From Cellulomonas aerilata (GTDB taxonomy: Bacteria; Actinomycetota; Actinomycetes; Actinomycetales; Cellulomonadaceae): DNA of 64,000 bases. Location: contig NZ_BJYY01000017.1 of NCBI RefSeq assembly GCF_007991755.1, positions 1-64,000 on the forward strand. Direction: 5' to 3'. This document shows, piece by piece, positions 1-64,000 of the stretch. The stretch's first letter is position 1; each line of letters opens with the position of its first letter. Made by a program: the position numbers and the translations under genes. The notes under the pieces were generated by a model. The model saw nothing but the letters and a program-made list of their open reading frames with translations. It made no database searches and had not been told where the DNA came from.

Positions 1-100
1 CGTCGTCGAACGTCAGCGCCGCCACGTCCCCCGTCCCCCGCGCCGCCGCCAACGGCTCCGCCGTCGGGTCCACCGCACCACCCGGGACCACCTCGACGTC
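1..100. repeat. Direct repeat copy 1 (identical to 664-763)
   Basis: All 100 bases match 664-763 exactly, at an offset of 663 bp (221 codons, in frame). It encodes the linker and the start of a NodB domain on the minus strand. The repeat may extend past the left window edge. Confidence 0.95.
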
Positions 101-1348
101 AGGCTCCTCGGCCGCGCCGCCCTGCGGCAGGGTGAACGTCCACCCCTCGGCCAGCTTCTCGGTGACGACCGTGCGGACCGCCTTGATCCCGTTCTCCCGG
201 TTGCCACCTCCGTCGTGCACCAGCACGACCGCACCCGGCACGAACGCCGCCCGCAGCTTCGTGGTCAGCGTCTCCTCGGACAGGTCGTTGCCGTCCCAGT
301 CGAAGATGATGTTGCCCAGCCCCAGCGGCTGCATCCCCAACGACGCCGCGACCGGACCGGTCTGACCCCAGCTGCCGTTCGGCGCCCGGAAGTACGGCAC
401 CGGGTGGTCCGGGTCGCCCAGCGCCTCACGGATGATCGCCAGGTTCGCCACCAGGTCCGCCCGCACCTGCTCCGGCGTCCAGCTGCCCATGTCGGCGTAG
501 CTCGTCGTGTGGTTGCACAGCGTGTGACCCTCGGCCACGATCCGCCGCAACAGCTCCGCCCCACCCGGGGCGGTGATGTTCTGCCCGATCACGCAGAACA
601 CCGCCGTCAGGTCCTTCTCCGCCAGGAAGTCCAGCAGCGCGTCCGTCTCCCCCGGGTTCGGGCCGTCGTCGAACGTCAGCGCCGCCACGTCCCCCGTCCC
701 CCGCGCCGCCGCCAACGGCTCCGCCGTCGGGTCCACCGCACCACCCGGGACCACCTCGACGTCGGGCGGGGTCGGCTCCTGCGCCGGCGCGCGGGTGATC
801 AGGAGGTCGTCGACGAGGTAGCTGTAGGGGGCGCCGAGGTCGGCGGTCCCGATGTAGGCCTTCACCTCTCCCGCAGGTGCGTCCGACGGGACCGTGAAGG
901 TCCCCTCGACCGTCGACCACGCGTCGGCGGTGACGCCCTCGGTGTTGCCCACCCAGGTGAATCCGGGCGGGGTCACGACGAAGCGCACGGCCGCCGAGCC
1001 GGCGGTGCCCGCGGCGAGGCGCGCCTGCATCGAGAAGGTGTACCGGCCTCCCGGCTCGAGGGTGCCGGGCGGCGTCTGGATGCCGTCGAAGTCCGTGGCG
1101 CGATCGCTCACCAGGAGCGCCTTGTCGCCGTCCACCTCCACCACCGACAGGGACGGGCCACCGCTGGCCTGCCACGGCGCCCAGCTGCCGTCCTCGAAGT
1201 CGTTGCTCACCACGGTGACCGGGTCACCGGCGGCCGTGGGCACTGCGGTCGGCACGGCGCCGGACGCCGTCGACGCCAGCCCCCCTGCCATGGCCAGGGA
1301 CAGGAGACCTGTTCCCCAGACCGTCCGATGCGGACGTGACCGTGTCAT
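1..1348 (-). CDS. Secreted modular polysaccharide deacetylase (CE4/NodB), 3' end cut by window edge
   Basis: Reads leftwards and runs off the window, so the C-terminus is missing. The ATG at 1348 follows AAGGGG and opens a signal peptide (basic MTRSR start, hydrophobic stretch, small residues near 30). Residues about 42-185 resemble a CBM4/9-type carbohydrate-binding beta-sandwich. A Pro/Glu/Val linker follows, then a NodB domain from about residue 222. NodB motif 1 is TFDDGPN (225-231), giving the catalytic base and metal Asp. Motif 2 reads HTTSY (280-284), so the usual second His of H-x-x-x-H is Tyr. The linker and TFDD motif then recur in the last 100 bases, so a second NodB copy probably continues outside the window. 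CE4 enzymes remove N- or O-acetyl groups from chitin, peptidoglycan or xylan. The nearby xylanase suggests acetylxylan, but that is inference. Confidence 0.85.
   Translation of the reverse strand, partial: MTRSRPHRTVWGTGLLSLAMAGGLASTASGAVPTAVPTAAGDPVTVVSNDFEDGSWAPWQASGGPSLSVVEVDGDKALLVSDRATDFDGIQTPPGTLEPGGRYTFSMQARLAAGTAGSAAVRFVVTPPGFTWVGNTEGVTADAWSTVEGTFTVPSDAPAGEVKAYIGTADLGAPYSYLVDDLLITRAPAQEPTPPDVEVVPGGAVDPTAEPLAAARGTGDVAALTFDDGPNPGETDALLDFLAEKDLTAVFCVIGQNITAPGGAELLRRIVAEGHTLCNHTTSYADMGSWTPEQVRADLVANLAIIREALGDPDHPVPYFRAPNGSWGQTGPVAASLGMQPLGLGNIIFDWDGNDLSEETLTTKLRAAFVPGAVVLVHDGGGNRENGIKAVRTVVTEKLAEGWTFTLPQGGAAEEPDVEVVPGGAVDPTAEPLAAARGTGDVAALTFDD
664..763. repeat. Direct repeat copy 2 (identical to 1-100)
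   Basis: Exact counterpart of bases 1-100. Identity ends sharply at 763/764. Complete identity at the DNA level indicates a recent in-frame domain duplication or gene conversion within the deacetylase gene. Confidence 0.95.
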
Positions 1349-1554
1349 CGATCGCCCCTTTGCGATGGATCCAGGTGGTGCGGGTGGCACACCGTAAGCC
1401 GACCGGGTGACGTCTGTACACGATCGGGGCCCTCGTGCCGAGAACGATGTCGACATCGGTACCCTCGCCGCCTGCCGGAAGCCCCCGCTCGGCCGGGTCG
1501 CCTGCCGCCCGCGGCCACGTCCCGCAGCGCCCACCGGGCTGTCAGCAGCGGCCG

Positions 1555-2466
1555 TCAGTCGTGCTGGCTGAGCTCGTGCACGCGGTGGCCGACCGGCTCG
1601 AGCTGGAACGTGCAGTGCTCCAGGTCGAAGTGGCCGGCCAGGCACCTCCCCAGCGCGTCCAGCACCTGCCCCGAGCGGCCGGTCGCGATGCACTCGTCGT
1701 CCACCACCACGTGCGCCGACAGCGCCGGCACCCCGCTGGTGATCGTCCACGCGTGCAGGTCGTGCACGTCGACGACCCCGTGGACCCCGAGCATGTGCGC
1801 GCGCACGTCGTCCAGGTCGACGTCCCGCGGCGTCGCCTCGAGCAGCACGTCGACGACCGTGCGCAGCAGCGCCCATGCGCGAGGCAGGACGAGCACCCCG
1901 ATGAGCACGGACGCGACCGCGTCGGCCCGGGTGTACCCGGTGGTGGCGACGACGACGCCCGCGACGACGACGGCGGCGGACCCGAGCAGGTCCCCCAGGA
2001 CCTCCAGGTAGGCGCCGCGGACGTTCAGGCTCTCCCGCTGCGCGTCCCGGAGCACCAGGAGGCAGACCAGGTTGGCCACCCCGCCGACGCTCGCCACGAC
2101 CAGCATGAGCCCGGCGCTGACCGGAGGGGGATCGCCCCAGCGCCGCACCGCCTCGACGACGACCCAGACCGCGAGCGCGCCGAGCAGCAGCGCGTTGGCG
2201 AGCGCCGCGAGCACCTCCGCGCGCTGCAGGCCGTACGTCCGGGCCTTGGTGGGTGGGCGTGCCGCCAGGGCGGTCGCCCCGAGCGCGATGCCGATGCCCG
2301 TGGCGTCGGTGAGGAGGTGGCCCGCGTCGGCGAGCAGGGCCAGCGAGCCGGAGAGCAGGCCGCCGACGACCTGCAGCACGACGACCGACACCGTGACCGC
2401 GAGCACGACGACGAGCCGCCGCCGGTGCCGACCGGCCGCGGTGCCGTGGTGGTGCCCGTGCCCCAT
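1555..2466 (-). CDS. Cation diffusion facilitator (CDF) metal efflux transporter
   Basis: A 303-residue protein of CzcD/ZitB type that would export Zn, Co or Cd in exchange for protons. The start chosen (ATG at 2466) gives a His-rich N-terminus (MGHGHHHG), typical of CDF proteins. About six membrane segments follow. The metal site in the second helix is visible as ADAGHLLTD (His-x3-Asp). A hydrophilic cytoplasmic domain of about 90 residues ends the protein, containing VHDLHAWTI, a characteristic motif of the CDF C-terminal dimerisation domain. The hydrolase gene upstream ends 31 bp before this start and runs in the same direction, so they may share a transcript. The metal cannot be assigned from sequence alone. 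Confidence 0.9.
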   Translation of the reverse strand: MGHGHHHGTAAGRHRRRLVVVLAVTVSVVVLQVVGGLLSGSLALLADAGHLLTDATGIGIALGATALAARPPTKARTYGLQRAEVLAALANALLLGALAVWVVVEAVRRWGDPPPVSAGLMLVVASVGGVANLVCLLVLRDAQRESLNVRGAYLEVLGDLLGSAAVVVAGVVVATTGYTRADAVASVLIGVLVLPRAWALLRTVVDVLLEATPRDVDLDDVRAHMLGVHGVVDVHDLHAWTITSGVPALSAHVVVDDECIATGRSGQVLDALGRCLAGHFDLEHCTFQLEPVGHRVHELSQHD

Positions 2467-2497
2467 GTCCGCGACGCTAGCGAGCGGTCGGGGCGCG

Positions 2498-3211
2498 TCA
2501 ACCGCCCGCGTCCGCCAGCCACCAGTCGACGGCGGCGTCGACCAGCCTCGGTGGGACCACGTGCCCGCCGGCGAACTCCTCGTAGCGCACGTCGTAGCCG
2601 GCTCCGTCCAGGGTGCGGGCCACCCGCCTGCCGCACCGGGCGACCGGCAGCACGGCGTCCGCGTCACCGTGCGCGACGAAGACCCGTGGCGCACCGACCT
2701 GCGACGGCGGCGCGGCGAAGCCGGGCGAGAACGCGAGCACCGCCTCGCCGAGGTCGCCGTTCGCGAGCCCGATGGACAGCGCGTACGAGCCGCCGTCGGA
2801 GAACCCCGCGAAGGCGACCCGGTCGACGTCGTACGCGGAGAACACCTCGGCCAGTGCGAGGTCCAGGGCGGCGACATCCTGCCCCGGAGGACCGGTGACC
2901 AGGTCCCAGGTGGCTCCGGCCGACGTCGGGAGCAGCACCAGCAGGCCGCGCTCGGCCGCCACCGCCTCGACGGACCCGAGCGACCCCTGGCCGTGGCCAC
3001 CGGCGCCGTGGAAGAAGACGACGAGCGGGCGCGGCCCCTCGGCCGCGCCCGGGACGAGCAGCAGCGGCGGCTGCCGGCTGGGGAGCGGCAGCCGGACCAG
3101 CCCCTCCGTCGTCGAGCGGGGAGGCGGCGACGGTGTCCGCGCCGGGCCTGGCCGGCTCGTCAGGCGACCCGGGCCTGCGCCGGCGGGCCCGGCTGCCTCG
3201 TGCTGGGCCAT
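2498..3211 (-). CDS. Alpha/beta-hydrolase, phospholipase/carboxylesterase type
   Basis: A 237-residue serine hydrolase resembling the LpqC/phospholipase-carboxylesterase group. ATG at 3211 is chosen because GGAGAGGA lies at the right distance. The longer upstream frame is low-complexity and crosses the xylanase terminator. Visible features are the oxyanion segment FFHGAGGHG, the nucleophile elbow GFSDG, the acid in HGDADAVLP and the catalytic His in GGHVVPP. There is no signal peptide: the N-terminal 40 residues are Ala/Pro/Gly-rich. The substrate is unknown; feruloyl or acetyl esters are possible given the xylanase upstream, but this is not shown. Confidence 0.8.
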   Translation of the reverse strand: MAQHEAAGPAGAGPGRLTSRPGPARTPSPPPRSTTEGLVRLPLPSRQPPLLLVPGAAEGPRPLVVFFHGAGGHGQGSLGSVEAVAAERGLLVLLPTSAGATWDLVTGPPGQDVAALDLALAEVFSAYDVDRVAFAGFSDGGSYALSIGLANGDLGEAVLAFSPGFAAPPSQVGAPRVFVAHGDADAVLPVARCGRRVARTLDGAGYDVRYEEFAGGHVVPPRLVDAAVDWWLADAGG

Positions 3212-3320
3212 GGGGCGTTCCTCTCCGGGCGGGTCCGTCCCTCGAGGCTCGGCCGCGACCGGCCGGTCGGCAACCGGGCCCGCAGCCACGCGCAGCGCGG
3301 CCCGACCCGGCCCGGACATG

Positions 3321-3359
3321 CCGAGCGGCTGCGACCGACGTCCGGTCGCAGCCGCTCGG
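3321..3359 (-). terminator. Hairpin terminator after the xylanase gene
   Basis: A perfect 17-bp stem (3321-3337 with 3343-3359) and 5-base loop sit 17-55 bp past the xylanase stop codon. No U-tract is seen, as is common in high-GC actinobacteria. Confidence 0.8.
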
Positions 3360-3375
3360 GATCGACGGGTCGAGG

Positions 3376-4566
3376 TCAGCGACGGTCCTGCTTCGCCTGC
3401 GCGAGGCTGTCGCGCATCTGGAAGTAGGCCGGCTTGCGGTCGAAGTCGTCCGTCATGACGGTCGCGAAGCCCTCCCCGGAGAAGAACACCGGCACCCAGG
3501 AGTACTTGTCCGTCGCGCCCCACACGGTGAAGGAGTTGCAGCCCTCCACCGCCAGGCACGCCTCGAGCGCACGGTCGTAGTCGCTCGCCTGGCGGGTCTC
3601 CTGCTCGGCCGTCGGCTGCTGGCCGACGGGCACGTCCATGCGGACGTCGATCTCCGTGATCGCCGTCTCCAGCCCGAGGTCGCTGAAGCGCTGCAGGTTC
3701 TCCTGCAGGCCGCCCGGGAAGCCGAAGCGGGTGCTCAGGTGACCCTGGATGGCGAAGCCGTCCACCGGGACGCCCTGCGCCAGCAGCTCCTGGATGAGGT
3801 TGTAGTACGCCGTGCTCTTGGGGTTGATGTTCTCGACGCCGTAGTCGTTGAACATCAGCGTCGCCTCGGGGTCGGCCTCGTGCGCCCAGCGGAACGCGTC
3901 GGCGATGATCTCCGGGCCGAGCTCACGCAGCCAGATGTTGCCGCCCTGGGCGGTCGGTCCGGTCCGCAGCACGGGGTTGGGGCCGTCGGTGAAGATCTCG
4001 TTGGCGACGTCCCACTGGTAGACCTGGCCCTTGTAGCGGCCGACGACGGTCTGGATGTGGTCCTTGAGGATCGCCCGCAGCTCCTCCTTGGAGAAGTTGC
4101 CCTGCTCCAGCCACGCCGGGTTCTGGCTGTGCCAGAACAGCGTGTGCCCGCGCACCTCCTGGCGGTTGCGCTTGGCGAACTTGGCGATGGCGTCCATCGC
4201 CTCGAAGTTGTAGACGTCCTGCTCGGGGTGGATGAACTCCCACTTCGCCTGGTTCTCCGGCGACAGCGAGTTGAACTCCTTGGCCAGGACGTACCGGTAC
4301 TCCTCGTCGTTGAAGAAGGGGTCCGGGTACGGCTGGTCGACGTGGTGGCCCCCACCGGCGACGGCGGTGCCGATGTGGAAGTCGCGGGGCGCGTTCCACC
4401 GGAGCGTCTCGGTGTTGACGATCCGCTCGGCGCCAGGCGGTCGGTTGTCCTTGAGCGCGGGAGCTGCCGAGGCCGGCAGGACGGCGGAGCCGACCAGCAG
4501 CGGGACGGCCGTGAGCCCGAGGACGAGGCGGGTGAGGGGGCGGGTGTGCAGCGGTGCTGTGCGCAT
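3376..4566 (-). CDS. Secreted endo-1,4-beta-xylanase, glycoside hydrolase family 10
   Basis: A 396-residue GH10 enzyme that hydrolyses beta-1,4-xylan outside the cell. ATG at 4566 follows GGAAGG by 9 bases. It opens a signal peptide with a basic start, a leucine-rich core and a probable cleavage site after ASA near residue 35. The catalytic barrel fills the rest. The acid/base Glu is E190 in WDVANEIF and the nucleophile is E305 in ITEIDVRM. The substrate-binding segment GHTLFWHSQNP and the conserved FTVWGATDKYSW near the C-terminus are also present. No carbohydrate-binding module is attached. A palindromic LacI-type operator lies about 50 bp upstream of the start, so induction by xylan-derived sugars is likely. 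Confidence 0.95.
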   Translation of the reverse strand: MRTAPLHTRPLTRLVLGLTAVPLLVGSAVLPASAAPALKDNRPPGAERIVNTETLRWNAPRDFHIGTAVAGGGHHVDQPYPDPFFNDEEYRYVLAKEFNSLSPENQAKWEFIHPEQDVYNFEAMDAIAKFAKRNRQEVRGHTLFWHSQNPAWLEQGNFSKEELRAILKDHIQTVVGRYKGQVYQWDVANEIFTDGPNPVLRTGPTAQGGNIWLRELGPEIIADAFRWAHEADPEATLMFNDYGVENINPKSTAYYNLIQELLAQGVPVDGFAIQGHLSTRFGFPGGLQENLQRFSDLGLETAITEIDVRMDVPVGQQPTAEQETRQASDYDRALEACLAVEGCNSFTVWGATDKYSWVPVFFSGEGFATVMTDDFDRKPAYFQMRDSLAQAKQDRR

Positions 4567-4612
4567 GCGCGAGTGCCTTCCGTGGAGCGTCTTTGCTCGC
4601 TCGACAAACGGT

Positions 4613-4626
4613 CGATAACGTTTTCG
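4613..4626. promoter_or_regulatory. Putative LacI-family operator upstream of the xylanase gene
   Basis: The sequence CGATAACGTTTTCG is a near-perfect palindrome centred on the CpG of AACGTT, a layout typical of LacI-family repressor sites. It lies 47-60 bp upstream of the xylanase start, where a repressor would block the promoter. The cognate repressor is not in the window. Confidence 0.6.
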
Positions 4627-4804
4627 AGCGTCCGGACCGCCCACGCTAAGGCACCTCGGCGCCGCGCGCCAGGCGGGCGGGACCCGGTGCTGTGCCCGTC
4701 CGCGCCCGGCGACCCGCGCGCCCGCGTAGCCTGTGGTCGGGCGGTCGCGGGCCGCCGGGAGCCGTGGCGCTCCACCGGGTCCCGGACCCCGGCCCGCTGC
4801 CCCC

Positions 4805-4877
4805 GGGCCTCTAGCTCAATCGGTAGAGCTGCGGACTTTTAATCCGTCGGTTGTGGGTTCGAGCCCCACGGGGCCCA
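4805..4877 (+). tRNA. tRNA-Lys (anticodon TTT)
   Basis: A full cloverleaf is visible. The acceptor GGGCCTC pairs with GGGGCCC, the anticodon loop CTTTTAA carries TTT at 4838-4840, and the T-arm is GTGGG-TTCGAGC-CCCAC. The discriminator is A4877. The 3' CCA is not fully encoded. Confidence 0.97.
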
Positions 4878-5021
4878 CCGAGCACCCTGTGGTCCACCGT
4901 CACGCCGCCGTGCGCCCGGCCCGCGCCGTGCGCCGGTTCGACGACGTCCTCCTGGCGTGTCGGCCCGCTGTGGAGGATCGTCGTCGGGGTCCGCACGCGC
5001 AGCGTCGAGGGGCGGGTCGCC

Positions 5022-8000
5022 ATGGTCCACACGTCGGGCAGCGCCCGCCGGCTCGTGCTCGTCGTCGTGCTCGCGCTGCTGTCGGCGGGCCTGGGCGTCG
5101 TCGCCTCGTCACCGGCGCGGGCGGCGACCGTGCCGCCCGGGTTCGGCGACACTCTCGTCGCCGCCGTCCGCGCCCCGACGGCGATCGCGTTCATGCCCGA
5201 CGGTCGCATGCTGGTCACGGAGCAGGGCGGACGGCTGCGGGTGCGGACGGCGTCGGGCACGCTGCTCGCCGCGCCGGCCCTGGACCTGTCCGGTCGGGTC
5301 TGCGCGAACGGCGAGCGGGGGCTGCTGGGCGTGGCCACCGACCCCGACCCGGCGACCCGCGCCGTCTACCTCTTCTACACCGCGCGCGGGACGGACGCCG
5401 CGTGCCCGGCACGCACCACCGGCGGCACCCCTGCGGGCGCCCCGACGAACCGGGTCTCGCGCTTCGTGCTCCGGGACGACCACACCGTCGACCCCGCCGG
5501 CGAGACGGTCCTGCTGGACGGCATCGCCACCCCGTCGGGCAACCACAACGCCGGCGACGTGCACGTCGGCAAGGACGGGTACCTGTACGTCACCACGGGC
5601 GACGGCGCCTGCGACCACCGCGGCGACAGCGGCTGCGGCGGGCTCAACGACGCGGCCCGCGACCGCCACGTGCTCGGCGGCAAGGTCCTGCGCGTCGACC
5701 GCCGGACCGGCGCCGCCCCGGCCGACAACCCGTTCACCGGTGCGGGCACGGTGAGCTGCCGGCTGGCACCGGGCGCCCCCGGCACGGTGTGCCGCGAGAC
5801 CTTCGCGTGGGGCCTGCGCAACCCGTTCCGGTTCGCCTTCGACCCCGACGCGGCGGGCACCGACTTCTACGTCAACGACGTCGGCCAGAACGTGCGCGAG
5901 GAGATCAACCGCGGCGTGCGCGGGGCCGACTACGGCTGGAACGTCCGTGAGGGCCGCTGCGCGCAGACCGGCTCGGCGACCTCCTGCGGACCCGCGACGC
6001 CCGCCGGCATGACCGACCCGCTCTACGACTACGGGCGCGGGGACGGCTGCGGCTCGATCACCGGGGGCGCGTTCGTGCCCGACGGCGCCTGGCCCGCGGC
6101 GTACGAGGGCGGGTACCTGTTCGCCGACTACGTCTGCGGCCGGATCATGATGCTGCGCGGCGGGGCCCGGACCGACGTCGCCACCGGCGTCGGCGGCGTC
6201 GTCCATCTCGAGTTCGGCCCCGCCGCCTCCGGGCAGGCCCTGTACTACACGACCATGGCGGACGGCGGCCAGGTGCGGCAGATCGCCCCGACGGGCACCG
6301 CGAACCGGCCCCCGACCGCCGTCGTGTCCGCCGCCCCGGCCAGCGGGCCGGCACCGCTGTTCACGACCCTGAGCGGGTCCGGCAGCAGCGACCCCGACGG
6401 CGGCGCGCTGACCTACCTGTGGAGCTTCGGCGACGGCACCGCCGACGTGACCACGACGTCGGCCACCGTCTCGCACACCTACCGGGCCGGGACGTGGACG
6501 GCCACCCTGCGCGTGCGCGACCCCGCCGGCTCGGTCTCGGCCCCCGCGACCGTCCGGGTGAGCTCGGGCAACACCGCGCCCACGGTGACCATCACGTCCC
6601 CCGCAGCCGGCGCCACGTTCACCGTCGGCGCTCCGTACCGCCTCGCCGGGACGGCGACCGACGCCCAGGACGGGACGCTGCCCGCGTCCCGGCTCACCTG
6701 GACGGTCGTGCGGGTGCACGGGTCGCACACGCACCCGTTCCTGGGCCCGGTGACCGGCAACGACGTCCCGCTCACCGGACCCGGCCCGGAGGACCTGGCC
6801 GCCGCGGCGAGCAGCCACCTGCGGATCACCCTCACCGCGACCGACCTCGGAGGCGTGTCCACCACCGTCGTGCGGGACTTCCTGCCCCGCACCGTCGAGG
6901 TCAGGCTGGCCACCGCGCCGGCCGGACGGACGCTCACCGTCGACGGCCGGACGATCTCCGGGCCGACCACGGTCACGTCCTGGGCCGGGTTCCCGCTCAG
7001 GCTGGGCGTCCCGGCGCAGACCGACGCCGGCGGTCGCGCCCTGGGGTTCGACCGCTGGTCGGACGGCGTGACGTCGCCGACGCGCACGTGGACCACGCCC
7101 GTCCCCGCCGGGCCGTCCCCCGTGACCCTGACCGCGGCCCTGTCGCTGCGCGGCCTGCAGGCCGAGATCTTCGACACCGCCGACCTGACCGGCTCCTCGG
7201 TCACGCGTCTCGACCGCACGGTCGACGGCACCTGGCACACGGGCTCCCCCGACCCGGCCATCGGCCCGGACACCTTCTCGATCCGGTGGAGCGGGACCGT
7301 CCTGCCCCGGCACAGCCAGCGGTACACGTTCTCGACCACGTCCGACGACGGCGTGCGGCTGTGGGTCGGCGACCGGCTCGTCATCGACCAGTGGAACCGG
7401 CACAGCGCGCGTGTGGACAGCGGGACGGTCGCGCTGCTCGCCGGCGTACCCGCGCCCATCGTCCTCGAGTACTTCGAGGCGACCGGCTCGGCCTCGGTGC
7501 AGCTGCGGTGGTCGAGCGCGTCGCAGCCGTCCGAGATCGTCCCGACCGACCGGCTGCGCCCCGAGTACGCCGTCAACATGCAGCCGGCCGGGCGCCCGGT
7601 GCCCGTCGGTCTGTCCCCGGACACCGGGGCGGTGTTCGGGCGGCGGGCGTCGGGGCTGAGCTTCGGCTGGAGCGCCGACATGTCCGCCGGGGCGCGTGAC
7701 CGCGACGCGCCCACCTCCCCCGACCAGCGCTACGACACCTTCATCCACGTGCAGCGCGGCGCCCCGCCGGGCGTGCGCTGGGAGCTCGCGCTGCCGGCCG
7801 GCACGTACCGGGTGCGGCTCGTCGCCGGGGAGCCGACCACGTTCGACTCGGTCTACCGGATCGCGGCCGAGTCGGTGCTCGTGGTCGCGGGCACGCCGAC
7901 GTCGGCGCAGCGGTGGGTCGAGGGGACCGCCGAGGTCACCGTCCGCGACGGCCGGCTCACCGTGACCAGCGCGAGCGGCGCGGTCAACAACAAGCTGGCG

Positions 8001-8024
8001 TTCCTCGAGGTGCGCCTGCTCTAG
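5022..8024 (+). CDS. Secreted PQQ-type sugar dehydrogenase-like protein with PKD and PA14 modules
   Basis: A 1000-residue exported protein. The ATG at 5022 is preceded by GAGGGG and opens a signal peptide ending near ARA (about 36). Residues about 40-410 form a soluble glucose/sorbosone dehydrogenase-type beta-propeller; visible motifs are AFMPDGRMLVTEQGG, GNHNAGDVHVGKDGYLYVTTGDG (in two parts) and DYGWNVREG. A PKD domain (about 427-510) with the WSFGDG signature follows. Next come an Ig-like segment starting at about 516 (NTAPTVTITSPAAGATF), a PA14 carbohydrate-binding domain (about 710-846, TSDDGVRLWVGDRLVIDQW) and a C-terminal galactose-binding or malectin-like domain (about 850-1000). It probably oxidises or binds sugars at the cell surface. 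Whether PQQ is used is unproven. Confidence 0.85.
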   Translation: MVHTSGSARRLVLVVVLALLSAGLGVVASSPARAATVPPGFGDTLVAAVRAPTAIAFMPDGRMLVTEQGGRLRVRTASGTLLAAPALDLSGRVCANGERGLLGVATDPDPATRAVYLFYTARGTDAACPARTTGGTPAGAPTNRVSRFVLRDDHTVDPAGETVLLDGIATPSGNHNAGDVHVGKDGYLYVTTGDGACDHRGDSGCGGLNDAARDRHVLGGKVLRVDRRTGAAPADNPFTGAGTVSCRLAPGAPGTVCRETFAWGLRNPFRFAFDPDAAGTDFYVNDVGQNVREEINRGVRGADYGWNVREGRCAQTGSATSCGPATPAGMTDPLYDYGRGDGCGSITGGAFVPDGAWPAAYEGGYLFADYVCGRIMMLRGGARTDVATGVGGVVHLEFGPAASGQALYYTTMADGGQVRQIAPTGTANRPPTAVVSAAPASGPAPLFTTLSGSGSSDPDGGALTYLWSFGDGTADVTTTSATVSHTYRAGTWTATLRVRDPAGSVSAPATVRVSSGNTAPTVTITSPAAGATFTVGAPYRLAGTATDAQDGTLPASRLTWTVVRVHGSHTHPFLGPVTGNDVPLTGPGPEDLAAAASSHLRITLTATDLGGVSTTVVRDFLPRTVEVRLATAPAGRTLTVDGRTISGPTTVTSWAGFPLRLGVPAQTDAGGRALGFDRWSDGVTSPTRTWTTPVPAGPSPVTLTAALSLRGLQAEIFDTADLTGSSVTRLDRTVDGTWHTGSPDPAIGPDTFSIRWSGTVLPRHSQRYTFSTTSDDGVRLWVGDRLVIDQWNRHSARVDSGTVALLAGVPAPIVLEYFEATGSASVQLRWSSASQPSEIVPTDRLRPEYAVNMQPAGRPVPVGLSPDTGAVFGRRASGLSFGWSADMSAGARDRDAPTSPDQRYDTFIHVQRGAPPGVRWELALPAGTYRVRLVAGEPTTFDSVYRIAAESVLVVAGTPTSAQRWVEGTAEVTVRDGRLTVTSASGAVNNKLAFLEVRLL

Positions 8025-8096
8025 GTCCGCGCCCGGCGCGCCACCGACCGGCGGGGTGGTCCGCACGCACGGCGAGGCCTCCGCGGGCGCGACGCC

Positions 8097-9632
8097 TCAG
8101 ACGCCGTCGCCGTCCTCGCGCGGCACGTCGCGGCGCCGGTCGCGCCGCTCGCCGTCCACGACCGGGTCCAGCGCCGGGGGGTCGTCCCGTCCCGCGGTGC
8201 GCTTGCGCTCCTGGATGACCTCGCGCCCCGGACCGGCGAAGCGCTGCGCGCGCTCGACCGCGTCCATCGTGCCGGTGAACAGCCGGGCGTCGTCGGTCCC
8301 GCCGATCCGGGCGGTCCGCTCGCCGACGTCGGCGGGGTCACCCCGGACCGCGTCGCGCGCCGACCGTCGGACGGGCACGGTCGCGCCGTCGATGGCCCGC
8401 AGGTCGGCGAGGTCGTCCTCGTCGTCCTCGGCCGGGCGCACCGCGGTGACCTCGAGGGTGACCGGCATGTGCGCCCCCAGCACGCCGTCGTCGGCCGACG
8501 CCGGCGCCAGGGGGGCGGTGCCACTGCCGCGCGCCGGCCTGGCGGCGGGCAGGCGTGGCGGCGCGCCCGCCCCGTCGGCCTCGACCAGGGACCCCTCGAC
8601 GCGGGCGCGTGGGAGGGCACCCGGCCGGGTGCGCTGCAGCCAGTCGACGAGCTCCTCGCGGACGTAGCAGCGCAGGTCGAACAGCGTCGGGGCGTCCCGG
8701 GCGCTGGCCAGCGCGCGGACCCGCACGTAGCCGCCGGTCGCCTCGGTGACCTGCAGGACCCCGACCCGGCCGTCCCACAGGTCCGACGCCTCCAGCAGCG
8801 CGGTCAGCGTCTGGCGCATCTCGTCGACCGGCACGGACCAGTCCAGGTCCAGCTCGACGGTGCCGAGCAGATCGGCCTGGCGCCGCGTCCAGTTCTGGAA
8901 CGGGGTCGTCGTGAAGTACGTCGAGGGCAGGAGGAGCCGCCGGTCGTCCCACAGGTGCACCACGATGTAGGTCATCGTGATCTCCTCGATCCGGCCCCAC
9001 TCCCCCTCGACGACAGCGACGTCGTCGACCCGGATCGCGTCGGTGAAGGCGAGCTGCAGCCCGGCGAACACATTCGCCAGGGTGCTCTGGGCCGCGAGGC
9101 CGGCGACGACGGACAGCACGCCGGCCGACGCGAACAAGCTGGTCCCGGCGGCGCGCGCCGCGGGGAACGTCATCAGGACGGCGGCCAGGGCGCACAGCGC
9201 GAGCACGGCGACGGTGACCCGCCGCAGCACGGTGATCTGCGTGCGGATCCGGCGTGCGTGCCGGTTGTCGGGGACGTCGATGCGGTACCGGGCCAGCGCG
9301 GCGTCCTCCGCGACGAAGGCCAGCGCGCCCACCAGCCACGCGATCGACACGATGAGCCCGATGACCAGCGCGTGGTCCGCGGCGTCACGCCACCCGACCG
9401 GCTCGGTGGTCGCACGCAGCGCGATCCAGACCGCCACCACCACGAGGGACGCCCGCAGCGGTCGCCGGGCCCGCTTGAGCACGTCGAGGGCGAGGGAGGA
9501 CCGGCGTGCGGCCGACCGGACCACGGCCGAGACGATCGCCGCGACCACGAACGCCGCCACGACGGCGCCCGCCACGATCAGCAGCGGCGCGACGACGTCG
9601 GCCGTCCCGGTGCCCTCGGCTGCGCTCCGCAT
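8097..9632 (-). CDS. MscS-family small-conductance mechanosensitive channel
   Basis: A 511-residue membrane protein, longer than E. coli MscS (286). About five hydrophobic segments fill residues 10-190. The last one holds the glycine/alanine-rich pore helix (GVLSVVAGLAAQSTLANVFAGL), followed by the conserved beta-domain signature DAIRVDDVAVVEGEWGRIEEI. Residues from about 340 on are charged, Arg/Asp/Pro-rich and apparently disordered. The channel would release solutes under hypo-osmotic shock. Its 3' end is 72 bp past the end of the convergent dehydrogenase gene; I see no strong hairpin between them. Confidence 0.88.
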   Translation of the reverse strand: MRSAAEGTGTADVVAPLLIVAGAVVAAFVVAAIVSAVVRSAARRSSLALDVLKRARRPLRASLVVVAVWIALRATTEPVGWRDAADHALVIGLIVSIAWLVGALAFVAEDAALARYRIDVPDNRHARRIRTQITVLRRVTVAVLALCALAAVLMTFPAARAAGTSLFASAGVLSVVAGLAAQSTLANVFAGLQLAFTDAIRVDDVAVVEGEWGRIEEITMTYIVVHLWDDRRLLLPSTYFTTTPFQNWTRRQADLLGTVELDLDWSVPVDEMRQTLTALLEASDLWDGRVGVLQVTEATGGYVRVRALASARDAPTLFDLRCYVREELVDWLQRTRPGALPRARVEGSLVEADGAGAPPRLPAARPARGSGTAPLAPASADDGVLGAHMPVTLEVTAVRPAEDDEDDLADLRAIDGATVPVRRSARDAVRGDPADVGERTARIGGTDDARLFTGTMDAVERAQRFAGPGREVIQERKRTAGRDDPPALDPVVDGERRDRRRDVPREDGDGV

Positions 9633-9868
9633 CCCGTCAGGCTAGGCCCGCGCGCGGCGACCGGTAGAGGCCTCCCGCAGGTCCCGCGGCCGGCAGACTT
9701 CGACCCCAGGTCGAGGTCCGGACGGCGAGTCGTGCGCGCCACGCCGCGATCCACGATCGGGCGACATCGACGACCGCCCGGACATCTCGACGTGCGGGCC
9801 GCAGTCGTGCGGTCTATCTTCCGTGCGAGAGGTCAAAACCGGCCCCGCATTCTACGAGAGGGACTTCC

Positions 9869-10147
9869 ATGACCGTCACGGGGATCATCACCGCCATCAT
9901 CATCGGCGCGATCATCGGCTTGCTCGGCCGGCTCTTCGCTCCCGGCAAGCAGAACATCTCCATCGTGGTCACGATCATCGTCGGGATCATCGCCGCCCTG
10001 CTCGGCACCGCGATCTGGAACGCCATCCAGAACTCCGGCGCGGACACGCCCGGCATCGACTGGATCGAGCTCATCATCCAGATCGTCCTCGCGGTCATCG
10101 GCGTCAGCATCGCGGCGCGCGTCCTGGGGAACCGCCGCCGCGTCTGA
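9869..10147 (+). CDS. GlsB/YeaQ/YmgE-family stress-response membrane protein
   Basis: A 92-residue protein with three predicted membrane helices and the conserved GAIIGLLGRLFAPGKQ start of this small family, often annotated as transglycosylase-associated protein. ATG at 9869 follows GAGAGGGAC. It ends in a basic RRRV tail. Homologues are linked to general stress or acid response, but their biochemical role is not established. A strong hairpin terminator follows, so the gene is probably monocistronic. Confidence 0.85.
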   Translation: MTVTGIITAIIIGAIIGLLGRLFAPGKQNISIVVTIIVGIIAALLGTAIWNAIQNSGADTPGIDWIELIIQIVLAVIGVSIAARVLGNRRRV

Positions 10148-10167
10148 TCGCGGCTCTGCACGACCAC

Positions 10168-10200
10168 CGGTGCCCGGCAGCCCACGGCTGCCGGGCACCG
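10168..10200 (+). terminator. Hairpin terminator after the GlsB-like gene
   Basis: A perfect 15-bp stem (10168-10182 with 10186-10200) and a 3-base loop, 20 bp past the stop. It may also stop the convergent crt transcript. Confidence 0.85.
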
Positions 10201-10220
10201 CTGCGTCCGGGCCGCGTGGC

Positions 10221-10300
10221 GCCGGCGGTCAGCCGAGCCGGGCGGCGGTCAGCCGAGCCGGGCGACGGTCAGCCGAGCCGGGCGGCGGTCAGGCGAGCCG
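10221..10300. repeat. Four 20-bp tandem repeats spanning the crtEb stop codon
   Basis: Units at 10221, 10241, 10261 and 10281 are near-identical (core GGTCAGCCGAGCCGG). The unit at 10281 contains the crtEb stop. On the minus strand the other copies repeat the last codons plus TGA downstream of the gene, in shifting frames. Confidence 0.9.
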
Positions 10301-11161
10301 GGCGACGGCGATGAGCAGCATGCTCACAGCGCCGCCGGTGACGAGGTTGAGGACGAGGAAGACCCGCCAGCCCGCGTGCGCCCGCTCGCAGTCCGCGTCG
10401 CGCACGGACCAGAAGCGGGCGGCGTTGACCGCGTACAGCAGCGGCAGCAGCGCGGCGGCCGACCCCGGCCACGGCACCGCCAGGAGCAGCACCGCGGCCA
10501 GGACGTAGGCGACCGTCGAACCGACCACGGTCCGGTGCGCCCCGAGCACGGTGGCGACGGAGGCGAGACCGCCTTCGCGGTCCGCGCGCACGTCCTGCAC
10601 CGCGCCGAACGCGTGCGACGCCATGCCCCACGCGACGAAGGCGAGCAGCACGGGCCACGCGGTCCGCTCGCCCAGGTCCGTGCCGGTGAGCACGAGCGCG
10701 TACAGCAGCGGCCCGACGAAGTGCATGGCCGACGTCACCGAGTCGACGACCGGGCGCTCCTTGAAGCGCAGCCGGGGCGCGGAGTACGCCACGACCAGAG
10801 AGACGACGACGGCGAGCGTGGCAGCGGCGGCGCCGTCCCCGAGCAGCAGCAGCCACACCAGGACCGGCACGTTGGTCACCGCGCACGCGACGAGGATCCG
10901 GCGGTGCACGGTCCGGGCGACGGCGGGGTCCGCGAGCGCGCCCTCGATGCCGCCCTTGCGCGGGTTGCGCAGGTCGGACTCGTAGTCGAACACGTCGTTG
11001 ATCCCGTACATCAGCAGGTTGTACGGGCCGAGGAAGTACAGCGTGCCGACGACGAGCGCGACGTCGACCCGCGCCCCGGTCGCGAGCAGGTAGCCCGCCG
11101 CGAACGGGTAGGCCGTGTTGATCCAGGAGAACGGGCGGGACGCCGCCAGGACCTCCCTCAT
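10289..11161 (-). CDS. crtEb: Lycopene elongase / UbiA-type prenyltransferase (C50 carotenoid)
   Basis: A 290-residue integral membrane prenyltransferase of the UbiA fold. It would add C5 dimethylallyl units to both ends of lycopene, giving the C50 chain (flavuxanthin-type). The two Asp-rich, Mg-binding motifs are visible as NDVFDYESD and DVRADREGG. About eight to nine hydrophobic helices are present. The ATG at 11161 overlaps the TGA of crtYf (ATGA), implying translational coupling. It is the last gene of the crt operon. The family is known from decaprenoxanthin synthesis in Corynebacterium and sarcinaxanthin synthesis in Micrococcus. Confidence 0.92.
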   Translation of the reverse strand: MREVLAASRPFSWINTAYPFAAGYLLATGARVDVALVVGTLYFLGPYNLLMYGINDVFDYESDLRNPRKGGIEGALADPAVARTVHRRILVACAVTNVPVLVWLLLLGDGAAAATLAVVVSLVVAYSAPRLRFKERPVVDSVTSAMHFVGPLLYALVLTGTDLGERTAWPVLLAFVAWGMASHAFGAVQDVRADREGGLASVATVLGAHRTVVGSTVAYVLAAVLLLAVPWPGSAAALLPLLYAVNAARFWSVRDADCERAHAGWRVFLVLNLVTGGAVSMLLIAVARLA

Positions 11162-11580
11162 GCCTCCTCACCGCGGCGCGCCCGGTCGGCGGTGGGGTCG
11201 CCACCAGGGACGGCACCGGGCTGGGCGCCGGGCTCGGCGCCGTCGGCGACGGGCGCGCCGGACCGACGGCCGGGCCCACCGCGTCGGACCGGCCGGCGGC
11301 GTGCGCCCAGCCACGTCCACAGCGCGGGCATGAGCGCCGACGCCGCCAGGGCGTACGCGAAGTCCTCGACCGGGGCGCCCCAGACGTAGACCCCGAGAAT
11401 CCGGTCGGGGTCGAAGACGTACAGGTCCGCGGCGATCATCAGGGTGTCGAACACCACGGTGAGCGCGACCAGGAGCAGCGCACCGCACGCCAGCGGGAGC
11501 GGCCGCAGCCGGCGCAGCACGGGCGCGACGACGGCGCCCAGCACGAGCAGGACCGACACGTTGAGCACGGCGTTCGTCAC
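11158..11580 (-). CDS. crtYf: C50 carotenoid cyclase subunit (lycopene cyclase domain, second subunit)
   Basis: A 140-residue protein with about three membrane helices. It is one half of the heterodimeric C50 carotenoid epsilon-type cyclase found in Corynebacterium and Micrococcus. The signature around GVYVWGAPVEDFAYALAAS (with the PVEDF motif) matches the CrtYcd/CrtYef fold. The start is the GTG at 11580, overlapping the crtYe stop as GTGA. The C-terminal 40 residues are Gly/Pro/Arg-rich and probably not structured. Assignment as Yf rather than Ye rests on gene order; whether beta-, gamma- or epsilon-rings form cannot be read from sequence. Confidence 0.85.
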   Translation of the reverse strand: MTNAVLNVSVLLVLGAVVAPVLRRLRPLPLACGALLLVALTVVFDTLMIAADLYVFDPDRILGVYVWGAPVEDFAYALAASALMPALWTWLGARRRPVRRGGPGRRSGAPVADGAEPGAQPGAVPGGDPTADRARRGEEA

Positions 11581-11924
11581 CGCCGCACCGCCCGGTCGGG
11601 CCGGTCCGCGTGCCACCGGGCGAGCCGGTCGAACCCGCGCCACGCGAGCAGCGCGTTGTAGCTCAGCAGGGTGAGGAAGACGACCTCCTCGACCGGCAGG
11701 TCCGGTGCGATCAGCAGCCCGGTCATGTGCGGGCTCTCCCCACGCGCGAAGATCCCCAGCGCGAGCCCGGCGACGTCCCAGAGCAGGAAGAGGACGACCC
11801 CGCAGCCCACGCACACCGCGGCCCGCCGCGCGTCGTCCCAGAGGGCCAGGCGGTAACGCCGGTCGAGCGTGGCGAGGCCGCCCAGCGCGACCGCGAGCGC
11901 ACCGAGGTAGGCGAGCCCCGTCAC
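11577..11924 (-). CDS. crtYe: C50 carotenoid cyclase subunit (lycopene cyclase domain, first subunit)
   Basis: A 115-residue three-helix membrane protein, partner of the following gene. The cyclase signature PDLPVEEVVFL (the PVEE motif, equivalent to PVEDF in the partner) is present. The start is the GTG at 11924, overlapping crtI by GTGA; the frame upstream of this is the reading shadow of crtI. The two subunits are expected to act together in the membrane, cyclising both ends of the C50 precursor. Confidence 0.85.
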   Translation of the reverse strand: MTGLAYLGALAVALGGLATLDRRYRLALWDDARRAAVCVGCGVVLFLLWDVAGLALGIFARGESPHMTGLLIAPDLPVEEVVFLTLLSYNALLAWRGFDRLARWHADRPDRAVRR

Positions 11925-13615
11925 CGGTCGACCGAGGGGGTGGCGCCGGCGCCGGCCGCCCACCGCTCGGGTCGGCGCGCCGCCGCCAGGAACCCCCGGC
12001 GCAGCGGCGCGGGCAGCCGGCGCGCGGACGTGTCGCCGAGCAGCCGCTTGGCGACGAGCTCGGCGCTGATCAGGCACATCGGCAGTCCCACACCGGGGAT
12101 CGTGCCACCGCCGACGTGCAGGAGGTTCGGCACGCGCGGGTCCACGTGACCGGGCCGGAACATCGCGCTCTGCCGCAGGGTGTGCTCCATCCCCAGCGCG
12201 GTCCCGCGCCAGGCGGAGAGGTCGGCCGCGAAGTCCGCCGGACCCACGACCCGGCGGGTCACCACACGCGCGCGCAGGTCCGGGATGCCGGCCCAGGCAC
12301 CGGCCTGGTCGAGGTAGCGGTCCGCGTGGGCCTCGAGCGCGGCGCGGTCGTCCGGGGCGCCCAGCGCGGGGTCGGCCGGGAACGGGACGAGCACGAAGAC
12401 GTTCTCGTGCCCGGGCGGCGCGGACCCCGGGTCGGTCGCGCTGGTCCGCGAGACGTACATGGAGGCGACCTCGGGCACCCGCAGCGAGGCCACCGTGCTG
12501 GCGGTGTCGTCCCCCAGGACGTCGCGGAAGTTGCCCGGCCAGTCGCGCGTGAAGAACAGCGAGTGGTGGGCCAGCTCGGGCAGCGGCCCCCGGACCCCGG
12601 CGAGCACCAGCAGCGCCGAGATCCCCGGCCCCCGCCGCTCCCAGGCCGCCGCCGCGTCCCCGGAGTGCTCTGGGGGCAGCAGCACCGTCTCGGTGTGGTG
12701 CCGGTCGGCGCCGGAGACGACGACGTCCGCGGTGATGACCTCACCGGTGCTCAGCCGCACGCCGCGCGCACGACCCGTGCGCCGGGGGTGCCGCCGCGAG
12801 CGGCCGGCCGGCTCCACCTCGACGGCCACGACCTCGGCGCCGGTGCGGATGTCGACGCCGTGCTTGCGGGCCAGCCGCTCGATCGCCTCGATCACCGTGT
12901 ACATGCCGCCGCGCGGGAAGCGGACGCCGTCGACGAGGTCGAGGTGGCTCATCAGCGAGTACAGCGCGGGCACGCGGTACGGCGAGGACCCGAGGAAGAC
13001 GGCGTGGTAGCCGAGGACCTGGCGCAGCCGCGGGTCGGCCACCGTCCGCTCGACCCGGTCGGCGAGGGTGCGCGTGAGCAGGCCCGCGAGGGTGGCGCCG
13101 CGGCGCAGCACCTCCCCGGAGACGGCCCGGTCGGGTCGCGCGAAGGTGGTGTAGAGGAAGTGGTCGAGCGCCATCCGGTACGCCTCGCTGGACTGCGCCG
13201 CGTACTCACGCATCCGCTCCCCGGCCCCTGGCTCGAGCCGGTCGAACGCGGCCCAGTTCGCCGCGGGGTCGGCGCCCACGTCGAGCACGTCCGGCGCCGA
13301 GCCGTCCGGCGACTCGAAGAACACGCGGTACGACGGGTCGAGCCGCACGAGGTCGAGGTGGTCCTCGATGCGCTCGCCGAGGAGGGCGAAGAAGTGCGCG
13401 AACACCTCGGGCATGAAGTACCAGGACGGCCCCGTGTCGAACCGGAAGCCGTCGATCTCGAGCAGCCCGGCCCGACCGCCGACCCGGTCGTGCCGCTCGA
13501 GCAGGGTGACCTGGGCGCCGCCGCGCGCGAGCAGCGCCGCGGTCGCGAGCCCGCCGATGCCGCCGCCGACCACGACGACGCGCGCGCCGACCAGCCCCGG
13601 CCCGTCCCCGCTCAC
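11921..13615 (-). CDS. crtI: Phytoene desaturase
   Basis: A 564-residue FAD-dependent desaturase converting phytoene to lycopene. The dinucleotide-binding motif VVVVGGGIGGLATAALLA lies at about residues 13-30, followed by the ERHDRVGGRAG stretch. The C-terminal carotenoid-oxidoreductase signature HVGGGTIPGVGLPMCL is intact. The start is the GTG at 13615, which overlaps the crtB stop by GTGA and places the Rossmann motif near the N-terminus as expected. It is slightly longer than typical (about 500-550) because of an Arg/Ala-rich tail. Confidence 0.95.
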   Translation of the reverse strand: MSGDGPGLVGARVVVVGGGIGGLATAALLARGGAQVTLLERHDRVGGRAGLLEIDGFRFDTGPSWYFMPEVFAHFFALLGERIEDHLDLVRLDPSYRVFFESPDGSAPDVLDVGADPAANWAAFDRLEPGAGERMREYAAQSSEAYRMALDHFLYTTFARPDRAVSGEVLRRGATLAGLLTRTLADRVERTVADPRLRQVLGYHAVFLGSSPYRVPALYSLMSHLDLVDGVRFPRGGMYTVIEAIERLARKHGVDIRTGAEVVAVEVEPAGRSRRHPRRTGRARGVRLSTGEVITADVVVSGADRHHTETVLLPPEHSGDAAAAWERRGPGISALLVLAGVRGPLPELAHHSLFFTRDWPGNFRDVLGDDTASTVASLRVPEVASMYVSRTSATDPGSAPPGHENVFVLVPFPADPALGAPDDRAALEAHADRYLDQAGAWAGIPDLRARVVTRRVVGPADFAADLSAWRGTALGMEHTLRQSAMFRPGHVDPRVPNLLHVGGGTIPGVGLPMCLISAELVAKRLLGDTSARRLPAPLRRGFLAAARRPERWAAGAGATPSVDR

Positions 13616-14547
13616 GCCCGGACCCGCGTGGTGGGGCGAGCGGGCGGCGGCGTCCGCTCGCCGGCCGGCAGCGGGGCGGGTCGCCCGCGCGCCTCGGTGA
13701 GCACGGAGCGCGCGAGCACGGCGACCTTGGCGGGCGTGCCCACCCGGACGCGCCGGGCCAGGAGCTCCGCCGGCGGCGTGACGGCCAGCTCGGCGGCGAG
13801 CCGGTCGTAGAGCCCGAGGGTCGCGCCGACGGCGACCCGGGCCCGGCGCGGCAGCCCCGGCATGGCCGCCCGGGCGCGGGCGACGTCGCCGTCGATCTCG
13901 GCCAGCAGGCGGTCGAGGGTGGGCTGGTCCAGGTCCTGCGGGGTGACACCGGGGAAGTAGCTGCGGCCCAGGCCGTCGTGGTCCTCGCCGAGGTCGCGCA
14001 GGAAGTTGACCTTCTGGAAGGCCGCCCCCAGCGCCCGCGCGCCGTCGGCCACGTCCGCCGGGGCCCGGCGGACCGGCTCCCCCGGCCGCCGGTCGGCGTT
14101 GAGGAACACCGCCAGGCACATCAGCCCGACGACCTCCGCCGACCCGTGCACGTACCGCTCGTAGGACTCCTGGTCGTGCACGCGGACGGTGAGGTCCATC
14201 CGCATCGAGGCGAAGAACGGGTCGATCTCCGCCGGGCCGATCCCCACCCGGCGGGCGGTGCGGGCGAACGCGTGGACGACGAGGTTCGTCGACCAGCCGG
14301 ACGTCAGGGCCCGCGCCACCTGCTGCTCGAGCTCGTCGAGCATCGGCCCGGCGTCGTCGCCGCCCCGGGTGTCGACGATCTCGTCGGCGATCCGCACCAG
14401 GGCGTACACCGCCTCGATGTCCGTCCGTGCCCGGGGGCCGAGCAGCCGCGTGCCGAGGCCGAAGGAGGTGGAGTAGCCCTGCAGCACCGCACGGCTCGCA
14501 CGTGCCGCGGTGAGGTCGTAGAGCCGGGCCCCGGTGGTCGCCGCCAT
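13612..14547 (-). CDS. crtB: Phytoene synthase
   Basis: A 311-residue squalene/phytoene synthase that joins two geranylgeranyl diphosphates head to head. Both Asp-rich substrate-binding motifs are visible: DEIVD (in YALVRIADEIVDT) and DLGED (in NFLRDLGEDHDGLGRSYFP). The ATG at 14547 overlaps the crtE stop by one base (TGATG). The C-terminal 30 residues are Pro/Arg-rich. It lies between crtE, which supplies GGPP, and crtI, which uses phytoene. Confidence 0.95.
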   Translation of the reverse strand: MAATTGARLYDLTAARASRAVLQGYSTSFGLGTRLLGPRARTDIEAVYALVRIADEIVDTRGGDDAGPMLDELEQQVARALTSGWSTNLVVHAFARTARRVGIGPAEIDPFFASMRMDLTVRVHDQESYERYVHGSAEVVGLMCLAVFLNADRRPGEPVRRAPADVADGARALGAAFQKVNFLRDLGEDHDGLGRSYFPGVTPQDLDQPTLDRLLAEIDGDVARARAAMPGLPRRARVAVGATLGLYDRLAAELAVTPPAELLARRVRVGTPAKVAVLARSVLTEARGRPAPLPAGERTPPPARPTTRVRA

Positions 14548-15761
14548 CAGTGCTGCCTCCCGGCCATCTCGTCCACGAGGTCGCACAGGTACGTCGCCAG
14601 GTCGGCGGGCAGGTCCTCGAGCGCGACCCGGCGCGCAGCCTCGGCCGCCCGGGCGGCGGCACCGGCGAGCTCGCCCCGGGCGCCGCACGCGACCATCACC
14701 TCGCGCACCCGCGCCGCGCCGGCGTCGTCGAGCTCGGGGTCGCCGACGACGTCGTCCAGGACCGCGCGTCCGGCGTCGTCCGCGCGCAGGTAGCTCAGCC
14801 GCAACAGCTCGGTGCGCTTGCCGGCGCGCAGGTCCGACAGGGCGGACTTGCCGGTGCGGGCGGGGTCCCCGAACACGCCGAGGTCGTCGTCGACGAGCTG
14901 GAAGGCGGTCCCGAGCACCGTGCCGAAGCGGTCGAGCGCGGCCACCGTCCGCTCGTCCGCGCCCGCCAGCACCGCACCGGCGCGCAGGGGCACCGCGCAC
15001 GTGTACGCGGCGGTCTTGAGCTCGGCGATGAGCAGGGCGTCGACGTCGGTCGGCGGACGCAGCCCGGCGGTGACGTCGAGCAGCTCACCGCCCACGGACG
15101 TGGTCACCCCGCGCACGAGCAGGTCCACCACCCGCACGCGCACGTCGGCGGGCAGCGGCGCACGCGCGACCAGCCCGAACGCGGTGACCAGGGCGAGGTC
15201 CCCGCCGAGCAGCCCGGCGGCGAGCACCTGGTCCTCCGCGACGCGGCCGACGACGCCGTCGCCGCTGAGCCGGGCGCGGTAGGTGCCGGTCAGGGTCGGC
15301 CGGCCGCGTCGCACCTCGTCGTGGTCGAGGAGGTCGTCGTGCACGACCATCGCGGTGTGGACGAGCTCCTGGGCGGCGGCCACGTGCGCTGCGCCGTCGA
15401 CGTCGCGTCCGCCCAGGCCGAGGTAGGCGGCCAGGGTGAGCCGGGGACGCAGGAGCTTGCCGCCGACCTGGTCGGACAGGCCGGCCCAGAGGGTGCCGAA
15501 CGCCGGGTGCAGGCGGCGGCCGTCGGCGCTCTCGCCGGCCAGGTGCGCCGCGAGCACCCGTGCCGTGCGGTCCAGCCCGGCGCCGACCTCGGCCGCCAGG
15601 TCACGCCCCGGCCGGGCCTCGCGAGGAGGGGTGGCACGCCCGGGCGCGGGCACGGCGCCGTCGTCCGTCGCGCGCCGGTCGACCGGGGACACGTCGCCGG
15701 GCGCGCTGCGCACGGGTGCGACGCGGTCCGTGGAGACCGTCGCACGGGCACCTCGGGGCAC
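14547..15761 (-). CDS. crtE: Geranylgeranyl diphosphate synthase
   Basis: A trans-isoprenyl diphosphate synthase of about 404 residues making the C20 precursor for the carotenoid. The first and second Asp-rich motifs are HDDLLDHD and QLVDDDLGVFGD, both intact. The GTG at 15761 is preferred because AGAGAGGAC lies 7 bases upstream. An ATG further upstream would place the start inside a palindromic operator-like region. The first 60 residues are low-complexity. As first gene of the six-gene operon its promoter controls the whole pathway. Confidence 0.88.
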   Translation of the reverse strand: MPRGARATVSTDRVAPVRSAPGDVSPVDRRATDDGAVPAPGRATPPREARPGRDLAAEVGAGLDRTARVLAAHLAGESADGRRLHPAFGTLWAGLSDQVGGKLLRPRLTLAAYLGLGGRDVDGAAHVAAAQELVHTAMVVHDDLLDHDEVRRGRPTLTGTYRARLSGDGVVGRVAEDQVLAAGLLGGDLALVTAFGLVARAPLPADVRVRVVDLLVRGVTTSVGGELLDVTAGLRPPTDVDALLIAELKTAAYTCAVPLRAGAVLAGADERTVAALDRFGTVLGTAFQLVDDDLGVFGDPARTGKSALSDLRAGKRTELLRLSYLRADDAGRAVLDDVVGDPELDDAGAARVREVMVACGARGELAGAAARAAEAARRVALEDLPADLATYLCDLVDEMAGRQH

Positions 15762-15782
15762 GGGGGTGTCCTCTCTCGAGCG

Positions 15783-15803
15783 AATACTCAGCATACTGAG
15801 CAT
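15783..15803 (-). promoter_or_regulatory. Palindromic operator-like site upstream of the crt operon
   Basis: An inverted repeat CTCAG-N4-CTGAG (15788-15800 region), embedded in an AT-richer stretch (AATACTCAGCATACTGAGCA), sits about 25-40 bp before the crtE start. The size and layout fit a MarR-type dimer site. Corynebacterium crt operons are controlled by the MarR protein CrtR. No regulator gene is adjacent here, so the factor is unknown. Confidence 0.5.
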
Positions 15804-15916
15804 CTCGACGTGGCGTCGCACCGAGCGTCCCACGCCGGCGCCGTCGACCGCCGGGTGGCCGGCCCCGGCGCGACCGGCCCGGCACCGCGTCGGTAGGGGT
15901 CGGTAGGGTCGGACCC

Positions 15917-16888
15917 ATGACCTGGATGGTGACCGGCGGCGCCGGGTACATCGGCTCGCACGTCGTGAAGGCCTTCGGCGACGTCGGCCTGCGGACCGTC
16001 GTGCTGGACGACCTGTCCAGCGGGCACGAGGAGTTCGTGCCCGCCGGCGTCCCGCTGGTGCGGGGCTCGATCCTCGACACCCCGCTGCTGCGGCAGGTGC
16101 TGGCCGAGCACGAGGTCACCGGCGTCGTGCACCTCGCCGGGTTCAAGTACGCCGGCGTGAGCGTCCAGCGTCCGCTGCACACCTACGCGCAGAACGTCAC
16201 CGGCACCGCGAGCCTGCTCGAGGCCATGGCCGACACCGGCGTGCCGGCGATCGTCTTCTCCTCCAGCGCGGCCACGTACGGCACGCCCCGCACGGACCTC
16301 GTCACGGAGGACACGCCCACCGCGCCCGAGTCCCCGTACGGGGAGAGCAAGCTCGTCGGCGAGTGGCTGCTGCGCGACCAGGGGGTCGCCACGGGCTTGC
16401 GGCACACCTCGCTGCGCTACTTCAACGTGGTCGGGTCCGGCTCCCCCGAGCTCTACGACACGAGCCCGCACAACCTCTTCCCGCTGGTCATCGAGGCGCT
16501 GCTGGCCGGACGGACGCCGCGCATCAACGGGACGGACTACGCCACGCCGGACGGCACGTGCGTGCGCGACTACGTGCACGTCGCCGACCTGGCCCACTCG
16601 CACGTCGCCGCGGCCCGGGCGCTGACCGACGGACGCCCGCTGGAGCACGTCTACAACCTGGGCAGCGGCCAGGGCGCGTCGGTCCGGCAGATCATGGAGA
16701 CGATGGCTGACGTCACCGGCATCGCGTTCGAGCCGGAGGTCGGACCGCGGCGCGCCGGCGACCCGGACCGGATCGTCGCCTCCGGCGAGCTGGCGACGCG
16801 CGACCTGGAGTGGCAGATGCGCTACACGCTGCGCGAGATGGCCGCGTCGGCGTGGGAGGCCCGCACCCGGGCCCGGACCTCGGCCTGA
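15917..16888 (+). CDS. galE: UDP-glucose 4-epimerase
   Basis: A 323-residue extended short-chain dehydrogenase that interconverts UDP-glucose and UDP-galactose. The NAD-binding motif TGGAGYIGSH is at residues 6-15, the catalytic YxxxK is YGESK, and SSSAATYG carries the catalytic Ser. The length fits bacterial GalE. ATG at 15917 follows a short GGTAGGGTC repeat. It is divergent from the crt operon and closed by a strong bidirectional hairpin. It could supply UDP-galactose to the surface-polymer genes further downstream. Confidence 0.9.
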   Translation: MTWMVTGGAGYIGSHVVKAFGDVGLRTVVLDDLSSGHEEFVPAGVPLVRGSILDTPLLRQVLAEHEVTGVVHLAGFKYAGVSVQRPLHTYAQNVTGTASLLEAMADTGVPAIVFSSSAATYGTPRTDLVTEDTPTAPESPYGESKLVGEWLLRDQGVATGLRHTSLRYFNVVGSGSPELYDTSPHNLFPLVIEALLAGRTPRINGTDYATPDGTCVRDYVHVADLAHSHVAAARALTDGRPLEHVYNLGSGQGASVRQIMETMADVTGIAFEPEVGPRRAGDPDRIVASGELATRDLEWQMRYTLREMAASAWEARTRARTSA

Positions 16889-16918
16889 CGGGCGACGGCG
16901 CACCGTCGCCCGTCAGGC
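16883..16918. terminator. Bidirectional hairpin between galE and the LLM-class gene
   Basis: A perfect 16-bp stem (16883-16898 with 16903-16918) and a 4-base loop. It includes the galE stop codon and ends 5 bp before the convergent gene's stop. Confidence 0.9.
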
Positions 16919-16922
16919 GGCG

Positions 16923-17852
16923 TCAGCGCGCCGTCGCACGGAGCCGGTCCAGCTCGCCGGCCAGGCGGTCGAGCACCGTCTCGCTGCCCGCGTAGACGCC
17001 CTCGGCGCGGGGCCAGTGCACGACGACGTCGGTGAACCCCAGCGAGGCGGCCCGTTCGACGCCCTCCTGCAGCACGTCCCACGACGTCAGCGAGAACACC
17101 GGCGCACCGTCCAGGCTCAGGTGCCGCTCGACGGACGCCGGGTCCCGCCCCTCGGCGCGCGCCTGGACGCCGAACTGCTCGACCATCGCCGCCAGCCCCT
17201 GCCACCACAGCTCCTGCGCCGCGGCAGGGGAGAGCTCCGCCGTCGCCTCGGCCGGCAGGTTGGGCCCGAACGTGACCCACGCCTGACCGTGGCGGGCGGC
17301 CAGACGCATCGCCCGCGGCCCGTTGGCGGCCAGCACGAAGGGCACGCGGGGCCGCTGCACGCAGCCGGGGATCGTCCGGGCGCCGTCCGCGGTGTAGAAC
17401 TCGCCGGCGTGGTGGGTCACCGGCTGGGTGAGCAGCCGGTCCATCAGCTCGGTGAACTCGGCGAACCGCCGGGTCCGCTCGGCCGGGGCGGGCGGCGGGC
17501 CCAGCACGGTGGCGTCCCACCCGGTCCCGCCCGCTCCCAGGCCGAGCAGCAGCCGACCGCCGCTGATGTCGTCCAGCCCCATGACGTCCTTGGCGAACGG
17601 CACGGGGTGACGGAAGTTGGGGCTGGCGACCCACGTCCCGAGCCGGATGCGCTCCGTCGCGGTGGCCGCGGCGGCCAGCAGCGGGACGGTCGCGAACCAG
17701 GGCTCGTCCACGAGCGTGCGCCAGGCGAGGTGGTCGTAGGTCCAGGCGTGGTCGAAGCCGTACTCCTCGGCGCGCTGCCACCTCGCCCGGGCCTGGGCCC
17801 AGCGGTCCTGCGGCAGCAGCACGATCCCGAAGCGGAGCCCGTCCCTCGTCAT
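16923..17852 (-). CDS. LLM-class flavin/F420-dependent oxidoreductase
   Basis: A 309-residue TIM-barrel protein of the luciferase-like monooxygenase superfamily. Conserved segments include the early FDHAWTYDHL, RIRLGTWVASPNFRHPVPFAKD and the flavin-binding GRLLLGLGAGGTGWD. Many actinobacterial members use F420 rather than FMN, and F420 is the more likely cofactor, but this cannot be decided here. ATG at 17852 is the only start that keeps the usual N-terminus (RFGIVLLPQ). It ends against the galE terminator. Substrate unknown. Confidence 0.85.
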   Translation of the reverse strand: MTRDGLRFGIVLLPQDRWAQARARWQRAEEYGFDHAWTYDHLAWRTLVDEPWFATVPLLAAAATATERIRLGTWVASPNFRHPVPFAKDVMGLDDISGGRLLLGLGAGGTGWDATVLGPPPAPAERTRRFAEFTELMDRLLTQPVTHHAGEFYTADGARTIPGCVQRPRVPFVLAANGPRAMRLAARHGQAWVTFGPNLPAEATAELSPAAAQELWWQGLAAMVEQFGVQARAEGRDPASVERHLSLDGAPVFSLTSWDVLQEGVERAASLGFTDVVVHWPRAEGVYAGSETVLDRLAGELDRLRATAR

Positions 17853-17899
17853 GCCCGACACCGTAGGGCCGGACGCCGGGGCGCCCGGACGCCGCGCCG

Positions 17900-18262
17900 T
17901 CAGCCCCAGCCGAGCTCGTGCAGGCGGTCGTCGTCGATGCCGAAGTGGTGCGCGATCTCGTGGACCACCGTCACGGCGACCTCGTCGACGACCTCGTCGC
18001 GAGAGTCGCACAGCGCGAGGGTCGGCCGGCGGAAGATCGTGATGCGGTCCGGCAGGGCGCCGGCGGCCCAGAACTCCCCGCGCTCGGTGAGCGGCACGCC
18101 CTCGTAGAGACCGAGCAGCTCGGGGTCGTCCTCGGGCGGGTCGTCCTCCACCAGGACCACCACGTTGTCCATCTGGTCGGCGAGCTCCTCGGGGATCTCG
18201 TCCAGGGCGTCCCGGACGGCGTCCTCGAACTCCTCGCGCGACATGTCGACCACGCCCGCCAT
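17900..18262 (-). CDS. Small metallopeptidase-family protein (zincin-like, DUF1025 type)
   Basis: A protein of about 120 residues with the zinc-protease motif HEIAHHFGIDDDRLHELGW (HExxH plus downstream acidic ligands) near its C-terminus. It also has the typical opening EEFEDAVRDALDEIPEELADQMDNV (read in two parts). This family, known in actinobacteria as minimal zincins, has no confirmed substrate. The start is uncertain: ATG 18262 has GGGGAGG immediately adjacent, ATG 18244 lacks a good site, and a GTG at 18337 adds a repetitive Arg/Ala stretch. It is the gene upstream of the LLM oxidoreductase, 47 bp away. Confidence 0.8.
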   Translation of the reverse strand: MAGVVDMSREEFEDAVRDALDEIPEELADQMDNVVVLVEDDPPEDDPELLGLYEGVPLTERGEFWAAGALPDRITIFRRPTLALCDSRDEVVDEVAVTVVHEIAHHFGIDDDRLHELGWG

Positions 18263-18405
18263 CCTCCCCCGGCCGGCGGCGGGCCCGCGCCGATCGGCTG
18301 CCGGTCGGCCGTCGGCCGTCGGTCGACTGTCGGTCACCTCTCCAGCACGCGTCAGGCAGGCCCGCGACGGCCCCCCGCCAGGGGCCCCCGACGGGCCGGC
18401 GACAG

Positions 18406-18429
18406 GCCTGTGGCAGGCCTGCCACAGGC
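18406..18429. repeat. Perfect 24-bp palindrome
   Basis: Twelve bases (18406-18417) are followed directly by their exact reverse complement (18418-18429). It lies in the divergent spacer between the metallopeptidase gene and tRNA-Glu, about 100 bp upstream of the tRNA. It could be an operator or a cruciform/hairpin element. Confidence 0.85.
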
Positions 18430-18526
18430 TGGCGACTGGGCCGTCCGGGGGCCGCTTTGGTGATCCCCGGGATCTGTCCTATGCTTTCCGAGGTCTTCCG
18501 GCGCTCGACGTCAAGGGCGTTGACCC

Positions 18527-18599
18527 GCCCCCATCGTCTAGCGGCCTAGGACCCCGCCCTTTCACGGCGGTAGCACGGGTTCGAATCCCGTTGGGGGTA
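18527..18599 (+). tRNA. tRNA-Glu (anticodon TTC)
   Basis: The acceptor GCCCCCA pairs with TGGGGGT. The anticodon stem CCGCC/GGCGG holds loop CTTTCAC with TTC at 18561-18563. The T-arm is ACGGG-TTCGAAT-CCCGT. It is first of three clustered tRNAs; CCA is not encoded. Confidence 0.97.
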
Positions 18600-18637
18600 C
18601 GTCTCGTGTGCACGTGCAGTACCGGTCTCCTCACCGA

Positions 18638-18711
18638 GGCCCCGTAGCGCAGTTGGTTAGCGCGCCGCCCTGTCACGGCGGAGGTCGCGGGTTCGAGTCC
18701 CGTCGGGGTCG
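18638..18711 (+). tRNA. tRNA-Asp (anticodon GTC)
   Basis: The acceptor GGCCCCG pairs with CGGGGTC, discriminator G. The anticodon loop CTGTCAC holds GTC at 18672-18674. The T-arm GCGGG-TTCGAGT-CCCGT is intact apart from an end wobble. Confidence 0.97.
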
Positions 18712-18719
18712 CTGACATC

Positions 18720-18741
18720 CGCCCGGCCCTATGGCCGGGCG
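18720..18741 (+). terminator. Short hairpin between tRNA-Asp and tRNA-Phe
   Basis: A 9-bp stem CGCCCGGCC/GGCCGGGCG with loop CTAT, followed by TTGT. It is placed to end the Glu-Asp transcript or to act as a processing signal. Confidence 0.6.
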
Positions 18742-18751
18742 TTGTCGGTTC

Positions 18752-18824
18752 GGCCATGTAGCTCAGTTGGTAGAGCGTCCGACTGAAAATCGGAAGGTCA
18801 GCGGTTCGACCCCGCTCGTGGCCA
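18752..18824 (+). tRNA. tRNA-Phe (anticodon GAA)
   Basis: The acceptor GGCCATG pairs with CGTGGCC, discriminator A. The anticodon loop CTGAAAA holds GAA at 18785-18787. The T-arm is AGCGG-TTCGACC-CCGCT. Confidence 0.97.
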
Positions 18825-19022
18825 CCTCCCTCAGCCCCGTCCGGCTCCTCCGGGCGGGGCTGATCCGTGCCCGGACCGTCGCGCGCATGTCGCGCACCCG
18901 GTGCACCGGGACGCCCTCCTCCACGTGCCACCATGGCTCCGGCCAGCGCGAACGCCTCGCGCAGAATCGCGGTTCCCGACACACTGGGGCCCTTGTGACA
19001 CCTGACGTAGGGAAGTGATGGC

Positions 19023-19445
19023 ATGTCGACCGCCTCGCAGTGGACGTCCCCGGGTTCGGGCGGACGTCCGTCGATGGGTGAGCTCTTCAGCCGCCTCTCC
19101 GAGCAGACGTCCCGGCTCGTCCGGTCCGAGATCGAGCTGGCCAAGGCCGAGCTCTCCCGCAAGGCGAAGGCCGGCGCGATCGGCGCCGGGCTGCTCGCCG
19201 GCGCCGCGCTGTTCGGCTTCTTCGCGTTCGGGGTGCTGATCACCACGGTGATCCTGGCGCTGTCCCTCGTGCTGGACGCGTGGCTCGCCGCGCTCATCGT
19301 CGCCGTCGTCCTCCTGGTCGTCGCGGGTGTGCTGGCCCTGCTCGGCAAGAAGTCGCTCGACAAGGGCGTCCCGCCGAAGCCGGAGCGCACCGCCGAGAAC
19401 GTCAAGCAGGACGTGCAGGCCGTCAAGGAAGGGTTCCGCTCATGA
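19023..19445 (+). CDS. Phage holin family protein (actinobacterial holin-X type)
   Basis: A 140-residue protein with an amphipathic N-terminal half (MGELFSRLSEQTSRLVRSEIELAKAEL) and two closely spaced membrane helices at about 52-105, the architecture of actinobacterial Holin-X/superfamily III proteins. Despite the name these chromosomal proteins are not tied to a prophage; no phage genes are nearby. The ATG at 19023 has an upstream AGGGAAG. Its stop overlaps the start of the DUF3618 gene (ATGA), a pairing common in actinobacteria and suggestive of a shared envelope function. Confidence 0.8.
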   Translation: MSTASQWTSPGSGGRPSMGELFSRLSEQTSRLVRSEIELAKAELSRKAKAGAIGAGLLAGAALFGFFAFGVLITTVILALSLVLDAWLAALIVAVVLLVVAGVLALLGKKSLDKGVPPKPERTAENVKQDVQAVKEGFRS

Positions 19446-19702
19446 CCGCCAATCCCGAGGACATCGAGGCGCAGATCGCCCGCAACCGCGCGGAGCTGGC
19501 CTCGACGATCGACGAGCTGACCGACCGCCTGGACCCCAAGGCCAAGGCGAACGAGCTCGTGGAGAAGGCCAAGCAGGTCGTCAAGGACGCCGGGACCGAC
19601 CCCGACACGCGTCCCGAGGACCGCAACCGCGCCCGGATCATCGTCGGCGTGGGCGCCGCGGCCGCGGTGGGCCTGCTGACGGCCCTGGTCCGCAAGATCT
19701 GA
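19442..19702 (+). CDS. DUF3618 domain protein
   Basis: An 86-residue protein. Its first 45 residues carry the DUF3618 pattern (DIEAQIARNRAELASTIDEL then DRLDPK). A charged linker follows, and one C-terminal membrane helix (VGVGAAAAVGLLTALV) ends in a basic residue pair. It is translationally coupled to the holin-X gene and ends before a strong hairpin. Its function is unknown; it probably sits in the membrane with the upstream protein. Confidence 0.82.
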   Translation: MTANPEDIEAQIARNRAELASTIDELTDRLDPKAKANELVEKAKQVVKDAGTDPDTRPEDRNRARIIVGVGAAAAVGLLTALVRKI

Positions 19703-19712
19703 CCGCGCTGCC

Positions 19713-19747
19713 CTGACGCCCGCCGCGCACCTGCCGGCGGGCGTCAG
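19713..19747. terminator. Bidirectional hairpin between DUF3618 and the EamA gene
   Basis: A 13-bp perfect stem (19713-19725 with 19735-19747) between convergent genes; its right arm overlaps the EamA stop codon at 19744. Confidence 0.85.
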
Positions 19748-20730
19748 CCGCGCGTGGGCGCGCTCACGCTCGTGGGCCCCGTCGTCGCCCCGGGCGGGAC
19801 CGTGCCCGCCGCCGAGGCCGCCGCGAGTGCTCGCCGTCGGCGTCCCACGCCCCACTGGGTCAGCGCGACGCCGGCGAGCACGACCACGCCGCCCACCGGC
19901 TCGTACCAGTGCAGGGTCTCGTGCAGCACGACGACGCCGAGCGTGGTCGACACCAGCGGGATGACGTACGTGACGCTCGCCGTCACGGTCGCGCCGGCCT
20001 GCTCGAGCACCCGCCAGTACAGGACGTACGCCGCTCCGGTGCCGCCCAGCCCGAGAGCGAGCAGGGCCGCCGCCGCCCCGGCGTCGACGTCGACCGGGAC
20101 CGGGGTGGCCAGGACGAAGGGCGCCAGCATGACCGAGCCCAGGGTCAGCTGGACGGCCGGCAGCGCGACCGGCGACAGCCCGCTGCCGGTGAGCCGCCGC
20201 CGGCTCCAGGCGTTGCCGACGCCGTAGCACAGCGTCGCGCCCAGCAGCATGAGCCCGCCGGGGACGTCGATCGACGTGGTGTCCCACGCGCCGAGCAGCA
20301 CGGCGATGCCCGCGAAGCCGATCGCGAGACCCGACGCCTGCACGCGGTCCGGACGCTCGGCGGGCACGAGCAGCCCGACGAACACGGCGGTGAACAGCGG
20401 GGTCGTCGCGTTCACCAGGCCGGCGAGGACCGAGCTGACCCGCTGCTCGGCGAGGGCGAACAGCACGAACGGCACGGCGGTCATCGCCGCGGCCACGATC
20501 GCCAGGTCGCGCAGGAGACCGCGCCGCAGCCGCGGCAGCTCCCGTCGCGCGAGCAGCAGCGCGCCCAGCAGCGCGAGCCCGACGACGATCCGCCCGAAGG
20601 CCACCTGGGTCGGCGTGAAGGACCGCAGCGCGGTGGCGATGAACAGGAAGCTGCAGCCCCACAGCACGGCCAGCAGCGCGTAGGACGCGGCCCAGCCCCC
20701 GACCAGCGTGCGGGCCGACGCCCGGGTCAC
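19744..20730 (-). CDS. EamA/DMT-family transporter
   Basis: A 328-residue protein with about ten hydrophobic helices arranged as two EamA repeats, as in drug/metabolite transporters. The start is the GTG at 20730, overlapping the ogt stop (GTGA). The early LWGCSFLFIATALR and the second-repeat YVLYWRVLEQAGATVTASVTYVIPL are typical. The overlap with an alkylation-repair gene suggests co-transcription, but a functional link is not evident. Substrate unknown. Confidence 0.85.
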   Translation of the reverse strand: MTRASARTLVGGWAASYALLAVLWGCSFLFIATALRSFTPTQVAFGRIVVGLALLGALLLARRELPRLRRGLLRDLAIVAAAMTAVPFVLFALAEQRVSSVLAGLVNATTPLFTAVFVGLLVPAERPDRVQASGLAIGFAGIAVLLGAWDTTSIDVPGGLMLLGATLCYGVGNAWSRRRLTGSGLSPVALPAVQLTLGSVMLAPFVLATPVPVDVDAGAAAALLALGLGGTGAAYVLYWRVLEQAGATVTASVTYVIPLVSTTLGVVVLHETLHWYEPVGGVVVLAGVALTQWGVGRRRRALAAASAAGTVPPGATTGPTSVSAPTRG

Positions 20731-21359
20731 GCGGGCACGCCGAGCCCCGACGCGGCGGCCACGTCGGCCGCGTCCGCGGCGTCGACCGGGCGCGCCTCGG
20801 CGGGCCGGTCGGCGAGCACCGCGACCTCCGGCGCCCCTTCGTGGGTCAGCAGCGCGCGCTTCACGTCCAGCCCGAAGTAGTAGCCGCCGAGCAGCCCGCC
20901 GGTGCGCAGCACCCGGTGGCAGGGCACGAAGGGGGCCACCAGGTTGCGCGCGCACGCACTGCCCGCGGCCCGCACGGCCAGCGGGCTGCCGGCGGCGGCC
21001 GCGAGCTCGGTGTAGGTGGCGGTGCGGCCCGCCGGGATCGCCCGCATGGCAGCCCACGCCTGCTGGAAGAACGGGCCACCGGGCTGCTCGACCGGGACGG
21101 CGTCGAGCGCGCCGAGGTCCCCGGCGGCGTACCGCTGGACGGCGCGGACCGCGGTCTCGAGCGTCGGGTGGTCGGCGACGTCCTCCGGCGCGACGAACTC
21201 GACGTCGCGCGCGGACAGGGTCGCGGGGATGCGGGCCACGACGTCCGTCAGCGGGCTGAAGCCGGCGACGCGCACGACGCCGTCCTCCGGCGTCAGCACG
21301 AAGGTCAGGTCGCCCGCGGGGGCGGGCACGGTCGTCGCCAGCAGGGGTGCGGTGCTCAT
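20727..21359 (-). CDS. ogt: Methylated-DNA--protein-cysteine methyltransferase
   Basis: A 210-residue suicide repair enzyme that takes methyl groups from O6-methylguanine onto its own cysteine. The active-site motif PCHRVLRTGG is intact, preceded by the helix-turn-helix region with the Tyr/Arg of ATYTELAAAAGSPLAVRAAGSA (in two parts). A divergent ribonuclease-like N-terminal domain of about 110 residues is present. It lies 52 bp downstream of the Ada-AlkA fusion gene, forming a probable adaptive-response operon with the EamA gene behind it. Confidence 0.92.
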   Translation of the reverse strand: MSTAPLLATTVPAPAGDLTFVLTPEDGVVRVAGFSPLTDVVARIPATLSARDVEFVAPEDVADHPTLETAVRAVQRYAAGDLGALDAVPVEQPGGPFFQQAWAAMRAIPAGRTATYTELAAAAGSPLAVRAAGSACARNLVAPFVPCHRVLRTGGLLGGYYFGLDVKRALLTHEGAPEVAVLADRPAEARPVDAADAADVAAASGLGVPA

Positions 21360-21411
21360 CGGGCTCTCCAGGGGTAGGCACGGCGGACGTGCCGCACGGT
21401 GCTCGGTCTCA

Positions 21412-23160
21412 TCATCTCGTGCGGGGCCCGACCGTCGTGGCGGCGGACGGGGCGTCGCGGCGCGCGGCCGGGGTCGGGTCGCGGCGCGCCCGGGTGGCGG
21501 CGCCCCGCGCCGCCCACGCCGTCCACAGGTGCTGGGCGGCGTACCCGCGCCACGGGCTCCAGGCGCGGGCGTGCGCGGCAGCCGCCGGGACGGTCACCCC
21601 CGTCCCGGTCCCGCCGGGCAGCTCGGCCAGAGCACGCCGCAGGACGAGGTCGCCGGCGGGGAACACGTCAGGGTCGCCCAGGGCGCGCAGGGCGACGTAG
21701 TCGGCCGTCCACGGGCCGACACCGGGCAGCGCGAGCAGCGCCGCGCGGACCTCCGAGCGGTCGGCCGCGGGGTCCAGGGGCAGCCCGTCGGCGACGGCGG
21801 CGGCGAGGGCTGCGAGCGTCGCCGCGCGGGCCCCGGTGAGCCCGAGGGTGCGCAACCGGTCCGGACCGGCGTCCGCCATCGCCTGCGGGGTGGGGAACAC
21901 CCGCAGCCCGTCCGACGCCACGGGCCCGTCGGCGCCGAGCTCGGCGACCAGCCTGCCGGCCAGCGTCCGGGCCCCGGTCGTGGACACCTGCTGACCGAGC
22001 ACGGCCCGCACGGCGAGCTCGAACGGGTCGACGGTGCCCGGCACCCGCAGCCCGGGGCGGGCGGCGACGAGCGGTCCCAGCAGCGCGTCGTCGGCCAGCG
22101 CGGCGTCGACGGCGGACGGGTCCGCGTCCAGGTCGAGCCAGCGGCGCAGGCGGGCGACGACGCCGCCGAGGTCGTCGAGCCGGGCCAGGCGCAGCGCGGC
22201 GTGGACCTGCCCGCCGTCGTCCGAGACGCCGACCTCGACCAGCACGGGCCCGCCCGGGGCGGCGACCAGCCGGGTGACCCGGCGCGGACCACCGTCCCTG
22301 CGGGCGTCGACCCGTTCCAGGCCGGGTACGGCGCGGTGCGCGACGTGGTCGAACCACCCGGCGGCGTCGTACGGCAGCGCGTGCCGCAGGCGCAGGGTGA
22401 GCTCGGCGCCCTCGACCGGCACGCGCTCGTCACCGGCGGCCCGGTCGTCGTCGACCGCCGGCCCGGGGCCCGCCCCGCCGCGGCCCTGCCGGGTCTGCCC
22501 CGGACGCCCGGGCCGCCCGGGCCCCGCACCCGCGCGCCGCCCGACCGCGCGCAGGGCGGAGGGCGCGGCGCCGAACTCCTCACGCATCACGTCGTTGAAC
22601 TGCCGCACGCTGGCGAACCCGGCGGCGAACGCGACGTCCGGCATGGGCAGCGACGTCTGGTCCAGCAGCACGCGGGCCAGCTGCGCGCGGCGCGTGCGGG
22701 CCAGCTGGAGCGGGGACGCGCCCACCTCGGTGACGAGCACCCGGTGCAGGTGCCGGTCGCTGACGTGCAGCCGCGAGGCGAGCCCGGCGACCCCGTGCTC
22801 GTCGACGACGCCGTCCGCGATCGCCCGCAGCGCACGGGCGGCCAGGTCGGCGCGGCCGTCCCACTGCCGCGTGCCGGGCAGCGCGTCCGGCCGGCACCGT
22901 CGGCACGCCCGGAACCCTGCGGCGACGGCCGCCGCCGCGGCCGCGTAGTACCGGCAGTTCTCCGGGCGGGGGGTCCGCGCCGGGCACGACGGGCGGCAGT
23001 AGATCCCGGTCGACAGCACGCCGACGTACAGGCGGCCGTCGAAGCGGGGGTCACGGCCGCTGATGGCCCGGTACGCCGTGCGCTCGTCCTGCCACGGCGC
23101 GGCCGTCGCGTGGGCGTCGCGGTTCGTGGACGGCGCGGGAGGGAGGCTCACACCTGCCAT
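21412..23160 (-). CDS. Ada-like regulator fused to 3-methyladenine DNA glycosylase (AlkA)
   Basis: A 582-residue fusion. Residues about 24-100 are the Ada N-terminal zinc domain, with cysteines in GIYCRPSCPARTP and FRACRRCRP; these receive methyl from DNA phosphotriesters and switch the protein to an activator. Residues about 105-210 are an AraC-type helix-turn-helix. After a Gly/Arg/Pro linker, residues about 285-560 form AlkA: an N-terminal domain plus the helix-hairpin-helix (LPGVGPWTADYVALRA) and the catalytic Asp in FPAGDLVLR. The Ada C-terminal methyltransferase domain is replaced by AlkA and supplied separately by the next gene, ogt. The fusion type is known in actinobacteria. Confidence 0.92.
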   Translation of the reverse strand: MAGVSLPPAPSTNRDAHATAAPWQDERTAYRAISGRDPRFDGRLYVGVLSTGIYCRPSCPARTPRPENCRYYAAAAAAVAAGFRACRRCRPDALPGTRQWDGRADLAARALRAIADGVVDEHGVAGLASRLHVSDRHLHRVLVTEVGASPLQLARTRRAQLARVLLDQTSLPMPDVAFAAGFASVRQFNDVMREEFGAAPSALRAVGRRAGAGPGRPGRPGQTRQGRGGAGPGPAVDDDRAAGDERVPVEGAELTLRLRHALPYDAAGWFDHVAHRAVPGLERVDARRDGGPRRVTRLVAAPGGPVLVEVGVSDDGGQVHAALRLARLDDLGGVVARLRRWLDLDADPSAVDAALADDALLGPLVAARPGLRVPGTVDPFELAVRAVLGQQVSTTGARTLAGRLVAELGADGPVASDGLRVFPTPQAMADAGPDRLRTLGLTGARAATLAALAAAVADGLPLDPAADRSEVRAALLALPGVGPWTADYVALRALGDPDVFPAGDLVLRRALAELPGGTGTGVTVPAAAAHARAWSPWRGYAAQHLWTAWAARGAATRARRDPTPAARRDAPSAATTVGPRTR

Positions 23161-23293
23161 CCTCGGCCTCGTGGGGCGTCCCGGCTAGCGGCTTTCGGAC
23201 ACGGCGGTGGCCCGGACGAGCCGGGGGTGGACGCACCGCGACCGGCGACCCGCCGGACGCTCAGGCCGCCGGACCCTCATGCCTCCGGCAGGC

Positions 23294-23500
23294 TCAGTCC
23301 TCCGGGCGCTGCCTCGGCACCCCGGCGAGCAGGTCGCGGACCTCGGACTCGAGGTACCGGCGGTGACCGCCCAGCGTCCGCACCGCCGAGAGCTTGCCCG
23401 CCTTGGCCCATCGCGTCACGGTCTTCGGATCGACGCGGAACAAGGACGCGACCTCGGACGGTGTCAGCAGGGAATCCGGCCCGGTGTGCTGAACGGACAT
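23294..23500 (-). CDS. bldC: BldC-type MerR-like DNA-binding regulator
   Basis: A 68-residue protein consisting almost only of a MerR-like winged helix (LLTPSEVASLFRVDPKTVTRWAKAGKLSAVRTLGGHRRY in pieces), lacking an effector domain. This matches BldC of Streptomyces, which binds direct repeats as head-to-tail oligomers to control development. ATG at 23500 follows GGAGG by 7 bases; the longer frame upstream has no conservation signal. Its location near purM/DUF3073 matches my recollection of the Streptomyces gene order, supporting orthology. Confidence 0.9.
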   Translation of the reverse strand: MSVQHTGPDSLLTPSEVASLFRVDPKTVTRWAKAGKLSAVRTLGGHRRYLESEVRDLLAGVPRQRPED

Positions 23501-23984
23501 CGCGCGCCTCCGCAGGGCCTCGGCCTGCCACCGGAGGGGTCCAGGTGGTGCCCTCAGGCGAGGTACACCAGGTCTACCCCACGTCCCGGGAGACGACATG
23601 TCGGTGCGGCTTGCCGGTGCGCGCCGATCAGGCCGTCCGCGGGGCCGTCCAGAGCCCGGAAATGGCCGCTACCGGGCAAAACGCTCCATCTCGCCCCATC
23701 TCGGACACCCGGGCGGCGTCCGCATGTTCGCTGAGGGCAGAATCGAGGGCTGAACCGGCTCTGCGCCGGATCCGTTAAGGCCGCGCACCTGACGGCTCGG
23801 CGGAGCCCGCGCGAGTCGCTGCCCGGCGCACCGCCCGAGGGTCGTCCACGGCACACCCCGCGAGTGGTCGGAATAGCGAATGACCATGTACCGTTGGGGG
23901 CCTAAGAGACGATTTTCAGCACCCCGGGGCCGCGCGTGTTCTGCACGTTGCCGCCCCGCATCCACGTAAGAGGGGGTCGATGCC
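23501..23984. other. 484-bp divergent spacer between bldC and the DUF3073 gene
   Basis: I see no convincing gene. It is locally less GC-rich (for example 23680-23760 and 23870-23925) and must hold both divergent promoters. A TAGACC/TACCTC stretch on the minus strand near 23560-23580 is a candidate bldC promoter. GAATAGCGAATGACC and the TACCGT at about 23890 are candidates for the plus strand. No strong hairpin or repeat stands out. Confidence 0.5.
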
Positions 23985-24191
23985 ATGGGGCGCGGCCGTC
24001 AGAAGGCTAAGCAGACGAAGGTCGCCCGGGAGCTGAAGTACTTCAGCCCCGAGACGAACTACAGGGCTCTCGAGCAGGAGCTCACGTCGCACGGCCACCG
24101 AGACGTCGTGACCGAGAGCCGTCGGTCCGCCGTCGACTCCACCGACGACACCGACGCGGACGACTTCCCGCGCTGGGTCGAGGAGCGCTGA
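23985..24191 (+). CDS. DUF3073 domain protein
   Basis: A 68-residue acidic protein with the invariant DUF3073 start MGRGRQKAKQTKVARELKY and a charged tail. It is nearly universal in actinobacteria and lies next to purM convergently, as in Mycobacterium (Rv0810c) and Streptomyces. It has no known function. AGGGGG precedes the ATG by 8 bases. A strong hairpin separates it from purM. Confidence 0.92.
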   Translation: MGRGRQKAKQTKVARELKYFSPETNYRALEQELTSHGHRDVVTESRRSAVDSTDDTDADDFPRWVEER

Positions 24192-24260
24192 CCCACCCGC
24201 CGGACCGCCTCGGCGCGGTCCGGTGCGTCGGGCTCCCGGCACGCACACCTCGCACGTGAC

Positions 24261-24292
24261 CACGCGCACCGCCGTACGCGGCGGTGCGCGTG
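24261..24292. terminator. Bidirectional hairpin between DUF3073 and purM
   Basis: A perfect 14-bp stem (24261-24274 with 24279-24292), loop TACG, directly abutting the purM stop codon at 24293. Confidence 0.9.
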
Positions 24293-25456
24293 CTACGTGG
24301 TGCGGTACGTCCCCGTCATCCGGACGGCACCGCCCCGGACGCCCTTGGACCCCCGGACGACGCCCGGCCCGGCCGCGCCGTCGTCCGCCGTGACGGTCCC
24401 CAGCCGCCAGGCGGCCAGCCCACGGCCGGCGAGGTGCGCGACAGCCGCGTCGGCGCCCTCGGGCGACGTCACGGCAACCATGCCCACCCCGAGGTTCAGG
24501 GTGCTCTCCAGGTCGTCCCACGGCACCTGCCCCAGGCCACGCACCAGGTCGAACACCGGCGGGACCGTCCAGCTGCCCCGGTCGACGGTCGCGGCGAGCC
24601 CGACCGGCAGCACCCGTGCGAGGTTCGCGGCGAGCCCGCCGCCGGTGATGTGGCTGTACGCGTGCACCCCGGCGCCCGCGTCCCGCGCGAGCGCGAGCAG
24701 GTCGGCGGCGTAGACGCGGGTCGGCTCGAGCAGCTCCTCCCCGAGCGTCCGACCCAGGTCGGGGACGTGCCGGTCGAGCGTCCAGCCGGCGACCTGCACG
24801 ACCTTGCGCACCAGCGAGTAGCCGTTGGAGTGCAGCCCGGACGACGCGACGGCCAGCACGACGTCGCCGTCGCGCACCTTCTCCGGGCCGAGCAGGTCCG
24901 CGGCCTCCACGACGCCGACCGCGGCACCCGCGACGTCGTACTCGTCCGGCCCGAGCAGGCCAGGATGCTCGGCGGTCTCCCCGCCGACGAGCGCGACCCC
25001 CGCCACCTCGCACGCCGCGGCGATGCCGCGCACGACGTCCGCGATCCGCTCCGGGACGACGCGGCCGCACGCGATGTAGTCCGTCATCACCAGCGGCGCG
25101 GCGCCGCACACGACGATGTCGTCGACCACCATGCCGACCAGGTCGAACCCGATGGTGTGGTGCACGTCCATCGCCTGCGCGATCGCCACCTTGGTCCCCA
25201 CGCCGTCCGTCGACGACGCCAGCAGCGGGCGGTCGTAGGACTTGAGCGCGCTCGCGTCGAACAGGCCCGCGAAGCCGCCGACGCCACCGAGAACCTGCGG
25301 CCCGTGCGTCCGGGCGACGGCGGCCTTCATGAGCTCGACCGCGCGGTCGCCGGCGGCGGTGTCGACCCCGGCGGAGGCGTAGGTGACCTGGCCGCTCGCC
25401 GTGGACGCGGCGGAGGGGGCGTCGTCGGGCACGGGCGAGGTCCTCGCGCCGCTCAC
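24293..25456 (-). CDS. purM: Phosphoribosylformylglycinamidine cyclo-ligase (AIR synthetase)
   Basis: A 387-residue purine-pathway enzyme that closes FGAM to aminoimidazole ribotide using ATP. Typical motifs are VTYASAGVDTAAGDRAVELMK (in two parts), STDGVGTKVAIA, the ATP-binding GGETAEHPG and the late AYSHITGGGLAANL. The start is the GTG at 25456, overlapping purF by GTGA. The first 25 residues are a low-complexity extension compared with E. coli (345 residues). Ends with TAG. Confidence 0.95.
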   Translation of the reverse strand: MSGARTSPVPDDAPSAASTASGQVTYASAGVDTAAGDRAVELMKAAVARTHGPQVLGGVGGFAGLFDASALKSYDRPLLASSTDGVGTKVAIAQAMDVHHTIGFDLVGMVVDDIVVCGAAPLVMTDYIACGRVVPERIADVVRGIAAACEVAGVALVGGETAEHPGLLGPDEYDVAGAAVGVVEAADLLGPEKVRDGDVVLAVASSGLHSNGYSLVRKVVQVAGWTLDRHVPDLGRTLGEELLEPTRVYAADLLALARDAGAGVHAYSHITGGGLAANLARVLPVGLAATVDRGSWTVPPVFDLVRGLGQVPWDDLESTLNLGVGMVAVTSPEGADAAVAHLAGRGLAAWRLGTVTADDGAAGPGVVRGSKGVRGGAVRMTGTYRTT

Positions 25457-27009
25457 GGGTGCCCGAGCGCGCCGGCGCCACCCGCGGCCGGGAGCAGCGT
25501 CTGCAGGCCGTCCTCCGGCGCGCCGAGCGGGAGCTCGGACTGCTCCAGGAAGTGCTTGCCCAGCCGGTCCGCCGACGGCAGCTCGATCGGGTACCGCCCG
25601 GTGAAGCAGGCGGTGCACAGCTGCGCCGCCGGCTGCTCGGTCGCCTGGATCATGCCCTCGAGGGAGATGTAGCCCAGGGAGTCGGCGCCGAGCGAGGCGC
25701 CGATGTCCTGCGGGGTCAGGCCGTTGGCGATCAGCTCGGCGCGCGAGGCGAAGTCGATGCCGTAGAAGCAGGGCCACTTGACCGGCGGGGAGGAGATGCG
25801 CACGTGCACCTCGGCGGCGCCGGCCTCACGCAGCATCCGGATCAGCGCGCGCTGGGTGTTCCCGCGGACGATCGAGTCGTCGACGACCACGAGCCGCTGC
25901 CCCCGGATGACCTCCTTCAGCGGGTTGAGCTTGAGCCGGATGCCGAGCTGGCGCAGCGTCTGCGACGGCTGGATGAACGTCCGGCCGACGTAGGCGTTCT
26001 TCGTCAGGCCCTGGGAGAAGCGGATCCCGGACTCGGCCGCGTAGCCGACGGCCGCGGGCGTGCCGGACTCGGGGACCGGGATCACGAGGTCGGCCTCGAC
26101 CGGGAACTCCCGGGCCAGCTGGCGACCCATCGCGACGCGGGCGGAGTGGACGGACCGCCCGGCGATCGCGGTGTCGGGGCGGGCGAGGTAGACGTACTCG
26201 AACACGCAGCCGGCGCGGTCGGCGGGGGCGAAGCGCTGCGTCCGCAGGCCGTCCGCGTCGATCGCCACGAGCTCGCCGGGCTCCACCTCGCGCACGAAGG
26301 AGGCGCCGACGATGTCCAGCGCGGCGCTCTCGCTGGCGACGACCCAGCCGCGCTCCAGCCGGCCGAGGACGAGCGGGCGCACGCCCTGCGGGTCGCGTGC
26401 GGCGTACAGGGTGTGCTCGTCCATGAAGACCAGGCAGAACGCGCCCCGCAGGCGCGGCAGCACCTCCATCGCGGTGGCCTCGAGGGTGTGGTCCGGGTCG
26501 CCGGCCAGCAGTGCCGTGACCAGCGCGGTGTCCGTGGTGTTGCCGCGGGCCAGCTCGCCGCGGCGCTGCGCGCCGTACCGCTCGGCGACCAGGTCGACGA
26601 GCTCGGCGGTGTTGGTGAGGTTGCCGTTGTGCGCGAGGGCGATCGTGCCGCCCGCCGTCGCGCCGAGCGTGGGCTGGGCGTTCTCCCAGGTGCTGCCGCC
26701 GGTGGTGGAGTACCGCGTGTGGCCGATCGCGAGGTGCCCGGTCAGCGCGTTGAGGGCGGTCTCGTCGAACACCTGCGAGACCAGGCCCATGTCCTTGTAG
26801 ACGAGCAGCTGCTCACCGTTGGACGTGGCGATGCCGGCGGCCTCCTGGCCGCGGTGCTGCAGCGCGTAGAGACCGAAGTACGCGAGCTTGGAGACCTCTT
26901 CCCCGGGGGCCCAGACGCCGAAGACTCCGCAGGCGTCCTGCGGGCCTTTCTCGCCGGGTAGGAGGTCGTGCGTCAGTCGTCCGTCTCCGCGAAGGGCCAC
27001 GTACTCCAT
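25453..27009 (-). CDS. purF: Amidophosphoribosyltransferase
   Basis: A 518-residue enzyme for the first committed purine step. The N-terminal nucleophile amidotransferase domain starts at the Cys in DACGVFGVW after a short propeptide, which is expected to be cleaved. IGHTRYST and NGNLTN are glutaminase motifs. The PRTase domain has the PRPP loop VVVDDSIVRGNT, and four cysteines typical of the Fe-S class are plausible (CVFEY, KWPCFYGIDF, QLCTACFTG). ATG at 27009 keeps the propeptide length normal. It is coupled to purM. Confidence 0.95.
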   Translation of the reverse strand: MEYVALRGDGRLTHDLLPGEKGPQDACGVFGVWAPGEEVSKLAYFGLYALQHRGQEAAGIATSNGEQLLVYKDMGLVSQVFDETALNALTGHLAIGHTRYSTTGGSTWENAQPTLGATAGGTIALAHNGNLTNTAELVDLVAERYGAQRRGELARGNTTDTALVTALLAGDPDHTLEATAMEVLPRLRGAFCLVFMDEHTLYAARDPQGVRPLVLGRLERGWVVASESAALDIVGASFVREVEPGELVAIDADGLRTQRFAPADRAGCVFEYVYLARPDTAIAGRSVHSARVAMGRQLAREFPVEADLVIPVPESGTPAAVGYAAESGIRFSQGLTKNAYVGRTFIQPSQTLRQLGIRLKLNPLKEVIRGQRLVVVDDSIVRGNTQRALIRMLREAGAAEVHVRISSPPVKWPCFYGIDFASRAELIANGLTPQDIGASLGADSLGYISLEGMIQATEQPAAQLCTACFTGRYPIELPSADRLGKHFLEQSELPLGAPEDGLQTLLPAAGGAGALGHP

Positions 27010-27091
27010 GGTCGCACACGCTCGTGACGGCGCCCGTCCGGGGGTCGCCGGGGCGGGGCCGGGGGGACGTCGCCGGCGGGTCCCCGGCGGG

Positions 27092-27580
27092 TCAGCGCGA
27101 GGCGCTGCGGCCAGGACGGCGCCGCACGCTGCGCCGGTCCGCGAGCGCGGCGAACCCCGACCCGAGGATGGCGCCGAGCGCAGCGAGCCCTGCCGCGGTG
27201 AGCAGGATCGCACCGGTGCGGGCCTCGCCCGACGTCCCGCTGCCCAGCACCGCGAGCAGCCAGCCGGCGACCGCGCCCACGAGGACCCCCGTGGTGATGA
27301 ACGCGCCGATCCGGGGGGCGCGGCGCAGCTGCGCCGGCTCGGCGATCTCCGCCAGCGTGGCGTCGTCCGGCACCACGGACGCCGCCGCGGAGGACTCCGG
27401 GGACGCCGCGGCCGAGGGCTCCGGGGACGGCGCCGCAGAGGACTCCGGCGACGGCGCCGCAGAGGACTCCGGGGACGGCGCAGCGGAGGGCTCCGGGGAC
27501 GGCGCGATGGAGGCCTCCGCCGCCGGGGTCCCGGCGGGTCGGGGGTCCGCCGGTCCGGCCGGTCGCTCGTCGGTGCTCAC
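27092..27580 (-). CDS. Hypothetical membrane protein with Ser-Pro-Glu-Ala repeats
   Basis: A 162-residue protein I do not recognise by family. GTG at 27580 is the likely start. Residues about 20-68 are repeats of an eight-residue unit (A-A/P-S-P-E-S/P-S-A type). A soluble stretch then precedes two membrane helices (about 93-112 and 122-145) and a basic tail (RRSVRRRPGRSASR). The repeat tract suggests a flexible cytoplasmic or surface arm. It sits between the sterol-carrier gene and purF in the same direction. Confidence 0.7.
   Translation of the reverse strand: MSTDERPAGPADPRPAGTPAAEASIAPSPEPSAAPSPESSAAPSPESSAAPSPEPSAAASPESSAAASVVPDDATLAEIAEPAQLRRAPRIGAFITTGVLVGAVAGWLLAVLGSGTSGEARTGAILLTAAGLAALGAILGSGFAALADRRSVRRRPGRSASR
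27375..27518. repeat. Six 24-bp tandem repeats inside a membrane-protein gene
   Basis: Units of 24 bp (consensus GGGGACGGCGCCGCAGAGGA plus CTCC) start at 27399, 27423, 27447, 27471 and 27495, with a degenerate copy before them. They encode the eight-residue Ser/Pro/Glu/Ala repeats and are a likely site of copy-number variation. Confidence 0.88.
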
Positions 27581-27622
27581 GGCAGTCGACCCTACCCGCG
27601 GGCGGCCACCGCCCGACCGCGG

Positions 27623-28003
27623 TCAGTCGCGCTGCCGTGCCGCCTGCAGCGGCAGGTATCCGGCGAGGTCGGCACGCTCACCGGACGCCGCCACCCGCCC
27701 CGCACCGACCGCGGCGGCCCACGACAGCTCCCCGGTCACCAGGGCGAGCCAGGTGGCGGGGTCGGTCTCCACGACGTTGGGCGGCGTGCCGCGGGTGTGC
27801 CGCGGGCCGGGGACCGCCTGGACGGCGCCGTCGGGCGGCACCCGGACCTCGACCGCGTGCCCGGGCGCGAGGTCGGCGAGCTCCTCGAGCGTGAACCGCA
27901 CCGCGGTGCGGACCGTGGCCCGCGGCGCGGCGGCCGGGTCGGACCGCCAGACGGCCAGCGCGGCGCGTCCGTCGGCCGGGTCGGTGCGGCGACGTGGAGG
28001 CAT
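27623..28003 (-). CDS. Sterol-carrier family protein
   Basis: A 126-residue protein of the actinobacterial sterol-carrier-like family, encoded next to purF as is Rv0807 beside purF in Mycobacterium. The visible core is [23 protein letters not shown] followed by [21 protein letters not shown] and a Y-L-P-L end. It probably binds a hydrophobic ligand, but none is established. ATG at 28003 opens with a basic PPRRRT. The GGDEF-EAL gene ends 9 bp upstream. Confidence 0.75.
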
Positions 28004-28012
28004 GCGCCGAGG

Positions 28013-30187
28013 CTAGGTCGTCGTCGCCCCGTCGGCCGCTCCGCCGGCCGCCTCGCGCGCGGCCGGGAACGGGGTCTCGGGCGCGGGACGACCGTAGTAG
28101 TAGCCCTGCGCCTGGTCGCACCCCAGCCCGACGAGGTACTCGTGCTGGGCGCGGGTCTCCACGCCCTCGGCGATGACGTTCTTGCCCAGGGCGTGCGCCA
28201 GCGAGGTCACGCTCCCCAGGATGTCCGGACCGAACCCGCCGCTGTCCGACAGCAGGTCGGCGATGAAGCTGCGGTCGAGCTTGACGGTGTCGACGGGCAG
28301 CCGCTGGAGCCAGGTGAGCGACGAGTAGCCCGTTCCGAAGTCGTCCAGCGCGATCCGGACGCCCCGGTCCCGGACGCCGGCCAGGATGCGGCCGGCCATC
28401 TCCAGGTCCTGCAGGAGCACGGTCTCGGTGAGCTCGAGCTCGACGCGCGCCGGGTCGATGCCGCTCGTCCTCAGCGCCCGGTCGAGGTGCTCCAGCATGC
28501 TCGGGTGGGTCAGGTGCCGCCCGGACACGTTGATGTCCACCGCCGGCGCGGGCAGCTCCGTCCCGGGGGTCCCGGACCAGGTCCACGCCGCGGCGGCGCG
28601 CATCGCCGCCTCCAGCACCCACCGGCCGAGGTCCACGACGAGCGCGCCCTCCTCGGCGAGCGGCAGGAACGCTCCCGGCATGAGCAGGCCCTGGGTGGGG
28701 TGCTGCCAGCGCACCAGCGCCTCGGCCGCGACCGGCGTACCGCTGCGCAGGTCGACCTTCGGCTGGTAGTGCAGCACGAGCTGTCCGTCGTCGACGGCCG
28801 TGCTGAGCGCCGCCTGCCGGACGACCCGGTCCCGGCTGCGGCCGTGCGCGCGCCGGTCGAAGAGCTGGCTGCGGTCCCGCCCGGCCCGCTTCGCCTCGTA
28901 CAGGGCGGTGTCCGCCTCGCTGAGCAGGGAGCTGGGGGTCGCGTCGCCGGTCGAGCAGCTCGCCCCGAGCGTGACGGTCACCGGCAGGTCGTGACCGCCG
29001 ACCCGGTACATGCCGCGCAGCGCGCCCTGCAGCCGCCGGGTCAGCGCGCTCAGCTCGTGCGGCGAGCGCAGGTCCTCGGCGATCACGACGAACTCGTCGC
29101 CGCCGAGCCGGCCCACCGTGTCCGCCGGCCGGACGACCGCACGCAGCCGCTCGGCGACCTGCACGAGCAGCTGGTCACCGGCGGGGTGACCGAGCGCGTC
29201 GTTGACGCCCTTGAAGTAGTCCACGTCGCACAGGAGGAGCCCGACGCGCCCCGGCGTCCGCTCGGTCCGACCGAGCGCACGCTCGAGCTCAGCGTCGATG
29301 AGGCGGCGGTTGGGCAGCCCGGTCAGCGGGTCCTGCAGGGCCTGCCGGCGGAGCTGGTCGGCGAGCTCGTGCTGCGCGGTCACGTCCCAGATGTTCAGGA
29401 CGATGCCGCCCACGTCCGGCTCGTCCACGTGGTTCTCCCCGCGGACGTGGATCCACAGCCAGCGCCCGTCGGTGTGCTCCAGGCGCAGCTCGAGCTCCGC
29501 GCGGGCACCCAGTCCCCGGTCGGCGATCTCGGCGAAGGCGCGGTCCACGGCGGGACGGTCGTCCGGGTGGACGCGCGAGGAGATCCCGTCCTGCGACGCG
29601 GTGCGCCCGAGCACCCGCTCGATGGAGGGGCTCTGGTAGAGCACGGTGCGCCCGTCCGGCGCGAAGACGACGATCACCTCCCCGGCGTTGGCGAGGAGCG
29701 CCTGCAGGCGGGCGTCGCTGCGAGCCGTGGCCAGGGCATGGGTCTGCTCCGCGGTCGCGTCCTGCCAGTGCACGACGACGAGCTCGCGCCACGCGCGCAC
29801 GTCGACGGTCGTCCAGCCCGGCTCCGCCGGGCCGTCGTCCCGGTCCCCGTCGCCGACCGAGTCGGGGCGGCGGTCCCGCACCACGTCCCGGGTCGTGGCG
29901 TGCTGCGGCTCGCCGGACTCCACGACGGCCCGGAACATCGGCAGCAGGGTGTCGCGCACCTCGGGGACCAGCTCGAACATGCGCCGGCCCCCGAGCGGAC
30001 CCAGGCCCAGGGCCCGTTCCGCGGCGGCGTTGGCGAACACGTACTCCACGTCCACCAGCGTCCCGGCGTCCAGCACGGGCCGGCAGACGACCCAGTAGTC
30101 GGCACCGGCGAGCTGGGCGTCCGCGACGGCCAGGCGTGCCTCGACGTCGGATGTCAGACCGCCATGGGCCACGCGCGCCTCCGCCAC
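28013..30187 (-). CDS. PAS-GGDEF-EAL c-di-GMP turnover protein
   Basis: A 724-residue cytoplasmic signalling protein without membrane segments, with two PAS-like sensor regions (about 15-150 and 158-275). The diguanylate cyclase domain (about 280-440) has an intact GGDEF at 362-366. The phosphodiesterase domain (about 455-705) has EAL at 489-491 and the metal-site segments ALDDFGTGYSSL and VIAEGVET. Both catalytic signatures look active, so the net direction cannot be told. The start is the GTG at 30187. It is the only c-di-GMP enzyme in the window and is relevant to the c-di-GMP riboswitch at 49557. Confidence 0.93.
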   Translation of the reverse strand: MAEARVAHGGLTSDVEARLAVADAQLAGADYWVVCRPVLDAGTLVDVEYVFANAAAERALGLGPLGGRRMFELVPEVRDTLLPMFRAVVESGEPQHATTRDVVRDRRPDSVGDGDRDDGPAEPGWTTVDVRAWRELVVVHWQDATAEQTHALATARSDARLQALLANAGEVIVVFAPDGRTVLYQSPSIERVLGRTASQDGISSRVHPDDRPAVDRAFAEIADRGLGARAELELRLEHTDGRWLWIHVRGENHVDEPDVGGIVLNIWDVTAQHELADQLRRQALQDPLTGLPNRRLIDAELERALGRTERTPGRVGLLLCDVDYFKGVNDALGHPAGDQLLVQVAERLRAVVRPADTVGRLGGDEFVVIAEDLRSPHELSALTRRLQGALRGMYRVGGHDLPVTVTLGASCSTGDATPSSLLSEADTALYEAKRAGRDRSQLFDRRAHGRSRDRVVRQAALSTAVDDGQLVLHYQPKVDLRSGTPVAAEALVRWQHPTQGLLMPGAFLPLAEEGALVVDLGRWVLEAAMRAAAAWTWSGTPGTELPAPAVDINVSGRHLTHPSMLEHLDRALRTSGIDPARVELELTETVLLQDLEMAGRILAGVRDRGVRIALDDFGTGYSSLTWLQRLPVDTVKLDRSFIADLLSDSGGFGPDILGSVTSLAHALGKNVIAEGVETRAQHEYLVGLGCDQAQGYYYGRPAPETPFPAAREAAGGAADGATTT

Positions 30188-30322
30188 GTCGACGGCCTCC
30201 GCGGCACAGCGCGCGCGAGTGCTCGGACCGTGACCGCACCCTAGCGCCGAGGGGTGCTGCTCGCGGCCCGGTCGGCTCGCCCGTCGGGGCGACCCTGCGG
30301 CGAGTGCGGCGCCGGCTGCCCG

Positions 30323-31420
30323 CTACCGTCCGCGCGTCGAGGCGTGGTACTCGACGGTCCGCTGCTTCCAGCGCGCCTTCTCCAGCGCCGCCAGCCGCGC
30401 GTTCGAGCGGCGCTCCTGCCAGGCGGCCTCCCGCGCGAGCCGCAGCCAGCTCCGGTAGCGCCGCTCGGGCAGCTCCCCGGTCTCCAGCGCGGCGCGCACC
30501 GCGCAGCCCGGCTCGGTGCGGTGCGCGCAGTCGGCGAACCGGCAGCGCGCGGCCAGCGCGGCGACGTCCGCGAAGGTCGCCTCCAGCGCGGCGTCGTCGG
30601 CCACGACCCCGACCGCGCGCAGCCCCGGGGTGTCGATGAGCAGCGCCCCGCCGGGCAGCCGGACGAGCTCCCGCCGGGTCGTGGTGTGGCGGCCGCGGCC
30701 GTCGGCGCGGCGCTCGCCGGTCGCGACGACGTCCGCACCCGCGAGCGCGTTGACCAGGGTCGACTTGCCGGCACCCGACGGCCCCAGGACGACCAGCGTG
30801 GTCCCGGGCGTGAGCAGCGCACGCAGCGGGTCCAGCCCCGTCCCCGTCGTCGCGCTCACCGGGTGGACGTCGCTGCCGGGGGCGGCGAGCGCGACCTCCG
30901 CGGCCATGCCGTCCGGGTCAGGCACCAGGTCCGCCTTGGTCAGCACGACCACCGGGCGCGCGCCGGACGTCCAGGCGATCGTGAGCAGCCGCTCCACCCG
31001 GCCCAGGTCCGGGTCCGGGTCCAGGTGCTCGGCGACCAGGACCAGGTCGACGTTCGCGGCGAGCACCTGCGTCCGCGACGACCCCCCTGCGGAGTCGCGG
31101 ACGACGGCCGTGCGGCGGGGCTCGAGGCCCGTGACGTGCGGCGCCCCGTCGAGGCGCTCCCCCACCACGACGACGTCGCCGACGGTCGGTGGGACGCGTC
31201 CGCCGTCCGGCGCCGGGACGAGCCCGTCGCGGTCGAGGTCGACGCGCAGCAGCTCGTCACCGGCGTGCGCGCCGGGCGCCCCGGACGTCACGCCGGGCAC
31301 CCCGTCGGGCCCCGCGTCGGGCACCCCGTCGGGCGCCATGCCGGACCACCGGGCGTCGAGCGGCAGGACGTGGACGGCGTGCCGGTCGACGCGCGCGACA
31401 CGCATGGTGGTGCTGGGCAT
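30323..31420 (-). CDS. rsgA: Ribosome small-subunit biogenesis GTPase
   Basis: A 365-residue circularly permuted GTPase that helps mature the 30S subunit. The order of GTP motifs is permuted as expected: G4 (TKADLV) precedes the P-loop GPSGAGKSTLVNAL and G3 (DTPGLR). An N-terminal OB-fold carries a Gly/Pro-rich insertion of about 25 residues. The C-terminal zinc site is visible in CRFADCAHRTEPGC. ATG at 31420 gives the standard length. Confidence 0.93.
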   Translation of the reverse strand: MPSTTMRVARVDRHAVHVLPLDARWSGMAPDGVPDAGPDGVPGVTSGAPGAHAGDELLRVDLDRDGLVPAPDGGRVPPTVGDVVVVGERLDGAPHVTGLEPRRTAVVRDSAGGSSRTQVLAANVDLVLVAEHLDPDPDLGRVERLLTIAWTSGARPVVVLTKADLVPDPDGMAAEVALAAPGSDVHPVSATTGTGLDPLRALLTPGTTLVVLGPSGAGKSTLVNALAGADVVATGERRADGRGRHTTTRRELVRLPGGALLIDTPGLRAVGVVADDAALEATFADVAALAARCRFADCAHRTEPGCAVRAALETGELPERRYRSWLRLAREAAWQERRSNARLAALEKARWKQRTVEYHASTRGR

Positions 31421-31490
31421 GCCCCAGGACGCTAGGAGCGCGCGGGCGCCGCGGCCAGGGATTTTCCGCGACCGGCCGGACCTGCGCCGA

Positions 31491-33845
31491 TCAGCCGAAC
31501 TGTCGCGGCAGCGTCGTCTCGTACGCCTCACGGGCCTCGTCGAGCGGCACCGTGAACAGCCCGTCGACCCGCACCGCGGCCGGCTCGCCGGGCGCCGCGA
31601 CGTCGGCCGTGACGCCGAGCCGGAGCGCCGGCACGCCACGCGCGGCGCACAGGTCGGCGAAGCGGGTCTCCTCCGAGCGAGGCACGGCGACGACCGCGCG
31701 GGCGGTCGACTCGGCGAACAGCGCCTCGAACGGCGTGACGCCGTCGCGCTCGCACACCCCGTCCAGGGACACCTGCACGCCCATCCCGTACCGCAGCGAG
31801 GACTCCACGAGCGCCTGCGCCAGGCCGCCCTCGGAAAGGTCGTGCGCGGCGTCGACCAGGCTGTCCCGTGCGGCCACCGCCATGACCTCGGCGAGGGTGC
31901 GCTCGGCGTCCAGGTCGACCGCCGGCGGCAGGCCACCGAGGTGCGCGTGCTCGACGTCGGCCCAGGCGGACCCGTCCAGCTCGCCGCGCGTGGTGCCGAG
32001 CAGGAAGACCCCCTGCCCGGGCGTCGTCCAGCCGGAGCCCACGGCGCGGGAGACGTCGTCCAGCACGCCCAGCACGCCCACCACGGGGGTGGGGTGGATG
32101 GAGGAGTCGATCTGGCCCGGCTCGCCGGTGCCGTTGTAGAGCGAGACGTTGCCGCCGGTCACCGGGACGCCGAGGGTCTGGCAGGCGTCGGCCAGGCCGC
32201 GGATGGCCTCCACGAGCTGCCACATCGAGTCGGGGTCCTCCGGCGAGCCGAAGTTCAGGCAGTCCGTGACGGCCAGCGGCCGCGCGCCGGTCATCGCGAC
32301 GTTGCGGTACGCCTCGGCCAGCGCGAGCTGCGCCCCGGTGTACGGGTCGAGCTTGGTGTACCGGCCGTTGGCGTCCGTGGACAGCGCCACGCCCAGGCCG
32401 GACGCCTCGTCGACGCGGACGATCCCGCCGTCGTCGGGCATGGCCATCTTGGTGTTGCCCTGCACGAAGCGGTCGTACTGGTCGGTGACCCACGCCTTGG
32501 AGGCGAGGTTCGGCGAGGCGAGCAGGCGCAGGAGGGTCGCCCGCAGCTCCTCGGCCGTGCCGGGACGGCGGTAGCGGGTCACGCCCTCGTCGGTGCTGAC
32601 GCTGTCGGCCTGCAGCCCGTCCTGCCAGGCCGGGCGCGCGTACGGGCGGTCGTAGACCGGACCCTCGTGGGCGACCGTGCGCGGGTCGACGTCGACGATG
32701 CGCTGGCCGTGATGGTCGATGACGAGGCGGCCGGTGCCGGTGACCTCGCCGATGACGGACGTCTCCACGTCCCAGCGGGAGGTGATCGCGAGGAACTCCT
32801 CGAGCTTGTCGGGTCGGACGACGGCCATCATGCGCTCCTGCGACTCGGACATGAGGATCTCGCCGGGCGTCAGGGTGGGGTCGCGCAGCAGCACCTTGTC
32901 GAGCTCGACGTACATGCCCCCGTCGCCGTTGGAGGCCAGCTCCGACGTCGCGCACGAGATCCCGGCCGCGCCCAGGTCCTGGATGCCCTCGACGACCCGC
33001 GCCGCGTACAGCTCCAGGCAGCACTCGATGAGCACCTTCTCCATGAACGGGTCGCCGACCTGCACGCTCGGGCGCTTGCTCGGCTTCGTCTCGTCGAACG
33101 TCTCCGAGGCGAGGATGGACGCACCGCCGATGCCGTCGCCGCCGGTGCGGGCCCCGAACAGGACGACCTTGTTGCCGACGCCGGACGCGTTGGCCAGGTG
33201 GATGTCCTCGTGCCGCAGGACGCCCAGGCACAGCGCGTTGACCAGCGGGTTCCCCTGGTAGGACGGGTCGAAGACGACCTCGCCACCGATGTTCGGCAGC
33301 CCCAGGGAGTTGCCGTAGCCGCCGACGCCGGCGACGACGCCGTGCACCACCCGGGCGGTGTCGGGGTGGTCGATCGCACCGAACCGCAGCTGGTCCATGA
33401 CGGCGACCGGACGCGCACCCATCGAGATGATGTCCCGGACGATGCCCCCGACGCCGGTCGCGGCGCCCTGGTAGGGCTCGACGAAGCTGGGGTGGTTGTG
33501 CGACTCGACCTTGAACGTGACCGCCCAGCCGTCGCCGATGTCCACGACGCCGGCGTTCTCGCCGATCCCGACGAGCAGGTGCTCCTTCATCGCCTCGGTC
33601 GTCTTGTCGCCGAACTGGCGCAGGTGGTTCTTCGACGACTTGTACGAGCAGTGCTCGGACCACATCACCGAGTACATGGCGAGCTCGCTCGCGGTGGGCC
33701 GACGGCCCAGGATGTCGACGATCCGCCCGTACTCGTCCGGCTTGAGGCCGAGCTCGGCGAACGGCAGGGACACCTCGGGGGTGGCTGCGGCTCTGCCGAC
33801 GGTGTCGACGGTGTCGAGGTGCGCGAGGTCAGGCGCCGAGGTCAT
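31491..33845 (-). CDS. purL: Phosphoribosylformylglycinamidine synthase subunit II
   Basis: A 784-residue small-type PurL, the ATP-dependent catalytic subunit that works with PurS and PurQ to make FGAM. Hallmarks are the N-terminal [16 protein letters not shown] (catalytic His), [19 protein letters not shown], two homologous AIR-synthetase-like halves, and [13 protein letters not shown] in the second half. The length is normal for the subunit form. purS and purQ are not in the window. Confidence 0.95.
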
Positions 33846-33942
33846 GGGGTTCCCTACCGGTGGCTCACGGGGACGGTGCCAGGCTACCCGCGCGCAGCGG
33901 CGATCCCGCCGGGCGTCCGTCGCCCGCGACCGTCCGGCGACG

Positions 33943-35817
33943 TCAGCCTGCGGTCGTGTAGCCGACGACGTCGATCATCACGCGGACGGCCTCGTCCGCC
34001 GCGAGGTCGGCGACGTAGCCCAGCCGACCGTCGTCGGAGAGCGGCACCAGCACGGTGCTCACGGTGTCCCCGACCGGGACGCTGACCGAACCCGGAGCCG
34101 TGGCGTCGGCGCCGAACAGCCGGACGGCGCCCGCTGCCGACGCCCCCGTGACGGACACCTCGACCAGCACCGCGGTCGCCCCGGCGGGGACGCCGTCACG
34201 ACCTGCGACGAGCGTCGTCACCGGGGACCCGGCGCTGACGCCGCTGCGGTCCTCGAGACGCGACGCCGTGAGCTCCCCCAGCTCCGGGACCCAGAGGGCG
34301 AACCCGAGCGCGTCGACCGGCACGTAGGCGCTGCCGCCCCCGAGCGCGTAGCAGACGGCGAGCCCGACGTACGGGTCCGGCTCCTCGGCGAGGGGCGGTG
34401 TCGGCACGGGCGCGGGGGCCGGCGCCGGGGTCGGCGAGGGCGCCGGGACGGGCGTCGGTGCCGGGGTCGGGGCGGGGGTGGGTGTCGGGACCGGCGTCGG
34501 TGTCGGGGTCGGGACGGGGGTGGGTGTCGGGACCGGCGTGGGCGTCGGTGTCGGGACCGGGGTGGGCGTGGGCGTCGGTGTGGGAACCGGCGTGGGCGTC
34601 GGTGTCGGGACCGGCGTGGGCGTGGGAACCGGCGTCGGGACCGGGGTGGGCGTGGGCGTCGGCACCGGCGTGGGCGTCGGAGTCGGCGCGGGGACCGGCG
34701 TGGGCGTCGGGACAGGGACCGGCGTCGGGACCGGCGTCGGCGCTGGCGACGTCTCCGGGCCGACCGGCTCGGTCGGGAGGTCCGTGACGTATCCCGGCGA
34801 CCGGTAGGAGGTCCCCGCCGTGCCGACCGGGACGTACTCGCCGGTGGGCGGCGTGCCGACCTTCACGAACGGCCACACCTCCGAGCCGGGGAGCTTGCCC
34901 TTGGGCCAGAGGAACCCGTCCCGCCACGACGGGTTCTTGGGGGCGGCCCACACGTCCTGGACCTTCATCGGCCACGTCGAGCTGTCCCGCCAGATCATGT
35001 AGGCGCTGTCCGGCGTCCCGTGGAGGTCCACCCGGCGGAAGTCGAACACCTCCGGCTTGGCGCCGTTGAAGTGCTGGTTGGGGAGCAGCATGAAGCCCTG
35101 GTACGTCGTGTGACCCGTCAGTCCGTCCACCAGCAGCTGGCGGGGACCGGCCCACGTCTGGATCACGTCGGCGTGCCAGCCGGACTGCGTCCCCTGCACG
35201 GTGTCCACCCGCATGTTCGCGAGCTGGACCACGGCGCCGAACCGCTGGTCGAGCTGGATGCCCTCCTGCAGACCCGGACCGGTGATCCGCATGCCCTCGA
35301 CGTGCACGGTGCCGGTCTGGCCCTGCAGGTACAGGCCGCGACCCGCGTCGTACGGCGCGGTGAAGCCCTCGATCGGGATCTGGATCTCACCACCGATGAG
35401 CACGACGTTGCGCCCGCCGGTCAGGATGAGCCCACGGATGCCCTTCAGCGGCTCGGCCGGCATCTTGACGATGTAGTCCTTGGCCGGGTCCATCTTCAGC
35501 GCCCGCTTGGACTGGGTGACCGTGATCGTCTCCGGGTTGGTCAGCGCGGGTGGCGCCCAGGACAACGGCGTCGTCGCCGGGTCGGAGGTCGACGTGACGA
35601 CGGCAGCGGTGTCGGCGGCGGCAGCGGCAGCGGGCTCCGGCGCGGTGACCGCTCCGGCGGCGGGCATCGTCACGCGTGCGAACGCGGTCAGGGAGACCAG
35701 GAGGATGGCGGCACCGGTCGCGACCATCCTGCGCGACGACGTCGTGACGGACCGCGACCACGACGCCGCGGCTGGCGGGCGACCGCGGCCGACGCGGGTG
35801 TTCGTGCTGCAGGTCAT
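33943..35817 (-). CDS. Exported beta-helix-like protein, paralog 1, with Pro-Thr linker
   Basis: A 624-residue protein, first of five paralogs in this window. ATG at 35817 follows GGAGGAG. Residues about 28-55 form a signal peptide or anchor. The core (about 83-340) runs from [16 protein letters not shown] to YRSPGY and includes [43 protein letters not shown] and [12 protein letters not shown]. These short beta-strand-rich rungs look like a right-handed parallel beta-helix. An approximately 120-residue Pro-Thr/Val tract (about 356-474) follows, then a C-terminal domain (about 475-624) resembling actinobacterial domains with [18 protein letters not shown]. It is closest to paralog 3, sharing [14 protein letters not shown] do not recognise a named family and assign no enzyme activity. 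Confidence 0.75.
34395..34746. repeat. Low-complexity repeat encoding a Pro-Thr-Pro-Val linker
   Basis: About 350 bp of short, imperfect 6-, 12- and 18-bp repeats (GTGGGCGTCGGTGTCGGGAC type) encode the P-T-P-V-P-T linker of paralog 1. Strong strand asymmetry (G/T on the plus strand) makes it prone to slippage. Confidence 0.9.
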
Positions 35818-36136
35818 CGTGGATCTCCTCCGGGGGCGGCGACCGGCGTGACGCCCGGTCCCACGGCTGATCGACGCTCCGGCGTGCCGGTGTAGGCCCG
35901 GGCGCTGCAGGTCAGCGCGCATCACCTGAACGGGTCAGCCCACCGGTCGGCACCGCGGGGCACGCCCGTCGTGCCTGCGAGCGCGGGGTGTGGATCGGGT
36001 GAATGTCCGGGTGGGTGACCTCGCTCGACGGGGTCGACGGGCACCGCCGTCCGGCAGGATGAGCAGGTCGTCCGCGCACGCCCGCACGTGGGCCCGCCGG
36101 CGACGTCGTCCGACGCACGCACCCCCGAGGACCACC
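35818..36136. other. 319-bp divergent spacer between paralog 1 and the DUF2599 lipoprotein gene
   Basis: No gene is seen. It holds a CGGGTGAA box at 35996-36003 on the plus strand. The minus-strand leader of paralog 1 contains TACACC (about 35893) as a possible -10. No riboswitch like that at 49557 is recognisable here. Confidence 0.5.
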
Positions 36137-37015
36137 GTGACCCGCACCCGTGCCGACGCGCCGCACCGCATCCGGACGCCGGGCCCCACGACGCGCGCCC
36201 GTGTCGGGCGGGCGGCACGGGCGACCTCCGGCCTGCCCGTGACCCTCGCCCTCGCCGTCGCCCTCACCGGCTGCGGCGCGCTCGAGGGCGTGGTGTCGCC
36301 GCCCGCGCCCCCCGCACCGCCGGCCGCCTCGCCGGCCGCTCCCGAGCCGGCGCCGGCAGCGCCCACGGTCCCCACCGCCGACGCGGTCCGCTCGTCCGGC
36401 ACCCCGGTCGACGTCGAGGGCGCGACGGTGCTGCACGTGCTGGCGGCCGGGTCCGCACCGGCGGTCCGCGTCGAGGCGGACGGGTCCGAGGCCGTGCTGA
36501 TTCTCGACGCGGGGGACGCCGCAGGCGTCGTCGACGTCGTGCTCGCCGGCCCGGCGGGCGCCACGCTCGAGCCGCAGGACGACGGGTCGGTCGTGGTGCT
36601 GGCAGCGGACGGCGCGTTCCTCGGGGGCGCCGGCCGCCCGCTGCTCGGTCCCGGGGCCGCACCGGCGCGGGTCACGGCCGAGGAGGGCGGCGCGGTGCAC
36701 CTGCAGGGGACCGGGACGATCACGGTCCGCGTCGCCGCGCACGCCGTGCTGGACACCGACTGGGGGGAGCGGGAGGGCGGCCGCTCGCTGGCCGTCGAGC
36801 CGTCGCCGTGGGCGCGGACCGCCGGGATGGCCGGTGAGGTCGGCGTGTGGGCCGAGCTCGTCCGGGCGGTCCCCGAGGCGGACTCCCCCACCATGCGGGA
36901 CCAGCTGAGCTGTCACGTGATCGGCGCCCCGGACAAGGACACGTGGAACCTGGAGCCGTGGCGGCCGGACGTCGGCCTGATCATGACCCTCGCGGCGTCG
37001 TGCAACGCGACCTGA
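36137..37015 (+). CDS. Putative lipoprotein with DUF2599-like C-terminus
   Basis: A 292-residue protein. The GTG at 36137 follows GAGGA and gives a long basic lead, then a hydrophobic segment ending in the lipobox LTGCG (Cys about residue 47), so it is probably lipid-anchored. An Ala/Pro-rich spacer follows. The C-terminal about 90 residues (DQLSCHVIGAPDKDTWNLEP, then WRPDVGL and a final Cys) look like DUF2599, a secreted actinobacterial domain of unknown role. It borders the surface-polymer region and is divergent from paralog 1. Confidence 0.7.
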   Translation: MTRTRADAPHRIRTPGPTTRARVGRAARATSGLPVTLALAVALTGCGALEGVVSPPAPPAPPAASPAAPEPAPAAPTVPTADAVRSSGTPVDVEGATVLHVLAAGSAPAVRVEADGSEAVLILDAGDAAGVVDVVLAGPAGATLEPQDDGSVVVLAADGAFLGGAGRPLLGPGAAPARVTAEEGGAVHLQGTGTITVRVAAHAVLDTDWGEREGGRSLAVEPSPWARTAGMAGEVGVWAELVRAVPEADSPTMRDQLSCHVIGAPDKDTWNLEPWRPDVGLIMTLAASCNAT

Positions 37016-37123
37016 CGCCGGTGCGACCGTGGGCCCCGGGGTGGTGACCTACGCTCGCCCCGCGGCGCGTCTCGCCGACGGAGATCGGCCGACCGGTCCG
37101 AGCACAGCAGAGCGGAGGTCGGC

Positions 37124-38239
37124 ATGACGGTCCCGGCACGGACGGTCGCCGTCTGGAAGAACGAGTGGCTCCCCCGGTCCGAGACGTTCATCAAGAACCA
37201 GACGGCTGCGCTGTCCCGCTGGACCCCGGTCCGGGTCGGGTGGACGCGGGTCCACGACGGGATCGACCGGCCCGACATCGTGCTGCTGCCCGAACGGCTG
37301 TACAACACCCGCGCCCGCCGGGTGACGCGAACCGGAGCGGTCACGCGTCGGTATGCCCGGCAGCTGCGGCGTCGCGGCGTCGACCTCGTCCACGCGCACT
37401 TCGGCTTCGGGGCGATCGAGGTGCAGCCGATCGCCCGGGCGGCAGGCGTCCCCCTGGTCGCCACCTTCCACGGCGTCGACGTCACCGCGTACGCGACCGG
37501 GGACTCGTCGTGGACGCGGCTGTACCGGCAGCGCCTCCAGGACGTGTTCGCCTACAGCACCACGCTGATCGCCGTCTCCGGCCACATCGCCGACCGCCTC
37601 GTCGCCCTGGGTGCGCCGCCCGAGAAGGTCGTCGTGCACCACATCGGCGCGACGGTGTCGCCGCCCGTCGCCTCCACCGCGCCGGACGCGGGCGTCCTGT
37701 TCCTCGGTCGGCTGGTCGAGAAGAAGGGGGTCGAGGACCTCCTCCGTGCGGTGGCCGCCCTCCCGTCGCACCTGCGCGGCACCCCGGTCACCGTGGTCGG
37801 CTTCGGCCCGCTGGAGGAGCGGCTGCGGAGGACGGCGGACGAGCTGGGCGTCGACGCGCGCTTCGTCGGTGCCGCCTCGGCCGACGAGGTCCCGGGGTAC
37901 ATGCGCTCGGCCCGGGTGATCTGCGTGCCGTCGAAGACCGCCCCCGACGGCGACACCGAGGGCCTGCCGATGACCCTGCTGGAGGCGGCGGCGCAGGAGC
38001 GGCCGATCGTCGCGACCCGGCACGCCGGCATCCCCGAGTTCGTCACCGACGGGATGACAGGTCTGCTCAGCCCGGAGAGCTGCGTCAGCGCCCTGGCCGC
38101 GAACCTCGCCGCCGTCCTCGACGACGAGACGCTCTCGCGACGGCTCGGCACCGGGGCTCGCCGTCGCCTGGAGCAGGACTTCGACCTGACGACGCAGACC
38201 GCGCTGCTGGAGGACCTCTACGACGCAGCCCTCGGGTGA
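37124..38239 (+). CDS. Glycosyltransferase family 4
   Basis: A 371-residue GT-B retaining glycosyltransferase. The N-terminal acceptor domain has VDLVHAHFGFGAIEV and the glycine-containing FHGVDV. The C-terminal donor domain opens with VLFLGRLVEKKGVEDLLRAV, and the EX7E-type donor-binding region is DTEGLPMTLLEAAAQERPIVATRHAGIPE (read in parts). GCGGAGGT precedes the ATG. It probably transfers a sugar to the surface polymer; the sugar is unknown. Confidence 0.9.
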   Translation: MTVPARTVAVWKNEWLPRSETFIKNQTAALSRWTPVRVGWTRVHDGIDRPDIVLLPERLYNTRARRVTRTGAVTRRYARQLRRRGVDLVHAHFGFGAIEVQPIARAAGVPLVATFHGVDVTAYATGDSSWTRLYRQRLQDVFAYSTTLIAVSGHIADRLVALGAPPEKVVVHHIGATVSPPVASTAPDAGVLFLGRLVEKKGVEDLLRAVAALPSHLRGTPVTVVGFGPLEERLRRTADELGVDARFVGAASADEVPGYMRSARVICVPSKTAPDGDTEGLPMTLLEAAAQERPIVATRHAGIPEFVTDGMTGLLSPESCVSALAANLAAVLDDETLSRRLGTGARRRLEQDFDLTTQTALLEDLYDAALG

Positions 38240-38349
38240 CGACGTCCCACCCGGCGAGGCCCGGCGCGGGCGGCTGAGGCGACGGACGCCACGCTCCCGG
38301 GCGGCGGGTCGGTGGTGCGTGCCCGAGGGCCCGCACCACACTGGCTCCC

Positions 38350-39417
38350 ATGCGCCTGCCCGTCATGCCACCCGTCCTGCCCATGCTGGCCAAGTCGGTC
38401 CCGCAGATCCCGGCCGGGCAGCGCTACGAGCCCAAGTGGGACGGCTTCCGGGCGATCGTGTTCCGTGACGGAGCCGAGGTCGAGATCGGCAGCCGCAACA
38501 CCAAGCCGATCACCCGGTACTTCCCCGAGGTCGTGGACGCGGTCCGGGCCGAGCTGCCCGAGCGCTGCGTCGTCGACGGCGAGATCATCGTCGCCGGCAC
38601 CGACTCGACCGGTCTGGACTTCGAGGCCCTCCTGCAGCGGATCCACCCTGCGGACTCCCGCGTGCGGATGCTGGCCCGCGACACCCCCGCCGTCCTGGTG
38701 GTGTTCGACCTCCTGGCCCTGGACGACGAGGACCTCACGGGACGCCCCTACGGGGAGCGTCGCGCACTCCTCGAGCAGGCGGTGCGAGGCGGCGGCCCCG
38801 GTGTGTACCTCACGCCGGTCACCGACGACCTGGCGGTCGCGCAGCAGTGGTTCGAGGTCTTCGAGGGTGCCGGGCTGGACGGCGTCGTCGCCAAGGACCC
38901 CGCGCTCGCCTACCAGCCCGACAAGCGCGTCATGGCGAAGATCAAGCACGAGCGCACGGCCGACTGCGTGGTGGCGGGCTACCGCGTGCACAAGTCGGCC
39001 GACGACGCGATCGGCTCCCTCCTGCTGGGGTTGCACGACCAGGCGGGGACGCTGGTGTCGGTGGGCGTGACCAGCTCCTTCCCGATGGCCCGACGCAAGG
39101 AGCTGTTCGCCGAGCTGCAGCCCCTGGTCACCGACGCCGGCGACCACCCGTGGACGGCGCAGGCACAGGCGTCCGGCACGCGCACCCCGCGCGAGGCCGA
39201 GACCAGCCGCTGGAACCGCAGCAAGGACCTGAGCTTCACGCCGCTGCGGCCCGAGCGGGTGGCCGAGGTGCGCTACGACCACATGGAGGGGGTGCGGTTC
39301 CGGCACACCACCCAGTTCGTCCGGTGGCGCCCGGATCGCGACCCGGCGAGCTGCACCTACGCCCAGCTCGAGGTCCCGGTGCGGTTCCACCTCGCGGACG
39401 TGCTGTCCGGCGGGTGA
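38350..39417 (+). CDS. ligC: ATP-dependent DNA ligase (LigC type)
   Basis: A 355-residue ligase. The adenylation lysine sits in EPKWDGFRA (motif I), followed by ERCVVDGEIIV (III), VFDLLAL and motif V in VMAKIKHERTADCVV. A C-terminal OB domain is present, and there are no nuclease or polymerase domains, as in LigC. In actinobacteria this enzyme takes part in base-excision and end-joining repair rather than replication. Its location between glycosyltransferase genes looks incidental. Its stop overlaps the following hydrolase start. Confidence 0.9.
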   Translation: MRLPVMPPVLPMLAKSVPQIPAGQRYEPKWDGFRAIVFRDGAEVEIGSRNTKPITRYFPEVVDAVRAELPERCVVDGEIIVAGTDSTGLDFEALLQRIHPADSRVRMLARDTPAVLVVFDLLALDDEDLTGRPYGERRALLEQAVRGGGPGVYLTPVTDDLAVAQQWFEVFEGAGLDGVVAKDPALAYQPDKRVMAKIKHERTADCVVAGYRVHKSADDAIGSLLLGLHDQAGTLVSVGVTSSFPMARRKELFAELQPLVTDAGDHPWTAQAQASGTRTPREAETSRWNRSKDLSFTPLRPERVAEVRYDHMEGVRFRHTTQFVRWRPDRDPASCTYAQLEVPVRFHLADVLSGG

Positions 39418-40274
39418 CGTCCCAGGATGTCCGCGTGGACACCTTCACGCGCGACGGGCTGACGTTCGACGTCCGGGACCACGGACCGGTCGACGGCCCG
39501 GCCGTCGTCTGCCTGCACGGCTTCCCGCAGGACGGGTCCGCGTTCGACGACGTCGCCCGGCTGCTCGCCGCCCAGGGGCTGCGGGTCCTCGTGCCGGACC
39601 AGCGCGGGTACTCCCCCCGGGCGCGCCCGCAGGGCCGGGCCGCCTACACGCTGCGGGAGGTCGTCGACGACGTCGTCGCGCTCCTCGACGCGGCCGGTGT
39701 GCAGCGCGCCCACGTCGTCGGGCACGACTGGGGCGGTGCGGTCGCCTGGACGTTCGCCAGCCGGCGCGCGGACCGGACCCTGTCGGTGACCGCCGTGTCC
39801 ACACCCCACCCGGCCGCCATGACGCGCAGCATCCCGCGCAGCAGCCAGCCGCTGCGCTCCGCCTACATGGCCGGCTTCCAGCTGCCGTGGCTGCCCGAGC
39901 GCCTGCTCACCGCGAACGGTGGCGCCCGGCTCCGGCAGGCGCTGCTGTCCACGGGGCTGGACGAGGACCGCGTCGAGCACTACGTCCGCCGCCTGCTCGG
40001 TCCGGGCGCCATGACGGCCGCGCTGAACTGGTACCGCGCCATCCCGTTCGGCCGGGACCTCACCGCCGGGATCGTCCACGTGCCGGCCGGCTTCGTGTAC
40101 GGGCGCCGGGACCGGTTCTTCTCCCCGACCGCGGTCCGCGCGACCGGGCGGTACGTGCGCGGCCCGTTGCGCATCGTCGCCCTCGACACCGGGCACTGGC
40201 TGCCCGAGCAGCGGTCCGACCGGGTCGCCGAGGTGGTCCTGGGGCGCGTGCGGACGACGGCACGGGCGACCTGA
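39414..40274 (+). CDS. Alpha/beta-hydrolase, epoxide hydrolase-like
   Basis: A 286-residue hydrolase. The GTG at 39414 overlaps the ligase stop (GTGA). HGFPQDG provides the oxyanion region. The nucleophile is the Asp in VVGHDWGGAVA, as in epoxide hydrolases and haloalkane dehalogenases rather than Ser esterases. The distal His is in DTGHWLPEQ. A cap domain lies between about residues 125 and 210. Substrate unknown; it may simply be co-transcribed with ligC. Confidence 0.83.
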   Translation: MTSQDVRVDTFTRDGLTFDVRDHGPVDGPAVVCLHGFPQDGSAFDDVARLLAAQGLRVLVPDQRGYSPRARPQGRAAYTLREVVDDVVALLDAAGVQRAHVVGHDWGGAVAWTFASRRADRTLSVTAVSTPHPAAMTRSIPRSSQPLRSAYMAGFQLPWLPERLLTANGGARLRQALLSTGLDEDRVEHYVRRLLGPGAMTAALNWYRAIPFGRDLTAGIVHVPAGFVYGRRDRFFSPTAVRATGRYVRGPLRIVALDTGHWLPEQRSDRVAEVVLGRVRTTARAT

Positions 40275-40376
40275 GCCTGCGCTGCCGACGTGCGCGCGCG
40301 ACCGGCTGCCGGGCTGGCGCGGCGCTCCGCGTCCTCGGTGTGGGACCCTGGTCCGGCATCCTGCGGACAGGCGGTG

Positions 40377-40416
40377 TTCACCCGACAGGGGTTGACGTCG
40401 GGCACGAATTCACCCT
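40377..40416 (+). promoter_or_regulatory. Paired TTCACCC boxes upstream of the tarI-like gene
   Basis: TTCACCCG at 40377-40384 and TTCACCCT at 40409-40416 are 32 bp apart, on one face of the helix. A possible -10, TAGGTT (40449-40454), lies downstream. The same octamer, in either orientation, recurs in other spacers of this region. Confidence 0.45.
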
Positions 40417-40544
40417 GGCCCGGGACGTCGCGGGCCCGGTCGCCCCGCTAGGTTCGTCGCAGACCGGACGGCTGCTGCTGCAACCTGTCCCGCTCTTCGC
40501 GCCGCGACGGTCTCGTCGGGCGCACGTCCCCCAGAGAGGTACCG

Positions 40545-41312
40545 ATGGGCACCGCAGACGCCATCGCGATCGTGTTCGCAGGCGGCATCGGCTCGCGGAT
40601 GACCAACGCGGCGCAGCCCAAGCAGTTCCTGCCGGTCGAGGGCAAGCCGATCCTGGTGCACACGCTGGAGCACTTCCAGAAGCACCCGGAGGTCAGGGCC
40701 ATCTACATCGCCACGCTGGCGTCCCACGTCGAGGACACCTGGGAGCTCGTCCGGCGGTTCGGCCTGGACAAGGTGCGCCGGGTCGTCCCGGGCGGCGCGA
40801 GCGCGCAGGGGTCGATCCTCAACGGCATGCGCTGCGCGCTCGAGGACGGCACACCCGAGGACGCCGTGGCGCTCGTGCACGACGGCGTGCGTCCGCTGAT
40901 CAACCAGGCGCTGATCACCGACAACATCGCCCTGGCACGCAGCCGGGGCAACGCGATCACGGCCATCCCGTGCTTCGAGACCATAGCCCGCTCCACCGAC
41001 GGGGCGCACACGATCGAGTCGGTCACCCGGCGCGACGAGATGCACATCCTGCAGGCGCCGCAGACGGTCACCCTGGGCCGGGCGTTCCGGCTGAACGTCC
41101 GCTCCGAGGAGGACGGGCTGCTCGGGGACTTCGTCGACCAGGCCCAGCTGCTGACCCACTACGGCGAGACGATGCACCTGGTGCCGGGCTTCCGCGGCAA
41201 CGTGAAGATCACCACGGACCTGGACTACCTGCAGTACCAGATCCTCGCCGCCTCGGGTCACCTGGCCGCCGTCATCGGCGGCACGGACCCCGGCGCCCCG
41301 GCCGCCGCGTAG
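40545..41312 (+). CDS. IspD/TarI-family cytidylyltransferase
   Basis: A 255-residue GT-A-like nucleotidyltransferase with the CTP-binding start IVFAGGIGSRM and PKQFLPVEGKPILVHTLEHF, plus VHDGVRPLI and QAPQTV. The family includes IspD (2-C-methylerythritol-4-phosphate) and TarI (ribitol-5-phosphate). TarI or a polyol-phosphate relative is favoured because the next gene is a TagB/TagF-type polyol-phosphate transferase that would use a CDP-polyol. AGAGAGGT precedes the ATG. No ribulose-5-phosphate reductase (TarJ) is seen, so the substrate remains open. Confidence 0.8.
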   Translation: MGTADAIAIVFAGGIGSRMTNAAQPKQFLPVEGKPILVHTLEHFQKHPEVRAIYIATLASHVEDTWELVRRFGLDKVRRVVPGGASAQGSILNGMRCALEDGTPEDAVALVHDGVRPLINQALITDNIALARSRGNAITAIPCFETIARSTDGAHTIESVTRRDEMHILQAPQTVTLGRAFRLNVRSEEDGLLGDFVDQAQLLTHYGETMHLVPGFRGNVKITTDLDYLQYQILAASGHLAAVIGGTDPGAPAAA

Positions 41313-41629
41313 ACCGACCGCGCCGCGACCGGTGAGGCGGGACGGGCACGGCCACCGGGTGCGGCCCTCGCCGTCCCGGCCGCGGGAGGGTGCCCCGAAC
41401 GGGCACCGGGTGAACCTGCGGCCGGACCCCCCTTCCGCCGCCGTCCCGGCGGTGACCGGCCCGTACACTCACCAGGACGACGCGTCCGCGAGCCACCGTC
41501 CTGCCACGGCGGCAGCACGTCGTCCCTCGCCCGACTGCGCTGCAGGCCTCCGCCGCGCGCGATCGGCACCGGAGCACATGCCAGCAGTACGCCGTCCGTG
41601 GTGCGGCACATCGATGAAGGGATCGCCCT
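41313..41629. promoter_or_regulatory. 317-bp leader with CGGGTGAA box and candidate promoter of the polyol-phosphate transferase gene
   Basis: A short hairpin (41389-41395 with 41401-41407) lies after the tarI-like gene. CGGGTGAACCTGCG starts at 41407. A -10-like TACACT is at 41464-41469, about 160 bp before the GTG start. The box, the -10 spacing and the sequence around the start codon are mirrored upstream of wzx (47564-47800). Confidence 0.5.
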
Positions 41630-42847
41630 GTGCTGTCTGATCTGCGACGCCGCCTGCTCGGACGCCTGCGGTGGTACTGGCTGCGCGAGGAGGCGGTCGC
41701 TGGGGCGACGTGGCTGGCCATGCGCGTGCTGCCGGCCAAGCCGGTCGCCCTCGTCCACGGCTTCCCGGACTCCGAGGGGAACGCCGTCGAGGTCGTGCGC
41801 GGGCTGGTCCGCCGGTACCCGGGGACCGTCCTGTGGCTGCACAACGGACCGGAGCCGAGCGAGGAGATGCGGCACCTGGACGTGCCCGCCGGGAAGGTCG
41901 CGTTCGCCCAGGTCAACACGCTGCCGGCGATCCGCGCCGTCGGTCAGGCTGAGGCGGTGTTCTTCACGCACGGCATGAAGACGGCGGTCCGGCCGCCGCG
42001 GTCGCGCCTCGTCGTGAACCTCTGGCACGGTGACGGCCCCAAGGCCACGATCACGCTGCCCCGCTGCGCCTCCACCGTGGCCGTGGCCGCGACCCACCTG
42101 TGGGCCGCGGAGAAGGCCCGGATCTTCGGGCTGCGCACCACGGATGTCGCCGTGGTCGGCAACCCCCGCGTCGACTCCGCCCGGCTGCGTGAGGTGTCCG
42201 AGACCCGGCGGCTGCTGGGACTCGGCGACGGCGGCGAGCGCATCGTGCTGTGGATGCCCACCTTCCGGCAGGGCCACGACGGGCGGCACTTCTCCTTCAC
42301 CGACGGCGAGCCGCTCAGCAGCACGGTGGACGCGGCGATCACCGTGCCCGCCGGGGTGCGCCTGCTCGTCAAGCCGCACCCGATGGACACCGACGACTAC
42401 TCCGCGCTCGGCGCGACGGTCCTGACGAACGGCGACCTCGCGAAGGCGGGCGTGACGCTCGCCCAGCTGCTCGCTGCTGCCGACGCGCTGATGAGCGACG
42501 CGTCCAGCGTCTGGGTGGACTTCCTCGGCTTCGACCGCCCGGTGGGGTTCTTCCTCCCCGACTTCGACCGGTACGCCGACACCCGCGGCTACAACGTGCC
42601 CGACCTCCTCGAGGTGCTGCCCGGCCCGGTCCTGCCGGACCTGGCCGCCGTGAGCGCCTTCCTGGCCGAGGTCCGGGACGGGCGCGCCGCACCGCCGCGG
42701 ACCTTCGACGCCTTCGCGAGGATCGGGTACCACGCCGAGCCGCCGGTCACCGACCACCTCCTGACCTGGCTGGACGACTACCAGCGGGCCCGCGGCGCGC
42801 GGACGCTGTTCGCCGGGTCCGCCGCCGTACCCGGCGCCGCGCGCTGA
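41630..42847 (+). CDS. CDP-glycerol/CDP-polyol glycerophosphotransferase family protein (TagB/TagF-like)
   Basis: A 405-residue membrane-associated transferase. The first 35 residues are amphipathic and basic (VLSDLRRRLLGRL...). The donor-site motifs LWHGDGPK and LLVKPHPMD, and the late MSDASSVWVDFLGFDRPVGFF, match the TagB/SpsB family, which moves glycerol- or ribitol-phosphate from CDP-activated donors onto wall polymers. GTG at 41630 follows AAGGGA. With the upstream cytidylyltransferase it implies a polyol-phosphate-bearing surface polymer. A decayed copy of its N-terminus occurs at 47793. Confidence 0.85.
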   Translation: MLSDLRRRLLGRLRWYWLREEAVAGATWLAMRVLPAKPVALVHGFPDSEGNAVEVVRGLVRRYPGTVLWLHNGPEPSEEMRHLDVPAGKVAFAQVNTLPAIRAVGQAEAVFFTHGMKTAVRPPRSRLVVNLWHGDGPKATITLPRCASTVAVAATHLWAAEKARIFGLRTTDVAVVGNPRVDSARLREVSETRRLLGLGDGGERIVLWMPTFRQGHDGRHFSFTDGEPLSSTVDAAITVPAGVRLLVKPHPMDTDDYSALGATVLTNGDLAKAGVTLAQLLAAADALMSDASSVWVDFLGFDRPVGFFLPDFDRYADTRGYNVPDLLEVLPGPVLPDLAAVSAFLAEVRDGRAAPPRTFDAFARIGYHAEPPVTDHLLTWLDDYQRARGARTLFAGSAAVPGAAR

Positions 42848-43070
42848 GCGCGCCGGTGCACCGACCGGCACGTCGTCGTGGCGGCGCCCCGGTGCCCGCC
42901 CCCGTCAGGGCGGCGCCGGACGCCCGTCCGCGACTGGTTGGATGGGCACGGAGGACGACGGACCCGAGCCCGACGACCCGGAGGGCCGGCGCGGGGCGCC
43001 ACGCCGTCCGCAGACCGCACGACAGCACGGCCGGACGCAGTCACGCGAGCCGCCGACCCGAGGGGAGCGC

Positions 43071-43949
43071 ATGAGCGACAAGGCCCTGATCTTCCTGTCC
43101 TACGGCGGACAGCCGAAAAACATCGCCGAGACCACGTACGCGGTCCTGTCGGCGCGCCGCGCCGTCGGCGCCGACCGGGACATCGACCTCGTGCTGTACA
43201 CCGACCGGCCCGACCTCTACGCGGACCTCCCCGCCGAGCTCAGGACCATCACGCCCGCCGAGCTCACCCGGTGGGCGGGACCTGACGGCTACGCGCACCG
43301 GCGCAAGATCGCGGTGCTCGACGACGCCCTGACGTCGCTGCAGGTCCCGGTGGCCCTCGTCGACTCCGACACGTGGTTCCGCAGGCCGGCGGCCCGGCTC
43401 TTCGAGCGGATCGCACCCGGCCGGACCGTCATGCACCTGCGCGAGGGGAACCTGGACGAGGGGCGCGAACCGGACCAGGCGGTCGCCGCCCAGCTGGACG
43501 GCATGACGTGCACGCGTCTCGACGGCGGGGTGCACACCCTGACCCGGGACATGCCGATGTGGAACTCCGGCGTCGTGGGCATCCACCCCCACGACGGCCA
43601 CCTCGTCCGCGAGGCCATGCACCTGACCGACCAGCTCTACCCCGCGCACCGGGACTTCTTCACCCTCGAGCAGCTCGCGGTGAGCTGCTTCCTGGACACC
43701 GGCACCGACGTGTCGGCGTCGTCCGACGTCGTCTACCACTACTGGCACGACATCGTCCGCGCGCCGTTCGACGCGGCACTCCCGTCCCTGCTCGAGCGCA
43801 CGGCCTCGCTGCCGCTCCCCCAGCGACTCGAGGTCCTGCACCGGCACCGTCCCCGCCTCAGGGGTCGCGACCGGGCGAAGTTCCTCGCCCGCGAGCTGCT
43901 GCGCGCCTCGGGACGACGCACCAAGTCGGTCCGCTCCAGCGCCACCTAG
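43071..43949 (+). CDS. Putative GT-A glycosyltransferase
   Basis: A 292-residue protein starting MSDKALIFLSYGG after GAGGGGAGCGC. It resembles nucleotide-diphospho-sugar transferases. A likely metal-binding DxD is in VALVDSDTWFRRP, and a second conserved region is MPMWNSGVVGIHP. There is no signal peptide or membrane helix, and the C-terminus is basic. I cannot name the donor or acceptor. The location between the polyol-phosphate transferase and an Alg13/14-like glycosyltransferase supports a role in polymer synthesis. Confidence 0.65.
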   Translation: MSDKALIFLSYGGQPKNIAETTYAVLSARRAVGADRDIDLVLYTDRPDLYADLPAELRTITPAELTRWAGPDGYAHRRKIAVLDDALTSLQVPVALVDSDTWFRRPAARLFERIAPGRTVMHLREGNLDEGREPDQAVAAQLDGMTCTRLDGGVHTLTRDMPMWNSGVVGIHPHDGHLVREAMHLTDQLYPAHRDFFTLEQLAVSCFLDTGTDVSASSDVVYHYWHDIVRAPFDAALPSLLERTASLPLPQRLEVLHRHRPRLRGRDRAKFLARELLRASGRRTKSVRSSAT

Positions 43950-44032
43950 GCGCGACGCGCCGGGCGACGCCGGCGGGCACGTCAGCGGGGGGCGGGCCCG
44001 CCGGGACTGCCGCGGCCGCGCCCGGACACGCC

Positions 44033-45088
44033 CTACCCGGCGGACCCGGCGCCCGGCGTCACGCGGACGGCGCGACGCGCGGCCGCCCGGTCGAGGTGCT
44101 CCATCGTGAGCTCGTCGGCCTCGCACGAGATCGCCAGGCCCTGCGCGGCGGCCACCGACGCGATCTGCACCTGGTGGTCGTCGACGTGCTCGTCGAACGC
44201 CGCGCGACGCGGGACGACCACGGGGACCTTCCCCCCGTCCAGGCAGGTCAGCAGCGTGCCGACGCCCGCATGGGCGATGACGACGTCCGCCCAGCGCACC
44301 GTCGCACGAAATTCCTCGTGCGAGATCACGCCGACGGTGCTGATCGGGAGCCCGGGCACGTCCCCGGCGCCGGTCTGCCACACCACCTCGATCTCGGGCG
44401 GCAGCACCTGCAGCAGTCGCTCGACCAGGCGACGGAAGAAGTAGTCCTGCTGGGTGCCCAGCGTCACGAAGACGCGGGTGGGCCGGGTCCCGCTCGCCTC
44501 GACCGTGGTGAAGGCGTCCAGGAGGCTGAACTCGTACTTCCACCGACGCGAGGCGTTGTGCGCGTACTGGGTGTAGACGGGGACCCACGGGACCAGCCGC
44601 AGGACCTGACCGGTCATGGACGGCCGGCCCACCCGGGCCAGCGACTCGATGTACCGCGGCCGGGCGCCGACCAGCCGCGAGGCGGGGAGCACCGCCAGGG
44701 CCAGGGCCGCGCCGGTGCTGTAGACGCGGTCGACGTCGTTGTCCCGCAGGATCTTCAGCAGCCCGGGGGCGTGGACGAGGACGGACCGCCAGTCGCGGGG
44801 GTAGATGTGCTCGACCAGGAAGGTCGTCTCGCCGCTCAGCATGCTGGAGCTCTGCGGGGCGGGGTGGGTGATCCAGATGGCGTCCTGGTGCCGCTCGGGC
44901 TCGAGCATCGCGGCCATCATGCGCATCTCCATCAGGTGCCCGCCGGCCGTGGCGACGAACGCCGGCCTGGTGGTCCGGGACCGACGCGCCGAGATGCGGT
45001 CCAGCAGGGACATGGCCGACGACCGGGCGAAGGCTGCGCGCACGGACCCCGGTGGGCGGGGTCTGCGTGAGCGATGGAGCGGGGCCAT
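44033..45088 (-). CDS. GT28-like glycosyltransferase, Alg14+Alg13 fused type
   Basis: A 351-residue GT-B protein. The N-terminal half resembles Alg14/PssD (FVATAGGHLMEMRMM, TGAALALAVLP). The C-terminal half resembles Alg13/MurG (VFVTLGTQQDYFFRRLVERL, VVIAHAGVGTLLTCLDGGKV, FDEHVDDHQVQIA). Such enzymes add a sugar to a lipid-linked precursor on the cytoplasmic face. ATG at 45088, after AAAGGG, is preferred over 45013. It is paralogous to the gene at 62216. Confidence 0.85.
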   Translation of the reverse strand: MAPLHRSRRPRPPGSVRAAFARSSAMSLLDRISARRSRTTRPAFVATAGGHLMEMRMMAAMLEPERHQDAIWITHPAPQSSSMLSGETTFLVEHIYPRDWRSVLVHAPGLLKILRDNDVDRVYSTGAALALAVLPASRLVGARPRYIESLARVGRPSMTGQVLRLVPWVPVYTQYAHNASRRWKYEFSLLDAFTTVEASGTRPTRVFVTLGTQQDYFFRRLVERLLQVLPPEIEVVWQTGAGDVPGLPISTVGVISHEEFRATVRWADVVIAHAGVGTLLTCLDGGKVPVVVPRRAAFDEHVDDHQVQIASVAAAQGLAISCEADELTMEHLDRAAARRAVRVTPGAGSAG

Positions 45089-45225
45089 GCGTGCCCTTTC
45101 GTTCGGGACGTCGGTGATGTCGCGACCTCCTCGGTCGTGGCGCAGGGCCGCAGTGACGACCCCTGGTTCTACCAGCGATGGTGCCCCCGGCGCTGGCGGG
45201 AGGCACCCACCGCGGGGGCGGCGAC

Positions 45226-46275
45226 CTACCCGGCCGCCACCATCCGGCGGTACATGTCCTCCAGGCCGACGGCCGGGCTCCATCCGAGAGCTCGCAGCCT
45301 GCTCGTGTCCAGCGGGAGCTTCCGGGTGGGGGCGTAGCCGCGCGTGCCGGCGTCCCCGGCGTCCACGCGGACCTCGACCGGCACGGGCCCGAGGCGGCTC
45401 GCGACCAGCTCGGCCATCGCCCGGACCGAGCAGTACGTGGTCTCGTTCCCGGCGTTGTAGGCCTGACCGACCTCACCCGCCAGCAGGACCGTGAGGACGG
45501 CGGTCACCGCGTCAGCCGTGTAGAGGTAGCACTGCTCGCTCTCCCCGGCGGTGTGCAGGACGATGTCCCGGCCCTCGAGCGCGCTGCGCGCGAACTGGAC
45601 GAACACCCGCGCGTCGTCGAGCGCGAAGCCGGGCCCGAACGTCTGGGCGAGGCGGACCACCGTCGCCGGCACGCCGTACTCGGTCGCGTAGGCCGCGCAG
45701 AGGGCCTCGGCCATGCGCTTGCTCTCCGGGTACGAGCTGCGGACCTGCATCGGGTCGAGGGTGTCGAAGGTCGACTCCGTGATCCGCCGGCTGCCGTCCG
45801 GCGACCCGTACACCTCCATGCTCGACAGGTACGCCACGGAGGTCGTCCCCTTGTCCCGCGCCAGCTCGAGGACCCGCTCGGTGCCACCGACGGCCGTGCG
45901 GATCGTCTCGACGGGGCGGGTGACGAAGTCGCGGCTGGAGGTCACGCTCGCCCCGTGCACCACGTGGTCCACCGGCTCGCGCGGCGTCGGGAAGGACCGG
46001 ACGTCCCCGGCGACGAACGTCAGCGGAGCCGCGGCGGCCAGCGGCGAGGCGAAGGCCTGCTCGGCCCGTGCCACGTCACGCACCACGGCGAGCACGCGGA
46101 TGCCGGCGTCGTGCGTGAGGGAGTACCAGAGCAGGGCGCGGGTCAGGGCGGACCCGATCATCCCCGTCGCTCCGGTGACGAGGACGGTGCGGCCGTGCAG
46201 GGACTGCCAGGGCACCTCCGGTGCGGCGCAGATCCGCTCGAGGTCCTCGGCGACGACGTGGTGCTCGGGCCACAC
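45226..46275 (-). CDS. NAD-dependent epimerase/dehydratase, tandem paralog A
   Basis: A 349-residue extended SDR. It has TGATGMIGSAL (NAD binding), SSMEVYG (catalytic Ser) and YPESK (catalytic Tyr/Lys). GTG at 46275 is supported by GGAGGGAG upstream. It aligns along its whole length with the next gene and probably modifies a nucleotide sugar. The preceding 30 residues (WPEHHVVAEDLERICAAPEV) are an N-terminal extension typical of epimerases in O-antigen loci. Confidence 0.85.
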   Translation of the reverse strand: MWPEHHVVAEDLERICAAPEVPWQSLHGRTVLVTGATGMIGSALTRALLWYSLTHDAGIRVLAVVRDVARAEQAFASPLAAAAPLTFVAGDVRSFPTPREPVDHVVHGASVTSSRDFVTRPVETIRTAVGGTERVLELARDKGTTSVAYLSSMEVYGSPDGSRRITESTFDTLDPMQVRSSYPESKRMAEALCAAYATEYGVPATVVRLAQTFGPGFALDDARVFVQFARSALEGRDIVLHTAGESEQCYLYTADAVTAVLTVLLAGEVGQAYNAGNETTYCSVRAMAELVASRLGPVPVEVRVDAGDAGTRGYAPTRKLPLDTSRLRALGWSPAVGLEDMYRRMVAAG

Positions 46276-46376
46276 AGGCGCACTCCCTCCACGACGTGGT
46301 GCGGTCGACGGTCGCCAGCATGGCACGCCCGGCACCGGTCCTCGTCCGTCCTCGGGACCCGGGGGACGCGGCGCCG

Positions 46377-47444
46377 TCAGGCGACGTGCCCCGCGACGTG
46401 GCCGGCGGTCATGCGGCGGTACATCTCCTCCAGGCCCACGGTGGGACGCCATCCCAGGGCCCGCAGCTTGGAGGTGTCCAGGTCCATCTTCAGCGTCGGC
46501 GCGTAGCCGTGCGTCCGGACGTCCCCCGCCTCGACACGGACCTGGACGGGACGGGGACCGACGGTCGCCGCGACGAGGTCGGCCATCTCCCGGATCGAGC
46601 AGTACGTCTCCTCGTTCGCGGCGTTGTACGCCTGGCCGCTCTCGCCCGTCAGCAGGACCGTCAGGATGGCCGTGACGGCGTCCGCCGTGTAGAGGTAGCT
46701 CCGCCGCGTCTCGCCCGTGGTGTGCAGCACGACGTCCCGGCCCTCGACCGCGCTGCGGGCGAGCTGGGCGAACACCCGGGTGTCGCCGAGCGAGACGCCC
46801 GGGCCGAAGGTCTGGGTCAGCCGCAGCACCTTGGCCGGCACGGCGTGCTCGGCGGCGTAGGCCGCGCACAGCGCCTCCGCCATGCGCTTGCTCTCCGGGT
46901 AGGAGCTGCGGACCTGCATGGGGTCGAGGCTGTCGAACGTGGACTCCGTGACCCGCCGGCTGCCGTCCGGCGCGCCGTAGACCTCCATGCTCGACAGGTA
47001 CACGAGCGACCGGACGCGGTGCTCGCGCGCGAGCTCCAGGACCCGCTCCGTCCCCTGCAGCGCGGTGCGGATGGTCTCGACCGGGCGGGCGACGAAGTCC
47101 TGGCTCGCCGTGACGCTCGCCCCGTGCACGACGTGGTCGACCTGCCGCTCGAGCGCTCCGAAGGTCTCGACGTCGCCGCGGACCAACGACAGGGGCGATC
47201 CCGCGGCGAGCGGGGCCGCGAACGTGCGCTCGCCCTTCCCGAGGTCGCGCACCAGGGCGACGACCCGCAGGCCCGCCCCGTGGGTGGCCTCGTACCACAG
47301 CAGCGACTTCACCAGCGCCGTGCCGATCAGGCCGGTGGCGCCGGTCACCAGGACCGTGGTGCCGTGCAGCGCCTGCCACGGGACCGCGGGCGACGTGCAG
47401 GTGCGCTGGAGGTCCTCGCGGACGACGTCGGACTCGTGCCACAC
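46377..47444 (-). CDS. NAD-dependent epimerase/dehydratase, tandem paralog B
   Basis: A 355-residue extended SDR, visibly similar (I estimate above 60% identical) to the preceding gene, with TGATGLIGTAL, SSMEVYG and YPESK intact. GTG at 47444 follows AGGAGC. It ends with a short Val/Ala/His repeat (TAGHVAGHVA). The two arose by tandem duplication. Retained active sites in both suggest two related nucleotide-sugar steps or dosage. Confidence 0.85.
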   Translation of the reverse strand: MWHESDVVREDLQRTCTSPAVPWQALHGTTVLVTGATGLIGTALVKSLLWYEATHGAGLRVVALVRDLGKGERTFAAPLAAGSPLSLVRGDVETFGALERQVDHVVHGASVTASQDFVARPVETIRTALQGTERVLELAREHRVRSLVYLSSMEVYGAPDGSRRVTESTFDSLDPMQVRSSYPESKRMAEALCAAYAAEHAVPAKVLRLTQTFGPGVSLGDTRVFAQLARSAVEGRDVVLHTTGETRRSYLYTADAVTAILTVLLTGESGQAYNAANEETYCSIREMADLVAATVGPRPVQVRVEAGDVRTHGYAPTLKMDLDTSKLRALGWRPTVGLEEMYRRMTAGHVAGHVA

Positions 47445-47792
47445 GGTGCGGGCTCCTGGAGGGCGGGCTGGATGAGGGCGCGCCAGCATGACACGCGGCG
47501 CACGGCTCCCGGCCCCGGCCGGCCGCACGCCGGCCGTGGGACGCGCGGCCGGCGCGGCTCGAGCGGGTGAACCTGCGCCGGCGGACGGCTCCGGACGCCG
47601 GGCGTCCGGTACCAGCGGATAGACTCCGGCGGACGACCGCCGACCGCCCGCCCGTGGACGAGGCTCGACGAGAGGCCGTCGGAGGCTGCACCGGTGCCGC
47701 GGGATCGCCGCGGCGGGACCGCGCAGCCGGCACCGGGCCGGTGCCAGGCACCGCCGCTCACGGCGTCCGTGCCACGACGAAGGGAACGACAG
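47445..47792 (+). promoter_or_regulatory. 348-bp spacer with CGGGTGAA box and candidate promoter for the wzx transcript
   Basis: CGGGTGAACCTGCG starts at 47564, and a -10-like TAGACT lies at 47620-47625. The spacing from box to -10 (48 bp) almost equals that at 41407 (49 bp). The 3' end of the spacer (ACGAAGGGAACGACAGGTG) also resembles the sequence before the polyol-phosphate transferase start, indicating a duplicated promoter/leader. Confidence 0.5.
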
Positions 47793-47900
47793 GTGCTCTC
47801 TGAGGTGCGTCGCCGTGTGCTCGGCGGTCTGCCGTGGTGCCGGCTGCGCGAGCAGGTCCGGGCCGTGCCGGTCGCCTCCCCGACGCAGGTGACGGCGTGA
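47793..47900 (+). pseudogene. 35-codon remnant/leader ORF resembling the polyol-phosphate transferase N-terminus
   Basis: GTG-initiated, with AAGGGA upstream. It begins VLSEVRRRVLGGLPWCRLRE, clearly like VLSDLRRRLLGRLRWYWLRE of the gene at 41630, then ends after 35 residues. Its TGA overlaps the wzx GTG (GTGA), so it is probably translated and coupled to wzx. It is either a decayed gene start or a co-opted leader peptide. Confidence 0.65.
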
Positions 47901-49489
47901 CGAACCGCCCGTCGCCCGCCGGGGGGTCTGCCGCGTCACCCGAGCCCGACCAGGCCCCGCTCGTCCCGCCGGAGCCCGACCCGTCCAACACGGACGGGCG
48001 CACGCAGACCGACGGGCACCGGGACGGGGACGGGGACGGACTGCGCGAGCGTGCCGTGTCGGGCGTGCTGTGGACCGCCGTCGAGAAGTGGTCCGTGCGG
48101 CTGAGCACCCTGGTCGGCTTCATCGTCCTGGGGAATCTGCTCTCTCCCCTCGCGTTCGGGATCGTGGCGCTCGCCATGACCTTCATCAGCTTCCTCGAGA
48201 CCGTGGCCGACGGCGGCTTCGCCGGCTATCTCGTCCAGAAGAAGAAGCTGACGGACGCGTCGGTGCACACCGCCTTCATCGTCAGCTCCTCCATGGCGCT
48301 GCTCCTCTCCGTCGGCCTGGTGGCCCTCGCGCCGCCGGCGAGCGAGCTGCTCGACGTGCCCGAGCTGCGCCGTGTGCTCCCGGCCCTCGCGGTGTACCTC
48401 TTCATCGCCGGGATGTCCGTCGTGCCCGCGGCGCTCATGTCCCGCGAGATGCGGTTCAAGCAGCTCGCGATGCGTCAGATGACCGCGACGGCGATCTCCA
48501 TCGCGGTCGCCATCGGGCTGGCCGTCGGCGGGGCGGGCGTGTGGGCCCTGGTCGGGCAGTCGCTCACCCGCGCGGTCGTGTCCTTCATCGCGCTGTGGGT
48601 CACCAGCGACTTCCGTCCCCGCTGGTACTTCGACCGTGCCGAGGCGCGCGTGATGACGGCGTACGGCAGCAAGGCGCTGGCGGTGAACCTGCAGACCCAG
48701 GTGCGCACGCAGGGTGAGCTCTTCATCATCGGGGCGCTCGCCGGCCCCACGACCCTCGGGTTCTGGACGGTGGCCGGCCGCCTCGTCGGGGTCGTCGTCG
48801 ACGTGTTCTCGTCCGTGGTCGGCGCGGTGGCGCACCCGCTGTTCGCGCGCCTGCAGGACGCGCCCGAGCGGCTGGCCCGCGCCGTCGGGACCACCCGCGC
48901 GCTGACCGCCCTGGTGCTCGTGCCCGCGCTGGTCCTGACGTCGCTGGTCAGCAAGGACGTCGTGCCCGCGGTCTTCGGTGACCAGTGGACCCCGACCACG
49001 ACGGTGGCGTCGATCCTGGCCCTGTCGGCCCTGCTGCAAACCGTCGGGAACTTCGACCGGTCGGCGTTGCTGGCCACGGGCCACCCGGGCGCCGAGCTGT
49101 GGGTGACCACGGTGTTCCTGGTCATCCAGCTGACGCTAGCGGTGATGTTCCACGACGACCTGGTGAAGCTGGCCATCGGTGTCGGCATCTCGATGGCTCT
49201 GGCCGTCCCGGTCCGGCTCCTGCTCGTGCGCCGGTTGCTCCACGTGCCGGCGCGCGGCTTCGCGCCCACCGCCGCGGTGTTCCTGGCCGGCGGCCTGGCC
49301 GCTGCCGCCGTCGTGGCGGCCGAGGCGCTGCTCGGCCTGGAGGGCGTGGCCTACGTGGCCCTCGCCGTCGTCGTCGGGCTGGTCGTCTACGCGGGCGTCG
49401 TCATGCTGGTGGCCCGCCCGGTCGCCATGGAGCTGGTCGGGATCGCCCGCGGGGTCCTGCAGCGCAGGTCACGCACCAAGGCGGCCTGA
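47897..49489 (+). CDS. Wzx-type polysaccharide flippase (Polysacc_synt/MATE-like)
   Basis: A 530-residue membrane protein with about 12-14 helices. An acidic, Pro-rich cytoplasmic N-terminus of about 55 residues precedes the first helix. Conserved segments include SGVLWTAVEKWSVRLSTLVGF, LADGGFAGYLVQKKK-like LVQKKKLTD and FDRSALLATGHPGAEL. It would move lipid-linked repeat units across the membrane for Wzy polymerisation (56686-58173). The start is the GTG at 47897, overlapping the small leader ORF. About 170 bp after it comes the riboswitch-controlled paralog 2. Confidence 0.88.
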   Translation: MTNRPSPAGGSAASPEPDQAPLVPPEPDPSNTDGRTQTDGHRDGDGDGLRERAVSGVLWTAVEKWSVRLSTLVGFIVLGNLLSPLAFGIVALAMTFISFLETVADGGFAGYLVQKKKLTDASVHTAFIVSSSMALLLSVGLVALAPPASELLDVPELRRVLPALAVYLFIAGMSVVPAALMSREMRFKQLAMRQMTATAISIAVAIGLAVGGAGVWALVGQSLTRAVVSFIALWVTSDFRPRWYFDRAEARVMTAYGSKALAVNLQTQVRTQGELFIIGALAGPTTLGFWTVAGRLVGVVVDVFSSVVGAVAHPLFARLQDAPERLARAVGTTRALTALVLVPALVLTSLVSKDVVPAVFGDQWTPTTTVASILALSALLQTVGNFDRSALLATGHPGAELWVTTVFLVIQLTLAVMFHDDLVKLAIGVGISMALAVPVRLLLVRRLLHVPARGFAPTAAVFLAGGLAAAAVVAAEALLGLEGVAYVALAVVVGLVVYAGVVMLVARPVAMELVGIARGVLQRRSRTKAA

Positions 49490-49556
49490 TCCTCGAGCGG
49501 TTGTGGCACAGGTCACACCGGATTTCACCTCCACGTCCACCCGTTCGGCCGATCAC

Positions 49557-49649
49557 TTCTGTGTCCACGAAAGGGCAGACCCGTCGCGAGGCGGGGACGC
49601 AAAGCCATGGGACCCACGCGGTTCGCCAGGCCACCGAAACGACACGGAG
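49557..49649 (+). ncRNA. Cyclic di-GMP-I (GEMM) riboswitch controlling paralog 2
   Basis: The GEMM hallmarks are present in order: AAGGGCAGACC (49571-49581), a six-pair stem CCCGTC/GGCGGG closed by a GCGA tetraloop at 49586-49589, then GGACGCAAAGCC (49595-49606), a second helical arm, and GGCCACCGAAAC (49629-49640). GGC at 49574-49576 pairs with GCC at 49604-49606. The closing helix P1 pairs 49557-49565 (TTCTGTGTC) with 49641-49649 (GACACGGAG). The 3' strand therefore holds the GGAG ribosome-binding site for the ATG at 49656. Ligand-stabilised P1 should hide it, giving a translational OFF switch. The mechanism is inferred. Confidence 0.88.
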
Positions 49650-49655
49650 AAGACG

Positions 49656-50915
49656 ATGCACCGAACGCTGTCCCCGCACGCCCGCGCCTCGCGCGCGCTG
49701 TCCACGGCGCGGCGCCTGACGGCGGGCCTCGCGGCCGCCACCGTCGCCGGCGCCCTCCTCACCGGTGTGACCGCGACCGCCGCGCAGGCCCAGACGATCC
49801 CGTCCGGCCCGCCCCACGGCAACTTCGACGGGGCCACGGCCGTGTCCGGCGGGCTGAAGGTCCGCGGCTGGGCCGCCGATGCCGACACGACGAGCGCGCT
49901 CACGGTGAAGATCACCGTCGGGGGCGCCACGACCCAGATCCAGACCGGCGTCGCCCGGCCCGACGTCCCGAAGGTGTTCCCGCAGTTCGGACCTGCCACG
50001 GGCTGGGAGACGGTGCTGCCCCTGCCGACCGGCAGCCACACGGTCTGCGTCACGGTGGTCAACGTCGGGCCCGGCCAGGACAAGACCTTCCCGTGCCGCA
50101 CCGCCGTGGTGACCTCGGGCACCCCGACCGCCGACACCGCCACCACCACGGCGAGGACGCTGACGTGGGCGCCGCCCGCGCTGACGAGCCCGACCACCAT
50201 CACCATCTCGGCCACCAACCGCCAGCCGCGCCTGGAGGCCGGCAAGGACTACATCATCAAGATGCCCAGCACCCCGCTCGAGGGCCTCAAGGGGCTCATC
50301 CTCAGCGGCGGCCGCAACGTCGTGCTGATCGGCGGCGAGGTCAAGATCTCCCAGGTGGGCACCACCTCCGAGTCCCTGCGAGGCCTGCTGCTCAAGGACC
50401 AGACCGGCACCGTGCACATCGAGGGGCTGCGGATCACCGGCGGCACCCTCGCCGAGGGCATCAACATCGACCAGCGCCTGGGCGCCACCGTCCAGCTGCA
50501 GAACATCCGGGTGGACACCGTCCACGGGACCCAGGCGGGGCTCCACGCGGACGTCATCCAGTCGTGGGCGGGCCCCAAGGTCCTGCGCATCGACGGACTG
50601 ACCGGCTACACCAACTACCAGGGGCTGTTCCTGCTCCCGACGCAGTTCGGCACGGCGGCGCCGCAGCTGTTCGACCTGCGCAACGTCAACATCGTCGGCA
50701 CGACCGGCAGCGCGTACCTCTTCTGGCGTGACAACGGCACCTGGCCCGCGACGACCCAGAACGTCTGGGCCTCCACCTCGCAGGTCGGGGTCGGCCGCGG
50801 CCAGTACCTGATGGGCAACTGGTCCGGCGTCCTCTCGGGCAAGCCGGCCACCGGGGACATGGTCCCCGTCGGCAGGGCCGGGCTGGGCTACGCGTCGCCG
50901 GGCTACACCCGCTGA
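49656..50915 (+). CDS. Exported beta-helix-like protein, paralog 2, riboswitch controlled
   Basis: A 419-residue secreted protein. ATG at 49656 lies 6 bases past GGAG. The signal peptide (residues 1-45) ends near AQAQ. Residues about 47-150 are an accessory module (GGLKVRGWAADADTTSALTV, then LPTGSHTVCVTVVNVGPG) found elsewhere in actinobacterial secreted proteins and also in paralog 3. The core, about 165-419, has [68 protein letters not shown] and a final GYASPGYTR. No enzymatic motif is recognised. A role as an extracellular matrix or surface-polymer-binding protein, perhaps a lyase-like fold, is inference. Confidence 0.8.
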   Translation: MHRTLSPHARASRALSTARRLTAGLAAATVAGALLTGVTATAAQAQTIPSGPPHGNFDGATAVSGGLKVRGWAADADTTSALTVKITVGGATTQIQTGVARPDVPKVFPQFGPATGWETVLPLPTGSHTVCVTVVNVGPGQDKTFPCRTAVVTSGTPTADTATTTARTLTWAPPALTSPTTITISATNRQPRLEAGKDYIIKMPSTPLEGLKGLILSGGRNVVLIGGEVKISQVGTTSESLRGLLLKDQTGTVHIEGLRITGGTLAEGINIDQRLGATVQLQNIRVDTVHGTQAGLHADVIQSWAGPKVLRIDGLTGYTNYQGLFLLPTQFGTAAPQLFDLRNVNIVGTTGSAYLFWRDNGTWPATTQNVWASTSQVGVGRGQYLMGNWSGVLSGKPATGDMVPVGRAGLGYASPGYTR

Positions 50916-50947
50916 CACCCCGGCGGCGGCGACGCCGCAGCTCCACC

Positions 50948-50979
50948 ACGAGGCGGCTCGCTCCGGCGGGCCGCCTCGT
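50948..50979 (+). terminator. Hairpin terminator after paralog 2
   Basis: A 10-bp stem ACGAGGCGGC/GCCGCCTCGT (50948-50957 with 50970-50979) and a 12-base GC-rich loop, 32 bp past the stop. Confidence 0.7.
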
Positions 50980-51267
50980 CGCGTCCCCGGGCGGTCGCGT
51001 CCCCAGGCAGTCGGGAGCCCGTGCGGGCCGAGAGCCGGCCCGGTTCGCCGCGCGGCACCCGTGACCCGTCTCGTCACCGAGCGACCGGGCGACGCGCACC
51101 CCCCGAACGGCCGTCCCCCGGACGCGGTAACGGGCTCTGCCGACCGTGTGAACAACCCCCGCTGCCGTCCGCCCCCGGACGTCGAGCGCTCAATCGGGAC
51201 CCCGGGGACCGATGGGTCGGGTGAGCGGCTGGACCCAGCCGTCACCGCCCACCCGAGGACTGTTCCC
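50980..51267 (+). promoter_or_regulatory. Leader of paralog 3 with a hairpin just before the ribosome-binding site
   Basis: No gene or c-di-GMP aptamer is recognisable. A stable hairpin (GGTGA-g-CGGCTG pairing with CAGCCG-TCACC, about 51219-51245) ends 8 bp before GAGGAC, placing it where it could affect translation. Part of the 352-bp gap after paralog 2. Confidence 0.5.
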
Positions 51268-53220
51268 ATGCTCCGCACGCTCACGTCCCACCGCAGCGGC
51301 ACCCCTCGGCGACCCGCGACCCGCCCGCTGCGCCGTGCCGCCGCCGCTCTGGTGGCCGCCGTCACGCTCGTGGGCGTGCCGGCCGGGGGTGCGACCGCCA
51401 CGGACGCCGCCCCGTCCACCCCTGCGACGTCGTCGGTCCCGAGCACACGCTCGCCGCTGACCTGGCAGCCGCCGGCACTGACCGCACCCACCACGGTGAA
51501 GGTCTCGGCCACGAACCGGCACCTGAAGCTCGACGACACCAAGGACTACGTCGTCTCGATGCCCGCGACACCGCTGACCGGGCTGGACGGCCTGATCGTC
51601 AGCGGCGGGCGCAACGTCGTGCTGATCGGCGGCCGGATCGAGCTCCCCGCCGAGGCCATCACCGGCACGGTGCACGCGGGACGCGGCCTGCTCCTCAAGG
51701 GCCAGACCGGGACGGTGCACGTGGAGGGGCTGCACATCACGGGCCCCGGCCTGGAGGAGGGCATCAACATCGACGCCGCCCAGGCCACCGTGCAGCTGCA
51801 GAACATCCGGGTCGACCTCGTGCACGGCTACGAGGCCGGGCACCACGCCGACGTCATCCAGACCTGGGCAGGCCCGCGGATCCTGCGGGTGGACGGCCTC
51901 ACGGGCCACACCCAGTACCAGGGCCTGTTCTTCCTGCCGACGCAGTACGGCGCGGCGCAGCCCGAGCTCTACGACCTGCGCCGCACCGACATCCACGGGA
52001 CCCCGGACAGCGCGTACATGATCTGGCGCGACGGCAAGGCCTGGCCGCTCACCGTCTCCGAGGTGTACGTCGCCCCGAGGAACCCGTCCTGGCGCGACGG
52101 GTTCCTGTGGCCCAAGGGCACGGCGCAGGGCACCGCCAGCTGGCCGCTGGTCAAGGTCGGCGCGCCCCCGGTCGGCGAGTTCGTCCCGCTCGCCGACGTG
52201 GGCCTGGGCTACACCTCCCCCGGCTACGCCACCACGACGCCCCCGGCCACCGACCCCGCGCGGGACGTGCTCGCCGAGGTCGTCGCGGTCAACCCGCCCG
52301 TGGGCGCACTGGAGGCCGTGACGCCGGTCCCCGGCGGTCTGCGGGTCACGGGCTGGGCCACGGACCGCGACACCACCGGCCCGGTGTCCGTCGACCTCTC
52401 CGTCGGCGGCACGACCCGCCGTGTCGTGGCCGACCGAGCGCGCACCACGGGGTCCGAGCCCGGCGCCGCCCCGCTCACCGGCTTCGACACCGTCGTGCCC
52501 CTGCCGGCCGGCACGCACCAGGTCTGCGCCGTCGCGGTCGACATCGGCTCGGGCGAGGACACCGCGCTCGGCTGCGCAGCCGCCACGGTCGCCGACACCA
52601 CGGCGCCGACGTTCACCGCCGCGCCGGTCCTGCGCCTGCGGACCGGGGACGTCAGCGCCGCCGGCGCAGTCCCGGTGACCGTGCGATGGGCCGTCGGTGA
52701 CGACGTGGGCGTCAGCGGCACCACCGTGCTCCAGCCCGTCACGGGGGCGTACGCGCCGGACGTCACCACCGCCGACCACGTCGCCTTCCCCGGGGCCTCG
52801 ACCTGGACCGTGGGGGCGCACGACGCCGCCGGCAACGTCGGGACGTCGTCCGCCGACGCCACGGTCACCCTCGTCCCGGAGGGCGACACCACCCGGTACG
52901 AGTACTGGTGGCGGACGGGGACCACGCAGTACCTCGGCGGCACGGCGCTGCGCAGCAACCGGGGCGGCGCCTCGATGAGCCACAGCTTCACCGGCAGCAG
53001 CGTCGCGTGGATCGCGTCGCTGGAGGCGTCCGGCGGGCGCGCCGACGTCTACGTCGACGGGGTCAAGGAGGCGACCGTGGACCTCGCGTCGCCCACCACC
53101 GTCAACCGGTCGGCCGTCTTCACGCGCAGCTGGGACACCTCCGGCACCCACACCGTGAAGGTCGTGGTGGTGGGCTGGACGGGCAACGTCACGAGCGACG
53201 GGTTCGTCACGCTCCGCTGA
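51268..53220 (+). CDS. Exported beta-helix-like protein, paralog 3, multidomain
   Basis: A 650-residue secreted protein. ATG at 51268 follows GAGGAC; the signal peptide ends around residue 48. The core (about 68-325) contains [55 protein letters not shown] and [11 protein letters not shown]. The accessory module (about 341-444; GGLRVTGWATDRDTTGPVSV) is the same type as in paralog 2 but sits after the core. An Ig-like segment (about 450-540) follows, then a C-terminal module (about 546-650; SHSFTGSSVAWIA, ADVYVDGVKEATVDL) resembling actinobacterial carbohydrate-binding-like tails. It lacks the DQR residue pattern of the others (INIDAAQA). Confidence 0.78.
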   Translation: MLRTLTSHRSGTPRRPATRPLRRAAAALVAAVTLVGVPAGGATATDAAPSTPATSSVPSTRSPLTWQPPALTAPTTVKVSATNRHLKLDDTKDYVVSMPATPLTGLDGLIVSGGRNVVLIGGRIELPAEAITGTVHAGRGLLLKGQTGTVHVEGLHITGPGLEEGINIDAAQATVQLQNIRVDLVHGYEAGHHADVIQTWAGPRILRVDGLTGHTQYQGLFFLPTQYGAAQPELYDLRRTDIHGTPDSAYMIWRDGKAWPLTVSEVYVAPRNPSWRDGFLWPKGTAQGTASWPLVKVGAPPVGEFVPLADVGLGYTSPGYATTTPPATDPARDVLAEVVAVNPPVGALEAVTPVPGGLRVTGWATDRDTTGPVSVDLSVGGTTRRVVADRARTTGSEPGAAPLTGFDTVVPLPAGTHQVCAVAVDIGSGEDTALGCAAATVADTTAPTFTAAPVLRLRTGDVSAAGAVPVTVRWAVGDDVGVSGTTVLQPVTGAYAPDVTTADHVAFPGASTWTVGAHDAAGNVGTSSADATVTLVPEGDTTRYEYWWRTGTTQYLGGTALRSNRGGASMSHSFTGSSVAWIASLEASGGRADVYVDGVKEATVDLASPTTVNRSAVFTRSWDTSGTHTVKVVVVGWTGNVTSDGFVTLR

Positions 53221-53260
53221 CCTCCCGACCGCGCTCGGCGATGCACGGAGCACGGCCCAC

Positions 53261-53296
53261 CGGGGCAGCGGACGGGGAAACCCGTCCGCTGCCCCG
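53261..53296 (+). terminator. Strong hairpin terminator after paralog 3
   Basis: A perfect 16-bp stem (53261-53276 with 53281-53296) closed by a GAAA tetraloop, 40 bp past the stop codon. Confidence 0.9.
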
Positions 53297-53340
53297 ACGT
53301 GCGAAATCTCTCAACGTACAACGTGATTGCGGTTTGCGTC

Positions 53341-53443
53341 TTGCCTGAGACCGAATCGTGCCCGTACCGTGACCGCGCCCATCGGGGGCACCTTGTCGGG
53401 GGGCAAGTGCTGCCCTCCCCTGTGGACCGTGCGCTGCACGGTC
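53341..53443 (+). promoter_or_regulatory. Candidate promoter and leader hairpin of paralog 4
   Basis: TTGCCT (53341-53346) and TACCGT (53365-53370), 18 bp apart, form a plausible promoter in an unusually AT-rich patch (53300-53360). A hairpin GACCGTGC-GCT-GCACGGTC (53425-53443) lies about 10 bp before GGAG of the start. Confidence 0.5.
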
Positions 53444-53464
53444 CTCCGACGACACGGAGTCCTC

Positions 53465-54430
53465 GTGCCCCGACGCCTCACGAACGTGCCCGCCGCTCGA
53501 CCCCATCGGCCCAGCCTGCGCTCCCGGGTGACCGGCGGCCTCACCGCCGCCGCAGTCCTGGGGACGATGCTCGTCGCCGCCGCCCTGCCGGCCCACGCGG
53601 TGACCCCGTCTGCCGCCGGGACCCTCGACGCAGCCCTGGCCACGACCACGACGTCGCCCAAGCTGACGTGGCGGCCGCCCGCGCTGACCAGCCCCACCAC
53701 GGTGACCGTCTCCTCGACGAAGCACAACCTGTCCCTCGCCGCCGGCAGGGACTACATCATCAAGATGCCGACGACGCCGCTCGACGTCCGTGGGGGCCTG
53801 ACCATCGCCGGCGGTCGCAACGTCGTCCTGATCGGCGGCGAGATCCGCAGCACCCGGACCAGCTCCGTCGCCAACGACAAGCGCGGCCTGTACCTCGTCA
53901 ACCAGACGGGCACGCTGCACGTCGAGGGCCTGAAGATCACCGGCAGCACCCTGGCGGAGGGCATCAACCTCGACCAGCGCGCCGGGGGCACGGTCCAGCT
54001 GCAGAACATCCGCGTCGACACCGTGTACGGCAGCCTGAACGGGCACCACGCCGACGTCCTGCAGACGTGGGGCGGACCGGCGACCCTGCGGGTGGACCGG
54101 CTGACCGGCTACACGACCTACCAGGGCTTCATGTTCCAGCCCACGCAGTTCGGCTCGCCGAGCCCCAAGCTGTTCGACCTGCGCAACATCAACATCGTGG
54201 GTCGGACCGGCAGCGGCTACCTGATGTGGCGGGACGGCAAGACGTGGCCGATGAAGATCACGAACGTCTGGGGGAAGCCGTCCATCACCGGGCTCCCGCG
54301 GGGGCAGTGGCTGCGCCCGGACAACACCACCTACGGCTTCGGCTACGTCAAGGTCGGGACCCCGTCCACCGGCGACTTCGTGCCGGCGACCCGCGCCGGC
54401 ACGGCGTACGTCTCGCCCGGCTACCTCTGA
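53465..54430 (+). CDS. Exported beta-helix-like protein, paralog 4, minimal form
   Basis: A 321-residue secreted protein, the shortest of the signal-peptide forms, consisting of the core only. The GTG at 53465 follows GGAG by 6 bases; a longer in-frame upstream extension has no signal-peptide logic. The signal peptide ends at about AHA (residue 46). The core (about 68-321) shows [75 protein letters not shown] and a terminal AYVSPGYL. Terminators on both sides make it a separate transcription unit. Confidence 0.78.
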   Translation: MPRRLTNVPAARPHRPSLRSRVTGGLTAAAVLGTMLVAAALPAHAVTPSAAGTLDAALATTTTSPKLTWRPPALTSPTTVTVSSTKHNLSLAAGRDYIIKMPTTPLDVRGGLTIAGGRNVVLIGGEIRSTRTSSVANDKRGLYLVNQTGTLHVEGLKITGSTLAEGINLDQRAGGTVQLQNIRVDTVYGSLNGHHADVLQTWGGPATLRVDRLTGYTTYQGFMFQPTQFGSPSPKLFDLRNINIVGRTGSGYLMWRDGKTWPMKITNVWGKPSITGLPRGQWLRPDNTTYGFGYVKVGTPSTGDFVPATRAGTAYVSPGYL

Positions 54431-54447
54431 GCCGACGGGACGGCCCT

Positions 54448-54485
54448 CAGCGGCGCCCGGGACCGAGCGGCTCCGGGCGCCGCTG
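54448..54485 (+). terminator. Hairpin terminator after paralog 4
   Basis: A 13-bp stem (54448-54460 with 54473-54485) with a 12-base loop, starting 18 bp past the stop. Confidence 0.8.
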
Positions 54486-54511
54486 ATCCACGCCGCACGA
54501 CGCCGGACGAG

Positions 54512-54544
54512 GACGGGCACGGGGTCGCCTACCCCGTGCCCGTC
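54512..54544. terminator. Second hairpin between paralog 4 and the convergent glycosyltransferase
   Basis: A 13-bp perfect stem (54512-54524 with 54532-54544), 7-base loop, followed on the plus strand by the U-rich GTTGTCTTCTGT. This is the most canonical intrinsic terminator in the window. Confidence 0.88.
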
Positions 54545-54555
54545 GTTGTCTTCTG

Positions 54556-55554
54556 TCAGAGAGCGGGGTGACCGGCCCGCTCGAGGTGGTCCAGCGTCCC
54601 CTGCTGCTGCACGATGCGGCGCACCAGCCGCGCGACGGCGACCGCGACCCGCGGGTCCGGCACGCGGGTGCTGGCGCGCAGCGCCGGGATCAGCGCTCCG
54701 AGCACGAGGCGGCGCACGGCCGGACGACGGCTCGCCCCCACGACCACGGCCACCGGCGCCGGCAGCCCCGCGGTGTAGACGTCGACGTCCTCGGCGGCGG
54801 AGTCCGGGTGCCGCAGCGACAGCTCGGCGCGGCCGGCGCCCTCGCGCCAGCTGTCCCGCAGGAACTGGTCCACGGTGCGCGAGTGCCGGTGCGTCGACCG
54901 CAGGTTGCGGTCGAACACGCCGACCAGCCCGGCGGCCGCGCAGGCCAGCCCGGTCTCGCGGTCCTCGTGGCGGTACCCGAACTCCTCGAGGGTGCCCAGG
55001 CCCGCCCGCTCGTAGCCGGCCCGGGTCATCGACACGTTGCCGGTCCACAGGTGCTGAAGGACGTCGGTGGGGTCGCTCTCGTAGATCCGGCAGCGGCCCT
55101 CGTACTCCTGCGCGTACATGATCGTCGCGAAGGCGGCGCCCGTGGCGTTCTCCGGGACGGCGGTCGGCATGTAGCCGACGACGACCTGGTCGTCCCGGCC
55201 CTCGTGCGCGGCGAGGTGCCCGCGCAGCAGACCGGGCGCCGGCAGCACGTCGTCGTCCAGGAAGACCAGGACCCGTCCTCGCGCGCGCGCCATGGCGCGG
55301 GCATCCGCCGCACGCTTGCCGCCGTGCTCCTGGCGCAGCGGCACCACCCGGGCGTCCCGCTCGGCGAGAGCCTGCAGCGCCTCGGAGGTGCCGTCCGTGC
55401 TGCCGTCGTCGACGACCACGATCTCGCTGGAGGCCACGTCGTCGGCGAGCAGCGCCTCGACCACGGCCACGACGGACTCCCGCCGGTTGCGGGTGGGGAC
55501 GAGCACGGAGATGTCGGGGTCCGGGCGCGCCGGATCCGGCAGAGGGGAGGTCAT
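54556..55554 (-). CDS. Glycosyltransferase family 2
   Basis: A 332-residue GT-A enzyme with ISVLVPTRNRRESV at the N-terminus, the nucleotide-binding VVVDDGSTDGTSEAL, and the DxD-type metal site VLVFLDDDVLPAPG. HEDRETGLACAAAG provides the later acidic motif. No membrane segment. The last about 90 residues carry Ala/Val/Arg-rich helices. It lies 24 bp downstream of the membrane-anchored paralog 5 and is probably co-transcribed with it. Confidence 0.9.
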   Translation of the reverse strand: MTSPLPDPARPDPDISVLVPTRNRRESVVAVVEALLADDVASSEIVVVDDGSTDGTSEALQALAERDARVVPLRQEHGGKRAADARAMARARGRVLVFLDDDVLPAPGLLRGHLAAHEGRDDQVVVGYMPTAVPENATGAAFATIMYAQEYEGRCRIYESDPTDVLQHLWTGNVSMTRAGYERAGLGTLEEFGYRHEDRETGLACAAAGLVGVFDRNLRSTHRHSRTVDQFLRDSWREGAGRAELSLRHPDSAAEDVDVYTAGLPAPVAVVVGASRRPAVRRLVLGALIPALRASTRVPDPRVAVAVARLVRRIVQQQGTLDHLERAGHPAL

Positions 55555-55578
55555 GGCCGAATCCTGCCAGACCGCACG

Positions 55579-56568
55579 CTACTCACCGTCGCCGTCGAGG
55601 TAGCCCGGCGACTCGTACCCGAGCCCCGCGCGGCCGTCCGGCACGAAGTCGCCGCCGGGCGGCACGCCGACCCGGACCTCGGCCCAGCTGCCCTCCGCGT
55701 CGTCCGTCGCCCACGTCAGCGCCTCCGGGTCACGCTCGTCCGCGAAGTCGCCGTCCGTCGGGGGCGCCACCCACACGTCCCGGACGTCGACGTCCCACGC
55801 GCCGCCGTCGCGCCAGAGCATGTAGCGCGCGCCCCCCTCGCCGACGATGTTCACGTGCCGCAGGTCGACCGTGTCGGGGTCCTCCTCGAGGAACTGCCGG
55901 GGCAGGAGGAAGAGCCCCTGGTAGTTCGTGCGACCGGTGAGACGGTCGACCCGGAGCACCGCCGGCCCGGCCCACGACTGGATGACGTCCGCGTGGTGGC
56001 TCTCCTCGGCGCCGTGGACGGTGTCGATGCGGATGTTCTGCAGCTGGACCGTCCCGCCCACGCGCTGGTCCAGGTCGATGCCCTCGGCGAGCTCCGGACC
56101 GGTGATGTACAGGCCCTCGACGTGGGCGGTGCCGGTCTGGTCCTTGAGCAGCAGGCCACGGACCTCGGTGGTGTCCTCGCCCGGCTCGGTGATGCGGATC
56201 TCGCCGCCCCGGAGCACGACGTCGCGGCCGCCGACGATCACCAGGCCACCTCGCACGTCGAGCGGCTCGTCCGGCATCCGGACGATGTAGTCCTGGTCGG
56301 GCTCGAGCTGGAGGTCGCGGTTGTCCTCGGTCACGTCCACGGTGACCGGGTCCTCGAGCGTCGGCGGGGCCCAGGTGAGCCGGCCCGGCACCCCCGCCTG
56401 CTCCGCCCCGCCGCGCCACGCGCGCACGCCGAGCAGCAGCGCCGTCGCCAGCACCGCCAGCGCCACGACGGCGGCGACCACGGTGACGACGAGGCGACGG
56501 CCCCTGCGCGGGGCCGTGGGCCAGCCGTCGTCGTGGACGGGTCGGACGGACGTTCCGGTGTCGACCAT
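55579..56568 (-). CDS. Membrane-anchored beta-helix-like protein, paralog 5
   Basis: A 329-residue family member. Instead of a cleavable signal it has a basic cytoplasmic stretch and one N-terminal membrane helix (about 27-50, VVTVVAAVVALAVLATALLLGV), so the core should face outwards while tethered. The core (about 60-325) keeps LTWAPPTLEDPVTVDV, GGRDVVLRGGEI, DQTGTAHVEGLYITGP, QNIRIDTVHGAE and HADVIQSWAGP. It is more acidic than its paralogs. ATG at 56568 follows GAGGAG by 6 bases. It is placed between the Wzy-like and GT2 genes, hinting at a link to polymer assembly. Confidence 0.78.
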   Translation of the reverse strand: MVDTGTSVRPVHDDGWPTAPRRGRRLVVTVVAAVVALAVLATALLLGVRAWRGGAEQAGVPGRLTWAPPTLEDPVTVDVTEDNRDLQLEPDQDYIVRMPDEPLDVRGGLVIVGGRDVVLRGGEIRITEPGEDTTEVRGLLLKDQTGTAHVEGLYITGPELAEGIDLDQRVGGTVQLQNIRIDTVHGAEESHHADVIQSWAGPAVLRVDRLTGRTNYQGLFLLPRQFLEEDPDTVDLRHVNIVGEGGARYMLWRDGGAWDVDVRDVWVAPPTDGDFADERDPEALTWATDDAEGSWAEVRVGVPPGGDFVPDGRAGLGYESPGYLDGDGE

Positions 56569-56638
56569 GGGCCGCTCCTCAGGCTGGTGCACGAAGGGGT
56601 GCGTGGGGTGGAGCCGCGACCGGGCTGCGGTCGGCGCG

Positions 56639-56673
56639 CGCGAGGCCCCCGGCGCCGGGCCGGGGGCCTCGCG
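56639..56673 (-). terminator. Hairpin terminator after the wzy-like gene
   Basis: A perfect 14-bp stem (56639-56652 with 56660-56673), 7-base loop, starting 13 bp past the stop of the wzy-like gene. Confidence 0.85.
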
Positions 56674-56685
56674 ACGGCGACCGGC

Positions 56686-58173
56686 TCAGGCGCTCGCGCC
56701 GAGCCGCCGCCGGATGGCGAGCTGCCGGGCCACCGCCGGCTCCGGCCTGCTGCCGGCGAGCCCGACCACCGCCCCGGCCGCCGCGAAGAGCGACTGCGGC
56801 GTCCCGGCGTTGGTGACGTAGGGCCAGATGAGGCAGGCGACCGGCAGGAACACCAGGACGCCGAACACGGCCGCCGACGCCGCCCGGACCGAGCCGTCCT
56901 CCATCCGTGCGGCCCGCCAGGACCGACGTGCCAGGACGATCAGGGAGATGGCCGTGACCAGCAGGAGGCCCACCCCGCCCCGCAGGATCAGGGTGATGTA
57001 CTGGCTCTCGGTGAACTTGAACGCGACGTCGTTCGGCCCGACGGACAGCCCGAGGGGCGCCGCCTCGGCCAGGAGCGGGATGTAGTCGTTCTGCCACACC
57101 TGGATGCGGAACGCGAGCGTCTGCGGAACCACGCCGTCACTCATGCCCGTCGCGCTCGTCGGCGTCGTCTGCTGCTCGTACCGGGCCACCAGCGACGGCC
57201 AGAACAGCGCGGTGCACAGCGCGGCGCCCAGGACGAGCGCGATGAAGCCGCGCTGGAACCGCCCGACGACCACCGCTGCGACGAGGAACCCGACGATCAC
57301 CCAGAGCAGGGTCGTGATGGTGACGGACAGGACGAGTGCCGCGGTGTCGATGGCCAGCACCGCGACGAGTCCCCGTCGCCGCAGGACCTCGGTGTTGTCG
57401 CGGAGCAGCAGGACCGCCGCGATCAGCAGCGGCACCACGAGGTAGCCACCCAGCGAGTGGGCGATCGTGAACGGACCGGTGATCCGGGGCGTCAGCTCTC
57501 CCGGCTCGGGCTGGAGCCCGGAGCCGACCGAGGTGAGGAGCATGTCCCGGACGCCGGGGGCGTCGACGAACTGCAGCAGCCCGAGCAGCGCCGGGACCAT
57601 GCTCACCAGCAGCACCCAGCGCAGCACGACGTTCGTCTCCGCCCGGCTCGAGATGCCGCGCGAGACCACCCACCAGGTCGCGAAGGTGAAGGCGGGGAAC
57701 AGGGCGTCCCGGAGCAGGACGGCGAGCTCCAGGTCGCCCCGGATCCCGTTGACGACGCCCACGACCAGGCCGAACACGGCGACCGCGGCGAGCGAGACGT
57801 CGACCGCGTTGATCCGGCGCCACCGCCCGAGCCGTCGCACCAGGAGGGGCACGAGGCACACGACGAGCAGCAGCTCGGACAGCTTGAAGCCGGGGACCGG
57901 GAAGTCGCGGCCGAGGCCGGCCATCGCCGGCACGACCGACGCGACGACGACGGAGGCCACGAGGGGCCGGCGCCAGATCAGCCCGATCAGGACGATGGCC
58001 AGCACCGCCCCGAGCGGGGCGAGCGGGTGCACCACCGAGGTGAGGCCCACCACGACGGCGGCGACGGCCGCGGCCACCAGCGTGGCGATCAGCGGACCCG
58101 GACCACCGTCCCCGTCACCGGTGTCCTGCTCGGTGAGGGTCCGCTCGAGCTGGTCCGGCCGGACTGACGTCAC
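56686..58173 (-). CDS. O-antigen ligase/polymerase-like membrane protein (Wzy type)
   Basis: A 495-residue integral membrane protein with about 12 helices and a larger extracytoplasmic loop around residues 330-390 (TGMSDGVVPQTLAFRIQVWQN). The motif RITGPFTIAHSLGGYL resembles the Wzy_C/O-antigen ligase region. It would polymerise or ligate repeat units delivered by Wzx. The start is the GTG at 58173, overlapping the chain-length gene by GTGA, so the pair is translationally coupled. Confidence 0.83.
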   Translation of the reverse strand: MTSVRPDQLERTLTEQDTGDGDGGPGPLIATLVAAAVAAVVVGLTSVVHPLAPLGAVLAIVLIGLIWRRPLVASVVVASVVPAMAGLGRDFPVPGFKLSELLLVVCLVPLLVRRLGRWRRINAVDVSLAAVAVFGLVVGVVNGIRGDLELAVLLRDALFPAFTFATWWVVSRGISSRAETNVVLRWVLLVSMVPALLGLLQFVDAPGVRDMLLTSVGSGLQPEPGELTPRITGPFTIAHSLGGYLVVPLLIAAVLLLRDNTEVLRRRGLVAVLAIDTAALVLSVTITTLLWVIVGFLVAAVVVGRFQRGFIALVLGAALCTALFWPSLVARYEQQTTPTSATGMSDGVVPQTLAFRIQVWQNDYIPLLAEAAPLGLSVGPNDVAFKFTESQYITLILRGGVGLLLVTAISLIVLARRSWRAARMEDGSVRAASAAVFGVLVFLPVACLIWPYVTNAGTPQSLFAAAGAVVGLAGSRPEPAVARQLAIRRRLGASA

Positions 58174-59324
58174 GGCCGCCCGGCGAGGTCCCGCGCCTTG
58201 GGGCGCTCGACCTCGGGGTGGTCGTCCGCGGCGGGGGCCGCCGAGGCCGCCGCTGCGAGGGTCGCGGCGCGGGCACGTGCCCAGCGGCGCGGGGCCGGCG
58301 TGAGCGCCACCGCGACGGAGGTGATGTCGAGCGAACGCAGGCGCATCAGCGCCCGGTCGGCCGAGCGGACCGGCGTCCCGGCGGGCAGCACCAGCACGGT
58401 GGCGTCGGAGCGCTGGACACCGAGCTCGCCCTCGTTGCCCGAGCCGAGCACGCCGTGCGCGGTCCAGGTGGCGTGCGGGATCGGGTCGCCGTCGGTGGCG
58501 CTGCGGCTGAGGTTCTGGTTGGCCACGTGCAGGATGTCCGCCAGGTCGGCCGCGATGCGCGCCGACGCACGGTCGGTGGCCACGATCGCCACCTCGCGGA
58601 CGTCCGGCGCCAGCCGCAGCGCACGCAGGGCGAGGACGTCACCGGCGACCCGGTTGCTGCTCCGGGAGAGGTCGATGACCGGGAGCTCGGTCATCGAGCG
58701 CAGGTCGACCCCCGACCGGATGCGCGAGTCCAGGCGCTCCAGCAGCATGGCGACCGCGAGACCCAGCAGCAGGCCGGCGACGATCCCCACGGCGCGGTTG
58801 GACACGTTCAGCCCGCCCTCCGAGCTCACCTGGGCGTCCTGCAGGAGGATGAGGTTGCCGACCGGGATGTTCGGGGTCACGCCGCTCGTCAGGGCGGTGT
58901 TGAGACTGGTGAAGTAGGCGCGGGCGAGAGCCTCGTCCGCAGCCGTGAAGCTCACCTCGACCACGGCGGTCGACTCGACGGCCTCCACGCTCATGCTCGC
59001 CGCGAGCTCGTCGCGCGAGGCGCCGGTCTGCAGGCTCACCGAGTCGAGGATGCTGGGGTCGGTCTGGAGGATGACGGCGTAGGTCCGCGCGAGCAGCTGG
59101 GCGTCGTTGGGTGTCGTGGTCCGCAGCGGCGACGCGGGGTCCGGCCGCTCGACGACCCGCACCGGGACCAGGAACCGTCCCTCCGCGGTGGACTGCGGGG
59201 TCGGGACGAACGGTGCGCTCGCGCTCGCCGCGGCGGCCGTCAGGACGGTGATGCCGAGGACGACCCACCAGAAGCGGCGCAGGGCGCTCCACACGTGGGT
59301 GCTCGGGGAGGCAGATTGATTCAC
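58170..59324 (-). CDS. Wzz-like chain-length determinant protein
   Basis: A 384-residue protein with the Wzz layout: an N-terminal helix at about 17-40 (FWWVVLGITVLTAAAASASA), a periplasm-facing alpha/beta region, and a second helix at about 200-220 (AVGIVAGLLLGLAVAMLLE). The cytoplasmic C-terminal part (about 230-384) resembles a degenerate tyrosine-kinase/ParA fold (EVAIVATDRASARIAADLA, VLVLPAGTPV) without a Walker A motif. The GTG at 59324 follows GAGGAG. It is expected to set polymer length with the coupled Wzy-like protein. Confidence 0.83.
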   Translation of the reverse strand: MNQSASPSTHVWSALRRFWWVVLGITVLTAAAASASAPFVPTPQSTAEGRFLVPVRVVERPDPASPLRTTTPNDAQLLARTYAVILQTDPSILDSVSLQTGASRDELAASMSVEAVESTAVVEVSFTAADEALARAYFTSLNTALTSGVTPNIPVGNLILLQDAQVSSEGGLNVSNRAVGIVAGLLLGLAVAMLLERLDSRIRSGVDLRSMTELPVIDLSRSSNRVAGDVLALRALRLAPDVREVAIVATDRASARIAADLADILHVANQNLSRSATDGDPIPHATWTAHGVLGSGNEGELGVQRSDATVLVLPAGTPVRSADRALMRLRSLDITSVAVALTPAPRRWARARAATLAAAASAAPAADDHPEVERPKARDLAGRP

Positions 59325-59671
59325 GCGTACTCCTCTGTGGTGGCGGGCCGGCAAGGTTCGGCCCCGCAGGCCGCAGCACACGGTGGTCGAGCCGGACACC
59401 CGCCTCTCGGGCGGCGTCGAACGCCCACGCGGCGATGAGATCCCAGACTACTGCAGGTCCTCAGGCCGTCCCCGGACGCGTCGGGGCAGTTCACCCGGTC
59501 GCAGGAGCATCTTCACCCGTCACGCGCAGCGCGTTCACAGGAGGCCCGCCGGGGAGCCGGGGCGGGCCCGCCCGCACCCCCCGAAAGGGCGTAGGCCGAC
59601 GCCGGCTCCGGGGCGGTGGTGAGAGCATCAGGGCGCCCGCACGCCTGGTCGACGACCCGAAGGACCGTACA
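59325..59671. promoter_or_regulatory. 347-bp divergent spacer with two TTCACCCG boxes
   Basis: TTCACCCG occurs at 59490-59497 and 59512-59519, 22 bp apart (two helical turns). On the minus strand, TAGTCT (59450-59445) is a possible -10 for the wzz-wzy transcript. No small gene is recognised. An upstream in-frame extension of the plus-strand glycosyltransferase has no conserved content. Confidence 0.5.
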
Positions 59672-60676
59672 TTGCCCCGCACCCAGAGCCCGCTGCCCCG
59701 TCGCGGCGGTCGTCCTGACGTCGTCCACGTAACCTGGCAGCGCCACGGCGGCCGCGCCGAGGAGATCGCCCACGCGCTCGGCGGTCGCCCCCTGCACGTC
59801 TACCCCGCCGGGCTGACGCGGCGCCACCTGTTCCTGGTGCGGTACGTGCTCAGCCTGCTGCAGACGGTCGCCGGGCTGGTCCGCCTGCGCCCGAGGTCGG
59901 TCATCGTCACGAACCCGCCGGTGTTCCCCGGGCTCACCGTGGCCGCGTACAGCGCCCTGACCCGGCGCCCGTTCGTGCTGGACAGCCACCCCGGCTCGTT
60001 CGGCGACATGGGGAACGCGGTGGCGCGACGGATGCTCGCCGTGACGCAGTGGCTCGCCCGCCGTGCCTCCGCCGTCATGGTGACCGTCGACTCCTACGCC
60101 GAGCAGGTCGAGTCCTGGGGCGGCCGCGGCCTGGTGGTGCACGAGGCACCGCCGCTGTGGCAGGTCCCCGCGGCTCCCGGCCGAGCTCGCCGTCGCGTGC
60201 TCTACGTGGGCGTCTTCGCCAAGGACGAGCCGGTCGAGGAGGTCGTCCGGGCGGCGGCGCTGCTGCCCGACATCGACGTCGCCCTCACCGGGGACCTGGA
60301 CCGGTGCCCGCCCGGCCTGCGCGAGAGCGCGCCCGCGAACGTGGACTTCGTGGGCTTCCTCGGCCCGGCGGCCTACGCCGCCGAGTTCGCCCGGGCCGAC
60401 GTCGTGATGTCTCTGACCACGGAGCCGACGTCCATCATGCGGTCGGCGTACGAGGCGGTGTACGCCCGCCGACCGCTGGTGACCACCGACTGGCCCTCGT
60501 TGCGCGCCGTCTTCCCGACCGCCCACCACACGCCGAACGAGTCGAGCGGTCTCGCCGCGGCGGTGCGGGAGGCCCTGCTGGACGGGCCCGAGGTCCTCGA
60601 CGTCGCCCTGCGTGAGCAGGAGCAGCGGTGGGCCGAGCAGGTCGCCGGACTGAGGTCCGCTCTGCGCCTGGGGTGA
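59672..60676 (+). CDS. GT-B glycosyltransferase (group 1-like)
   Basis: A 334-residue protein with VVHVTWQRHGGRAEEIAHAL near the start, FVLDSHPGSFGDMGNAVARR in the N-terminal domain, and VLYVGVFAKDEPVEEVVRAA opening the donor domain. EPTSIMRSAYEAVYARRPLV is the donor-binding segment. No standard start lies in frame at the right place. TTG at 59672, 8 bases after GAAGGA, is chosen. It is divergent from the wzz-wzy pair. Confidence 0.8.
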   Translation: MPRTQSPLPRRGGRPDVVHVTWQRHGGRAEEIAHALGGRPLHVYPAGLTRRHLFLVRYVLSLLQTVAGLVRLRPRSVIVTNPPVFPGLTVAAYSALTRRPFVLDSHPGSFGDMGNAVARRMLAVTQWLARRASAVMVTVDSYAEQVESWGGRGLVVHEAPPLWQVPAAPGRARRRVLYVGVFAKDEPVEEVVRAAALLPDIDVALTGDLDRCPPGLRESAPANVDFVGFLGPAAYAAEFARADVVMSLTTEPTSIMRSAYEAVYARRPLVTTDWPSLRAVFPTAHHTPNESSGLAAAVREALLDGPEVLDVALREQEQRWAEQVAGLRSALRLG

Positions 60677-60724
60677 GCGCCGCCGCGCGGGGCGGCGGGG
60701 CTGCGCACCCGGGGCGGCGGGGGC

Positions 60725-60747
60725 TGCGCACCCGGACGGGGTGCGCG
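60725..60747. terminator. Hairpin between the glycosyltransferase and the HAD gene
   Basis: A 9-bp stem around GCGCACCC/GGGTGCGC (loop GGACG), next to a 24-25-bp direct repeat (60695-60733) and the palindromic GGCCGGCC stretch, between convergent genes. Confidence 0.65.
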
Positions 60748-60754
60748 GCCGGCC

Positions 60755-61366
60755 TCAGGCCGGTCCGGCCCCGCTGCCCGGGCGCACCTCGAACTCGCGG
60801 ATCCGGCCACCGTGCCGGACCTCGTAGACGACGTCCGCCAGCTCGGCCATCGGCAGGTCGATGACGGTGTCGTCGGTGAGGAACACGTCCACGCGGTCCA
60901 GCCCCGCCGCCCGCAGGCGGACGGTCTTCTGCGGGCCCTCGTTGTTCACGAGCGTCCGCTGCCGCACGTAGCTGGCGTGAACCTCCGGGATGTCCAGGGC
61001 GGCGGCGAGGTGGTCGGCGTAGACCTGCGGTGCGGCGGTGGTCAGGATCGTCCGACCCTCCCACTCCCGGACCATCGCCACGACCTCCGGGTGGCCGTGC
61101 TCGGCGAGCATCGTCCGGGCCCAGTCGGCCACCTGGTCGGCGGGGACGCCGGCACCGAGGTCGCACACCAGGCGCTTGAACGCGTGATGCGGGAGCACGT
61201 GCAGCTTGCGCAGCACCCCGGCGGCGACGAGCGCGCCCAGCGCGGCGGGCCTGCGCTCGGCCACCAGCCGGCGGGTCAGGAAGCGCACGAAGTACGGGAA
61301 CGTGTTGACGTCGACGACTGTGCCGTCGAGGTCCGTGGCGAGCACCCCGCCGCGCTGCTCAGGCAT
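60755..61366 (-). CDS. HAD-superfamily phosphatase (SerB-like, type IB)
   Basis: A 203-residue haloacid-dehalogenase phosphatase. Motif I is ATDLDGTVVDVN with the nucleophile and acid/base Asp. Motif II is ILTTAAPQ. The conserved Lys is likely KTVRLRA, and motif IV is FLTDDTVIDLPM. The fold resembles phosphoserine phosphatase-like proteins with a helical cap. The ATG at 61366 overlaps the phosphoribosyltransferase stop by 8 bp, so the two are coupled, suggesting that a phosphoribosylated product is dephosphorylated. Substrate unknown. Confidence 0.83.
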   Translation of the reverse strand: MPEQRGGVLATDLDGTVVDVNTFPYFVRFLTRRLVAERRPAALGALVAAGVLRKLHVLPHHAFKRLVCDLGAGVPADQVADWARTMLAEHGHPEVVAMVREWEGRTILTTAAPQVYADHLAAALDIPEVHASYVRQRTLVNNEGPQKTVRLRAAGLDRVDVFLTDDTVIDLPMAELADVVYEVRHGGRIREFEVRPGSGAGPA

Positions 61367-61961
61367 CGAAGCTCCCCGGCAGGCGCAGGAGCAGCCGGGG
61401 CCGCAGGACGTAGTCGGGGTGCACGGGCGGCCGGCGCCAGGTCGTCGCGATGACCGCGGTCCGGACCTGCGCCTGGGGGTTGGCGTCCTTGACCGCGTCC
61501 ACGACGCCCCGCAGGGTCTGCCCCGAGTCGAGCGTGTCGTCGACCACGAGCACGCGGGCGGCGCCCGCGACGGCGCGGGCCAGCGACTCGCGGTCCACGA
61601 TGCGCCCCTGCACCTCCGCCTGGTCGGAGCCGTGGCGGCGGACGTGCACGTAGTAGGCGACCTCGCGGTACTCGACCTCGAACCAGCGGGCGAGGTTCGC
61701 GACCCGCTCCGGCAGCGAGGCGAGCAGGCGCGAGACGGGCCGGCTCTGCTTGATCAGCGTGCCCGGCCGCTGGCTCTTCACGATGGCCACCGTGCGTCCT
61801 CCGAGCGCCTGGGCGATCGCCTCGGCGACGTCCGCGCCGCCGGTCGCGATCCCGACGACGAGGTCGGGGTCGAACGGCCGGATCCGGTCCGCGAGCTGGA
61901 CGCACATGGCCCGGAGCTCGCTGTGCGTGACCCGCTTGACCGCCGGTCTCTGCAGTACCAC
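61359..61961 (-). CDS. Phosphoribosyltransferase family protein
   Basis: A 200-residue type I PRTase-fold protein with the PRPP-binding motif VLVVDDTLDSGQTLRGVVD and an early VVGIATGGADVAEAIA. The GTG at 61961 follows AGGGAG. It lacks features that would name a nucleobase substrate. Its coupling to a HAD phosphatase inside a surface-polymer locus suggests either precursor synthesis (a ribose-5-phosphate donor) or salvage; this is inference. Confidence 0.82.
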   Translation of the reverse strand: MVLQRPAVKRVTHSELRAMCVQLADRIRPFDPDLVVGIATGGADVAEAIAQALGGRTVAIVKSQRPGTLIKQSRPVSRLLASLPERVANLARWFEVEYREVAYYVHVRRHGSDQAEVQGRIVDRESLARAVAGAARVLVVDDTLDSGQTLRGVVDAVKDANPQAQVRTAVIATTWRRPPVHPDYVLRPRLLLRLPGSFDA

Positions 61962-62099
61962 GACGTCTCCCTGTGTTGATGAAGGTGACCCGAAGAGCGA
62001 CGTGCGGTCACCTCGGCGCGGGCCGCAGGACGGCCCACGGTCCATGTCTACTTCACGACCGGCCCGGTTTCGCACCGGAGAGCGTGCCGACCGCCTCAC

Positions 62100-62127
62100 T
62101 CACCCGCAGATGCGTACGGACGGGTGA
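62100..62127. promoter_or_regulatory. Inverted repeat TCACCCG...CGGGTGA
   Basis: TCACCCG (62100-62106) and CGGGTGA (62121-62127) form an inverted repeat with a 14-bp spacer, in the 254-bp spacer between the divergent phosphoribosyltransferase and glycosyltransferase genes. A -10-like TAGCGT follows at 62156. Confidence 0.5.
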
Positions 62128-62215
62128 CGTCGGCGACGCGCTCGGTGCGCGCTGCTAGCGTCCGGGACGCCATGCTTGCGCCCTGACCCGTTGCACCCGA
62201 TCAGGAGGTACCGAC

Positions 62216-63220
62216 ATCGCCCGCGTCCATCTCGTCGCCTCCCTCGGCGGACACCTCGAGCTGCTCCAGGTCGTCGCGCCGGAGCTGGACGGCGTGCAGC
62301 GGACGTGGTTGACGAGCGAGGGCGTCGCCGCTGCCCGACTGCGAGGGCGCGGCGAGCGCGTCGTCACCCTCCCCCGGCTCGACCGCGGCAGCGTCAGCCC
62401 TCGGTCCGTCCTGGCCGGCGTGCTCGCGGCCGTCCGTGAGCGGCCGAGCGTCGTGGTGACGAGCGGGGCGGGGCTGGCGGTGCCGTTCTGCGTGGCGTCG
62501 CGGCTCCTGGGCGCCCGGCTCGTGCACGTCGAGACGATGGCCCGCGTCACCAGCGGCAGCACCTCCGGCCGGCTGCTGGCGCGGATGGCCGACGCCGTCC
62601 TGGTCCAGTGGCCCGACCTCGCCCGGGTCTACCCCCGGGCGGAGGTGTGCCGTCCGGCGCTGCTGGAGGACATCGGCAGTCCCCGGCCGGGCGGGACCGG
62701 CACGTTCGTGACCGTGGGGTCCCACGACCAGGCCTTTCCCCGGATGCTGGGGGCCGTCCGGACCGCAGCGCAGGACGGGCTCCTCCCGCAGCCGGTCCTC
62801 GTGCAGCGGGGGGTGGCCGACCAGCTCGACGGCCCGCTGACGAGCGTCGAGTTCATGCCGCGCGAGGCGTTCGAGGAGGCGATGGAGTCCGCCGCGATCG
62901 TCGTCTCGCACGGGGGCGCCGGCGCCGTCGCGTCGGCCATCCGGGCCGGCAAGCGACCGATCATCTTCGCCCGCCGCCGGGCACTGGGCGAGCACGTCGA
63001 CGACCACCAGCTCCAGCTGGCGAGGAAGCTCGACGAGCTGGGCCTCGCCGTCCTGGTGGTGGACCGGATCACCCCCGAGGACGTCGCCGCGACGCGCGAC
63101 GTGCGTGGGGCACCGGTGCAGTCCGGGAGCCCCCGGGTGGCCGACCGCCTGCGTGACGTCGTCGCGGACCTGCTCACGCTGCCGCGGACGTTCCGGGTGC
63201 TGCGGCCGACCGCGCGCTGA
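62216..63220 (+). CDS. GT28-like glycosyltransferase (Alg14+Alg13 type), apparent AUC start
   Basis: A 334-residue enzyme paralogous to 44033-45088. Its N-terminal half (ARVHLVASLGGHLELLQVV) and C-terminal half (GTFVTVGSHDQAFPRML, VSHGGAGAVASAIRAGKRPI, LGEHVDDHQLQLARKL) are clear. The conserved N-terminus can only be reached from the ATC at 62216, 7 bases after a perfect AGGAGG (62203-62208). The first standard start in frame is a GTG at 62294, which would delete the SxGGH motif. No ATG, GTG or TTG lies in frame near the ribosome-binding site. A sequencing error (ATG read as ATC) is the alternative. Confidence 0.82.
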   Translation: MARVHLVASLGGHLELLQVVAPELDGVQRTWLTSEGVAAARLRGRGERVVTLPRLDRGSVSPRSVLAGVLAAVRERPSVVVTSGAGLAVPFCVASRLLGARLVHVETMARVTSGSTSGRLLARMADAVLVQWPDLARVYPRAEVCRPALLEDIGSPRPGGTGTFVTVGSHDQAFPRMLGAVRTAAQDGLLPQPVLVQRGVADQLDGPLTSVEFMPREAFEEAMESAAIVVSHGGAGAVASAIRAGKRPIIFARRRALGEHVDDHQLQLARKLDELGLAVLVVDRITPEDVAATRDVRGAPVQSGSPRVADRLRDVVADLLTLPRTFRVLRPTAR

Positions 63221-63404
63221 CCCATGCCGGCGCGGTGCGGCGGACGGGCAGCACCGTCCCCGTCGTGACCAGCCGCTGCGGGCCGGTGCCCCCTTCCGCC
63301 CCTCCCTTCCCCTCCTCTTCTGGGGGACTTGCCCGCCGTGCGCCGGGCGACGACCCGCCCCCACGCCTACAGTGACCCCGCTGGACCGACGACGGGACGA
63401 TCGC
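63221..63404. other. Spacer with a polypyrimidine tract
   Basis: A 40-base C/T-only-like stretch (63289-63331) contrasts with its surroundings and is followed by GGGGG that could pair with its CCCCC. No clear terminator or gene. Confidence 0.4.
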
Positions 63405-64000
63405 ATGCGGCTGACGGTGGTGATCCCGGTCAAGGACGGCCGCGGCGTCGTCGGGCAGCAGCTGGACGCGCTCCTCGCCCAGGTCGGCCTGGAGGACTTC
63501 GAGGTCCTCGTCGTGGACAACGGCTCCACCGACGGCACGCCCGACCTCGTCCGCACGTACGCCGGGCGGGACCCGCGCGTGCGCCTGCTCGAGGCCCGTG
63601 ACCGGGCCGGCGCCTCCCACGCCCGCAACGCCGGCCTGCGCGCCGCGCGGTCGCCGTCCGTGGCGTTCTGCGACGCCGACGACGTGGTCAGCCCCGGCTG
63701 GGCCGCCGCCATGGCGGACGCGCTCGAGCACCACGCGCTTGTCGGCGGCCCGCTCGAGTGGGACCGCCTCAACCCGACCTGGGCCGCCCGGGCACGGGGG
63801 CGCGTGCAGAAGGACGGCTGGTCCGTGCTCGTCCCCGGGCCGCCGTGGCCGTACCCCTTCGCCGCCAACACCGGCGTCCGACGATCGGTGGCGCTGGAGG
63901 TCGGCGGCTACGACGAGGACCTGCCGTGGGGCGGGGAGGACAACGACTTCGCGTACCGCCTGCGGGCCGTCGGCATCGAGCCGGTCTGGGTGCCGGACGC
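63405..64000 (+). CDS. Glycosyltransferase family 2, 3' end cut by window edge
   Basis: At least 198 residues. The start MRLTVVIPVKDGRG, the nucleotide-binding VLVVDNGSTDGTPDLV and the metal site VAFCDADDVVSPGW define a GT-A family 2 enzyme. The late GGYDEDLPWGGEDNDFAYRL is the usual catalytic acidic region. ATG at 63405 is preceded by GGGACG. It continues the glycosyltransferase series beyond the window. Confidence 0.9.
   Translation, partial: MRLTVVIPVKDGRGVVGQQLDALLAQVGLEDFEVLVVDNGSTDGTPDLVRTYAGRDPRVRLLEARDRAGASHARNAGLRAARSPSVAFCDADDVVSPGWAAAMADALEHHALVGGPLEWDRLNPTWAARARGRVQKDGWSVLVPGPPWPYPFAANTGVRRSVALEVGGYDEDLPWGGEDNDFAYRLRAVGIEPVWVPD

Follow-up and report, generated by a model that had tools for sequence, protein, structure and literature searches.

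A c-di-GMP-I riboswitch predicted to close on the ribosome-binding site of a predicted secreted-protein gene in Cellulomonas aerilata, and the genes found behind its aptamer in the wider family

Where a riboswitch aptamer lies so near to a start codon that its closing helix can take in the Shine-Dalgarno sequence, does the aptamer itself switch translation, and does such an arrangement belong to one locus or to many? The question is raised by a leader from Cellulomonas aerilata, located within positions 1 to 64,000 of contig NZ_BJYY01000017.1 (the whole of this 64-kb stretch being referred to here as the window), which a sequence-only reading had described as a c-di-GMP-I (GEMM-I) riboswitch with the Shine-Dalgarno sequence of a beta-helix gene contained in its P1 helix. 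Here, we describe a computational analysis of this leader, of the gene behind it and of related loci, with the features of the window collected in Table 1.

The identity of the aptamer was addressed by the covariance-model scan that the reading had proposed. In a cmscan search of the 64-kb window against all of Rfam, five matches reached the gathering score, namely four tRNAs and RF01051 (c-di-GMP-I), the last scoring 54.3 bits against a gathering score of 35 (E 7.7e-8); when the whole genome of the organism was searched with RF01051, the E-value of the same aptamer was 1.1e-9. The model found no match in any of 14 control genomes, a result that was the same (0/14) in every wider draw. The GEMM-I signatures listed in the reading are all where they had been placed and, as in RF01051, the aptamer covers the whole model above the cut-off, with a P2 that carries a GNRA loop, a P3 and the expected pocket bases. 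It differs from RF01051 in the short end loop of its P3, and in an outer P1 that is fused to the ribosome-binding site with no downstream platform.

Table 1. Features of the riboswitch locus, its target gene and the paralogues of the target in the window
Feature	Position	Strand	Basis or remark
c-di-GMP-I (GEMM-I) riboswitch aptamer	49564-49638	+	RF01051, full model 1-87
Outer P1, 5' strand UUCUGUGUC	49557-49565	+	Nine unbroken pairs with 49641-49649
Inner P1, 5' side	49568-49569	+	Partner 49635-49636; RF03167 structure line
Vc2 G20 equivalent	49574	+	G; anchored by 49575-49600 = G21-C46
P2 stem with GCGA loop	49580-49595	+	49580-49585 paired with 49590-49595; RF01051 alignment and fold
Vc2 A47 equivalent, stacks between the two guanines	49601	+	A
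Vc2 C92 equivalent	49634	+	C
Outer P1, 3' strand GACACGGAG, includes Shine-Dalgarno	49641-49649	+	Sequence and fold
Shine-Dalgarno GGAG, 6 nt before ATG	49646-49649	+	Sequence
Target gene, 419 aa; N-terminus signal-like by eye, then an Ig-like domain and a C-terminal domain rich in strands	49656-50915	+	
Polysaccharide flippase-like protein directly upstream of target leader	47834-49489	+	PF13440, E 4.8e-72
Target paralogue, 57% identical over domain	51268-53220	+	No riboswitch found
Target paralogue, 60% identical; start codon uncertain	53327-54430	+	No riboswitch found
Target paralogue, 58% identical	55579-56592	-	No riboswitch found
Target paralogue, 58% identical	33943-35925	-	No riboswitch at gathering score

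With the numbering of Vc2, which we take to carry over to these positions, including the G21-C46 anchor and the placement of C92, the equivalents of G20, A47 and C92 are all intact in the window aptamer. Among the matches listed for the family, the G20 place is G in 133 of 142 loci and the A47 place is A in 134 of 142, the other eight not being parsed there. The roles of these three residues in the pocket are set out in PMC9049102. A second model, RF03167 (c-di-GMP-I-GGC), also scores at the window, at 57.5 bits, but this lies below its gathering score of 59, and the window keeps A at 49601 where the RF03167 consensus has G; we infer that G at the A47 place is what distinguishes this variant, and rejected it for the window. 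The genome holds four RF01051 copies (65.5, 62.5, 54.3 and 48.1 bits, the window copy being the third), and two of the other three exceed the RF03167 cut-off, at 70.0 and 65.5 bits. Judged from sequence, the window element is a genuine c-di-GMP-I aptamer, a member of RF01051 by each test run, as had been proposed. The stability of the whole 131-nt leader is ordinary when compared with dinucleotide shuffles (z 0.27).

The gene behind the aptamer had been assigned to an undescribed secreted family, and this description holds in that no curated domain matched over cut-off in Pfam or NCBIfam: Pfam gave no family at E 0.01 (PsbQ comes up at E 0.075, short of its cut-off), NCBIfam gave no match up to E 1, and no solved structure was matched by sequence up to E 1, whether the protein alone or a profile served as the query. 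An AlphaFold model from the single sequence was too poor to use (mean pLDDT 46.9) and was replaced by one from an alignment of 25 sequences (mean pLDDT 81.1), in which the N-terminal domain is Ig-like and the C-terminal domain consists of repeated short strands with pLDDT mostly above 90. Foldseek ranks a GH28 polygalacturonase first in the PDB (E 1.6e-3), Ig-like or carbohydrate-binding domains making up many of the other PDB matches listed, and in a viral library a phage tailspike comes third (E 6.2e-4), after two fibronectin-type proteins. The TM-scores of the GH28 and tailspike matches are below 0.2, and none of the 25 family members scanned matches PF13229 (right-handed beta-helix) at E 0.01; the beta-helix named in the reading is a likely fold for the target. 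The 25 sequences reach Lentisphaerae and Planctomycetota and share 14 invariant columns, including R242, H254, E256, H297, D299, Q302, W304, Y321 and Q322, a pattern from which the target would be a putative polysaccharide-active enzyme.

Five copies of the target family occur on the contig, all within the window. None of the four paralogues has a riboswitch at gathering score, nor do the three that were also scanned with a laxer threshold (33943-35925 lying outside that scan), an observation that goes beyond the original reading. The surrounding genes encode glycosyltransferases, sugar epimerases, the flippase and a product that matches Wzz, though below cut-off. The paralogue at 33943-35925 adjoins a gene at 35990-37015 (+) whose product has a C-terminal DUF2599 domain (E 1.1e-27).

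Relatives of the target were found in eight of 150 genomes of the family, three of the eight being weak, and the riboswitch was present at one only (L193, from an uncultured Cellulomonas) of the 18 relative loci checked out of 21. It might be argued that the window element is c-di-GMP-I-like but a relic, or shifted in its ligand, so that the gene is not controlled or another nucleotide is sensed; such a reading would fit a copy that scores lowest but one of the four in its genome, and a family in which just two of 18 strong domain matches carry the riboswitch. Set against this are the intact pocket residues, the lack of the RF03167 G at the A47 place and the conservation at L193, where the flippase-target gene order is the same, the flippase is 67% identical, the target orthologue is 69% identical over its domain and the riboswitch is kept in another species. 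We therefore regard a relic or ligand-shifted element as highly improbable.

At the window locus itself the closing helix has two parts. The outer P1 consists, from 49557-49649 inwards, of the pairs U-G, U-A, C-G, U-G, G-C, U-A, G-C, U-A and C-G, and all four bases of the GGAG (gene start 49656) are inside it, this half of the helix being the weaker because two of its four pairs are G-U. An internal loop separates it from an inner P1 (49568-49636 and 49569-49635) that the first reading did not mention. The structure line of RF01051 leaves P1 unpaired; the inner pairs were taken from that of RF03167. The inner P1 is CG/CG in all 42 aligned leaders, its 3' side being a requirement of the parser and its 5' side not. 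When the 3' strand of the window was set against the 5' flanks of 141 other loci, nine pairs were reached by none and seven pairs by three, and nine or more pairs arise in 0.2% of all swapped flank pairings. Among the matches listed, the real loci with nine pairs number two of 142, the window leader and one BldC locus (L108), so that at the scale of the family a helix of this length is close to what would be expected.

How much of P1 is conserved was judged from an alignment of 42 leaders, 40 of them picked for diversity, together with L017 and L010, and with the window leader among them. Over the outer five and inner two pairs, 73.8% of cells are paired against 69.0% in shuffles (0/500), the covariation score is 0.196 against 0.129 (0/500), and on both measures the true register exceeds slides of 1 to 3. 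Cells changed on both sides number 26 against 12.7 in shuffles (0/500). Two further counts are not clearly above these controls: the four pairs changed on both sides are reached by 285 of 500 shuffles, slides of +1 and +2 giving five, and the 15 further pair types by 29 of 500, slides of +2 and +3 giving 16. Corrected for loop length, outer pairs 1 to 9 are formed in 37, 30, 26, 24, 14, 20, 19, 17 and 13 of the 42 leaders, pairs 5-9 (13-20/42) being at about the level of random bases. On the aligned sequences, covariation in P1 is supported for about four outer pairs only, ending near the Shine-Dalgarno sequence.

The same limit appears when the Shine-Dalgarno sequence is followed across loci with a canonical core. 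The continuous helix touches the core in 46 of 112 loci, misses it in 66 and covers at least three of its bases in 23, and in 50 the core begins three nucleotides downstream of the initial base of the P1 3' strand. Family-wide sequestration was considered and rejected, since a fold-probability test has no consistent sign across classes, the pairing of the Shine-Dalgarno with own as opposed to other flanks being 0.485 against 0.412 for secreted and unclassified genes, 0.541 against 0.463 for microproteins and 0.451 against 0.522 for BldC (for the window it is 0.94 against 0.59). Matched duplex energies are weak evidence (-8.29 against -7.96, with 107 of 2000 permutations as low, and 255, 904 and 478 of 2000 within classes), and a helix-length test is positive but small (3.58 against 3.31, 0/300). 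The orthologue (L017/L193) forms five pairs without a break, the GG of its own GGAG lying among them, and by eye its P1 pairs 4 and 5 are changed on both sides (U-A to C-G and G-C to C-G). By these comparisons, burial of the full GGAG is peculiar to the window locus, the single orthologue found having it in part only; the proposal that P1 holds the Shine-Dalgarno thus survives for this leader, with nine pairs matched by 0/141 swapped flanks, but not as a conserved property, about four pairs being supported family-wide.

What is shared is placement. Of 128 non-redundant loci to which a gene was assigned, 127 have the start codon 17-27 nt past the first base of CCGAA, a distance that is partly built in because candidate starts were sought at 12-45 nt with a preference for 21; the 51 BldC starts among the matches listed, for which the protein is known, fall at 18-27 nt by the same script. 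This makes room for another explanation of an OFF switch, in which the ligand-bound aptamer with a P1 of about four pairs is a rigid block within the 30S footprint and the nine-pair helix merely adds to it. So common a placement, the favoured position of the core three nucleotides into the P1 3' strand and the many loci in which the helix misses the core all speak for blocking by closeness, and in most relatives it appears as likely as burial by pairing, because only some four P1 pairs are supported there. For the window locus we consider it unlikely, though still the strongest of the rivals, as here the Shine-Dalgarno lies wholly in a helix that no swapped flank matches.

Folding calculations bear on the mode of control. 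With the aptamer core enforced, the four GGAG bases are unpaired at 2, 2, 2 and 19%, and the P1 pairs have probabilities of 0.73-1.0. Leaders that end at 49655 or 49665 form the aptamer and P1 unaided (mean P1 probability 0.91 and 0.86), and as P1 is thus predicted without ligand, the range of the switch may be small. Pieces with at least 25 coding bases favour a fold without the aptamer, by 1.6 kcal/mol for 49550-49720, in which RNAfold pairs the 3' strand of P2 with bases near 49670 and the Shine-Dalgarno GG with bases of CCGAA; an inverted repeat is present at 49585-49599 and 49679-49693. On the calculated energies, this aptamer-free fold could conceivably be the ligand-free state. The coding region was rejected as a dedicated anti-aptamer strand, its pairing being no better than in dinucleotide shuffles of the coding start (z 0.18 for the window, 2.4 for the orthologue, class means -0.06 to 0.49), and we treat it as an effect of G+C content.

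An ON switch, with the ribosome site masked by the ligand-free alternative fold and exposed by c-di-GMP, could build on the Shine-Dalgarno pairing in these longer leaders, and it has a precedent in Vc1, the GEMM-I element upstream of gbpA, which according to PMC4744006 raises expression and lies within a 225-nt leader, taking up its first 111 nt. Vc1 resembles the window aptamer in standing before the gene of a secreted surface-binding protein, the window target being predicted to be secreted; Vc1 differs in being an ON element in a long leader, while the window aptamer abuts the start codon. The folds themselves argue the other way, however: the last two bases of the Shine-Dalgarno, unpaired at 0.02 and 0.19 in the aptamer fold, are more open in the alternative (0.94 and 0.59), and shuffled sequence makes as good a partner as the coding region. 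An ON switch is accordingly, in our estimation, quite improbable.

Transcription termination was rejected as the step of control, no terminator-like site being found in 49400-49700; nor was a sigma-70-like promoter found. Since there is no terminator and the start codon follows the aptamer match by 17 nt, translation is the likely step, and OFF is the reading that follows most naturally from a Shine-Dalgarno shut within the aptamer fold. In Vibrio cholerae, Vc2 is described in PMC9262584 as a switch that turns translation OFF by way of P1, and the window riboswitch is probably similar both in the switching element and in the step; in the window leader the 3' strand of P1 is itself the Shine-Dalgarno. 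A translational OFF switch that lacks a separate expression platform is the model that we place ahead of the rivals and hold to be reasonably probable. Under this model, binding of c-di-GMP would lock P1, the locked helix would keep the 30S subunit off the Shine-Dalgarno and the secreted protein would not be made, while at low c-di-GMP P1 would open and translation proceed. The protein is thus probably made only when c-di-GMP is low and, a step further from the data, could be a cell-surface or matrix protein, possibly polysaccharide-active, of the motile or dispersing state. That the organism makes c-di-GMP is likely from the 37 GGDEF domains encoded in its genome, which mark a c-di-GMP-rich actinobacterium. 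One of the 37 belongs to a PAS-GGDEF-EAL protein at 28016-30187 (-), about 19 kb from the riboswitch.

The OFF model acquires a wider setting from the genes that stand behind the same aptamer. RF01051 was found in all five genomes searched of the genus (18 matches in total), in 50 of 150 genomes and seven of 25 genera drawn from the family, in 31 of 297 genomes drawn from the order and in 41 of 296 from the class, these draws overlapping the narrower ones. The family loci are among the matches listed, with the weakest matches under-represented; 148 were taken up and 142 parsed (L015, L016, L084, L093, L112 and L122 were left out). Among these, the following gene is BldC in 51 loci (including L004, L007 and L026), a short open frame with a V-P-x-Q type motif in 30 and another gene in 52, with none assigned in nine. 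The four aptamers of the C. aerilata genome precede a predicted secreted PKD protein (L001), a 66-aa microprotein (L002), the window target (L003) and BldC (L004).

Frames of at least 115 aa account for 24 of the 52 other genes, the window gene included, and by eye mostly have signal-like N-termini. In a Pfam search of 19 of them at E 0.01 (with a separate scan for the window gene), DUF4214 repeats were found in six, three of which also have Beta_helix matches (one over cut-off, two below), and PKD domains in three, one with GH26 over cut-off as well; another frame has GH26 below cut-off, one has Beta_helix only and one has other matches only, both below cut-off, and seven have no match. The trait shared across the family is placement, the aptamer abutting the start codon before the genes of BldC, of microproteins and of predicted secreted proteins. 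Loci beyond the family can depart from this layout, the likely starts at L152 and L156 being 45-60 nt away. At L153 and L154, from the same order, the aptamer is followed by an open frame of 34-36 aa and then, about 120 nt past the aptamer, by the start of a protein that by eye is response regulator-like.

That BldC and microprotein genes stand behind one aptamer family-wide was absent from the sequence-only reading. In the literature searched, which was mostly non-subscription, no paper was found on BldC, c-di-GMP and a riboswitch together, or on c-di-GMP riboswitches in Cellulomonas, and no description of a platform-free c-di-GMP-I layout with the aptamer on the ribosome site; the riboswitch class is known, and the gene set behind the aptamer in the family that contains Cellulomonas is without a description found there. 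We give about even odds to the proposal that the family aptamer is a platform-free module on the ribosome site, governing a small regulon of BldC, microproteins and secreted surface or matrix proteins that are all ON together at low c-di-GMP. Such a regulon would be of more interest than the single riboswitch. The best-known actinobacterial route of control by c-di-GMP runs through the Streptomyces proteins BldD and WhiG/RsiG, and BldC is a developmental regulator; if the proposal is true, the regulon would tie c-di-GMP to development by RNA, and this route to BldC and surface proteins, in the family holding Cellulomonas and Actinotalea, would be a second and independent one. An aptamer laid on the ribosome site would also amount to a minimal OFF switch.

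The microproteins are orphans of 43-66 aa (for example, L002:1285-1485, minus strand). Forty non-identical ones, including L020, L033, L123, L125 and L139, share a W and a C-terminal end of V/I/L-P-x-Q type; those of L123, L125 and L139 resemble transitional forms on the way to BldC. When the profiles of the microproteins and BldC were compared, the match was weak (probability 31%, P 5e-4); the microproteins may be decayed copies of BldC. The microproteins of the genus itself (L002, L005, L006, L012 and L013), which were outside that comparison, end in FVPxQ and have no W. The window also encodes a BldC-like protein at 23297-23599 (-) (HTH_17, E 3.1e-13), a gene without a riboswitch at gathering score. 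Elsewhere in the family, on contig C30 of genome G004, two c-di-GMP-I riboswitches (L010 and L014) lie 3.4 kb apart on opposite strands, each preceding a predicted secreted protein.
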